A stretch of DNA of 37,012 bases from assembly GCA_903926465.1 (NCBI GenBank), contig CAIYJE010000172.1:1-37012 (forward strand). The letters are read 5' to 3'. Positions within the stretch are counted from its first letter, which is position 1. Every line of letters starts with the position of its first letter. Under the pieces are notes generated by a model. That model saw only the letters and a list, made by a program, of their open reading frames with translations. It was not told the DNA's origin and ran no database searches. This DNA is from an uncultured Planctomycetales bacterium. Its GTDB lineage: Bacteria; Planctomycetota; Planctomycetia; Isosphaerales; Isosphaeraceae. Of the stretch, positions 1 to 37,012 are shown in pieces. Both the position numbers and the translations under genes were made by a program.

Positions 1-1
1 C

Positions 2-109
2 AATGCATGGCTGGGGGATGATGAAGCACTTCAAAAGCACCTCGCCAATCGCCCCGGCCAACCGTATGGAAGACCGTCAAACCGCACGCAATCATGCAAG
101 GCTGCATAG
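2..109 (+). CDS. Possible C-terminal tail of a gene entering from the left
   Basis: An open frame runs from base 2 to a TAG at 107-109 and gives about 35 residues beginning N-A-W-L-G-D-D-E-A-L and ending C-K-A-A. The composition (acidic/Leu helix-like start, then Pro/Arg-rich end) looks like an ordinary protein tail, and the gene would converge on the tatA gene that ends at 161. The piece is too short to recognise a family. It may be a chance open frame, so this is a weak call. Confidence 0.3.
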   Translation, partial: NAWLGDDEALQKHLANRPGQPYGRPSNRTQSCKAA

Positions 110-129
110 TTGCACAAAAACATTAGTGT

Positions 130-158
130 GCCTGCACCCCCTGTGATTTATTGCAGGC
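130..158. terminator. Inverted repeat between convergent genes
   Basis: A perfect 7-bp stem (GCCTGCA at 130-136 with TGCAGGC at 152-158) encloses a 15-base loop directly after the tatA stop codon. Reading on the minus strand a short T run follows about ten bases later (near 116-120), so it could be a weak terminator for the tat genes. Function is inferred from position only. Confidence 0.3.
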
Positions 159-160
159 GA

Positions 161-469
161 TCAGAAGTCCGAGCGGGCCACAGTGCCTGCTGATTCTCGG
201 GTGGGTGGAAGGGTTGGGGGCTCAAACTTGGGCACTACGTAATCGTGTCCGGGATCGAGCTTGCTCTCATAGGCGCCATGGCTCTGGGAGGCTGTGCTGG
301 TTGCGGCAGTCACGGGCTCGTCTTCACCCATCCCCTGCAGCCCTTTCTTGAACTCGACAATTCCCTTACCGAGCGAGCGACCCACTTCCGGCAGCCGTTT
401 TCCAAAAAGGAGCACGGCAATCAACATCAGGACCAGCATCTCGCCTGGACCAAGTGAACCGGGGAACAT
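161..469 (-). CDS. tatA: Twin-arginine translocase subunit TatA/TatE (copy 1)
   Basis: TatA-family pore subunit of the Sec-independent (Tat) pathway, which moves folded proteins across the cytoplasmic membrane. The 102-residue product has the family layout: a short N-terminal membrane helix (about residues 8-23, ending in the F-G hinge), the amphipathic helix with the L-P-E-V-G-R-S-L-G-K and E-F-K-K-G signatures (about 24-44), then a variable acidic and Pro/Thr-rich tail. The ATG at 467-469 is preceded by GGAG at a workable distance. A second paralogue lies 150 bases upstream on the same strand, so the two look like a tandem duplication within one transcription unit. No tatC is visible here. 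TatA and TatE cannot be told apart from sequence alone. Confidence 0.93.
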   Translation of the reverse strand: MFPGSLGPGEMLVLMLIAVLLFGKRLPEVGRSLGKGIVEFKKGLQGMGEDEPVTAATSTASQSHGAYESKLDPGHDYVVPKFEPPTLPPTRESAGTVARSDF

Positions 470-619
470 GGCTGTGTTTCTCCTTGATCAAACCGAATCA
501 TGAGTGCCTTGGTGAATCAATCTTGCAGAGCCAGGTGGCCTAAGCCATTCCCGGGGCGGAGGATCTCAACCGTGGTCGGTGGGTTAAGGGGGCCATCCGC
601 CCATGTCACTGAACCGGGT

Positions 620-835
620 TCACGGGGTATGGGTGCTGTTGGGCTTCTGGTCGGTGCTGGTGCCAACCTGGTTGATCTCGTCTTCGATTCCAGAGATCCC
701 CTTCTTGAACTCGGTCACGCTTTTCCCGAGTGAACGCATGACGCTGGGCAGACGGTTGCCGAACATGAGCAGGGCCACAAAGCCAACGATCAAAAGTTCA
801 GGACCGTGCAGGCTGGGAAAGAATGCGTAGAGCAT
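620..835 (-). CDS. tatA: Twin-arginine translocase subunit TatA/TatE (copy 2)
   Basis: Second TatA/E-family protein, 71 residues, with one membrane helix (about residues 11-25, G-P-E-L-L-I-V-G then the F-G hinge) and the amphipathic L-P-S-V-M-R-S-L-G-K-S-V-T-E-F-K-K-G segment. The tail is shorter than in the downstream copy and the N-terminus differs (M-L-Y-A-F-F-P against M-F-P-G-S-L-G), so the copies have diverged and are not a recent duplicate. A clear AGGAG precedes the ATG at 833-835. The gene lies between a small membrane-protein gene (ends 891) and copy 1 (starts 469), all on the minus strand. Confidence 0.93.
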   Translation of the reverse strand: MLYAFFPSLHGPELLIVGFVALLMFGNRLPSVMRSLGKSVTEFKKGISGIEDEINQVGTSTDQKPNSTHTP

Positions 836-890
836 GGAAATCTCCTGGTTCAGGCAAAAGACCGAGTGGATCGGTGAGAGCGGTCAAAGT

Positions 891-1277
891 TCAAGGGCTG
901 GACGGAGTTGGCAGAGTCGAGATCGGTTTACTGGTGAAAGCGACAGACCGAGCCATGTGGACTCGGGTTACGAAGAGGATCCCCACCAGAAGTAGTACCA
1001 TGGCAATGGCAAGCTTGCGCCAGTTCCAGCGGCGTTTCGGCCGGTCTGGAATTGGGGCGGTCCGGGGCGCACTGGTCGCCCGCCCGCGCGGGGGCGTGGG
1101 TGCGGGCCTGAGCGTGGGGGCCGGAGACGCCTTCATTTGACGGGATAGGGCTTGAAACAGCAATCGCTGAAGCCATCCCATCCGCCAGGCGAAGGCAATG
1201 AGTGCACTGGCAACCACAAGAAGCTTGGCGGGGCTGGCGAACAGTCCCAAAAAACTCCAGGGTAGGATGCGAAGCAC
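891..1277 (-). CDS. Small two-span membrane protein, function unknown
   Basis: A 128-residue product is predicted from a GTG start at 1275-1277, chosen because AGGA sits 8 bases upstream. An ATG 35 codons further out would add a non-hydrophobic Arg-rich leader with no visible ribosome site. The protein has a hydrophobic stretch near residues 4-28 (L-P-W-S-F-L-G-L-F ... A-L-I-A-F-A-W), a basic and Pro/Ala/Arg-rich middle, and a second hydrophobic helix near residues 87-103 (A-I-A-M-V-L-L-L-V-G-I-L-F-V). I do not recognise the family. It is first in line with the two tatA genes on the same strand, 55 bases from the first, so co-transcription is likely. An overlapping minus frame up to 1563 has no such structure. 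Confidence 0.55.
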   Translation of the reverse strand: MLRILPWSFLGLFASPAKLLVVASALIAFAWRMGWLQRLLFQALSRQMKASPAPTLRPAPTPPRGRATSAPRTAPIPDRPKRRWNWRKLAIAMVLLLVGILFVTRVHMARSVAFTSKPISTLPTPSSP

Positions 1278-1568
1278 AGTAAATATCCTGTTCCCTCTGC
1301 GGAACGAAAGTTCGCCCGTAAGGAAGCAAAGGCGCCAGTGGGGCGCAGAACCAAAATGACGAAACAAGATCGGGCGTGGCAACCCCGACCGTGGGTATCA
1401 GGCAGGTCACGATGTTTGTGCGGGGTGCGGAGGCGGTCCGACGATTCGGAACCGGCCGGGCCTGGCGTCTCGACAGGGACGACGCTTGGCGTAGATAAAC
1501 TATGGTACCGCCTTGTGCGGCCCGGTCAATCGGATTCCTTGAATGACCCAGAGAGAGAGTCACTCTGG
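1278..1568. other. Divergent intergenic region
   Basis: About 290 bases separate the minus-strand small membrane protein from the plus-strand methyltransferase. Promoters for both directions must lie here or inside the flanks. I see no convincing sigma-70 pair, tRNA or conserved element. Open frames crossing it on both strands give Arg/Pro-rich translations typical of non-coding GC-rich DNA. Confidence 0.4.
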
Positions 1569-2246
1569 ATGGTAATCGAAACGCGTTATGATGGCCCTGT
1601 GAAGTGGGTTGAGCTTAGCCCCGCAGGACGGACAATCCAGCTTTTTGCGCCTGCGGAACCAGATCGGCTGTTGGAGGCCGAAGAGGTTCTGGCCGCGAAT
1701 TGCCGAGATGAGTACATGCCGTACTGGGCCTATCTCTGGCCCGGCGCTTACCTTTTGGCCGAAGCGGTGGCCCGCCGCAGATGGCCTGAGGGAACACGTG
1801 CGTTGGAAATTGGCTGCGGCCTGGGTTATGCCGGCCTCGCCGGATTGAAGGCTGGGCTTTCCGTGGACTTCACGGATTATGATGCCGCCCCGTTCCCTTT
1901 TGTGGCCGAAAGTGCACGAGCCAATGGGCTGGGGCCTGAGCGGTGGTCCACGCAGCGTTTGGACTGGCGTGAGCCCCCAGACCAGACGTATCCGGTGATT
2001 CTAGGGGCCGACGTGCTTTATGAACGCCGGTTGGTGCCACTGGTGGCGCGGTTAATCTCCAGAATGATGGCGCCTGGAGGAGAGACCTTGGTGGCCGGTC
2101 CGTACCGGGTGGCGACCGAAGATCTGGGGCCCACGCTTGCCGAATATGGACTGATCTGTGAAGCCACGCCGCTGGAAACGCGGGATGTGGAAGGGAGATC
2201 GGTCCGGGGAATGCTCCAGCATATCCGGCATGCGGTCAGCCCGTAG
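1569..2246 (+). CDS. Class I SAM-dependent methyltransferase (MTase16/METTL21-like)
   Basis: Predicted cytoplasmic 225-residue methyltransferase. The SAM-binding motif I is visible at about residues 78-86 (A-L-E-I-G-C-G-L-G-Y), preceded by M-P-Y-W-A-Y-L-W-P (50-58), a hallmark of the family-16/METTL21-type lysine and small-protein methyltransferases. A motif IV-like G-A-D-V-L-Y-E follows further on. The frame is open upstream to 1338, but that part is Arg-rich and unlike a protein N-terminus. I chose the ATG at 1569, where a purine-rich GAGAGAG precedes the start. It converges on pyrD. The substrate cannot be told from sequence: a protein lysine is the family expectation, but bacterial members are poorly characterised. 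Confidence 0.8.
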   Translation: MVIETRYDGPVKWVELSPAGRTIQLFAPAEPDRLLEAEEVLAANCRDEYMPYWAYLWPGAYLLAEAVARRRWPEGTRALEIGCGLGYAGLAGLKAGLSVDFTDYDAAPFPFVAESARANGLGPERWSTQRLDWREPPDQTYPVILGADVLYERRLVPLVARLISRMMAPGGETLVAGPYRVATEDLGPTLAEYGLICEATPLETRDVEGRSVRGMLQHIRHAVSP

Positions 2247-2276
2247 AATCGGGATGGGTAGAGGCCATTTGTCAGA

Positions 2277-2313
2277 CGGAGACCGAGACCTGGCAAGCCA
2301 GGACCAGTCTCCG
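2277..2313. terminator. Nested stem-loop between convergent genes
   Basis: Outer arms CGGAGAC (2277-2283) and GTCTCCG (2307-2313) pair perfectly, and within them CCTGGC (2289-2294) pairs with GCCAGG (2297-2302) around an AA loop. It lies between the stops of the methyltransferase (+) and pyrD (-), a natural place for a shared terminator. There is no strong T tract on either side, so a rho-independent role is uncertain. Confidence 0.4.
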
Positions 2314-2328
2314 TTGCTTCTCCGGTTC

Positions 2329-3252
2329 TTAGCCCCGGTTAGAGCGGAGCGTGCCCACAATCTCCCGAACTGAGCCGGCCCCAAGCGATGCAATTTTCTC
2401 AGGAAGCGAATCGAGCAAGCGGGCCGAGGCACCTGGGTCGGCAAACGTCGCGGTTCCCACTTGAATGGCCGAGGCACCGGCCACCAGAAATTCCATGGCG
2501 TCGTCTGCGGTCCAGATACCGCCAATGCCAATGATCGGGCATTTGGGAAGCGCGCGAGCGACCTCCCAAACCATGCGCAGGGCCAGCGGCTTGATTGCCG
2601 GGCCAGAGAGTCCACCCACGTCGTTGGCCAGAATTGGCCGGCGTTTTCGCCAATCGATGGCCATGCCCCGGAAAGTGTTCACCAGGCTCACGGCATCGGC
2701 TCCGCCGCTGGCGGCTGCCCGCGCAATTGTCACGATGTCGGTTACGTTGGGGGTGAGCTTGGCAATAATCGGGTATGGGCAGGCCTCACGCACGCGCCCA
2801 ACCAGCCGTTCAACGGCAGTCGGGTCAATTCCCATGTCCAATCCATGGCTCACGTTGGGGCAAGAAACGTTGAGTTCCACGGCTGCCAGCCCGGTCTCGG
2901 CTGCAAGCTGTGCGGCCATAGACACGAACTGGTCCTCGTTTTCGCCAGCGATGTTGGCAATGATCGGGGTGCCCAGGGTGCGCAGGTAGGGAAGATGGTG
3001 CTGGAGGAAGTGGTCAATTCCATCGTTATCCAGGCCGATGGCATTGAGCAGTCCGCTGGCGGTCTCAACGGTTCGGGGGGTGGGGTTGCCGGCCCTGGGT
3101 TGCGCGGTCACGGTTTTGGGGATAACGCCGCCCAGGCGGGATACGTCGAGAAACCTGGTCATTTCTCGCACATATCCGAAGGTGCCGGAGGCCACGAGAA
3201 CCGGGTTATTCAGGGTGAGGCGGCCCAGCCGCACGCTCAGATCAACATTCAC
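2329..3252 (-). CDS. pyrD: Dihydroorotate dehydrogenase, class 1B catalytic subunit
   Basis: Catalyses oxidation of dihydroorotate to orotate in pyrimidine synthesis, with FMN. The 307-residue length fits class 1. Visible signatures are the [11 protein letters not shown] start (16-26), the I-P-K-T-V-T segment with FMN-binding Lys (K46), L-L-N-A-I-G-L-D-N (68-76), the catalytic-base Cys in N-V-S-C-P-N-V (C131), K165, and the phosphate-binding G-I-G-G-I (242-246). Cys rather than Ser at the base position and the overall pattern place it in the soluble class 1B, which normally pairs with the iron-sulfur/FAD subunit PyrK. No pyrK is in the window. The start is a GTG at 3250-3252 with AAGGAG upstream; an open extension to 3888 has no support. 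Confidence 0.95.
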
Positions 3253-3351
3253 GAGACACGCTCCTTGGTTGCGTCTTTTCGTCTTGAAGAGTAGCGTTCT
3301 TGCGGGCGTGTGACGAGGGATCTCTGGTCTGGCGAACAGGTGCGGATAGCC

Positions 3352-4709
3352 ATGGAGCCACAACCAACGAAGCCATTGGGTCTGCCCTGGTGGCCTGGAT
3401 TTCTGGCCTTTGCCGTGGCCTTGGTCGTTTATCTGGCGAATGGTCGGGAACTGGGAACTTACGACACCGAGCCAACGTCTTTGCTGGTTCAGACGCTGAT
3501 TGGTGGCGATGGTGTGGTGCTTGATCGGTTCGCTCCGTTGCTCAGGGAGCCAGACGGCCGCCTGCCAGACTATGTGGCGCGGAAGCATGGCCGACTGGTG
3601 TCTCGGTATCCGGTGGCACCGGCCATTCTGGCGGTACCGCTCAGTATTCCCCAGCGCTGGTGGCTGGATGGGATGAAGCACGGCTGGAACTCCGTGGTGC
3701 AGGGAGAGCGGCTGCATGCGCGCTGGATGGCCAAGAACTCGGCGGCGGTTCTGGCGGCCCTGGCGGTTAGTTTGTTGCCTGGGCTCTTGTGGCAGTTGGG
3801 ATTGGGTTCCGGTGCTGGCGTGGCGGTTGTGGCGTTTGCGTTTGGTTCGACCTTCTGGACGATTGGCAGCCAGGCGCTGTGGCAGCACGGTTCCGCCGTT
3901 TTGTGTTTTGTGGTTGCGTTGCGGCTTCTGGCAGTACCTGTTCCTGGCTGGTGGCGGTTACTGGTTGGCGGGCTGGCCGCGGGCCTGATGGTGGCCTGTC
4001 GTGCCATTGACCTCATCTTTGCGCTGGCCATTGTGGGTTGGCTAGTTTGGACTCAGCGTGGTCGAGTGCTCTGGTTTTTCGGGGGTTTTCTGCCGGTGGT
4101 GGCGGCCGTGGTGGCGTATAACATGGTGTGGTTTGGAACTCCGCTGGGTGGACAGGCGGAACTGGAATCGTTGCACCCGGAATTGCACGGAGTGGCGGGT
4201 CCGTGGACCTGGAACCCTGGCCCTGGCCTGCTGGGCACACTTTTGAGCCCGAGCCGGGGGCTGTTCATCTTCATGCCGTGGGTGGCGGTGGCGTTGCTTT
4301 TCTTGCCGCTGGCCGTATCCCGGTTGCGATCGCTGCCGTTAATTCCCTGGGTTCTGCTCGCTTTGCTACCGTACTGTCTGGTGCTTTCGGTCTACACGGT
4401 CTGGTGGGCCGGGTTCTGCTATGGGCCCAGATACTGGACCGATGCCACGCCCCTGTTTGCGATTCTGCTGGCTGCGGTTGCGTGTGTTTTGCATGGTCGA
4501 TGGCGATTGGCCTGGGCACCGCTGCTGGCGGGTGTTCTGGTGGCGATTCTGCTTCAGACGCTGGGGCCTGGTGTTACCCGAGTTCCTGGAACCTGCTGCC
4601 GGCCAATATAGATACCCACCATGAGCGGCTGTGGGACTGGCAAGACAGTGAGGTGACCCGTTGTATTCGGGAGAAGCTGCTGATCCCTCAGAACCGGCCA
4701 TGGCGGTAG
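3352..4709 (+). pseudogene. Polytopic glycosyltransferase-39/PMT-like membrane protein, C-terminus split by a frameshift
   Basis: Integral membrane protein with about ten hydrophobic spans (first near residues 14-30) between short loops, in the style of dolichyl-phosphate-mannose mannosyltransferase-like GT-C enzymes. The N-terminal loop contains Y-D-T-E-P-T-S and R-Y-P-V-A-P. The first frame stops at 4609-4611 after a Cys/Pro-rich end. The conserved tail typical of such proteins (A-W-C-Y-P-S-S-W-N-L, then N-I-D and E-R-L-W-D-W) is read in another frame from about 4563 to a TAG at 4707-4709. One missing G in the G run at 4563-4566 explains this: with five Gs the frame joins exactly. It is either a real lesion or a homopolymer sequencing error. 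The start chosen is ATG 3352; GTGs at 3310 and 3340 are alternatives. The acceptor substrate is unknown. Confidence 0.75.
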
Positions 4710-4812
4710 CGACCGGATTCCGGTTTGCGATACGATCAGAGATCGAGCAACGCGTCTGTCTTGCAGGACGTTTCAGGACCTGGACGGGCGACCCGGTTTT
4801 GAAGGAGTGACC

Positions 4813-5232
4813 ATGTCGCGAGCAGGAATCTGGGCCGTGGGGCTGTGTGGTCTGTTGGTCGCTGGTTCTTACGTGCTTGCCCAGGGGACGGCTGCCCCCA
4901 AGGCGGCCACCGGGGAGACCGGTGGCCACAGCTTTGGCAAGAAGATTCTTTATGTGGTGACCCGGCCAAAAGATAGTCATAGTGAGGCCGGCTACGCGGT
5001 GTATGAGCAGGCAGAAGTGATGAAGCTGGGCGGTCCGTCTTTCCTGATGGGCAAGGTACCGGACTGGGGTGTGGATGACCCGGTCTCAAAGATCACCAAG
5101 GGATCGGTTGTCTGGACCCCCATGTCAGAGATTTTGCAGATCACCGAGTTCGAGACGCTGGACAAAGCTCGCGAGTTTTTTGAGCTGGCCGTCCATGCCG
5201 CGTCTGAAGCCGAGGATGATTCTGCGCCTTGA
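4813..5232 (+). CDS. Small secreted protein, function unknown
   Basis: The 139-residue product starts at ATG 4813 with GAAGGAG immediately upstream. The N-terminus is a clear Sec-type signal peptide: basic M-S-R, hydrophobic I-W-A-V-G-L-C-G-L-L-V-A-G, then V-L-A-Q as a probable cleavage site near residue 24. The mature part has G-K-K-I-L-Y-V-V-T, an aromatic and charged centre, and an acidic C-terminus (E-A-E-D-D-S-A-P). I recognise no domain. The F-E-T-L-D-K-A-R-E-F-F-E-L-A segment reads as an amphipathic helix. It follows the split membrane protein by about 100 bases and precedes the FAD oxidase by 79 bases, so it may share a transcript with either. Confidence 0.75.
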   Translation: MSRAGIWAVGLCGLLVAGSYVLAQGTAAPKAATGETGGHSFGKKILYVVTRPKDSHSEAGYAVYEQAEVMKLGGPSFLMGKVPDWGVDDPVSKITKGSVVWTPMSEILQITEFETLDKAREFFELAVHAASEAEDDSAP

Positions 5233-5311
5233 GCTTGGATGTTTTCCTGAAAGATCTCCCCTGCTCTTCTGCTTTTCCCGCCCACATCGGTACCGATAGT
5301 CTGAGAGACTC

Positions 5312-8224
5312 ATGACGGAATCTGTTGCACTCGGTCGACTTGAGTCGGCGCTCCAATCCCAGACTCGTGCCGAGCTTCGATTTGACGCTGGGCACCGGGG
5401 CCTGTATGCCACGGATGCCAGTCTGTACCAGATTATGCCGGCGGGGGTGGTGATCCCCCGATCGGCGTCCGAGTTACCGGTGATCGTCCGGCTGGCGGCC
5501 GAGCATGGCGTATCCATTGTCCCGCGTGGAGGTGCGACCAGCCTCACCGGCCAGACGGTGGGGCCTGGGCTGATTCTCGATTGTTCCAAGTACCTGCAGC
5601 GGATCGGAATTGTCGATCGGGACCGGATGACCGTGGATGTGGAACCCGGTGTGGTGCTGGATCGGCTCAATGCACAACTGACTCCGCTGGGCCTGATGTT
5701 CGCGCCTGATGTGTCAACCAGTGACCGGGCGACGATAGGCGGGATGATTGGCAACAACTCCGCGGGAGCCAGGTCGCTGCGGTATGGAAAAACGGTCGAC
5801 CACGTGGCCTCGCTCGATGTGGTACTTGATGATGGGACGCCGTTGAAACTCGAAGGGCTGGATGACACGGCGTTTGCAAATCTCTGCGCGGGCACGGGGC
5901 GTGCTGCCGAACTCCATCGAACCGTCAGCCGAATTGTCGGTGAGCATGAGTCGGAGATCCGAGCACGGTTCCCGCGCATCTTGCGCAGGGTGAGCGGTTA
6001 CAACCTGGACGAGCTGGTGCCAGGGTTGGCCGTTCGACCGCTGGGCTGGCCGGCCGAGCCCTGGCAATTCAATCTCGCGCGGTTGATTGTGGGCTCAGAA
6101 GGAACCCTGGCGGTGGTGCGGGGTGCTCGCTTGCGGCTGGTGAAACGGCCGGCGTTCCAGGGTTTGGTCGTGCTCTCGTTTAGCTCAATTCCGGCCGCCT
6201 TGGAGCGGCTGCAAGATATTCTAGAAACCGGGCCGATCTCGGTAGAGATGCTGGATCGGACCATTTTGGATCTGGCGGCGGCGCAGCCTGGAATGGCATC
6301 GGCGTTAGACTTCACGGCCGGTCGTCCGGAAGCGGTTCTGGCCGCCCAGTTTTATGCAGAGACAGAGTCGGAACTTCGGGACCGAACCGAGGATTTGGCT
6401 GCCCGGTTTGAAGGGCACCCTGGGGTACTCGGGGTGCGCAAACGTGGGGCCGATGCCGCCCGTGACTCGTTCTGGAAGGTTCGCAAGGCGGGGCTTTCGT
6501 TGCTGATGGGGTTGGTGGGAGATGCCAAGCCGGTGGCGTTTGTGGAAGATACGGCCGTGGCGCCGGAACGGTTGCCGGCGTTTTATGAGCGATTCCTGCA
6601 GATTGTGGAGCGGCATGGTGCCCGTGCCGCCTGCTATGGCCATGCCGATGTGGGATGTTTGCACATCCGGCCGATTCTTGATGTAAAGACCGACCACGGG
6701 CGCCGGCAACTGGAAGGCATTGCGGCAGAGGTGGCCGGGTTGGTGGCCGAGTTCGAGGGTGCCATGAGCGGCGAGCATGGCGACGGCCTGGCGCGTAGCC
6801 GCTGGAACCGGCCGTTGTTTGGCGAATCGGTGTACCAGGCATTCCAGCAGGTCAAGGCGGCGTTTGATCCCCACAATCGCCTGAATCCCGGCAAGGTGGT
6901 TGCTGAGCCTGCCCTCACCGATCACCTGCGGCTTGGGCCGGCTTATCACAGCATTGACCCGGAATCGACGGCTCTGGATTTTTCGGCCCAGGGCGGTTTC
7001 AGCCGCGCCATCGAGATGTGCTCAGGTGTTGGAGCATGTCGCAAGGTGGGTACGGGAACCATGTGCCCCAGCTACATGGTTACGCTGGATGAGGAGCACA
7101 GCACGCGTGGGCGGGCCAACCTGCTCAGGCTGGCCATTTCCGGCCAGCTTCCAGACGGGCTGGCCGATGCTTCGCTTCATGAGGCGCTGGACCTGTGCCT
7201 GGGGTGCAAGGCCTGCAAGACCGAATGCCCATCCAATGTGGATATGGCCAACCTGAAAGCGGAGACATTGCATCAGCTTCATTTGTCTCAGGGGGTGCCG
7301 CTGACCGATCTGGCCTTTGGGCATGTTTACCGCTGGTTGCCGCTGGCGTCGGCCGTGGCACCGCTGGCGAATGCGGCCTCGCGGGTTCGGCCGCTACGCT
7401 GGCTAATGGAGAAGGCAACAGGTATCGACCGGCGTCGAGGCTTGCCAGTCTTCGCGCCCACCTCATTTCGTCGCTGGTTCAGAAAACACACGCCGGCAGG
7501 TGGTGCGGGTCGGCTTGGTGAAGTCATTCTGCTGGATGACTGCTTCACCAATGTGAATGCGCCGGCCGCCGGCCAGGCGGCGGTTCGAGTGCTAGAGGCC
7601 GCTGGTTATCGGGTGCGGCTGGCAGGGTTGGACTGTTGCGGCCGGCCGGCAATTTCCAAGGGATTGCTAGACGTGGCCCGTTCACTGGCAGGGGCAAACG
7701 TTCGTGCTCTGGCTCCGCACGCTGCGCGCGGGGTTCCGATTCTGGGAATCGAGCCAAGCTGCATCACCACGTTTGTGGATGAATATCATGATTTTCGGCT
7801 GGGCGAAGACGCCAGGGTGGTGGCTTCTGCCTGCGGGCTGGTAGATGACTTCGTGGCCGATCCTGCACGTGTGCCGGACCTTCCGCTCAGGCCGCTAGAC
7901 CGGCAGATTCTGGTGCATGGGCACTGTCAGCAGAAGGCGGTTTTGGGTACGGCCGGTACAGAGGCTGCACTCAGGCGAATTCCTGGTGCCCAGGTTCAAA
8001 TGCTGGATTCCGGCTGTTGTGGGATGGCCGGTTCGTTCGGCTATGAGGTCAGCCATCGGGAGGTCAGCGAAGCGCTGGCAAATCGCGTACTTCTGCCTGC
8101 GCTCCGTAACAACCCAGATGCTTTGCTGGCCGCGCCCGGGTTTTCTTGCCGGAGCCAGGTCCACGACCTGGCCGGTGCCCGAGCCCAACACCCGATCGAG
8201 ATTATTGCCGGGCAGTTGAGCTAA
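5312..8224 (+). CDS. FAD-binding and (Fe-S)-binding oxidoreductase (D-lactate/glycolate/2-hydroxyacid dehydrogenase type)
   Basis: A 970-residue fusion of a VAO-type FAD oxidase (GlcD/D-lactate dehydrogenase-like) with a ferredoxin/CCG electron-transfer part (GlpC/LutA-like). It probably oxidises a D-2-hydroxyacid and hands electrons to a membrane acceptor. The N-terminal FAD-binding motif P-R-G-G-A-T-S-L-T-G-Q is at 71-81 and the G-N-N-S-A-G-A segment near 147-153. The C-terminal substrate domain ends with G-E-H-G-D-G and N-P-G-K-V. Two iron-sulfur cysteine sets follow: C570, C576, C585 and C629, C632, C635, C639 (C-L-G-C-K-A-C-K-T-E-C-P). Two C-C-G motifs sit at about 775 and 902. The single-chain layout resembles YdiJ/Dld2-type enzymes. 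The exact substrate is not decidable. Start ATG 5312 follows GAGAG. Confidence 0.93.
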   Translation: MTESVALGRLESALQSQTRAELRFDAGHRGLYATDASLYQIMPAGVVIPRSASELPVIVRLAAEHGVSIVPRGGATSLTGQTVGPGLILDCSKYLQRIGIVDRDRMTVDVEPGVVLDRLNAQLTPLGLMFAPDVSTSDRATIGGMIGNNSAGARSLRYGKTVDHVASLDVVLDDGTPLKLEGLDDTAFANLCAGTGRAAELHRTVSRIVGEHESEIRARFPRILRRVSGYNLDELVPGLAVRPLGWPAEPWQFNLARLIVGSEGTLAVVRGARLRLVKRPAFQGLVVLSFSSIPAALERLQDILETGPISVEMLDRTILDLAAAQPGMASALDFTAGRPEAVLAAQFYAETESELRDRTEDLAARFEGHPGVLGVRKRGADAARDSFWKVRKAGLSLLMGLVGDAKPVAFVEDTAVAPERLPAFYERFLQIVERHGARAACYGHADVGCLHIRPILDVKTDHGRRQLEGIAAEVAGLVAEFEGAMSGEHGDGLARSRWNRPLFGESVYQAFQQVKAAFDPHNRLNPGKVVAEPALTDHLRLGPAYHSIDPESTALDFSAQGGFSRAIEMCSGVGACRKVGTGTMCPSYMVTLDEEHSTRGRANLLRLAISGQLPDGLADASLHEALDLCLGCKACKTECPSNVDMANLKAETLHQLHLSQGVPLTDLAFGHVYRWLPLASAVAPLANAASRVRPLRWLMEKATGIDRRRGLPVFAPTSFRRWFRKHTPAGGAGRLGEVILLDDCFTNVNAPAAGQAAVRVLEAAGYRVRLAGLDCCGRPAISKGLLDVARSLAGANVRALAPHAARGVPILGIEPSCITTFVDEYHDFRLGEDARVVASACGLVDDFVADPARVPDLPLRPLDRQILVHGHCQQKAVLGTAGTEAALRRIPGAQVQMLDSGCCGMAGSFGYEVSHREVSEALANRVLLPALRNNPDALLAAPGFSCRSQVHDLAGARAQHPIEIIAGQLS

Positions 8225-8251
8225 ACTGCCAAGGTGGCTGTGGAATTGGGC

Positions 8252-9547
8252 TCACAGTCTGGCCAGCGATTTCAGGTCGTGGCTCACGGCCCGGGCCGTG
8301 ACCTGGGTTGCGCCTGAGAACCGCAGAATTTGCTCAATATCGGCGATCACCTCGGGCTCGGAAGTCATCCCGCCCCCTTCCGTGATCGGTAGCCGCCCGC
8401 CATTCACCGCAATGAAGAGGCTCCGGGCCAGGTCTGGGGCGTCAATCGTTCTTCGGGCCGTCCGGCTGGCCAAAGCGCTTACCACTCGGTTGGCAAGCCC
8501 CTGAGTGAGCTGGGTTTCAATTCTCAAGGGCGGCTTCACGCACGCGGCAAGGTCTTTGGCCAAGGCCTGAGATTCAGGGCCGCCGGCAAACGTGCCGGGC
8601 CTGATGGTGTTGAGATCAGCCAGAAGTTGCTGATACTGATTCATTTCCCAGATTGCCGCTCGGTTGATGACCGGTCGATAAGTGCGGGATCGATTGCGGT
8701 ACGGTCCGTGGTAACGATGTCGGTAAGGATAGCCGTAGCCGTACGAGTGCCTGCGTCCGTAGCTCCTTCCCCGGTTGAATGAGTAAAGTCCTGCGCCCGG
8801 CAGTATAGACTGTGGAACGAGCAAGACCGTGTTGGAGGTCCGGCTCGAACGTCTGGCCCCGGGAGTGACCACGGATCTGGGAATGGAAGCGACTTGCGTG
8901 GCTGCAACGGTCTTGATGGTTGCCGATGGCAATGCGGAGGGGACGAACCCAGGGAGCGCGGAAGGAAATGATCCCGGGAGCGCCGAGGGAACCGAGCCGT
9001 TCAGGGCCGATGGCACGGAACCCACCAGAGCGGAGGCAACCGAGCCAGTGAGCGCTGCTGCCGCTGCAGGACGGGAGTTTTTCGTGGTGGAGGCTGGGGG
9101 CAAGCGGGTCTTCGTTCGCTTCATCGCAACGGATTGGGGCACGACCTTGGGCCGGGTTTCGGGCTTGGCGGCGGCGATGGCTGGTTTGGGAGCCTGCGAT
9201 GGGGTTTTGAGTTTTAGTGACCCAGAGGACGGCTTGTGGCTTGGAGTGGTTTTCGCGGTCTGCGGTTGGATTTTGGCTGCGGTCGGTGGCTTGGTGGTGT
9301 TGCCAGGATGTGGGTGCGGTGCTTGGCTTTTGGTCACCATTTTGGTGGCAGGCTTATAGGCGTGGGCAGGCGGCCGAGCCGGATGGGGCATGGCGGCCCT
9401 GGATGGATGGAAGCTTGGGGCTTTGGGCGGGTGATAGCTGGGCGGTTTTGGCGGGTGAGGCGTGGCTCCGCTCTTCTTTTGCGCCTGTGCCACTGCGGGT
9501 GCCAAACTCAGAACGACCGATGCCAGAATGCAAAAGGTGCGTCTCAT
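8252..9547 (-). CDS. Secreted Pro/Lys/Ala-rich low-complexity protein with tandem octapeptide repeat
   Basis: The 431-residue product starts at ATG 9545-9547, preceded by GAGAGGG; an ATG five codons upstream is less likely. A Sec signal peptide (M-R-R-T-F then a hydrophobic core and A-Q-A-Q) is followed by about 140 residues rich in Pro, His, Lys, Thr and Ser. Next come five 8-residue repeats (consensus A-L-x-G-S-V-P-S), then a Gly/Tyr/Arg/His-rich stretch (G-Y-G-Y-P-Y). The C-terminal ~130 residues look globular, with helices and no low complexity (from about N-Q-Y-Q-Q-L-L-A-D-L-N). No enzyme motif is seen. The basic, proline-rich linker suggests a cell-envelope or extracellular protein that spans or binds polyanionic material (inference). 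It converges with the FAD oxidase (28-base gap). Confidence 0.8.
   Translation of the reverse strand: MRRTFCILASVVLSLAPAVAQAQKKSGATPHPPKPPSYHPPKAPSFHPSRAAMPHPARPPAHAYKPATKMVTKSQAPHPHPGNTTKPPTAAKIQPQTAKTTPSHKPSSGSLKLKTPSQAPKPAIAAAKPETRPKVVPQSVAMKRTKTRLPPASTTKNSRPAAAAALTGSVASALVGSVPSALNGSVPSALPGSFPSALPGFVPSALPSATIKTVAATQVASIPRSVVTPGARRSSRTSNTVLLVPQSILPGAGLYSFNRGRSYGRRHSYGYGYPYRHRYHGPYRNRSRTYRPVINRAAIWEMNQYQQLLADLNTIRPGTFAGGPESQALAKDLAACVKPPLRIETQLTQGLANRVVSALASRTARRTIDAPDLARSLFIAVNGGRLPITEGGGMTSEPEVIADIEQILRFSGATQVTARAVSHDLKSLARL
8936..9055 (-). repeat. Five tandem copies of a 24-nt coding repeat
   Basis: Bases 8936-8959, 8960-8983, 8984-9007, 9008-9031 and 9032-9055 are imperfect copies of one 24-nt unit. 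On the minus strand each encodes an octapeptide of the form A-L-x-G-S-V-P-S. The copies differ by several substitutions but keep length and frame, so the array is old or under selection for frame. Part of the array continues as a degenerate half-unit on the low-coordinate side. Confidence 0.85.
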
Positions 9548-9811
9548 GTCATTCCCTCTCATGCCGTTGCTTGAGGGTTGCCAGTCTGGCTCGACGGCAG
9601 TTGGTGTGCCATCTCAGAGCGCTGACGGGCAAAAAATCCCAACCTCTGCTTTTCTACGCCCCTCGACCGGTCCTAGCCTTGAGGAATCTGGAACAAGTGC
9701 AGGCATGTATCGTCGGGCGTTATTTTTGCAGCAGAAGGAGAGCGTTTATCTGGTCTACGGGCGAACCGGTTGCCTGTGACAGCCGAAAGGAAAAACTGAG
9801 AAGGGTGGGAT

Positions 9812-10963
9812 CTACCAGGCCGCGCGAAGGATTCGTTCCAGGTCTTCTTGGGTTGCCGTGCGTGGGTTGGTAGCCATGCAATGATCTTTGGTGGCACGCT
9901 CGGCGTAGGTTGGAATCTGGTCGGCATGCAGTCCCTGAAGCTGGGAAAGGTGCTGGGGCAGCCCCAGCCGAACCAGAAGCAATTCGGTCAGGGTGATCAA
10001 ATGTCCGGGGGCATCTTCATTCCGGCCTACGCCCATCTGGCCGGCAAGATCGGCCAGTTTGGCCTCACAATTGGGTCGGTTGAACCGCAAGACATGGGGC
10101 AGCAAGATGGCGTTCAGGGTGCCGTGATGAACGCGTCCTTCGGAACCAAGAGAATGGGAGAGGGCATGCACAATTCCCAGCCCCTTATGAAAGCTGATTC
10201 CGGCCATAAGTGCGCCCAGCATCATTTCCCAGCGCGCCGTGAGGTCGGAGCCATCCCGAACGCTGGCTTCCAGACCCTTGGCAATATGGCGCAACGCCTC
10301 AAGCGCAATCCCGTCACAAATGGGGTGAAGTGAGCGGGAAAGATAGCTTTCCACCGCGTGCGTGAGCGCATCCATTCCTGTGCCGGCCGTGAGCAGGGGC
10401 GGAAGCCCCAGGGTGAGTTCGGGGTCACAAATTGCCACGCTAGGTAGTAAAAACGGGCTCAGAATGGCTGTTTTTCGACCGGTTTGCGGCAACTGGATCA
10501 GGGTTCCCCGGCCAGCTTCGCTTCCGGTCCCGGCCGTGGTGGGGATCGCCATCATGGGCGGCATATTGGAGGTGATGCGGGTTGGGCCGCCGGCCGTAAT
10601 GTCATAGTCTGCAAGGCTGCCGCCATGGGTGCTCATCAGCCTGATCGCTTTGGCGGCATCCAGTGAACTGCCGCCACCCAGGCCAATCACTCCATCGCAG
10701 CCCCGTGCGCGATAGACGGCCAGGCCAGCTATGCAGTTGGCCTCGGTTGGGTTCGGTTCAACCTCATCGAAGACGGTGAGCGAGCCGATCCGTCCGAACG
10801 CCATTTCCAGCAAACCCGCGTCAATCACCCCGCGATCGGTCACCACCAGCGGATGCCTGGTCCCCAGCCTGGCAAGTTCGTTTCGTAACTCCTTGCGGGA
10901 GCCAATTCCGAACAGGATACGATTGGGGAACGTAAAATAGGCGAGTTCGGTGGTGGCCGCCAT
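9812..10963 (-). CDS. Iron-containing (group III) alcohol dehydrogenase
   Basis: NAD(P)-dependent, metal-containing alcohol dehydrogenase of the Fe-ADH family, 383 residues (usual 380-390). The dinucleotide-binding G-L-G-G-G-S-S-L-D-A-A-K is at 95-106 and P-T-T-A-G-T-G-S-E at 141-149. The metal ligands by comparison with E. coli FucO are D198 and H202 (in G-M-D-A-L-T-H), H266 and H280. All four are present, so the enzyme should be active. The substrate is not predictable: members act on ethanol, butanol, 1,3-propanediol, lactaldehyde or 4-hydroxybutyrate. The ATG at 10961-10963 is chosen by homology; upstream open frame to 11251 is not supported. It lies 264 bases upstream of the repeat protein on the same strand and 180 bases downstream of a TPR gene. 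Confidence 0.93.
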   Translation of the reverse strand: MAATTELAYFTFPNRILFGIGSRKELRNELARLGTRHPLVVTDRGVIDAGLLEMAFGRIGSLTVFDEVEPNPTEANCIAGLAVYRARGCDGVIGLGGGSSLDAAKAIRLMSTHGGSLADYDITAGGPTRITSNMPPMMAIPTTAGTGSEAGRGTLIQLPQTGRKTAILSPFLLPSVAICDPELTLGLPPLLTAGTGMDALTHAVESYLSRSLHPICDGIALEALRHIAKGLEASVRDGSDLTARWEMMLGALMAGISFHKGLGIVHALSHSLGSEGRVHHGTLNAILLPHVLRFNRPNCEAKLADLAGQMGVGRNEDAPGHLITLTELLLVRLGLPQHLSQLQGLHADQIPTYAERATKDHCMATNPRTATQEDLERILRAAW

Positions 10964-11142
10964 GGTGGTCCGTTTTCCCTGACCTTGATGGAGTAAGGCA
11001 GATTGGGGGCACTGCATGGATAGATTTGTGTACCGGCCCGACATCGGGCCGGCTTTCCTGACCTTTGAAGGCAATGTCAAAGTTTGGACAGGCCCATGCA
11101 GAACTTGGAGCGAGAGCCGGTTTTGAAACGGCTTCTGGAAGT

Positions 11143-11466
11143 TTAGTTCAACGTCTCCAGAAGGCCCTGCATTTCGCCGGCCGCGTGCCGATCTCCCACC
11201 CGGTGCGCCAGGGCAATTCCGGCTCGCAAGATCTGGCCAGCGTCGGCCCACTCTTCAGATTCCAGGTAAGACTGGCCAAGCTGCTGGTGCGCGGCCACTT
11301 GATCCGTGGGATGGTCGGCGATCAGGGCCTGAAGTCGTTCTCGTCCCTCGGCAACATCGCCGTCCCGCAGGCATTGCATGGCCAGGCCGTATCGCAGGAA
11401 GGTATCGCCGGGATCGGCCGAAAGGCTTTCTTCCAGCATTCGTCGCCGCGCCGATTTCTCACTCAT
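11143..11466 (-). CDS. Small tetratricopeptide-repeat protein
   Basis: The 107-residue, highly charged and helical product has a TPR-like pattern. Residues from about 22 (D-T-F-L-R-Y-G-L-A-M) to 56 and from about 58 (A-A-H-Q-Q-L-G-Q-S-Y-L-E) to 92 fit two helix-turn-helix units with the typical small/large spacing (L--G----A--Y). There is no signal peptide, so it is probably cytosolic and mediates protein contacts. AGAGGTG precedes the ATG at 11464-11466. The start of the Fe-ADH lies 180 bases downstream on the same strand. No partner can be named. Confidence 0.75.
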   Translation of the reverse strand: MSEKSARRRMLEESLSADPGDTFLRYGLAMQCLRDGDVAEGRERLQALIADHPTDQVAAHQQLGQSYLESEEWADAGQILRAGIALAHRVGDRHAAGEMQGLLETLN

Positions 11467-11927
11467 GACCCACCTCTTGAACGTGTCTATGCCCGCAAAA
11501 TCGGTCCGGCATTTCCTGCCCCGCCAACCTGCCGAGTGAAGATTCCCCGCGGCAGGCTATCAGGTGGGTCACCGGTCCTGCCGGCCTGGCCCCTCGCCAT
11601 GTTTTCAAGGGAATGGCCCAAAAGGGGTCGCCAGAAGCAGTTCCGCGAACCGAACAATCCGATTATCCCGATCTTACGGCCTGTTTGCGACGGAAACTAC
11701 CGAACTGTACCGACTGGGCGGTGGTTGGCCAGTCCAGAATCTGGGCGTTAACCTGGTCAAGCTTTTCCGGTCCTGAGGAAACTCAGGAAGGGTAGGTGTT
11801 TTGGGCGAACGGCGTCCTCACGCTTGGGTCTGCACAAGTCCGATCTCAACGAGGTCACGGCGAGCGAATGACGGATTGGTTGCAGGGACGTAACCGAACG
11901 TTGGCCGATGGTGGGGGAATCCCGATC
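11467..11927. other. Divergent intergenic region, possible htrA leader
   Basis: About 460 bases lie between the TPR gene (-) and the HtrA-family protease (+). No protein-like frame is seen apart from an in-frame, unsupported upward extension of the protease. The only structure I find is a small hairpin at 11771-11788 (listed separately). Promoters for both directions are expected here, but I cannot place them with confidence. Confidence 0.4.
11771..11788 (+). other. Seven-bp hairpin with a GAAA tetraloop
   Basis: TCCTGAG (11771-11777) pairs perfectly with CTCAGGA (11782-11788) around GAAA, a GNRA-type loop that is unusually stable in RNA. It lies about 140 bases upstream of the htrA start and would fall in the leader if transcription begins before it. 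Any regulatory role is a guess. Confidence 0.3.
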
Positions 11928-13349
11928 ATGCAAATCTCGAGGCTCCGAAGCATCCATCTGAGGAGAGTCGGGAGAGGTTTGGGCCTCTGGGTGGCCGGCG
12001 TGGTGGCGTGTTGTACTCCAGACCTGCTTCATGCGGGTTTGAATGATCGCAAATCAGCCGCGGTTCAGGCCATCCAGAAGGTGCAGCCCAGTGTCGTTAG
12101 TATTTCGAGCGAAAAGCGTTCGGCTTCGTCGAGCCGCTGGCCCTTCTCCGCGGAAGAAACTCAGCGCCCTCGTGTGAGTGGAATGGGGACCGGGGTGATT
12201 ATCGATCACCGAGGCTTCATCCTCACCAACCACCACGTGGTGGACAAGGTTCAAGGAATTGAAGTCCAGCTCTCAGACGGCTCGGTTTTCCCGGCCCGTC
12301 TGATTCAGCAAGACCCGAATCTCGACATCGCCATCGTCAAGATTGATGCCGGTCGAATCTTGGTACCTGTGCGAATAGGTACCAGTGCCGACCTGATGGT
12401 GGGTGAGTCTGTCATCACCATTGGAAACGCCTTTGGCTACGAGAACACAACCTCGGTAGGCATCATCAGCGCTTTGGGTCGCAACGTGACTCTTTCTGAC
12501 GACCAAGTTTACCGCAACCTCATCCAGACCGATGCGTGCATTAATCCCGGCAATTCGGGTGGCCCGCTGGTCAACATTGAGGGTGAGCTAATCGGTATTA
12601 ACGTGGCGGTGCGAGCCGGAGCCCAGGGGATTGGATTTGCCCTGCCGATTGACGAGGTGAAGCGGGTTTCCACCGAGATGATGAGCACACGACGCCTGTC
12701 GGCAACCTGGCATGGGCTGGTCAGTTCCGAGGCGGTGGGCGAGGCTGGCCGTCATGTGGTGGTAACAGATGTGCCCACCGGCAGCCCGGCTGAACTCTCA
12801 GGGGTCCGTACAGGCGATAAAATCGTCAAAGTTAACCGGCTTGAGGTTGTGACTCCGCTCGACGTGGAGCGTGGATTGCTGGATGTCCGGGCTGGCCAGA
12901 AGGCAGAGGTTGTGGTTCATCGCGATAGCGAGTTGAAAACCCTGGAGCTGGAGCCCAAGCCGATCAGCCAGGCGTCACTGGCTTCAGCTGGAGCCTTGGA
13001 ACCGGCCAATGATCAGATCTTGAAGCGGCTGGGGCTGAAGGTTGTGGCTGTGCCGCGTGATTACGTGAAGGTTGTCTCGGCAAGCTTCCGTGGCGGACTG
13101 TTTGTGCAGGCCGTTCTGCCCGGTAGCCCGGCAGCCAGGGCCTCGATCCAGAAGGGGGATATTCTGGTCGGGATGAACGCGGCGAATCGCGACTGGGAAA
13201 CGATTCGCCCTGACAACGTGGTTTTCATCTTGAACCAGCCAGACGTTTCTCAGGGGCAAGCGATCCAGTTTTACCTGGTTCGTCGCAACGAGTTTGTGCA
13301 AGGGCAACTCACGCTTGGTGATTCGGCAACCGCAAATCTCAGGCGTTAA
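11928..13349 (+). CDS. HtrA/Deg-family S1C serine protease with two PDZ domains
   Basis: Exported trypsin-like protease/chaperone for damaged envelope proteins, 473 residues from ATG 11928. The N-terminus is basic then hydrophobic (L-G-L-W-V-A-G-V-V-A-C-C), a signal peptide or anchor. The catalytic triad is complete: H103 (T-N-H-H-V-V), D133 (N-L-D-I-A) and S210 (N-P-G-N-S-G-G-P-L). The first PDZ lies at about 285-345 (T-G-S-P-A-E-L-S-G-V-R-T-G-D) and the second at about 385-460 (L-P-G-S-P-A-A-R-A). The second PDZ is divergent (I-Q-K-G-D-I-L-V-G). Upstream in-frame ATGs at 11796 and 11868 would add a tail without signal character. The gene stands alone between a divergent TPR gene and the glycerate kinase run. 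Confidence 0.93.
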   Translation: MQISRLRSIHLRRVGRGLGLWVAGVVACCTPDLLHAGLNDRKSAAVQAIQKVQPSVVSISSEKRSASSSRWPFSAEETQRPRVSGMGTGVIIDHRGFILTNHHVVDKVQGIEVQLSDGSVFPARLIQQDPNLDIAIVKIDAGRILVPVRIGTSADLMVGESVITIGNAFGYENTTSVGIISALGRNVTLSDDQVYRNLIQTDACINPGNSGGPLVNIEGELIGINVAVRAGAQGIGFALPIDEVKRVSTEMMSTRRLSATWHGLVSSEAVGEAGRHVVVTDVPTGSPAELSGVRTGDKIVKVNRLEVVTPLDVERGLLDVRAGQKAEVVVHRDSELKTLELEPKPISQASLASAGALEPANDQILKRLGLKVVAVPRDYVKVVSASFRGGLFVQAVLPGSPAARASIQKGDILVGMNAANRDWETIRPDNVVFILNQPDVSQGQAIQFYLVRRNEFVQGQLTLGDSATANLRR

Positions 13350-13371
13350 GTGTTGAGTTGGCCGAGGAGAG

Positions 13372-13404
13372 AGGAAGGAGCGGTTGCGGGAACCGCTTCT
13401 TCCT
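13372..13404 (+). terminator. Strong hairpin after htrA
   Basis: Two 14-base arms (13372-13385 and 13391-13404) pair with a single G-U wobble around a GCGGG loop. It begins 22 bases after the htrA stop. There is no T run after it on the plus strand, so it may act as an mRNA 3'-end stabiliser or a factor-dependent terminator and not as a classical intrinsic one. Confidence 0.5.
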
Positions 13405-13473
13405 GGATGGTGGGTCTGGGCTCTGGGTAAACTAAAGTTTGAGTTCCACCCTTCCAGCCGTGCTGGTGCTTTG

Positions 13474-14631
13474 ATGCACATCGTGATTGCCCCAGACAAG
13501 TTCAAAGGTAGCCTGACAGCCCCAGAGGCCGCGTCCGCGATTCAGCGCGGGGTGCGGTTGGCATGCCCTGAAGCTACGATCGACCTGGCTCCCATGGCCG
13601 ACGGTGGTGAGGGAACGGTAGACGCCCTGGTGATTGCCACCGGCGGTTCTTACCAATCCGTCCGGGTCCGTGGCCCACTTGGTGGCCCTGTTGAAGCACA
13701 GTTCGGATTGCTAGGCGACGGTCGCACCGCGGTCATGGAGATGGCTTCCGCATCTGGATTGGCCCTGTTACCTGCCGGGGAGCGAGATCCCTTCCAGACC
13801 ACGACTCGCGGAACAGGCGAGTTACTGCGGGCAATCCTGGATCTTGGCGTACGGCACGTTGTGGTTGGAATTGGCGGCAGTGCCACCAATGAAGGGGGCG
13901 CAGGGTTTGCTCAGGCGCTTGGATATCGCCTGCTCGATGCAGGTGGGGCCGAACTTTTGCCAGGTGGCGGGGCCCTGGATCAATTAGTAGAGATTGACGC
14001 TTCTCAGTGTGATGCACGGCTAGGCGCCCTGACGATTGATGTCGCCTGCGATGTGGATAACCCACTTTGCGGAACGCGGGGGGCCACGGCCGTGTTTGGC
14101 CCGCAGAAATTTGCGCTGGGCCGGCTACCCACGGCGGAGGATCTGGCCAAGTTGGATGCGAATTTGGGGCATCTGGCTCGGATCATCGAGCGTGACCTGG
14201 GGCCGAAGGTCGCGGAACTTCCAGGCGCCGGTGCTGCGGGTGGGCTGGGTGCCGGGCTGGTTGCATTTGCGGGCGGTCGGCTTCGACCGGGAATTGAGAT
14301 CGTGATTGAGGCGGTCGGCCTTCAGAACCGACTTCGGGGTGCCGACCTTTGCATCACCGGTGAGGGAGCCCTCGACGGTTCGTCGGCTGGTGGTAAGACC
14401 CCCGTGGGGGTGGCCCGGCATTGCCGATTGGCTGGGGTCCCCTGCCTTGCCCTTGCCGGCAAAATTGGAGATGGAGCCGCAGCGCTGGAAGGCCAGGGAA
14501 TTGATGCCTACTTCTCGATCTGTCCGGGGCCAATCTCCTTGGACGCGGCCATTGACCAAGCTGGGCCGTTGCTCTCGGCAACCGCAGAGCAAGCCGTTCG
14601 GTTGTTTATGGCCGCGCGGAGACAATCATGA
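13474..14631 (+). CDS. Glycerate kinase (type I, GarK/GlxK family)
   Basis: Phosphorylates D-glycerate with ATP, to 2-phosphoglycerate in GarK/GlxK-type members, feeding lower glycolysis. The 385-residue product matches the family (about 380). It starts with I-V-I-A-P-D-K-F-K-G-S-L-T-A (residues 3-16) and M-A-D-G-G-E-G-T follows. The central G-I-G-G-S-A-T-N-E-G-G-A-G and late I-T-G-E-G-A-L-D motifs are present. An open frame reaches back to 13384, but ATG 13474 gives the canonical N-terminus, with no strong ribosome site in front. Its stop overlaps the thiL start by four bases (ATGA at 14628), so expression of the two is coupled. Glycerate could come from the FAD/Fe-S oxidase route (glycolate or tartronate) elsewhere in the window, but this is only inference. 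Confidence 0.93.
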   Translation: MHIVIAPDKFKGSLTAPEAASAIQRGVRLACPEATIDLAPMADGGEGTVDALVIATGGSYQSVRVRGPLGGPVEAQFGLLGDGRTAVMEMASASGLALLPAGERDPFQTTTRGTGELLRAILDLGVRHVVVGIGGSATNEGGAGFAQALGYRLLDAGGAELLPGGGALDQLVEIDASQCDARLGALTIDVACDVDNPLCGTRGATAVFGPQKFALGRLPTAEDLAKLDANLGHLARIIERDLGPKVAELPGAGAAGGLGAGLVAFAGGRLRPGIEIVIEAVGLQNRLRGADLCITGEGALDGSSAGGKTPVGVARHCRLAGVPCLALAGKIGDGAAALEGQGIDAYFSICPGPISLDAAIDQAGPLLSATAEQAVRLFMAARRQS

Positions 14632-15635
14632 GCCGGCCCCAGGATGCAACCCCGCAAGACACGGGTGAATTTGGGCTGATTGCCTGGATTCGCGAACAGG
14701 CCGAGCCAGGGGCCCGGCAATCAAAGCATGTTGCGTTTGGGATTGGCGACGACTGTGCTGGGCTCCGGTTCACGCCGGGGCGTGAGGTGCTGGTGACAAC
14801 CGATATGCTGATGGACGGTCGCCATTTTCTGACCAGTGTGCACACGCTGGAGCAGATCGGGCGGAAGGCGATGGGGGTGAATATCTCAGATATTGCCGCC
14901 ATGGCCGGCGTACCGGTGGCAGCCGTAGTTTCCGTGGCCCTGCCACGGTTTCTCGGCAAGCGAACGGCCATGGAGCTGGCGCGCGGGCTGGAGCGGGGTC
15001 TGGATGCGGTGGCTGCGGATTATGGGGTGGCTCTGGTAGGGGGCGATACCAACGCTTGGGACGGTCCGCTGGTGATCAGCGTGACGGTTCTGGGTGAGAC
15101 TACGGAACGGGGCCCAGTACGTCGGTCTGGGGCAAAGCCGGGCGATGTCATTTTTGTCACGGGTCGGCTGGGTGGCAGCCTGGATTCTGGACGGCACCTT
15201 GAGCCGCGCCCTCGCATTCTTGAGGCTCAACAACTTCATCAGCGTGTCCCACTCCGGTCCATGATTGATCTCTCTGATGGGCTGGCTGGAGACCTGGGTC
15301 ACATCCTTGAGGAAAGTGGCGGCCTGGGTGCCGTTTTGGAAGCCGGTGCGGTGCCTGTGCATAACGATGCCGTGCGCATGGCCCGAACAAGCGGGCGGAC
15401 GCCGCTCGACCATGCGCTTCATGACGGTGAGGATTTTGAACTCTGTTTCACGGTGGCTCAAGACGATGCGATCAGGCTTCAGGCTCAACCTCCCGCCGGC
15501 GTCACACTCTACCGGGTTGGAACGATCAAGGCTGAACCTGGTCTGAGGATCAGGCACGAGGACGGTCGGATGAACGCGATCCCGACCAAAGGTTTTGATC
15601 ATCTTCGCGTGAGTGAACCGGGGGCCGAACTTTGA
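14628..15635 (+). CDS. thiL: Thiamine-monophosphate kinase
   Basis: Converts thiamine monophosphate to thiamine diphosphate using ATP, the last step of cofactor synthesis. The 335-residue product has the N-terminal G-E-F-G-L-I-A-W-I segment, the Mg/ATP-binding G-I-G-D-D-C-A (about 38-44), the T-T-D-M-L-M-D-G-R-H-F motif (about 57-67), M-G-V-N-I-S-D-I-A-A-M (82-92) and G-G-D-T-N (140-144). The later I-D-L-S-D-G-L-A and D-G-E-D-F-E-L motifs are also kept. It belongs to the AIRS/PurM-like fold. The start overlaps the glycerate kinase stop (ATGA) and the end overlaps tsaE (TTGA), a translationally coupled run. Confidence 0.95.
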   Translation: MSRPQDATPQDTGEFGLIAWIREQAEPGARQSKHVAFGIGDDCAGLRFTPGREVLVTTDMLMDGRHFLTSVHTLEQIGRKAMGVNISDIAAMAGVPVAAVVSVALPRFLGKRTAMELARGLERGLDAVAADYGVALVGGDTNAWDGPLVISVTVLGETTERGPVRRSGAKPGDVIFVTGRLGGSLDSGRHLEPRPRILEAQQLHQRVPLRSMIDLSDGLAGDLGHILEESGGLGAVLEAGAVPVHNDAVRMARTSGRTPLDHALHDGEDFELCFTVAQDDAIRLQAQPPAGVTLYRVGTIKAEPGLRIRHEDGRMNAIPTKGFDHLRVSEPGAEL

Positions 15636-16132
15636 AGCTGAACCTGAGGGCGGATAAGTTACTTCTTGATGTTCATGGGGAAGCGGAAACCGAGCAGCTT
15701 GGCAAGGCGATCTCCGAGGTTGCTCGGCCGGGTACGGTGATTGCGCTGGTGGGTACGCTTGGGGCCGGTAAGACCCGTTTGAGCCGGGCGATTGCCGAAT
15801 CGCTGGGGGTTGATCCGCTGGCCATTGCCAGCCCAACATTTGTCTTGATTCATGAATATCAGGGGCGAATACCGGTTTTTCACTTCGACACCTATCGGCT
15901 GGGCACGTCTGAAGAATTTGAAGCGTTGGGGGCGATTGACTACTTTGAAGCCGGTGGCGTTTGCCTGGTGGAATGGGCCGATCGCGTACCAGATATTGTG
16001 CCGCCTGATGCCTGGTGGGTACGCATCTCACTGGATGAGTTTGACCCGGCTTGCCGGCAGATCGAAGTGGAAGCCGGCCCGGCCATTCTTTCCGCACTTG
16101 CCCACCAGTTAGACGTGCAGCCCTTGAGATGA
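15632..16132 (+). CDS. tsaE: tRNA threonylcarbamoyladenosine biosynthesis ATPase TsaE
   Basis: ATPase that works with TsaB and TsaD in forming t6A37 on ANN-decoding tRNAs. The 166-residue protein has the Walker A motif G-T-L-G-A-G-K-T (41-48), S-P-T-F-V-L-I-H-E-Y (about 69-78), F-H-F-D-T-Y-R-L (Walker B-like region) and V-E-W-A-D-R near residue 112, all characteristic of TsaE. The start is a TTG at 15632 that overlaps the thiL TGA; no nearby ATG gives a full N-terminus. Its own TGA overlaps the ATG of the DNA methylase. thiL-tsaE proximity is common in bacteria. Confidence 0.95.
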   Translation: MKLNLRADKLLLDVHGEAETEQLGKAISEVARPGTVIALVGTLGAGKTRLSRAIAESLGVDPLAIASPTFVLIHEYQGRIPVFHFDTYRLGTSEEFEALGAIDYFEAGGVCLVEWADRVPDIVPPDAWWVRISLDEFDPACRQIEVEAGPAILSALAHQLDVQPLR

Positions 16133-17811
16133 ACGCACGAAAGACAAGACAAGACGAGACGAAAGCGAACGGGGTTCACTACACACCGGCAGACCTGGCC
16201 GCATTTCTTGCGGAAGTGACCCTGGCGGCTTCAAGAGATGTTCACGGGCCGGTTCGGGTGCTTGATCCAGCGTGTGGAGACGGTGGGTTACTGAAGGCCA
16301 TTGCAGCGGCCGTGCCGGATTCTGTCCGTTCGCGCATGATCTTTGAGGGGTTTGATACTTCGCCCGAGGCCATCGTGATTGCCGAATCAAATCTTACCGG
16401 TTTGGGCCGGGTGATTCTGCACCGGCAAGACTTTCTTGCTGAGGAAAACTTGTTCCCAGGCACCCAATCCGTTTCGCTCAACGCAGAGCCCACGGGTGTA
16501 AAGTATGATCTGATTATTGCCAACCCGCCCTACGTTCGAACCCAGATCCTGGGGGCAAACCGGGCCAAGGCGCTGGCTCGTCGATTTGGCCTGACTGGCC
16601 GAGTTGACCTTTATCAGGCGTTCGCTCGTGCCATGGTTGGGGTGCTCAAGCCGGGTGGCGTGCTTGGCATGCTGACCTCAAATCGGTTCCTGACCATCAA
16701 GTCTGGGGCATCGCTGCGTGACCTGTTCACCACCGACTTTGACCTCGAAGCCATTTACGATCTGGGTGATACCAAACTCTTTCTTGCCGCGGTGCTGCCT
16801 GTCATTCTTGTGGGCAGGAAGGGCCACCACGCAAATCATCCGTGTGCGTTTCACCGTGTTTATGCGACGCGACATGGAATGATCCATTCCCAGGTCAGGC
16901 GAGATTCGATTCTGCAGGCGCTCCGAGATGAGTTGATGGGAGTGGTGGAAACTCCTGCGGGGTCGTTTTGCATCGAGCGGGGCACACTCAGGGTAGATCC
17001 GCACGATCACTCCTGGTCACTGGCAACCAAGGAATCTTGTGACTGGTTGAATACGATTCGCCGGCACCAGTCTAGAACCTTTGGCGAACTCGGAAAAATT
17101 CGCGTAGGACTCAAAACGACCGCCGATAAGGTTTTCATTCGAACTGCGTGGGAGAGCCTGCCGGACCAACTTCGTCCAGAGCGGGCGTTGATTCACCCGT
17201 TGCTCACCCACCACGTGGCGCAGCGATGGCAGGCCGATCCGCCCCAAAAATTTGTGCTGTACCCCCATGAAGCTCTGGAGGGCAAGCGATATCCGATCGA
17301 CCTGGCTAGGTACCCGAAAGCAGCCGCCTATCTTGAGGCTCATCGAGATCGGTTGTCGGCCCGCCCGTACGTGCGTGACAGTGCTCGACACTGGTATGAG
17401 ATCTGGGTGCCACACAATCCCGACGACTGGAATAAGCCCAAGATTGCTTACCCCGATATTTCAGAACACCCGCGTTTTTGCTTCGATGATACGGGGATGA
17501 TGGTCAACGGAGATTGCTACTGGATCACGCTGAATGAAGGCGTGGATCCAGACTGGCTGTTGCTGATGCTGGCCGTGGCCAATTCAACGTTCATCACCAA
17601 ATTTTATGATGTGATGTTTCACAATAAGTTGTATGCGGGGCGCCGGCGGTTCATGACGCAGTATGTGGAGAAATTCCCGCTGCCTGACCTGGCCCGATGC
17701 CCGGCAATCGTTCAGGCGGTGAAGCAACTTCTGGAAAATGGTCTGTCGACCTGGGCCGAACAGCAATTGAACCGCCAGGTCTGGGAATCGTTCGGTCTTC
17801 GCGAAGAGTAA
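16129..17811 (+). CDS. Eco57I/TaqI-like class I N6-adenine DNA methyltransferase
   Basis: Predicted to transfer methyl from SAM to adenine N6 in a specific DNA sequence. The 560-residue product has the G-V-H-Y-T-P entry motif (15-20), SAM motif I D-P-A-C-G-D-G (46-52), an acidic F-D-T-S motif II, and the catalytic motif IV N-P-P-Y (132-135). The last ~250 residues resemble the TaqI-type C-terminal specificity domain with many aromatic and charged positions (Y-E-I-W-V-P-H-N). No restriction nuclease motif or partner gene is seen, so it may be an orphan or a bifunctional type IIG enzyme with an unrecognised nuclease part. ATG 16129 overlaps the tsaE stop (ATGA). An earlier open frame to 16051 merely re-reads tsaE. 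The recognition site is unknown. Confidence 0.88.
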   Translation: MNARKTRQDETKANGVHYTPADLAAFLAEVTLAASRDVHGPVRVLDPACGDGGLLKAIAAAVPDSVRSRMIFEGFDTSPEAIVIAESNLTGLGRVILHRQDFLAEENLFPGTQSVSLNAEPTGVKYDLIIANPPYVRTQILGANRAKALARRFGLTGRVDLYQAFARAMVGVLKPGGVLGMLTSNRFLTIKSGASLRDLFTTDFDLEAIYDLGDTKLFLAAVLPVILVGRKGHHANHPCAFHRVYATRHGMIHSQVRRDSILQALRDELMGVVETPAGSFCIERGTLRVDPHDHSWSLATKESCDWLNTIRRHQSRTFGELGKIRVGLKTTADKVFIRTAWESLPDQLRPERALIHPLLTHHVAQRWQADPPQKFVLYPHEALEGKRYPIDLARYPKAAAYLEAHRDRLSARPYVRDSARHWYEIWVPHNPDDWNKPKIAYPDISEHPRFCFDDTGMMVNGDCYWITLNEGVDPDWLLLMLAVANSTFITKFYDVMFHNKLYAGRRRFMTQYVEKFPLPDLARCPAIVQAVKQLLENGLSTWAEQQLNRQVWESFGLREE

Positions 17812-17986
17812 GCTTGACGGGCCTGATGACCGGTAGATTGCAGCGGTACCCATCTGTGTTCTACGCAAGCTGACCAAGCGATGGAGCGGAACTACAAGCC
17901 TCAAAGCGCAACTTCAAAGTGCGTGAGCGAGTGGATCTGCTCTCGGCCTCGCTTCGTTCAGGCCGTTATAGACGTCATTGGAGCCG

Positions 17987-18016
17987 CATTGGGGTCATGA
18001 GTTCATGGCCCCAATG
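17987..18016. repeat. Inverted repeat between convergent genes
   Basis: Two 14-base arms (17987-18000 and 18003-18016) are complementary apart from one T-G wobble, separated by only two bases. The repeat covers the last codons and stop of the transaldolase. It lies downstream of both the methylase and the transaldolase and could end transcripts from either side, but neither side has a T run. Confidence 0.45.
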
Positions 18017-18852
18017 GCTTGCGGTAATTCTGATGGTCGAGCGTTCTCGGAAATGGCCGGTTGATTCGGGAGCGTCTCGGGATAGAACTGAGAGTTGAGC
18101 TTCGAGAGTGTGCTTGCGTTGGTGAAGCCAACTGGGTCGAGCTGGAAGCCGGCCGCAACGGCATCGCCGCGGAACATTCTCACCGTCTCCAGAGAGTATT
18201 CATCAAGGTCTTTATTGATCAGGTCGAGTTTTCGGATCAGGTCGTACGTAACCGTGATGATATGGCAGCCAACCTGATTCGCCTGCACGATATTGAGAAG
18301 TTCTCGCGGGCTTGCCCAGATCAGTTCGAGCTGGGGGTACATGGCCAGTTGGTTCACGCTGGCCGCGATCAACGGGAGGGGATCTCGTCCTGTGTCGGCA
18401 ACTCGGCCCGCGAACACCGAGACGTAGCTAGACGGGCCGTCGGCAAGCGCCTCGGAGACTTCACGGACCTGTTCCAGAGTCATCAAGGCCGTCACGTTTT
18501 GCTTGACCTTGGCTCTTGCCAGAGCACGGATCAGCGGCAGGGACGACTGGCCTTCCGTGTTCGTGACGGGAATCTTCACATAGACGTTCTCTCCCCACGA
18601 TGCGATCTGATGGGCTTGCGCTTCCATCTCATCGAACGAGTCAGAGAAAACCTCCAGCGAGATGGGACGGTCGGCGATTACCAGGAGAAGATCTCGTGCG
18701 AAAGCTTCATAGTTGGTAACGCCGGCCAAGCGCATCAAGGTAGGATTGGTCGTGAAGCCGACAATCCTGGGGTCTTGATACAGGTCGAGCATTCTGGCGC
18801 GGTCGGCACCATCGGCGAAAATCTTGACTTTCAGGTTCGTTGTTTTACTCAT
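17995..18852 (-). CDS. Transaldolase-family protein
   Basis: Class I aldolase-fold enzyme expected to move a dihydroxyacetone unit between fructose 6-phosphate and erythrose 4-phosphate, giving sedoheptulose 7-phosphate and glyceraldehyde 3-phosphate. The 285-residue product has F-A-D-G-A-D (12-17), G-F-T-T-N-P-T-L-M (32-40), the Schiff-base Lys in V-Y-V-K-I-P-V-T-N (K93) and S-V-F-A-G-R-V-A-D-T-G (about 144-154). GAAAGG sits upstream of ATG 18850-18852. It is the last gene of the five-gene heptose operon, 18 bases after gmhB, and could supply sedoheptulose 7-phosphate to the SIS isomerase (inference from context). No transketolase is in the window. Confidence 0.92.
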   Translation of the reverse strand: MSKTTNLKVKIFADGADRARMLDLYQDPRIVGFTTNPTLMRLAGVTNYEAFARDLLLVIADRPISLEVFSDSFDEMEAQAHQIASWGENVYVKIPVTNTEGQSSLPLIRALARAKVKQNVTALMTLEQVREVSEALADGPSSYVSVFAGRVADTGRDPLPLIAASVNQLAMYPQLELIWASPRELLNIVQANQVGCHIITVTYDLIRKLDLINKDLDEYSLETVRMFRGDAVAAGFQLDPVGFTNASTLSKLNSQFYPETLPNQPAISENARPSELPQAIGAMNS

Positions 18853-18870
18853 TGGTTGCCTTTCAGAGTT

Positions 18871-19446
18871 TTAAAGTTTGGTTTGTTGAAGGATCCAGGT
18901 TACGGCATCAGATAAACACGTAACGGTTTGAGTGGCGGGTGGTTCTGGCTTTTTTTCGTCATAGCCGCAGTCAATCCAGACGGTTCGGCAGTTCGCTCGC
19001 TGGCCGGCTTCGATGTCTCGCCACCGATCCCCGATCATGAAACTGGCAGTTAGATTGATCGAGTAAGCAACCGATGCCTCAAGTAAGAGGCCAGGGTTTG
19101 GTTTGCGCCGGGGGCAATCGTCACCATCGTCATAGCAGACCAGGATTTCATGGATCGGCAATTCGGAGAGCAGTTGGGCGTTCATGGCTTTGACCTGTTC
19201 CCGGGTCTGGGTGCCCCTGGCCACGTCGGGTTGATTGGTCGCTCCGATCAGAAGAAATCCCGCATCTCTCAGGCGACAGAGGGCCTCGAAAGTTCCCGGA
19301 ATGATTTCGAGTTCCTGGAGCGAGGCTGGTGGGTAAGGTTTCCCTACTCGAAGCACGGCGTGATTCAGCACACCGTCTCGATCGAGAAACACCGCCCGGT
19401 TTCCCAGATATGAGCTTGGTTTTGGGTTCAGCGGATCGACTCCCAT
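18871..19446 (-). CDS. gmhB: HAD-IIIA phosphatase, GmhB-like (heptose 1,7-bisphosphate 7-phosphatase)
   Basis: HAD-superfamily phosphatase of 191 residues. The nucleophile motif F-L-D-R-D-G-V-L-N (20-28, D22 and D24), T-N-Q (about 70-72), K-P-N-P-G and I-G-D-R-W-R-D-I-E-A-G (motif IV) are visible. In the operon it would remove the 7-phosphate of D-glycero-D-manno-heptose 1,7-bisphosphate. The zinc loop of E. coli GmhB (C-x-H then C-x-C) is only partly kept: the corresponding stretch is V-C-Y-D-D-G-D-D-C-P-R-R-K-P, with two cysteines and no His. The start ATG 19444-19446 lies inside the end of the gmhA-like gene (19-base overlap) after GAGGGAG. A histidinol-phosphatase-type role is possible but context favours heptose. 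Confidence 0.85.
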   Translation of the reverse strand: MGVDPLNPKPSSYLGNRAVFLDRDGVLNHAVLRVGKPYPPASLQELEIIPGTFEALCRLRDAGFLLIGATNQPDVARGTQTREQVKAMNAQLLSELPIHEILVCYDDGDDCPRRKPNPGLLLEASVAYSINLTASFMIGDRWRDIEAGQRANCRTVWIDCGYDEKKPEPPATQTVTCLSDAVTWILQQTKL

Positions 19447-20024
19447 TTTGTCTCCCTCGCTTTGAGTTTTGGGTGAGAGACCAGGAGGTGCCAGATGACT
19501 GCCTGAAATGCCTCGGTATGGGGAGTGATATGCGCGGCATTGACGGTGGGAACCACCACGCAGGCGGTGGCAACCTGGGCCGTGTACCCCCCGTCGTTTC
19601 CCACGATTCCGAGTATCGGAGTACCCACCTGCTTTGCGTACTGAACCGCCAGGACCAGATTGGTACTGACGTTCTTTTCAAGGTTTCCACCACCTACCGA
19701 AAGAACCAAGATCAGATCTTCTGGTCTCAGTCGGCTGATTTTTAGCCATTCGACGAATACGGATGCCCAGCCCTCGTCGTTGGTTCTGGCGGTTAGCTCC
19801 GAGATATTATCTGTTGGGGCATAGGCTTCGATCCCGGTGATTTTGCGGAAGTCATTGACTGCATGAGAGGCGTTGCCCGCGCTGCCTCCCACTCCAAGGA
19901 TGAAAAGTCGCCCATTCCGTTCACGGGTTTCGGCCAGGAGAATGGCCATTTGTTCGATAGCTGCAATGTCCAGGGCTTCAATCACTTGCCGGGCTTCCGA
20001 CAAGAACTGGATGGCGTGCGTCAC
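19428..20024 (-). CDS. gmhA: SIS-domain sugar-phosphate isomerase, GmhA-like
   Basis: Predicted to turn sedoheptulose 7-phosphate into D-glycero-D-manno-heptose 7-phosphate. The 198-residue SIS-domain protein has G-V-G-G-S-A-G-N-A-S-H (43-53) and a second phosphate-binding S-V-G-G-G-N segment (near 109-114), followed by N-D-G-G-Y (about 143-147). The C-terminus carries the H-T-E-A-F-Q-A-V-I-W-H helix. The motif after the first Ser differs from E. coli GmhA (Asp where the catalytic Glu is expected: H-A-V-N-D-F), so the isomerase assignment rests partly on the neighbours. The start is a GTG at 20022-20024 overlapping the stop of the nucleotidyltransferase gene (GTGA). Confidence 0.8.
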   Translation of the reverse strand: MTHAIQFLSEARQVIEALDIAAIEQMAILLAETRERNGRLFILGVGGSAGNASHAVNDFRKITGIEAYAPTDNISELTARTNDEGWASVFVEWLKISRLRPEDLILVLSVGGGNLEKNVSTNLVLAVQYAKQVGTPILGIVGNDGGYTAQVATACVVVPTVNAAHITPHTEAFQAVIWHLLVSHPKLKARETKWESIR

Positions 20025-20758
20025 GATAGGACTTCCGATGATTGAATTCCGGTTACTGTGGAAAGCCGCCCTTGCGTTTCGTTAAGTCCATCAACCGAGC
20101 CGATTTCATAGAACCGCTCGTGGACTTCAAATCCCGCGAGGTCACCCTGCCTCAGCAGCTTTTGAAAGCTGGAGTGGAGATCGAAAGCGCCGGTCTCGGG
20201 AATCGTCTCGAATGTTTTACGATTCCAGATGCTGAGGCCATAGTCGATGTAGTGCATGGCGGGCGTGCGTGTGACCTTGTCGTAGGCAACAATAGAGCCA
20301 TTTTGGAACTCGACGTTGCTGGTATCCCAGCAGCCCTGATTCCGGAACACGGTCATGAGCGCGGGTTTGCCGGTCGTCTCGTAAGCCTGCTGGATAGATT
20401 GGTAGTCACACTCAAGATACGAATCGCCATACAGGACGAAAAAATCAGCGCTCAGCATTGGAAGCGCGTTCTTCAACGCGCCGGCCGTGCCCCGTAAGGA
20501 TGGGCCGTCGAAGGAATACTGGATGTCGATATCAAAACCTGGGCCGTTGCGAACCGTTTCAACCACGCGCTCGCCCAGGTATCCCAGACAAAGAACCACC
20601 GTGCTCACCCCCTGCCCTTGGAGTTGGCGGAGTTGATGGTAAATGAAGGGTTGGCCTGCGATCTCCAGCAAGCATTTGGGCGTTTCTCGAGTGAGTGGGC
20701 CCAGACGGGTTGCGAGCCCACCTGCAAGAATGGCCACAGGGAGCCGACTGGTGTTCAT
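20021..20758 (-). CDS. hddC: Sugar-phosphate nucleotidyltransferase, HddC-like
   Basis: Transfers a nucleotide to a sugar 1-phosphate; in this operon the expected product is GDP-heptose or another NDP-heptose. The 245-residue protein starts with V-A-I-L-A-G-G-L-A-T-R-L-G (8-20) and P-K-C-L-L-E-I-A-G-Q-P-F (27-38), the signature of the RmlA/GlmU-type family, and has the metal-binding G-D-S-Y-L (Y-G-D-S-Y-L-E-C-D) near 110. The base preference cannot be read from sequence. It starts with ATG overlapping the kinase stop (ATGA at 20755-20758). Confidence 0.85.
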   Translation of the reverse strand: MNTSRLPVAILAGGLATRLGPLTRETPKCLLEIAGQPFIYHQLRQLQGQGVSTVVLCLGYLGERVVETVRNGPGFDIDIQYSFDGPSLRGTAGALKNALPMLSADFFVLYGDSYLECDYQSIQQAYETTGKPALMTVFRNQGCWDTSNVEFQNGSIVAYDKVTRTPAMHYIDYGLSIWNRKTFETIPETGAFDLHSSFQKLLRQGDLAGFEVHERFYEIGSVDGLNETQGRLSTVTGIQSSEVLS

Positions 20759-21735
20759 TGCGAGACCACCTTGGTGCCTTCGAAATCAAATCGAAAGCGA
20801 ACTTCGTGTAAGCCTTGCTCGGACATCACCTGGCGAACGCGTGCGACATCGTGACAGAGAAACATCAAGAAACCGCCACCACCAGCGCCAATGAGTTTGC
20901 CGCCAAGGGCACCGTTCTTCATGCCGATGTCGTACCAGTGATTAATCTGATCATTACTGATTGATGTCGACCGTTTTCGTTTGTGCTCCCAGTGCTCATT
21001 CATCAACACGCCAAACTGCTGAAGGTTGCCTGCCTCCAACGCCACCTTGATTTCCTGGCCAAGTTGTTTGACGTCATGCATATTCTCCAGAATTGTCCGG
21101 TCGTTGTTCTTGCTACGATCGTCTTGGTCTTTGAGAATTGTACTCGCGGATCGTGTGTAGCCCGTGAAAAAGAGGAGTAAGTGATCCTCCATATCGTGCA
21201 TGGTTCGCGTGCTGACTTTCAGCGGTCTGACCTCGACGGGTCCCTTCGTCGGAAAGTTGAAACAGGTCATGCCGCCGTACGCGGCAATATACTGGTCTTG
21301 CTTGCCAACCGGTTCTTTCAAGATGTCGATCTCAAGCTGACAAGCTTGTTCGGCAAGTTCGGAAGTGGAGATCAGGTTTTTCAAGTGGAGATGAAGGGCC
21401 TTGAGCAATGCGGTAGAAAAGCTACCCGAGGATCCGAGACCAGTTCCGGCAGGAATATCGGCCGTACTGGTGATTTCTAACCGGTGATCCTGATAGCCGA
21501 GTAGTCGTAATGCCTCTCGAATCAACGGATGTTCGATCTCGTCGAGCTTTTCAACCTCTTCGAGCTTTGAATATTTCAGGAGAAACTTGGGAATAAAGCG
21601 ATCATTGATCTGAATGTAAACATACTTATCAATTGCCGCAGAGATCAGCGATCCACCATGTTCTTGGTAGTAAGAAGGGAGGTCGGTTCCACCACCGCCA
21701 AGAGAGATCCGCATCGGACTTCGTGTCATGATCAT
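20755..21735 (-). CDS. hddA: GHMP-family heptose 7-phosphate 1-kinase, HddA-like
   Basis: Predicted to phosphorylate D-glycero-D-manno-heptose 7-phosphate at C1. The GHMP motifs are visible: R-S-P-M-R-I-S-L-G-G-G-G-T-D-L-P (5-20), the ATP-loop P-A-G-T-G-L-G-S-S-G-S-F (about 96-107), and the C-terminal G-A-G-G-G-G-F-L-M-F. The predicted 326-residue length suits HddA (about 340). I chose ATG 21733-21735; the frame is open to 21837, but those 34 residues precede the conserved start and look unlike a GHMP N-terminus. No strong ribosome site is seen. Its base composition is lower in GC than most of the window (25 of 60 G/C at 21541-21600). Confidence 0.87.
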   Translation of the reverse strand: MIMTRSPMRISLGGGGTDLPSYYQEHGGSLISAAIDKYVYIQINDRFIPKFLLKYSKLEEVEKLDEIEHPLIREALRLLGYQDHRLEITSTADIPAGTGLGSSGSFSTALLKALHLHLKNLISTSELAEQACQLEIDILKEPVGKQDQYIAAYGGMTCFNFPTKGPVEVRPLKVSTRTMHDMEDHLLLFFTGYTRSASTILKDQDDRSKNNDRTILENMHDVKQLGQEIKVALEAGNLQQFGVLMNEHWEHKRKRSTSISNDQINHWYDIGMKNGALGGKLIGAGGGGFLMFLCHDVARVRQVMSEQGLHEVRFRFDFEGTKVVSQ

Positions 21736-22634
21736 AACGCTGGAGCTCACATGGTCGTCGTTGAATATCTGTAATGCATTCAGTGAGTCGTACGAAACGT
21801 AAGATGAGGTTCCTGCGAGACTATTTTCTACCAACAACGGCCTGATTCATGTCGCGAGATTGAATAGCGGCTGGCCAAGCCTTGGAGGACTTGTGCGGTG
21901 TCTCTTGGATGCGCGGTTTGCAGCGTCGGGTTTCTCAAGCGGTTGGTCAGCACCGAGCTTCAGAGGCTGAAGTGGCAGAGCGGTATTGGAAAGTCCATGG
22001 TTGACTTCAATGAAACACCGCTCGCCGTCTGTGGCCAAAGTCATGTTGCAATGATCAGACATGAAAGTACGCCTGTTTCATGGAAAGTTTGTCGGCAGGC
22101 CTACTTCGTTTCGATTGGCACCGCCGCTCTTGGGCAGACTGGTGTCAACCGATCAGACTCGGTTCCTTCCAAACTTGATTCATTATGCGCCAGACCGCAG
22201 TTTCTGGAGGAATTGTGGTCAAAACTGCATGGATTCGCAGAATCGTGAACCTGAGATGTCGAAAAAATGAATCAAAGTGACGAAAGCCTTGCGCAGAATG
22301 ATGGTTTGGAGCGACTTTAGCTGGTCTATACCGGTTGGATCGTGGTTTTGGTGAATCACGTAGATTTCGGTGCATTACTGCCCGTGAAGTGGCTCTCAAG
22401 CGTGGTGTATATTTATGTGCCAGCGTTGGTGCTGGTGTGAAAGGTTGGGAGAACGTTGATGTCTCCAGTTTTTGGTGACAGGGAACCGATGCCGGATCTC
22501 GCCAGGGTTTGGGGAACCGGCCGTCTTGGACTTGATGTTCAAGTCAAGGAAAGAATTCGTGAGACGTTTTAACAATGCTTCGGCCTTGCTCGTGTAAAGT
22601 TTTAAGGCCAGGCGTTCTCTATAACGAGTGAACT
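21736..22634. other. Gene-poor spacer between the divergent heptose and glycan operons
   Basis: Nearly 900 bases hold no convincing gene. The short open frames that exist (for example 21898-22248 on + and 22145-22399 on -) lack ribosome sites and protein-like composition. Parts are AT-richer than the flanks (25 of 60 G/C at 22261-22320). Promoters for the kinase operon (leftward) and the GT2 operon (rightward) should lie here. I could not place a sigma-70 pair with confidence. A small RNA or a decayed gene is possible. Confidence 0.5.
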
Positions 22635-23636
22635 ATGGAATTGTCGGTTGTGGTTCCTGTATACAATGAGGAAGAAAATATCCCTGGATTCCTTGATCAA
22701 ATTGCGCCAATCCTGGATGGGATTACTGCTGACTATGAAATTATCTTCTGCATGGACCCGAGTCGAGATGCCACCGAAGCCGTGATTTTGGAACGTCGGC
22801 AAGTTGACCCGCGGATCAAGCTCTTGAAATTCTCAAGACGGGTTGGACAACCGTTTGCGACGTTGGCTGGTATGCAGTATTCCATCGGTCAAGCTGTGGT
22901 GGTCATGGATGTCGATCTTCAGGACCCACCCGAGCTATTGCTGCAAATGGTATCACGCTGGAAAAGTGGGTTTGACGTCGTCATGGCACAGCGGCGCAAA
23001 CGTACGGGGGAGCCGATCATCAGGTCGGTAGTTGCCCATCTTGGGTACAAGATGATCAATCGGATTGCCGATGTGGAGATACCGCCCAACACCGGTGACT
23101 TTCGGCTGATGAGTCGTCGTGTTGTGAATGAGGTGTGTCGGTTGAAGGAATGCCATGGGTTTTTGCGGGGTCTGGTTGCGCTGGTGGGATTCAAACAAAC
23201 GCTGATTCCGTTTGATCGGCCTCCGAGGCACGCGGGCAAGACGCATTACAACCGGTTTCTGGGTTCACTACGGATTGGGTTCAACGGTTTTTTTTGCTTC
23301 TCAAGTTACATGCTCACGCTGAGTACACAGATGGGTTTGGTTTCCGTGTTGCTCGCGGTTTTGCTGACGATTGGGAGTCTTGTTGAGCAGTTGGGTGGGT
23401 TTCGGTTCCCGATTGCTCATTCCGCGGTCATTATTCTGGTTTTGTTCCTGGGTGGGTGTCAGCTCCTGACAATCGGTATCCTTGGCGAATACCTGGGCCG
23501 AATTTATGACGAGGTTCGCCAGCGTCCCAAATTCATCATCGATCAGATGTTTGGATTTGACGATCAGCCGCACTTGGTGCCTGTCGCAGACCATGGCCAT
23601 GCTTCGGTCTCTTTAGCTGGAGATTCTGGGAAATGA
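22635..23636 (+). CDS. GT2 glycosyltransferase with C-terminal membrane spans (DPM1/ArnC/GtrB-like)
   Basis: Probably moves a sugar from an NDP donor to a polyprenyl phosphate at the membrane. The 333-residue protein has an N-terminal GT-A domain with V-V-P-V-Y-N-E-E-E-N (6-15), the D-V-D-L-Q-D-P-P-E-L donor/metal motif (near 94-103), then the N-T-G-D-F-R-L-M segment. Two hydrophobic spans follow: about 235-255 (M-G-L-V-S-V-L-L-A-V-L-L) and 268-290 (A-V-I-I-L-V-L-F-L-G-G). The C-terminus G-E-Y-L-G-R-I-Y-D-E-V is typical of the ArnC/GtrB type. ATG 22635 follows GAGTG. It opens the rightward glycan operon. The lipid-linked sugar made could serve the polytopic transferase at the operon end. Confidence 0.92.
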   Translation: MELSVVVPVYNEEENIPGFLDQIAPILDGITADYEIIFCMDPSRDATEAVILERRQVDPRIKLLKFSRRVGQPFATLAGMQYSIGQAVVVMDVDLQDPPELLLQMVSRWKSGFDVVMAQRRKRTGEPIIRSVVAHLGYKMINRIADVEIPPNTGDFRLMSRRVVNEVCRLKECHGFLRGLVALVGFKQTLIPFDRPPRHAGKTHYNRFLGSLRIGFNGFFCFSSYMLTLSTQMGLVSVLLAVLLTIGSLVEQLGGFRFPIAHSAVIILVLFLGGCQLLTIGILGEYLGRIYDEVRQRPKFIIDQMFGFDDQPHLVPVADHGHASVSLAGDSGK

Positions 23637-23718
23637 GCTCTTGGTTCCTGGTTGTTTGTCACCTAGCTGATTGGATCGAATGTCTAGACGCTGGCATCGA
23701 ACCGGGTGGCTTTGAAAT

Positions 23719-24771
23719 ATGAAAGTCCTCGTTACCGGTGGCGCGGGATTTATTGGCAGTACGCTTGTCGATCGGTTGCTCGCTGACGGACATCAGATTA
23801 CGGTCTACGACAACTTTTCGACTGGCAAATACGAGTTTGTGGCTCAGGTGCGAGGTAACCCCGCGTACGAGCTTGTTGAGGCGGACCTGCAAGACGAGGC
23901 GTGTCTGAGGACCGCGATGGCTGGGCAGGAGTTTGTGTTTCACTTTGCGGCCAATGCCGATGTCCGGTTCGGAACCCAGCATCCACGGAAGGACCTGGAG
24001 CAAAACACGATTGTCACGCAGAACGTGCTCGAGGCCATGCGGCTTCAGGGTGTGCGCCGTATTGCATTTTCGTCAACTGGGTCCATTTATGGTGAAGCGA
24101 GCCTTTTTCCCACCCCTGAAGACTGTCCTTTCCCGGTACAAACCTCGCTCTATGGCGCCTCGAAACTTGCCTGTGAAAGTTTGATCACGGCTTATTGCTC
24201 AGGTTTTGGGTTCCAGGCTCATATTTTTCGATTTGTCTCCATTTTGGGCGAGCGATACACCCACGGTCACATTTTCGATTTCTTTCAAAAGCTTGGTGCC
24301 GACTCCCGTTCCATCGAGGTTCTGGGTAACGGCCAGCAGCGTAAGAGCTATCTGTACGTTCACGACTGTATTGATGCCATGCTATTGGCGATCGAAAAGG
24401 CCCAGGATTCGGTCAACATCTTGAACCTTGGAACCAACGAATACTGCACGGTTGATGATTCTCTGGGTTGGATTTGCAAACAGCTCGGCTTGGTACCAGA
24501 ACGTCGGTATACAGGGGGTGAGCGCGGTTGGGTGGGAGACAGTCCGTTCATCTTCCTGGATACGAACAGGATCCGATCCCTTGGCTGGAAACCTCGTCTG
24601 ACCATTCGTGAGGGGGTGATTCGAACCCTCCAATACCTTCAGGACAACGCATGGGTACTCAACCAGGCAATACCGCGCTTGCAAACCGATCAGCAATCAT
24701 CACAGGAGCCAGCCAGGGACTTGGCCGGGAAATCGCCCGCCATTTCGTTCGACAGGGAGCCTCGGTTCTGA
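23719..24771 (+). CDS. NAD-dependent epimerase/dehydratase (UDP-glucose 4-epimerase-like)
   Basis: Extended-SDR sugar-nucleotide enzyme of 350 residues. The NAD motif G-G-A-G-F-I-G-S is at 7-14, the catalytic S-S-T-G-S-I-Y-G-E region near 115-123, and the Y-G-A-S-K (Y-x-x-x-K) near 139-143. Substrate-domain signatures R-F-V-S-I-L-G and R-K-S-Y-L-Y-V-H-D are present. The natural C-terminus would be just after E-G-V-I-R-T-L-Q-Y-L; the last ~38 residues are read inside the next gene in another frame (121-base overlap). The sugar substrate is unknown. Confidence 0.9.
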   Translation: MKVLVTGGAGFIGSTLVDRLLADGHQITVYDNFSTGKYEFVAQVRGNPAYELVEADLQDEACLRTAMAGQEFVFHFAANADVRFGTQHPRKDLEQNTIVTQNVLEAMRLQGVRRIAFSSTGSIYGEASLFPTPEDCPFPVQTSLYGASKLACESLITAYCSGFGFQAHIFRFVSILGERYTHGHIFDFFQKLGADSRSIEVLGNGQQRKSYLYVHDCIDAMLLAIEKAQDSVNILNLGTNEYCTVDDSLGWICKQLGLVPERRYTGGERGWVGDSPFIFLDTNRIRSLGWKPRLTIREGVIRTLQYLQDNAWVLNQAIPRLQTDQQSSQEPARDLAGKSPAISFDREPRF

Positions 24772-25535
24772 TCGTCGCTCGCTCTCCTGACCTGCTTCTG
24801 GAAGCCGAGGGCGAACTCCGTTCCATGGTTTCGCCTGGGGGTCAGCAGATCCTGAGCTATACAGGTGACGTGTCCACCCCTGAGGCTTGCACGCAGATTG
24901 CCGAACGGGCCATGGATGCGTTCGGTGGGCTCACGATCCTGGTCAATAATGCTGGCATTCTGGGTGAGCTTGGGCGCATCGAGGATGTTGCCTGGGAGGA
25001 TTGGGCTCAGGTGATTGCCGTCAACGTTTTCGGGCCTGCGCTTTTGTGTCGGGCTGTGATTCCCCAGATGCGTCATCAGGGTTATGGAAAGATCATCAAT
25101 GTTTCGGGAGGCGGAGCCACGAAACCGCTGGCAGGCATGAGCGCCTACGCCGCTTCAAAGGCCGCGCTCGTTCGCCTGACCGAAAACCTTGCCCTTGAAC
25201 TCAGTGGGGCAGGCGTGGACGTGAACGCCATCGCCCCGGGTGCCCTCAATACGAGATTGCTTGACGAGATGCTTGCGGCGGGTCCAGCCAGGCTGGGTGA
25301 CGAGTTTTATGAGGGGGCACTCCGTCAGCGTGAGACCGGAGGGAACTCACTTGAGTACGCGGCTGCGTTAAGCGTGTTCCTGGCCTCGGCAGCCAGCGAC
25401 GGCATTAGCGGGCGGTTGATCAGTGCTGTTTGGGACGACTGGGCTAGCCTTGCAGGTCGACGTACGGAACTTGCGGCCGGCGACGTTTACACGCTTCGGA
25501 GAATCGTTCCGGCGGATCGGGGGCTGTCATGGTGA
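24651..25535 (+). CDS. Short-chain dehydrogenase/reductase
   Basis: Classical SDR oxidoreductase, 294 residues, NAD(P)-dependent. T-G-A-S-Q-G-L-G-R-E is at about 18-27, N-N-A-G near 98-101, the catalytic Ser in N-V-S-G-G-G and Y-A-A-S-K near 165-169. The C-terminal extension (V-W-D-D-W then D-V-Y-T-L-R-R-I) resembles SDRs found in bacterial surface-glycan loci, so a role in modifying an NDP-sugar is likely (inference). The start is ATG 24651 with a CAGGA sequence about seven bases before it, inside the end of the epimerase gene. Its 3' end overlaps the next gene by seven bases. Confidence 0.9.
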   Translation: MGTQPGNTALANRSAIITGASQGLGREIARHFVRQGASVLIVARSPDLLLEAEGELRSMVSPGGQQILSYTGDVSTPEACTQIAERAMDAFGGLTILVNNAGILGELGRIEDVAWEDWAQVIAVNVFGPALLCRAVIPQMRHQGYGKIINVSGGGATKPLAGMSAYAASKAALVRLTENLALELSGAGVDVNAIAPGALNTRLLDEMLAAGPARLGDEFYEGALRQRETGGNSLEYAAALSVFLASAASDGISGRLISAVWDDWASLAGRRTELAAGDVYTLRRIVPADRGLSW

Positions 25536-26581
25536 TGCACATTGCAATTGTGGGTTGTGGCCTGATTGGCAACAAGCGTGCGCTGGCGGCGCGTGGTTGC
25601 AAGGTTGTAGCAGCCGTGGATACCAATCTTGAACGCGCTGCTGCCCTGGCTGCCAGATTTCCTGGTTGTGAAATATCGAGCGACTGGAGCGAGTCTGTTC
25701 GACGCCCAAACGTAGACGCTGTCTTCGTGTCAACTACCAACCACATGCTGGTTCCGGTGCTCGAAGCTGCACTGCAAGCCGGCAAACATGTGCTGGTCGA
25801 AAAGCCGGCCGCCCGCAGCGTCTGGGAGCTTGAGCCGGTTGCAAGGCTGGCCAGAGACTCCAAGGTTATCGTCAAGGTTGGGTTCAACCATCGGTTTCAT
25901 CCAGCCTTTCGGAAGGCTCGAGAGATCTTTGACAGCGGAGTGCTTGGTCCTCTGATGTATATTCGTGCGCGTTACGGACACGGTGGCCGCATCGGTTATG
26001 ATCGAGAGTGGCGAGCCGATCCGGTGGTCGCCGGCGGGGGAGAGATGCTTGATCAGGGGGTCCACCTGGTCGACCTGGCGCGATGGTTCGCGGGTGAGTT
26101 CACCGAAGTCTCGGGACATGTGGGGACCTACTTCTGGGATATGCCTGTTGAGGACAACGGCTTCGCACTCTTGAAGACCGCCGAAGGTCAGGTTGCCTGG
26201 TTGCATGCCAGTTGTACCGAGTGGAAGAACCTGTTCTGTTTTGAGATTTTCGGCCGGCACGGTAAGCTCCAGGTTGATGGCCTGGGGGGAAGTTACGGCG
26301 TCGAGCGTCTGAGCTTTTACCAGATGCTACCAGGCATGGGGCCGCCAGAGACGACGATCTGGGAATACCCGGGCGAGGACCTCTCTTGGAGAGAGGAATG
26401 TGACCATTTTCGTGCGTGTGTGGAGGGTGGTTGCCAGCCCGAAGGTGGGCTTGACGATGCGCTGGCCGCACTCCGTGTGATTGATCGCCTGTACGAACAG
26501 TCACAGGGTACGCAATACAAAAGACCTTCATCCGGTGATGGCAAGCATGTCTTGCCGGCAGACAGGAATGCTGTGAGATGA
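25529..26581 (+). CDS. Gfo/Idh/MocA-family oxidoreductase (cytosolic)
   Basis: NAD(P)-dependent sugar oxidoreductase, 350 residues. The N-terminal nucleotide fold has I-A-I-V-G-C-G-L-I-G (5-14) and the E-K-P-A-A-R catalytic-Lys motif near 91-96. The C-terminal domain carries G-G-G-E-M-L-D-Q-G-V-H-L-V-D-L (about 169-183), characteristic of the family. There is no signal peptide, unlike the second family member at 35351. It is coupled to the SDR upstream (7-base overlap) and to the methyltransferase downstream (ATGA at 26578). The first ATG (25529) and a second at 25535 are both possible starts. Together with the SDR it may carry out a two-step oxidation/reduction of an activated sugar. Confidence 0.92.
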   Translation: MVMHIAIVGCGLIGNKRALAARGCKVVAAVDTNLERAAALAARFPGCEISSDWSESVRRPNVDAVFVSTTNHMLVPVLEAALQAGKHVLVEKPAARSVWELEPVARLARDSKVIVKVGFNHRFHPAFRKAREIFDSGVLGPLMYIRARYGHGGRIGYDREWRADPVVAGGGEMLDQGVHLVDLARWFAGEFTEVSGHVGTYFWDMPVEDNGFALLKTAEGQVAWLHASCTEWKNLFCFEIFGRHGKLQVDGLGGSYGVERLSFYQMLPGMGPPETTIWEYPGEDLSWREECDHFRACVEGGCQPEGGLDDALAALRVIDRLYEQSQGTQYKRPSSGDGKHVLPADRNAVR

Positions 26582-27300
26582 ATCCTGCAGTTTGGCCTAA
26601 AGTGATCCCACCGCTGACTCCTGATCAAGAGGCGATCAGTAACGACTTTATGCGTTACTGGCACGAAATTCTGCCCAAACGTTACGGGGTTCTTGAATCG
26701 TTCAATCATGGTTATTCCGTGGCACATGCGCCAGTCGGATTCTCAAGAACTCTTGAGATTGGCGCGGGTCTAGGTACGCATCTAGAGTACGAGCATTTGA
26801 CGCCCGATCAGGAGCGTGAGTATGTGGCGCTCGACCTCCGGCCGAACATGGCTGAGAAGCTCAAGGAACGTTTTCCCCGCGTGCGCACCCTGGTGGCCGA
26901 CTGTCAAGAACGGCTTGATTACGAAGATGGCCACTTTGACCGCATCCTTGCCATCCATGTACTTGAACATCTGCCGAATCTTCCAGCCGCGGTTCGCGAG
27001 CTTCGCCGCCTTTGTGACATCAAGCGTGGGGTCCTTTCGGTAGTCATCCCATGCGAGGGAGGTTTGGCTTACGGCTTGGCGCGGCGAATCTCGGCCCAGC
27101 GGTACTTTGAAAAGCGATATAAACAGCCTTACCGATGGTTCATCGAGCGTGAACACATCAACCGGCCGGCCGAGATTTTCGAAGAGCTAAACCGAGAGTT
27201 CGTTTGCGTTCAGAAGTCATGGTTCCCGCTCCGTGTGCCATCGGTGAGTCTGAACCTCTGTATTGGACTGACTCTCCGGCCTCGTCCGTTGGCTGTGTGA
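26578..27300 (+). CDS. Class I SAM-dependent methyltransferase, glycan-cluster type
   Basis: The 240-residue methyltransferase has SAM motif I T-L-E-I-G-A-G-L-G-T-H (58-68), an acidic A-L-D-L-R-P motif II and a post-motif F-D-R-I-L-A-I-H-V-L-E-H-L-P (about 120-133), as in Ubie/type-11 enzymes. It starts inside the Gfo/Idh/MocA stop (ATGA overlap). The position in the operon suggests methylation of a sugar hydroxyl or a lipid-linked glycan, but the acceptor is not known. Confidence 0.88.
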   Translation: MNPAVWPKVIPPLTPDQEAISNDFMRYWHEILPKRYGVLESFNHGYSVAHAPVGFSRTLEIGAGLGTHLEYEHLTPDQEREYVALDLRPNMAEKLKERFPRVRTLVADCQERLDYEDGHFDRILAIHVLEHLPNLPAAVRELRRLCDIKRGVLSVVIPCEGGLAYGLARRISAQRYFEKRYKQPYRWFIEREHINRPAEIFEELNREFVCVQKSWFPLRVPSVSLNLCIGLTLRPRPLAV

Positions 27301-27307
27301 ACCGGAT

Positions 27308-27340
27308 CCCTGGCAACCTCTTACTCAACGGTTGCAAGGG
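27308..27340 (+). terminator. Hairpin after the methyltransferase gene
   Basis: CCCTGGCAACC (27308-27318) pairs with GGTTGCAAGGG (27330-27340) with one mismatch around an 11-base loop. It starts eight bases after the methyltransferase stop. No T run follows, so an intrinsic terminator is not certain; the membrane protein 120 bases on may still be co-transcribed by read-through. Confidence 0.35.
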
Positions 27341-27462
27341 ACCGAGAATTGTGATCAAGTTCGAATGACAGTTGACTTTGATTGTTGATCAATCACTGAT
27401 ATGAGCGAAACGGGGGGGCGCAATCCTCTGAACGGCCTTATCCTGTCTCTGCGACGAGAACC

Positions 27463-29043
27463 ATGATGCGACGTCGGCCAGGCTTTGAGATTGTTGGGAT
27501 TCTGATATTGGTGGGCTATGTGACCCTCGTCACCGTTTTCGGACGGTTTGTCGGGTTGGATGAGCCCGCATCCAAGGCTGCCGGTCGAGATTGGGGATTG
27601 AATGGGCACTGGGCTGCGCCGGAATTAGCAGGATGGCTTCCTTACACCGAGCCGCCGGTTGAGCAGTTCTATGGCATGTATCCACCGCTTTACGCGTTCG
27701 GATTCGGGCTGCTGGTGAGGCTTGTCGGCTTTGGGTGGCGGCAATGTGTGTTCTACGATGCCGCGATCCATGCTTCGCTGGCTTTTCTTGCGGTTCATGC
27801 CACGCGCAAGCTGGGTGGTAAGCGGTTTCCGGCCTGGCTTGGCTGGCTGGTTTCCCTGGCCATTTTGCCGCTGGGTACGGCCAGGGAAGCTCGGCCCGAC
27901 GAACTTGCGGCCTGCTTTGGGATTGGCGGCTTACTCTTGTTGTTAAGCGCAGGCCTTAGCCTGTCGCGGGTGCTTGGCTCGGGTCTGTTGTTTGGGCTTT
28001 GTGGCGGAACAAGCCTGGGCGCGGCTGCGATGCTAACCATGATTGCCGCCATGCTCGTTCTCACGCGTGAGGTAAGCTGGTTCCGCAGGCTTTCCCTGGG
28101 CCTGGTCTGGACGGTGGTGGCAGGTACAACCTTTGCTCTGATCGTAGTTCCGTTGCTGGTTTCCCATCCCGGCCTGCTCGACCAATTTCGGGCAAATTCT
28201 CGCACCACGCTGAGGTTGAATCAGACATTTGTGCAAAGGATTGTTGAAACTCTGCTCCCGGTCCTGACGTATTACAGGGACGTTGTCATTAGCGTGCTGG
28301 GGCCAGGGCTGGTTGGCTTGCTACTTTCGCTTCGCCTGGTTTGGAACGGAGAAGTACGGCGCTGGTGTAGTCGCTGGCTGGGACCAATTGGGGCGGTTTC
28401 CTTCTGGCTGGCAACCACTTGTAAGCCGCTTTATCTCTGGTTCCTCGGACCATGGCTGATCGCCCTCGCGGTGACGGAGCTGGCCAGCTCATGGTCGTCT
28501 TTGAACCGGTTACTTCGGGGAGCGGCCTTGCTGGTCTTGGCTGCGTCTCTGGTTTTAGGGTCCGAGTTGACGATTCGGGAGTCGATGCAGATTTTGAGTC
28601 TACCGCCCTCTCAAAAGCAGGACTGGAACCAACGAGTGCTCGAAGCCGTGATCCCTCCTGGCAGCGTGGTTCTGACGGCCGATGCCTGGTGGTTTCTGGC
28701 TGGCGACCGTGTGGTCTATGACCTTAGCTTTGCTCGTCCCGATATGGAGAAGGTGGATTTTGTGGTCCTCAGTGGGAATGGATCGGTTTCCTCTGGTCTC
28801 CCCAAGATCAGAAACTTTGTCGGTTTCGAGGCGTTTCCGTTACTGGAGAAGTTCCGCCCAGTGTCAGATAACCTGAACCGTTCCTGGCCCACGCTTTGGG
28901 GCCGACCGCTGGCCCGGCATACGAACGGATTTGGGACTTTGGTGCTAGAACGAATTTCCAGAGACGTGCAAGGAAAGCCTTCGCTCGAAACACAACGCGA
29001 GCACGCAGATCAAAATTCTTTGAGCAACGCGCCCACAGACTGA
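27463..29043 (+). CDS. Polytopic GT39/PMT-like membrane glycosyltransferase, unknown acceptor
   Basis: A 526-residue integral membrane protein with about ten hydrophobic spans. The first span is near residues 9-26 and is followed by a luminal-type loop with Asp and Trp (G-L-D-E-P, W-G-L-N-G-H-W) and the P-P-L-Y-A-F-G-F-G-L-L segment. E-A-R-P-D-E-L-A in a second loop is typical of GT-C enzymes of the mannosyltransferase-like group. The last ~140 residues are soluble (Y-D-L-S-F-A-R-P-D, F-E-A-F-P-L-L-E-K-F) and would face the periplasm. The start is ATG 27463 or the adjacent ATG 27466. It would transfer a lipid-linked sugar made by the GT2 enzyme (inference). Confidence 0.82.
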   Translation: MMRRRPGFEIVGILILVGYVTLVTVFGRFVGLDEPASKAAGRDWGLNGHWAAPELAGWLPYTEPPVEQFYGMYPPLYAFGFGLLVRLVGFGWRQCVFYDAAIHASLAFLAVHATRKLGGKRFPAWLGWLVSLAILPLGTAREARPDELAACFGIGGLLLLLSAGLSLSRVLGSGLLFGLCGGTSLGAAAMLTMIAAMLVLTREVSWFRRLSLGLVWTVVAGTTFALIVVPLLVSHPGLLDQFRANSRTTLRLNQTFVQRIVETLLPVLTYYRDVVISVLGPGLVGLLLSLRLVWNGEVRRWCSRWLGPIGAVSFWLATTCKPLYLWFLGPWLIALAVTELASSWSSLNRLLRGAALLVLAASLVLGSELTIRESMQILSLPPSQKQDWNQRVLEAVIPPGSVVLTADAWWFLAGDRVVYDLSFARPDMEKVDFVVLSGNGSVSSGLPKIRNFVGFEAFPLLEKFRPVSDNLNRSWPTLWGRPLARHTNGFGTLVLERISRDVQGKPSLETQREHADQNSLSNAPTD

Positions 29044-29451
29044 TTTAAAGATCGGGCGAGGCCGGCCAACTGCCGAACTTGCCACCAAAGGCTGCCTGGA
29101 CGGTGGGCATGCCCCTTGAAGAACCGGGGCCCGCATCACCCGTGCGTTTCGATCTTCGAAGGCTCGTTAAGCGGTCGTGCGGCACTTTGCCTGGCCGGAG
29201 AAATGGCATGCTATCGAGTCTTGGCCGATTTGCCCCGATTCGGTGCGCGTCGGTTTCTGGGGATCGGCCTGGAATTTGCTCCGTGGTTTGAGCTTTCCTG
29301 GCCCAGTGCGGTGTACCACGTGAGTCAGTGGGTGGATTGCTGCTAGCCTTTGCGGCTTCGTCAAGGGCTTGCCAGCAACGTTGAGGGCCGTCGATCATAC
29401 AAAGGATCTGCGGGTGATATGGGCCCGCATTCCCAGTGTCTGAGGTTTTTC
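29044..29451. other. Intergenic stretch with an unsupported short frame
   Basis: About 400 bases separate the membrane protein and the adenylate kinase. One frame (29116-29346, TTG start, + strand) gives a 76-residue translation with a fairly protein-like composition (W-F-E-L-S-W-P-S-A near its end). I find no ribosome site or family for it, so I do not call it a gene; it could be a decayed remnant. No terminator is evident. Confidence 0.35.
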
Positions 29452-30090
29452 ATGTCCATGTCTGTGGCGAACAAGTACCAGGCCATTCTTCTGTTCGGCA
29501 TGCCCGGGAGCGGCAAGGGCACGCAGGGAGCGGTTCTCGACCAGCTTCCCGGTTTTGTGCATATTTCCAGTGGAGATTTGTTCCGCAAGCTCCCCCGCTG
29601 GGGCACGCTGGGCCGTGAGGTCTTGCAGTACACCTCCAAGGGCTCGCTTGTTCCTGACGAACTCACGGTCAAGATCTACAAGCGGCAGTTGCAGTTGCTG
29701 GAAATGCAGGAATTGCTGTTGCCCAAGGAGCATATTCTGGTGCTCGACGGGTTGCCCAGAAATTATGCACAGGCAAAAATTCTGGACGAGATGATCGACG
29801 TGGTTCAGATTTTCCACCTAAAAATCAATGACATGGCCGGTGCGATTGATCGGCTGCGTGCCCGCGCGCTCCGAGAAAACCGCCTGGATGACACCAACGA
29901 AGATGTCATCTTGAGGCGAATCAAGGTGTATCACGAAGAAACCTACGACACCCTGTCGTTTTATGACCCCAAGCTGGTCACCGACATTGAAGCGGCCCAA
30001 ACTCCGCTGGCCGTGCATTGCGCCATTGTGAACCGGTTGCTGACCCTTGAGCAGCAGCGCAAGATCGAGCCGATGCCCGAATCTGTTTGA
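29452..30090 (+). CDS. Adenylate kinase family protein with short LID
   Basis: Nucleoside-monophosphate kinase that interconverts AMP, ADP and ATP. The 212-residue product has the P-loop G-M-P-G-S-G-K-G-T-Q (16-25), the AMP-binding I-S-S-G-D-L-F-R (about 38-45) and L-D-G-L-P-R-N (about 99-105), and the N-R-L-D-D-T-N-E-D segment. The LID is very short: the ~30-residue zinc-type insertion seen in many bacterial Adk proteins is absent, as in short-type enzymes. The start is ATG 29452, six bases after GAGG; further ATG/GTG starts lie at 29458 and 29464. Whether this is the only Adk of the cell cannot be told. Confidence 0.9.
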   Translation: MSMSVANKYQAILLFGMPGSGKGTQGAVLDQLPGFVHISSGDLFRKLPRWGTLGREVLQYTSKGSLVPDELTVKIYKRQLQLLEMQELLLPKEHILVLDGLPRNYAQAKILDEMIDVVQIFHLKINDMAGAIDRLRARALRENRLDDTNEDVILRRIKVYHEETYDTLSFYDPKLVTDIEAAQTPLAVHCAIVNRLLTLEQQRKIEPMPESV

Positions 30091-30175
30091 TCCGCCTGGC
30101 AACTGCCTGGCCGCCATTCTAAGGTTTTCTAACGGGGACCGGCTTCGTTTGTTCACGGCCCTGCTCACAACGGAG

Positions 30176-30205
30176 CCGAAACCCCGACCCGGTCCGGGGT
30201 TTCGG
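30176..30205 (+). terminator. Perfect 11-bp hairpin after adenylate kinase
   Basis: CCGAAACCCCG (30176-30186) and CGGGGTTTCGG (30195-30205) are exactly complementary around an 8-base loop, 85 bases after the kinase stop and upstream of the OPT gene. There is no T tail, so the function (terminator or processing site) is inferred from position and stem strength. Confidence 0.5.
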
Positions 30206-30336
30206 TGGTATCCGCGGGGCGGTAACGTGATGGAATTGGGAAGGATGCACCCAGCCGTGCATCCTGAAGCGGCTTTGGGCCACCGTCCGGTGATGCTGCC
30301 TTCGGTTTTCTGGCGATCATTAGGGAGACACCCTCC

Positions 30337-32550
30337 ATGTCCGAGTCTGCTGCGCACGTGTCTCGGGGCCAAGACCCCCCCCATGCCCGGGGCTTTCAGC
30401 CCTATGTGCCGGCCGATGAGAGCCCGCCAGAGCTCACGTGGTCGTCCGTTTTGCTAGGTACCATTCTGGGTGTGGTCTTCGGGGCCTCATCGCTTTACCT
30501 GTTTCTCAAGGTGGGGATGACGGTCTCGGCCTCAATTCCGGTGGCCGTGCTTTCAATCACCATCCTGCGCCAGATTGCGCGGGCCCTGGGAGACACCGCT
30601 CCGCAGATCCTCAAGAACAACATCGTTCAAACGGCCGGCTCGGCAGGTGAGAGTATTGCCTTCGGTGTGGGGGCCGCCATGCCCGCCCTGATGATTTTGG
30701 GCTATGAGCTGGAATGGTCTCGGGTTCTGCTGGTGGCCGTGCTGGGCGGATTGCTGGGGATCTTGATGATGATCCCGCTCCGGCGTGCCTTCATTGTGAA
30801 CCAGCACGGCACCCTGCCCTACCCAGAGGGGACCGCCTGTGCCAAGGTGCTGATTGCCGGTGAAGAAGGCGGCTCAAGCGCAAAAACCGTCTTTTTGGGG
30901 TTTGGCGTCGGTTTCGCCTACAAGATTTTGCAGGGGCTCAAGCTCTGGGCCGGAGACTGGGCGAAGCCAATCACAGGGATTTCTGGCTACAAAAATGCCG
31001 AGGTTGCGCTTGAGGCCGATCCCGCGCTCCTGGGCGTGGGCTACATCATTGGCCCGCGAATCGCATCGGTCATGGTGGCCGGCGGCATCCTGACCTCGCT
31101 GTTGTTGATCCCGCTCATCACCTACTTTGGTGAGCATGTCCCCACTGTGCTGGAACCGGCCAAGAGCAAGCTGGTTGGCGACATGCATCCGGGTGATATC
31201 AAGAATGATTATGTGAAGTACATCGGCGCTGGGGCGGTGGCCATGGGTGGAATCTTGAGCATGATCAATGCTCTGCCCCTGATCATCGGGTCTCTGGTGG
31301 GGAGCATGCGTTCGCTTGGTGGCCCCGGTGAAAAGACTCAACTGCTGCGGACCGAGCGTGATATTCCCATGCCGCTGGTGATTCTGGGGACTTTGCTGCT
31401 GGTGGGTGCCATGGCTGCCTCGCCGCTCATTCCCACCCAGCCGATGGGCCGGGTGATTGGCGGCGCGATGGTGGTTTTGTTCGGGTTCCTGTTCGTCACC
31501 GTCAGTTCGCGGATCACCGGTGTGATCGGGTCGTCCAGCAATCCGATCTCGGGGATGACCATTGCCACCTTGCTGCTGACCTGCTTGATTTTTGTGGTAC
31601 TGGGCTGGGTGGGCCCCGAGTATCGGCTGGTAGCGATTTCCATTGCTGGCGTGGTCTGCATTGCGTCCAGTAATGGCGGTACGATTAGCCAGGACCTCAA
31701 AACAGGCTACCTGGTGGGTGCGACCCCCTGGAAGCAACAGGTTGCCATTCTGGTGGGAGCCCTGGTCTCTGCCCTGATGATGGGTGGCACCTTGCTCTGG
31801 CTCAATAATGCCTTCACCACCATCACAGACCGGCCCGAAGAACTGCCCAAGGTGGCGGCCCCGGTTGATACCCTGGACCAGACCGACGTTGGCCTGGACG
31901 GCAAGACGTACAAAGTCTGGTGGGTGACCAACACCAACCAGGGGGCCGAGCCCGGCAAGTACCTGGTAGACCCCACAACCGGCGAAGCCAAATACCTGAT
32001 CGATCCTGGTATTGGCGGCCGGCTCAACTACACAACATCCGGTAACGAGGTCAAGAAGTTCAACCCGCCCCAGCCTCGCCTGTTCGCCACCATTATTGAC
32101 GGCATCATGAGCCGCGAACTTCCCTGGGGGTTGGTAATTTTGGGGGCCGTGCTTGCGATTGTGATGCAACTGGCGGGAGTCTCTGCCCTTGCCTTTGCGG
32201 TGGGGGTGTACTTGCCGCTTTCAACCACATTGCCCATCTTTATTGGTGGCCTGATTCGCGCTCTGGTAGACCGTGCTCTCAAGCTCTCAAATGAAGAGAG
32301 TGAAATGAGCAGCGGCACTCTGATGGCCACCGGCCTGATTGCCGGCGGATCTCTGGCGGGAATCATCACCACCTTGTTTGTAGCGGTAGAGGCCCTGGCC
32401 AGGTACACCGATTTCTCCAAGCTCGTTCAAATTCCCGTGCTGGTCCCATTCGGACTGCTCATGGCTGCACTTCTGGGGGTGGGGCTGATCGGTCACCGTT
32501 CTGGTGAACAAGATCCGAAACCTGAAGATCTCGGCCTTCCACCCGCATAG
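30337..32550 (+). CDS. OPT-family oligopeptide transporter
   Basis: A 737-residue polytopic transporter of the OPT family, which imports oligopeptides or metal chelates with a cation gradient. About fourteen or more hydrophobic spans are seen, starting near residue 35. Family-like loops include N-N-I-V-Q-T-A-G-S-A-G-E-S (near 90-102), L-P-Y-P-E-G-T-A-C-A (near 160) and S-S-N-G-G-T-I-S-Q-D-L-K-T-G (near 445). A soluble insertion near 495-585 (T-D-R-P-E-E-L-P to N-P-P-Q-P-R) interrupts the membrane part. ATG 30337 has GGGAG about 11 bases before it. The S46 peptidase follows 73 bases later, so the two likely work together in peptide use. Confidence 0.93.
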   Translation: MSESAAHVSRGQDPPHARGFQPYVPADESPPELTWSSVLLGTILGVVFGASSLYLFLKVGMTVSASIPVAVLSITILRQIARALGDTAPQILKNNIVQTAGSAGESIAFGVGAAMPALMILGYELEWSRVLLVAVLGGLLGILMMIPLRRAFIVNQHGTLPYPEGTACAKVLIAGEEGGSSAKTVFLGFGVGFAYKILQGLKLWAGDWAKPITGISGYKNAEVALEADPALLGVGYIIGPRIASVMVAGGILTSLLLIPLITYFGEHVPTVLEPAKSKLVGDMHPGDIKNDYVKYIGAGAVAMGGILSMINALPLIIGSLVGSMRSLGGPGEKTQLLRTERDIPMPLVILGTLLLVGAMAASPLIPTQPMGRVIGGAMVVLFGFLFVTVSSRITGVIGSSSNPISGMTIATLLLTCLIFVVLGWVGPEYRLVAISIAGVVCIASSNGGTISQDLKTGYLVGATPWKQQVAILVGALVSALMMGGTLLWLNNAFTTITDRPEELPKVAAPVDTLDQTDVGLDGKTYKVWWVTNTNQGAEPGKYLVDPTTGEAKYLIDPGIGGRLNYTTSGNEVKKFNPPQPRLFATIIDGIMSRELPWGLVILGAVLAIVMQLAGVSALAFAVGVYLPLSTTLPIFIGGLIRALVDRALKLSNEESEMSSGTLMATGLIAGGSLAGIITTLFVAVEALARYTDFSKLVQIPVLVPFGLLMAALLGVGLIGHRSGEQDPKPEDLGLPPA

Positions 32551-32623
32551 CACCCAGCCAACTGAGAGTGCCAAATTTCCAGCCCAGCCATCTTCAAATC
32601 ATCAACAAGGAAGGAAGACTCCC

Positions 32624-34711
32624 ATGAGAACGCGTGTTCGTGCGTTGGTTGCCGGTCTGCTGCTGGCATCCAGCGCCCAGGTTTTGCGGGCCGATGAAGG
32701 GATGTGGGTGTTCAACAACCTGCCCCTCAAGCAACTCAAAGAAAAGTACGGCTTTGCGCCAAGCCAGGAGTGGATTGACCACCTTCGGCTGGCGGCCGTT
32801 CGGTTCAACAGTGGTGGATCTGGCTCATTTGTGAGCCCAGACGGCCTGGTGCTGACCAACCATCACGTTGGGGCAGATACTCTCGCCAAAATCAGTACGC
32901 CAGAGCATGACTATTACAAGCAGGGCTTCCATGCCAAAACCCAGGCGGAAGAGGTGAAGGCCCCAGACCTTGAGCTGAACGTGGTGGTTGCCATCGAAGA
33001 CGTGACCGACAAGGTCAACGCCGAGGTGAAGACCGGCCAGAGCGATGCCGATGCCGAAACCGCCAGGCGCAAGGCGATTGCCGGCATCGAGAAAGAATCT
33101 CTGGACCGCACCGGCCTGCGTAGTGATGTGGTGAAGTTGTACCAGGGTGGCCAGTACCACCTTTACCGGTACAAGGCGTACACCGATGTGCGGCTGGTCT
33201 TTTCTCCGGAATTTGACATCGCCTTTTTTGGTGGCGATCCTGACAACTTCGAGTATCCCCGGTTCGACCTCGACGTCTGTTTCTTTCGGGCCTATGAGGA
33301 CGGCAAGCCGGCCAAAATTGAGCATTACCTCAAGTGGAGCAAAGAGGGAACCAAAGATGGCGACCTGATCTTTGTGGCGGGCAACCCGGGCCGCACCAGC
33401 CGCCTCAACACGTTTGACCATCTCCAGTACCTCAAAGATGCGTCGTTCCCGTTCACGCTCGAAATGCTGAAGGGGCGGGAAAACTTTCTGCTTGAGTACT
33501 CCAAGAAGGGGGAAGAACAGGCCCGGCAGGCCAAGGAATATCTCTTTGGTATCCAGAACAGCCGCAAAGCGCGGGTGGGCGGTTACCAGGGCTTGAAAGA
33601 TGATGCCTTCATGGGAAGCAAGAAGGCTGCCGAGGAAGCGCTTCGGGGCCGAATTGCTGCAGACCCAGCCCGGGCGGCCAAGTATGCCTCGGCCTGGGAT
33701 CGGATTGCCAAGGCTGAGCGCTCGGCGGCCGAGGTTTTGCTGCCGAGCAGTTTTGTGAACCGGGGCTCGGCGTTTGATAGTGACCTGTTTGGCATCGCCC
33801 GTACGCTGGTTCGGCTAGCCGATGAGGACGCCAAGCCCAATGCCGAGCGGCTTCGCGAGTATCAGCAAGCGGCTCGCAAGCCGCTGGAACTGGCGCTTTA
33901 TTCCGATGCGCCGGTGTACCCAGACTTTGAGACCGCCAAGCTGGCGCATTCTCTGGCGTTCTGGAAGCAGAAGTTGCCGGACCATCCGCTGATTGCCAAG
34001 GTGTTTCAGGGCCAGACGGCCGAAGAGACGGCCCATCGTCTGATGGCGGGGACCAAACTGGCCGATGTGGCCGAGCGCAAACGGTTGGCCCAGGGTGGCA
34101 AGGCGGCCATTGAGGCCAGCACCGATAGCATGATCCAGCTTGCCCGGCTGATTGATCCCGATGCACGGGCGATCCGGAAGCGGGTTGAGGACGAAATTGA
34201 AAGCGCTGAGGCGGCCGGTTACGCCCAGATTGCCAAGGCCGCATTTGAGGAGTACGGCGATAAGGTCTATCCAGACGCCACCTTCACGCTGCGGTTGGCC
34301 TTTGGCGTGATCAAGGGGTACATGGAGGGGCCCAACAAGATTGCCCCGTATACCACGTTTGGCGGCTTGTTTGACCGGGCCCAAACCCACAACCACCAGC
34401 CCCCATACCAGATTCCCCAGAGCTGGATCGAGGCAGAAGACGCGGACCGGCTGGACCTGAAGACCCCGTTTGACTTTGTCTCCACGGCCGACATCATCGG
34501 CGGCAACTCCGGCAGCCCCGTGGTGGATCGCAAGGGAGATTTTGTGGGAATTATCTTCGACGGCAACATTCAGTCTCTGGTGCTGGACTTTGGCTTTGAG
34601 GAAATGGTGTCACGCGCCGTGTCGGTGGATTGCCGGGGAATTGTGGCCGCACTCAGGCAGGTGTACCAGGCCGAGGGGCTGCTGAAAGAGCTTGGCATGG
34701 GCGATCATTAA
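32624..34711 (+). CDS. S46-family dipeptidyl-peptidase (DPP7/DPP11-like)
   Basis: Exported serine exopeptidase that removes N-terminal dipeptides. The 695-residue product starts at ATG 32624 with GGAAGGAAG in front; upward extension to 32504 re-reads the transporter tail. A signal peptide (A-L-V-A-G-L-L-L-A-S-S-A, then L-R-A-D) precedes the chymotrypsin-fold core. The triad by comparison with P. gingivalis enzymes is H81 (T-N-H-H-V-G), D217 (F-D-L-D-V) and S629 (G-G-N-S-G-S-P). The residue that is Arg in the acid-specific DPP11 is Gly here (F-D-G-N, G647), favouring DPP7-type hydrophobic specificity (inference). The released dipeptides would suit the OPT transporter upstream. Confidence 0.93.
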   Translation: MRTRVRALVAGLLLASSAQVLRADEGMWVFNNLPLKQLKEKYGFAPSQEWIDHLRLAAVRFNSGGSGSFVSPDGLVLTNHHVGADTLAKISTPEHDYYKQGFHAKTQAEEVKAPDLELNVVVAIEDVTDKVNAEVKTGQSDADAETARRKAIAGIEKESLDRTGLRSDVVKLYQGGQYHLYRYKAYTDVRLVFSPEFDIAFFGGDPDNFEYPRFDLDVCFFRAYEDGKPAKIEHYLKWSKEGTKDGDLIFVAGNPGRTSRLNTFDHLQYLKDASFPFTLEMLKGRENFLLEYSKKGEEQARQAKEYLFGIQNSRKARVGGYQGLKDDAFMGSKKAAEEALRGRIAADPARAAKYASAWDRIAKAERSAAEVLLPSSFVNRGSAFDSDLFGIARTLVRLADEDAKPNAERLREYQQAARKPLELALYSDAPVYPDFETAKLAHSLAFWKQKLPDHPLIAKVFQGQTAEETAHRLMAGTKLADVAERKRLAQGGKAAIEASTDSMIQLARLIDPDARAIRKRVEDEIESAEAAGYAQIAKAAFEEYGDKVYPDATFTLRLAFGVIKGYMEGPNKIAPYTTFGGLFDRAQTHNHQPPYQIPQSWIEAEDADRLDLKTPFDFVSTADIIGGNSGSPVVDRKGDFVGIIFDGNIQSLVLDFGFEEMVSRAVSVDCRGIVAALRQVYQAEGLLKELGMGDH

Positions 34712-34740
34712 TCCACGTTCCGCTCAGACTGGTTAAAGAC

Positions 34741-34786
34741 AGAGACGACCCCCACCGGTTGAACCGGTCGGGGTCGTCTCTTTTTT
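34741..34786 (+). terminator. Rho-independent terminator
   Basis: A 12-bp stem (34741-34752 with 34770-34781) continues, after one C-C mismatch, into a 6-bp ACCGGT stem closed by a TGA loop (34760-34762). Six Ts follow at 34781-34786. It lies 30 bases after the S46 peptidase stop, so it ends the OPT-peptidase transcript. Confidence 0.9.
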
Positions 34787-34814
34787 CGTCCATATGCGGC
34801 CTTCTAACCGGGGA

Positions 34815-35266
34815 TCAGGCCAAATACCGATCGGCCTCGGGAAGGAGCCTGGTGAAATCTAGTCGGCTGGGACAAGCCTCCTGGGCCGCTTTGAGATCGG
34901 CCATCGACCAGTCACGTTCAGCCTTGGTCAGATTTGCATAAATAGGTGACGGGCCCCGCCTCGGTATCCGTGATGCTCAAAGTAGGTGAGATATCGGGCG
35001 AGATCACCGAGCCGAGCCTTTGTGCCACCGGCTGCTGCACAGCGGCCGTCGCAGTCGGCGCAGAAGGTTGGACTGGCGGCCAGCGTGGCGGCCTTGAGCT
35101 GCTCTAGTTCGGTTACCTTCATGGGCTCGAACCGTCGAGCCGCCTCCGTATTATCGCGGAGCTGGTCGGTGTTCGTCATTGAGATACAGCTCATCGAAAT
35201 ACACTCGTCACTCCAAATGGCCTGGAGCAATGATTTTAGGAGCAACCTCCGGCTTGACTCAGGCAC
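34815..35266 (-). pseudogene. Aldo/keto reductase remnant, C-terminal ~150 residues only, frameshifted
   Basis: The minus strand encodes the end of a planctomycete-type aldo/keto reductase: A-I-W-S-D-E-C-I-S-M, then M-T-N-T-D-Q, F-C-A-D-C-D-G-R-C (a Cys-rich patch typical of this subgroup), and L-G-D-L-A-R-Y-L-T-Y. That frame stops at 34928-34930. The expected last part (L-T-K-A-E-R-D-W-S-M-A-D-L then A-C-P-S-R-L-D-F) is read in another frame down to a TGA at 34815-34817. Removing two Ts in the CTATTTATG stretch near 34940 restores L-Y-A-N-L-T. Above residue ~1 of the fragment there is a stop (about 35282) and no N-terminal TIM-barrel part, so some 60-70 percent of the gene is missing. It is very likely dead. 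Confidence 0.8.
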
Positions 35267-35350
35267 TCGGTGCGGTGACGATCAAAGAAGCTGCCTCATT
35301 GGCCCGCCATCGCGCCCCTGCCCTCCCCTGATCGACCGGAGACGCGTTCC

Positions 35351-36667
35351 ATGCGCACCCAGCGCCGCCGCGAGTTCCTGCAAGAGTCTGTGATTGCCCT
35401 TGGTCTGGCGTCTACTGCCGCCGCCGCCCGAGCCGCCGAGCCTGTGGTCAAACCAGAGGATCTGAAGCCGGCCGAAGATGCCCTTCGCGTGGCCGTGGTT
35501 GGGGTCCGCGGTCGGGGAATGGATCATATCCAGGGGTTCCAGCGGCTGGCTGGTGCCAAGATCGTGGCCATTTGCGATGCCGATGAAACGATGATCGGCC
35601 CAGCCATGAAAGCGATCACGGAGCGGAATGGGGCGGCCCCCACGTATTACCAGGATCTTCGCAAACTTCTCGAAAATAAAGAGATTGATGCGGTCAGTCT
35701 GGCCATGCCCAACCACTGGCATGCGCTTGGGACCATCTGGGCGTGTCAGGCTGGGAAAGACGTGTACGTGGAGAAGCCGGCCAGTTACAGCGTGGTTGAA
35801 GGCCGCAAGATGATCGAGGCGGCTGAGAAGTATAAGAGGATCGTCCAGGTGGGCACCCAGTGTCGCAGCCATAAGGGGATCCAGGATGCCATGGAGTACC
35901 TGCACTCAGGCAAGCTGGGTGAGGTCTTCATGGCCAAGGGGTTGTGCTACAAGCCTCGTGGGTCAATTGGCCATAAGCCCGATAGTCCTGTTCCGGCTGG
36001 GCTTGATTACAACCTCTGGTGTGGTCCGGCTGAAATGAAGCCGTACAACGCGAATCGAATCCATTACAACTGGCACTGGATGTGGAACACCGGTAATGGC
36101 GACCTGGGTAACCAGGGAGTCCATCAGATGGACCTGGCGCGCTGGGGGCTGAACAAGAATGAGTTCCCAAAGGCCGTCAGCTCGTCGGGTGGCCGTTTCA
36201 GCTACACCGATGACGGTGAGACTCCAAACACCCAGACCGTCCAGCTTGAGTTTGATAAGTCGCTGCTCCAGTTCGAGGTTCGCGGCCTGGGAACCAACGA
36301 GGAACAAGGGGTGCGTGTGGGCGACATCTTCTACGGCACCGAGGGGATCTTGGCGATCTCTAGCTATACCACCTGGCAGGTTTTCCGGGGTCCACAACTG
36401 GAAAAAGGCCCCGGAGGCTCTGGCGGTGGCGACCACTTCCAGAACTTCCTGGACGCCGTGAAGGCACGAGATCCCAAGATCCTTAATACGAACGTGCGTG
36501 AGGGCCACCTCTCGGCCGCGTACTGCCACCTGGGGAATATTGCGTACCGCCTGGGTCGCAAGCTGCATATCGACCCTGGTACTGAGTCGTTCCTCAACGA
36601 TCCCGAAGCGAACGCCATGCTCGGCCGGGCCTCACGACCGGAATTCCAAATTCCTGCCCAGGTCTGA
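35351..36667 (+). CDS. Gfo/Idh/MocA-family oxidoreductase with twin-arginine signal
   Basis: A 438-residue NAD(P)-dependent oxidoreductase exported in folded form by the Tat system: R-R-R-E-F-L-Q (5-11) followed by a hydrophobic stretch and A-A-A-R-A-A. The N-terminal fold has V-A-V-V-G-V-R-G-R-G (47-56), then N-H-W-H and E-K-P-A-S-Y-S (catalytic-Lys motif near 140). The C-terminal part includes G-D-L-G-N-Q-G-V-H-Q-M-D-L-A-R-W. This layout is very common and multiplied in Planctomycetes and Verrucomicrobia, usually linked to sugar degradation. The tatA copies of this window fit a Tat-exported protein. The substrate is unknown. It sits 84 bases from the end of the AKR remnant on the opposite strand. 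Confidence 0.93.
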   Translation: MRTQRRREFLQESVIALGLASTAAAARAAEPVVKPEDLKPAEDALRVAVVGVRGRGMDHIQGFQRLAGAKIVAICDADETMIGPAMKAITERNGAAPTYYQDLRKLLENKEIDAVSLAMPNHWHALGTIWACQAGKDVYVEKPASYSVVEGRKMIEAAEKYKRIVQVGTQCRSHKGIQDAMEYLHSGKLGEVFMAKGLCYKPRGSIGHKPDSPVPAGLDYNLWCGPAEMKPYNANRIHYNWHWMWNTGNGDLGNQGVHQMDLARWGLNKNEFPKAVSSSGGRFSYTDDGETPNTQTVQLEFDKSLLQFEVRGLGTNEEQGVRVGDIFYGTEGILAISSYTTWQVFRGPQLEKGPGGSGGGDHFQNFLDAVKARDPKILNTNVREGHLSAAYCHLGNIAYRLGRKLHIDPGTESFLNDPEANAMLGRASRPEFQIPAQV

Positions 36668-36717
36668 CGTCACATCTCGTGAGCGTTGCCTCGGGAAAAT
36701 AGCTTAGGGCACATGCA

Positions 36718-36762
36718 CCAAGGGGACAGGCACCATCGGCTACGAGGTGCCTGTCTCCTTGG
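36718..36762. repeat. REP-like palindrome (possible bidirectional terminator)
   Basis: Arms of 17 bases (36718-36734 and 36746-36762) pair with a single G-U wobble around an 11-base loop; the core reads GGGGACAGGCACC / GGTGCCTGTCTCC. This core resembles widely dispersed palindromes in environmental bacterial genomes that are linked to RAYT/IS200-type transposases (recalled association, not checked). It lies between the convergent ends of the Tat-exported oxidoreductase and the PEP-CTERM gene. Confidence 0.6.
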
Positions 36763-36812
36763 TATTTGATGAAGCCGGAAATTCAGGCCATCGGTGCCTG
36801 GTGCGTGCAAGC

Positions 36813-37012
36813 TCAGGCCTGAACGACGTTGGCGGCAGCTTTGGTCTTAGCTCTGCGCAGGGCCACCAGGCCGCCGCCCAGGCCGCACACCAGGCCGGCC
36901 AACACCATCGTGCCTGGCTCAGGCACGGCGGCGGGTGTGACCGTGATGGTGCCACCCTGCAGGGTCAGAGGTAGGATCTCGCTCAGGCCCGCGTCATAGA
37001 TCTGCGTACCGC
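36813..37012 (-). CDS. PEP-CTERM sorting domain-containing protein (C-terminal part)
   Basis: The last 66 residues of an exported protein whose gene runs off the right edge. The end has the PEP-CTERM layout: V-P-E-P-G-T at the start of the domain, a hydrophobic helix (M-V-L-A-G-L-V-C-G-L-G-G-G-L-V-A-L), and a basic R-R-A-K-T-K cluster, followed by about ten more residues and a TGA at 36813-36815. Such domains direct exosortase-dependent sorting to the cell envelope, often with exopolysaccharide. The preceding part (G-G-T-I-T-V-T-P) is Thr/Gly-rich, beta-like. Exosortase is not in the window. Confidence 0.9.
   Translation of the reverse strand, partial: GTQIYDAGLSEILPLTLQGGTITVTPAAVPEPGTMVLAGLVCGLGGGLVALRRAKTKAAANVVQA

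Follow-up and report, generated by a model that had tools for sequence, protein, structure and literature searches.

The gene at positions 16129 to 17811 (+) of the window, by which we mean the whole 37,012-nucleotide stretch of planctomycete DNA analysed here, quite probably represents the modification half of an ATCGAT-directed restriction system of the ClaI/BseCI type whose restriction gene has been lost, leaving an enzyme that would now only mark the chromosome. The window is an entire contig (C172) of a 6.89-Mb genome assembled in 207 contigs, with a completeness of 99.66% and a contamination of 2.95%. The gene belongs to a patchily distributed family of restriction methylases, its nearest relative is part of a complete system, and its locus is the only one of 30 tsaE loci examined in which such a gene follows tsaE. 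The picture is that of a one-time restriction methylase turned chromosomal single gene. Orphan Type II methylases are a known kind, to which the window gene would add one more.

A methylase of the M.BseCI family and its predicted target

The open reading frame runs from an ATG to a TAA and encodes a Type II N6-adenine DNA methylase of 560 amino acids, with the start codon supported by the alignment of the closest homologue, which begins at residue 1. The original prediction of an Eco57I/TaqI-like N6-adenine methylase is borne out by Pfam matches to Eco57I (1.2e-18), N6_Mtase (2.2e-11) and TaqI_C (1.3e-7), and the PADLOC model PDLC03226 matches residues 10-555 with 554 bits. The sequence DPACGDG at residues 46-52 (16264 to 16284, +), which aligns with BseCI, and NPPY at residues 132-135 (16522 to 16533, +), whose N132, P133, P134 and Y135 are all invariant in the alignment, are the AdoMet-binding motif I and the catalytic motif IV. 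The C-terminal target-recognition region extends over residues ~385-520 (17281 to 17688, +), as placed by the alignment and by the Pfam TaqI_C match at residues 414-518.

A sequence search of the PDB matches M.BseCI over residues 9-546 of the 560 (E=3.7e-122). For comparison at the level of fold, an AlphaFold model was built from an alignment of 13 sequences, window methylase included (pLDDT 77.0, pTM 0.74). With this model the top five Foldseek matches are all M.BseCI entries, three of them DNA complexes (TM 0.82, E ~1e-53), followed by CamA and then M.TaqI. Because a two-domain methylase of the M.BseCI kind accounts for the whole protein in both sequence and fold, the hidden nuclease domain for which a structure check had been proposed is ruled out. 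Identity as a BREX PglX protein or a Type IIG enzyme is ruled out by the length of 560 residues and by low scores, since the BREX PglX models among the NCBIfam matches listed, four in number with profile lengths of 1185-1404, reach 18.5-46.8 bits against cut-offs of 400-900.

Since sequence and fold match M.BseCI across nearly the full length, the predicted target is ATCGAT, which is the target of M.BseCI according to the accessible part of PMC5502580. The enzyme would bind this palindrome and transfer a methyl group from AdoMet to adenine N6 on each strand, and the chromosome would be methylated at ATCGAT. A homologue on the megaplasmid of Shewanella oneidensis MR-1 adjoins a restriction gene, and the accessible part of PMC12838424 describes regular methylation of MR-1 DNA at ATCGAT, while a title in its reference list concerns improved transformation of MR-1 by removal of a ClaI site. 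We infer that the megaplasmid homologue makes the ATCGAT mark of MR-1.

The window methylase retains every one of the 68 alignment columns that are invariant in 16 non-solitary relatives, including the catalytic NPPY and the AdoMet motif, which suggests that the enzyme probably remains active and continues to place its mark. These 16 relatives include M.BseCI, itself the partner of a nuclease, and leave out the distant homologue L095. The solitary proteins L030, L031, L084, L094 and L065 differ at 1, 1, 2, 7 and 1 of the 68 columns. One of these columns, position 162 in window numbering, is Tyr in all 16 non-solitary relatives and A, S or L in solitary L031, L084 and L094; the window methylase retains Y, and the distant, nuclease-paired L095 is also without Tyr.

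Position at the end of a glyK-thiL-tsaE run

The methylase closes an overlapping run on the + strand that begins with the glycerate kinase gene glyK (13471 to 14631; TIGR00045, 455.9 bits against a cut-off of 168.45) and continues with thiL, encoding a thiamine-monophosphate kinase of 335 residues (14628 to 15635; TIGR01379, 253.9 bits, cut-off 184.15), and tsaE, encoding the tRNA t6A ATPase of 166 residues (15632 to 16132; TIGR00150, 106.6 bits, cut-off 60.1). As had been predicted, the methylase starts inside the tsaE stop codon: the sequence ATGA at 16129 to 16132 (+) contains both the methylase ATG and the tsaE TGA. The description of the genes as "fused by translation" is too strong for a mere 4-nt overlap, which is repeated upstream at the glyK/thiL (ATGA) and thiL/tsaE (TTGA) junctions. 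The arrangement is operon-like rather than a protein fusion. The overlap suggests co-expression with tsaE, and the methylase would be read at the end of the run, presumably from a shared transcript.

Downstream, a gap of 183 bp (17812 to 17994) lies where most relatives carry a convergent restriction gene, and an opposite-strand transaldolase gene lies beyond it. The transaldolase (TIGR02134) belongs to a tightly packed run at 17995 to 21837 (-). The genes that come next in it, identified by eye, would encode a HAD phosphatase, a SIS isomerase, a nucleotidyltransferase and, last, a GHMP kinase, a combination reminiscent of nucleotide-heptose sugar genes.

The gene tsaE is present in 56 of 59 genomes, and 30 of these loci were examined. 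In the 29 other than the window, glyK and thiL are upstream in 22, thiL alone in 2, and neither within the available flank in 5; the methylase follows tsaE in none of them. The tandem with t6A and thiamine genes, originally regarded as unusual, is thus unique among the 30 loci in the addition of the methylase but otherwise usual, and the proposed comparison of synteny in relatives recovers a common glyK-thiL-tsaE run but no second case of a methylase beside tsaE. In the two relatives that possess a methylase of this family the genes are apart, on different contigs in one (G014) and at 6.03 Mb (methylase) versus 0.44 Mb (tsaE) in the other (G039). We favour a single-site insertion over a functional link to t6A or thiamine as the reading of this tandem. 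An artefact of binning is unlikely, given the overlap of the methylase with tsaE and a glyK-thiL-tsaE run typical of the bacterial family.

Downstream of tsaE in 13 of the 29 other loci (L046, for example) is a gene for a conserved protein of ~440 residues with a P-loop recognised by eye; a search of the window's genome, run with no positive control, gave no match to it. Across methylase loci with enough flank, and by a crude open-frame rule, the upstream gene points the same way as the methylase in 5 of 7 solitary cases and in 35 of 57 paired ones, too small a contrast to count as a difference.

The absent nuclease and the distribution of solitary copies

An alignment-based scan of named genomes gave 433 stretches related to the methylase, of which the best 80 were surveyed as loci. 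A nuclease stands beside the methylase in 72 of these best 80 and is absent in 8. The paired relatives have a restriction gene (319-360 residues in the main type, labelled REase_II, a Type II restriction enzyme, by PADLOC) and a small HTH gene adjoining the methylase. Of the 72 nuclease genes, 67 are downstream and on the opposite strand, 4 are downstream but on the strand of the methylase, and 1 is upstream. One of the eight solitary loci, L161, offers just 583 bases of upstream sequence; in its genome (G014) no match to the nuclease is better than E 0.66.

No nuclease gene was recognised beside the methylase in the window from open reading frames, Pfam or tblastn. Searches by tblastn with 16 restriction and 4 HTH proteins, at E values up to 10, gave no convincing nuclease remnant in the window, the 183-bp gap included, among the best 60 matches listed. 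The weak matches in solitary loci (best E 0.005 in L084 at 12108 to 12323, and E 0.018 in the window at 6640 to 6858) were rejected as chance, being stretches of 20-34% identity that in the window lie 9 kb from the methylase. A first search of the window's genome alone, run with no control, was empty. With controls in place, the main nuclease type was again not found in the window's genome, and the five solitary genomes searched gave nothing beyond E 0.66; the same search detected it in all nine control genomes, seven at E <1e-90 and two, which carry a variant nuclease, at ~1e-8. For two nuclease variants, with positive controls in 3/3 and 2/2 genomes, the five solitary genomes were negative as well; the best non-control matches there were E 0.048 (G014), 0.088 (G566) and 0.26 (G039), with none in the window's genome. 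At the solitary loci L160, L171, L174, L177 and L183 the nuclease search covered the flanks. The view of the methylase as solitary, with no nuclease adjacent, was thus upheld and extended from the neighbourhood to the genome: for three family nuclease types the cognate restriction gene was found neither adjacent nor elsewhere in the assembly.

In five of the 72 paired loci (L201, L216, L221, L234 and L238) the methylase frame is open but the nuclease match next to it is broken across two reading frames, which could reflect either ongoing decay of the nuclease or an error in sequencing. The window's genome also contains more distant adenine-methylase-like frames (L002, L003, L005, L004; C115:10787-11797, C178:1270-2559, C93:3462-3776), and one such frame, of 1125 residues, is in the Type IIG size range; this genome may hold further restriction-type genes.

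Among 58 relatives, a set with no second genome of the window's genus, the methylase family is found in 2 (G014 and G039). At E 1e-40 it occurs in 9 of the 397 class genomes searched and in 9 of 392 from the phylum, the window's own genome counted in each. At E 0.001 there is some match in 33 of 59 genomes, own included, mostly to other methylases. The family is therefore not present in most related species, unlike a conserved regulatory orphan of the Dam/CcrM kind. Its nearest relative, G275 (= L082), is 60% identical and sits in a complete restriction system, and the two group together with a support of 100/99 in a tree of 23 rows. Since the usual partner is an adjacent nuclease and the nearest relative has a complete system, the most fitting view of the solitary state is that it arose secondarily, by nuclease loss; we infer this loss from the tree, no remnant having been seen. 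The claim of a resident methylase rather than a mobile restriction system holds only in part: the gene looks like a single chromosomal one, but its restriction-methylase family is patchy, its nearest relative has a complete system, and it is alone among the 30 tsaE loci examined.

On the 23-row tree the solitary label requires 5 changes, at least 3 of them forced, and 233 of 500 shuffles are as low, so the label is no more clustered than by shuffling. A tree of 82 rows, made by a quick method with SH-aLRT support only, gives 7 changes, of which starred branches force 6 or more, with 14 of 500 shuffles as low; 8 of its 9 solitary rows fall within one group of 25 rows, of which 16 are planctomycete, the window counted. 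Support is weak for the precise placement of several solitary rows. Taken together, the trees indicate several switches between the solitary and the paired state, somewhat clustered in the 82-row set. Among the best 80 of the 433 loci, solitary copies make up 7 of the 22 from named planctomycetes and 1 of the 58 others (Fisher p=0.00035), a contrast that ignores kinship and bears on loci chosen as those most similar to the window.

Two solitary methylases from planctomycete MAGs, at L171 (1621 to 9157) and L174 (1815 to 8468), are 56% identical and have four flanking genes in common, encoding a GCV_H-like protein, an Fe-S protein, an unnamed protein and a radical SAM protein that is 90% identical; the solitary copy was therefore probably inherited in place in this line. 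In L177 (2248 to 4398) the solitary frame begins ~33 bases after rbfA, and other solitary copies neighbour ispE (by eye) and a GTPase gene in Pan216 (Planctomycetes bacterium Pan216, a complete genome with its copy at L176), an Fe-S protein gene before L171 and a DUF1501 gene before L160. Near the Pan216 copy, positions 44 to 974 of L031 consist of short DNA units repeated in tandem, with several open frames on each strand. Complete systems of the family occur in many phyla among the best 80 of 433 loci, and a nuclease accompanies the homologue in 4 of the 5 plasmid records whose match reaches 35% identity or more and covers 97% or more of the query (a partial match, H20, was left out). A phage origin was rejected: 19 phage records match, none with a single place over 80% of the query.

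Possible roles of the mark and comparison with known systems

Loss of the nuclease first would be the safe order of decay, because a methylase lost first leaves the chromosome open to cutting. Whether the surviving mark is put to use is a separate matter, and gene regulation, protection and mere persistence are each compatible with an origin by nuclease loss. We lean slightly, and tentatively, towards a function for the host in gene regulation: the domesticated enzyme would leave partial ATCGAT methylation upstream of genes and so control expression, as do Dam, CcrM and CamA. The intact methylase, the recurrence of solitary copies in Planctomycetota and the L171/L174 pair with its retained flanks are consistent with such a role. 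A candidate precedent for regulation by an orphan ATCGAT methylase comes from Nocardia, where the accessible part of PMC4752239 reports unmethylated ATCGAT sites enriched in regulatory regions. Against regulation stand the poor conservation of the family, uncharacteristic of regulatory orphans, and the region near dnaA, where 2 ATCGAT sites in 12 kb form no cluster. The frequency of the site is uninformative as a footprint of avoidance or excess. Its observed/expected ratio of 0.61 in the window's genome (364 kb sampled) falls within the 0.38-0.81 of relatives that lack the family (G013 0.38, G028 0.81, G025 0.63), and the solitary-copy genomes G014 and G039 give 0.84 and 0.74 and the complete-system genome G275 0.79 (68-133 kb sampled of each relative).

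It is possible, if doubtful, that the gene is a neutral relic in which the nuclease was lost recently and a useless methylase has yet to decay. The repeated changes of the solitary label on the 82-row tree are as expected from repeated decay, and the split-frame nucleases could be examples of it; the window, however, holds no nuclease remnant that could be found, its methylase keeps all the invariant columns, and the L171/L174 pair, though of another lineage, has been retained over a long split. Marginally more doubtful is a role as an anti-restriction shield, in which the methylase is kept as protection from ATCGAT-cutting systems of plasmids and neighbours. Complete systems are indeed widespread and are carried by plasmids, but what the cell would gain hinges on how far it meets such cutters, which cannot be read from sequence. 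That restriction still operates, through an unrelated or unassembled nuclease elsewhere that cuts ATCGAT, is very improbable: an assembly in 207 contigs may hide such a gene and the genome contains other methylase frames, yet searches backed by controls gave no hit for the three family nuclease types, in a genome of almost full completeness.

More broadly, we would offer only as a speculation that in Planctomycetota, time and again, ATCGAT restriction methylases have become stable host genes, free of a nuclease and placed beside housekeeping genes (after tsaE in the window, after rbfA in L177 and beside ispE in Pan216), with the mark used for gene control. The open-access literature, as far as it could be consulted, holds almost nothing on Planctomycetota methylomes or orphan methylases, and print may hold more. 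In Halobacteria, patchy restriction systems exist alongside conserved orphan methylases, according to the accessible part of PMC6471742. The window gene provides a sharp, testable case of nuclease loss, with a predicted target, a known nearest complete relative and an independent solitary pair with common flanks. Should the mark prove to be used by the cell, control by DNA methylation could be studied in Planctomycetota; if it is not used, the decay of a restriction system is documented.

Among known systems, M.BseCI (PDB 7qw5-7qw8) is closest in structure, sharing length, domain order, catalytic motifs and target-recognition region with the window methylase at 39% identity and a fold TM of 0.82. 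M.BseCI is known as the methylase of a restriction system, whereas no nuclease was found for the window enzyme by the searches described. Complete ATCGAT-type systems have methylases of the same family, at 60% identity in G275 and 40-41% on the MR-1 megaplasmid (L063), but carry beside them the restriction gene and small HTH gene that the window has neither of. CamA of Clostridioides difficile, a solitary adenine methylase with a different target and conserved in its species, has a related fold (TM ~0.7) at 16-18% identity, and differs from the window methylase in that the latter is patchy. The Nocardiaceae orphan family, for which the accessible part of PMC4752239 lists no nuclease, has the ATCGAT target that is predicted for the window gene; it comes from another phylum, and has demonstrated activity and unmethylated regulatory sites.
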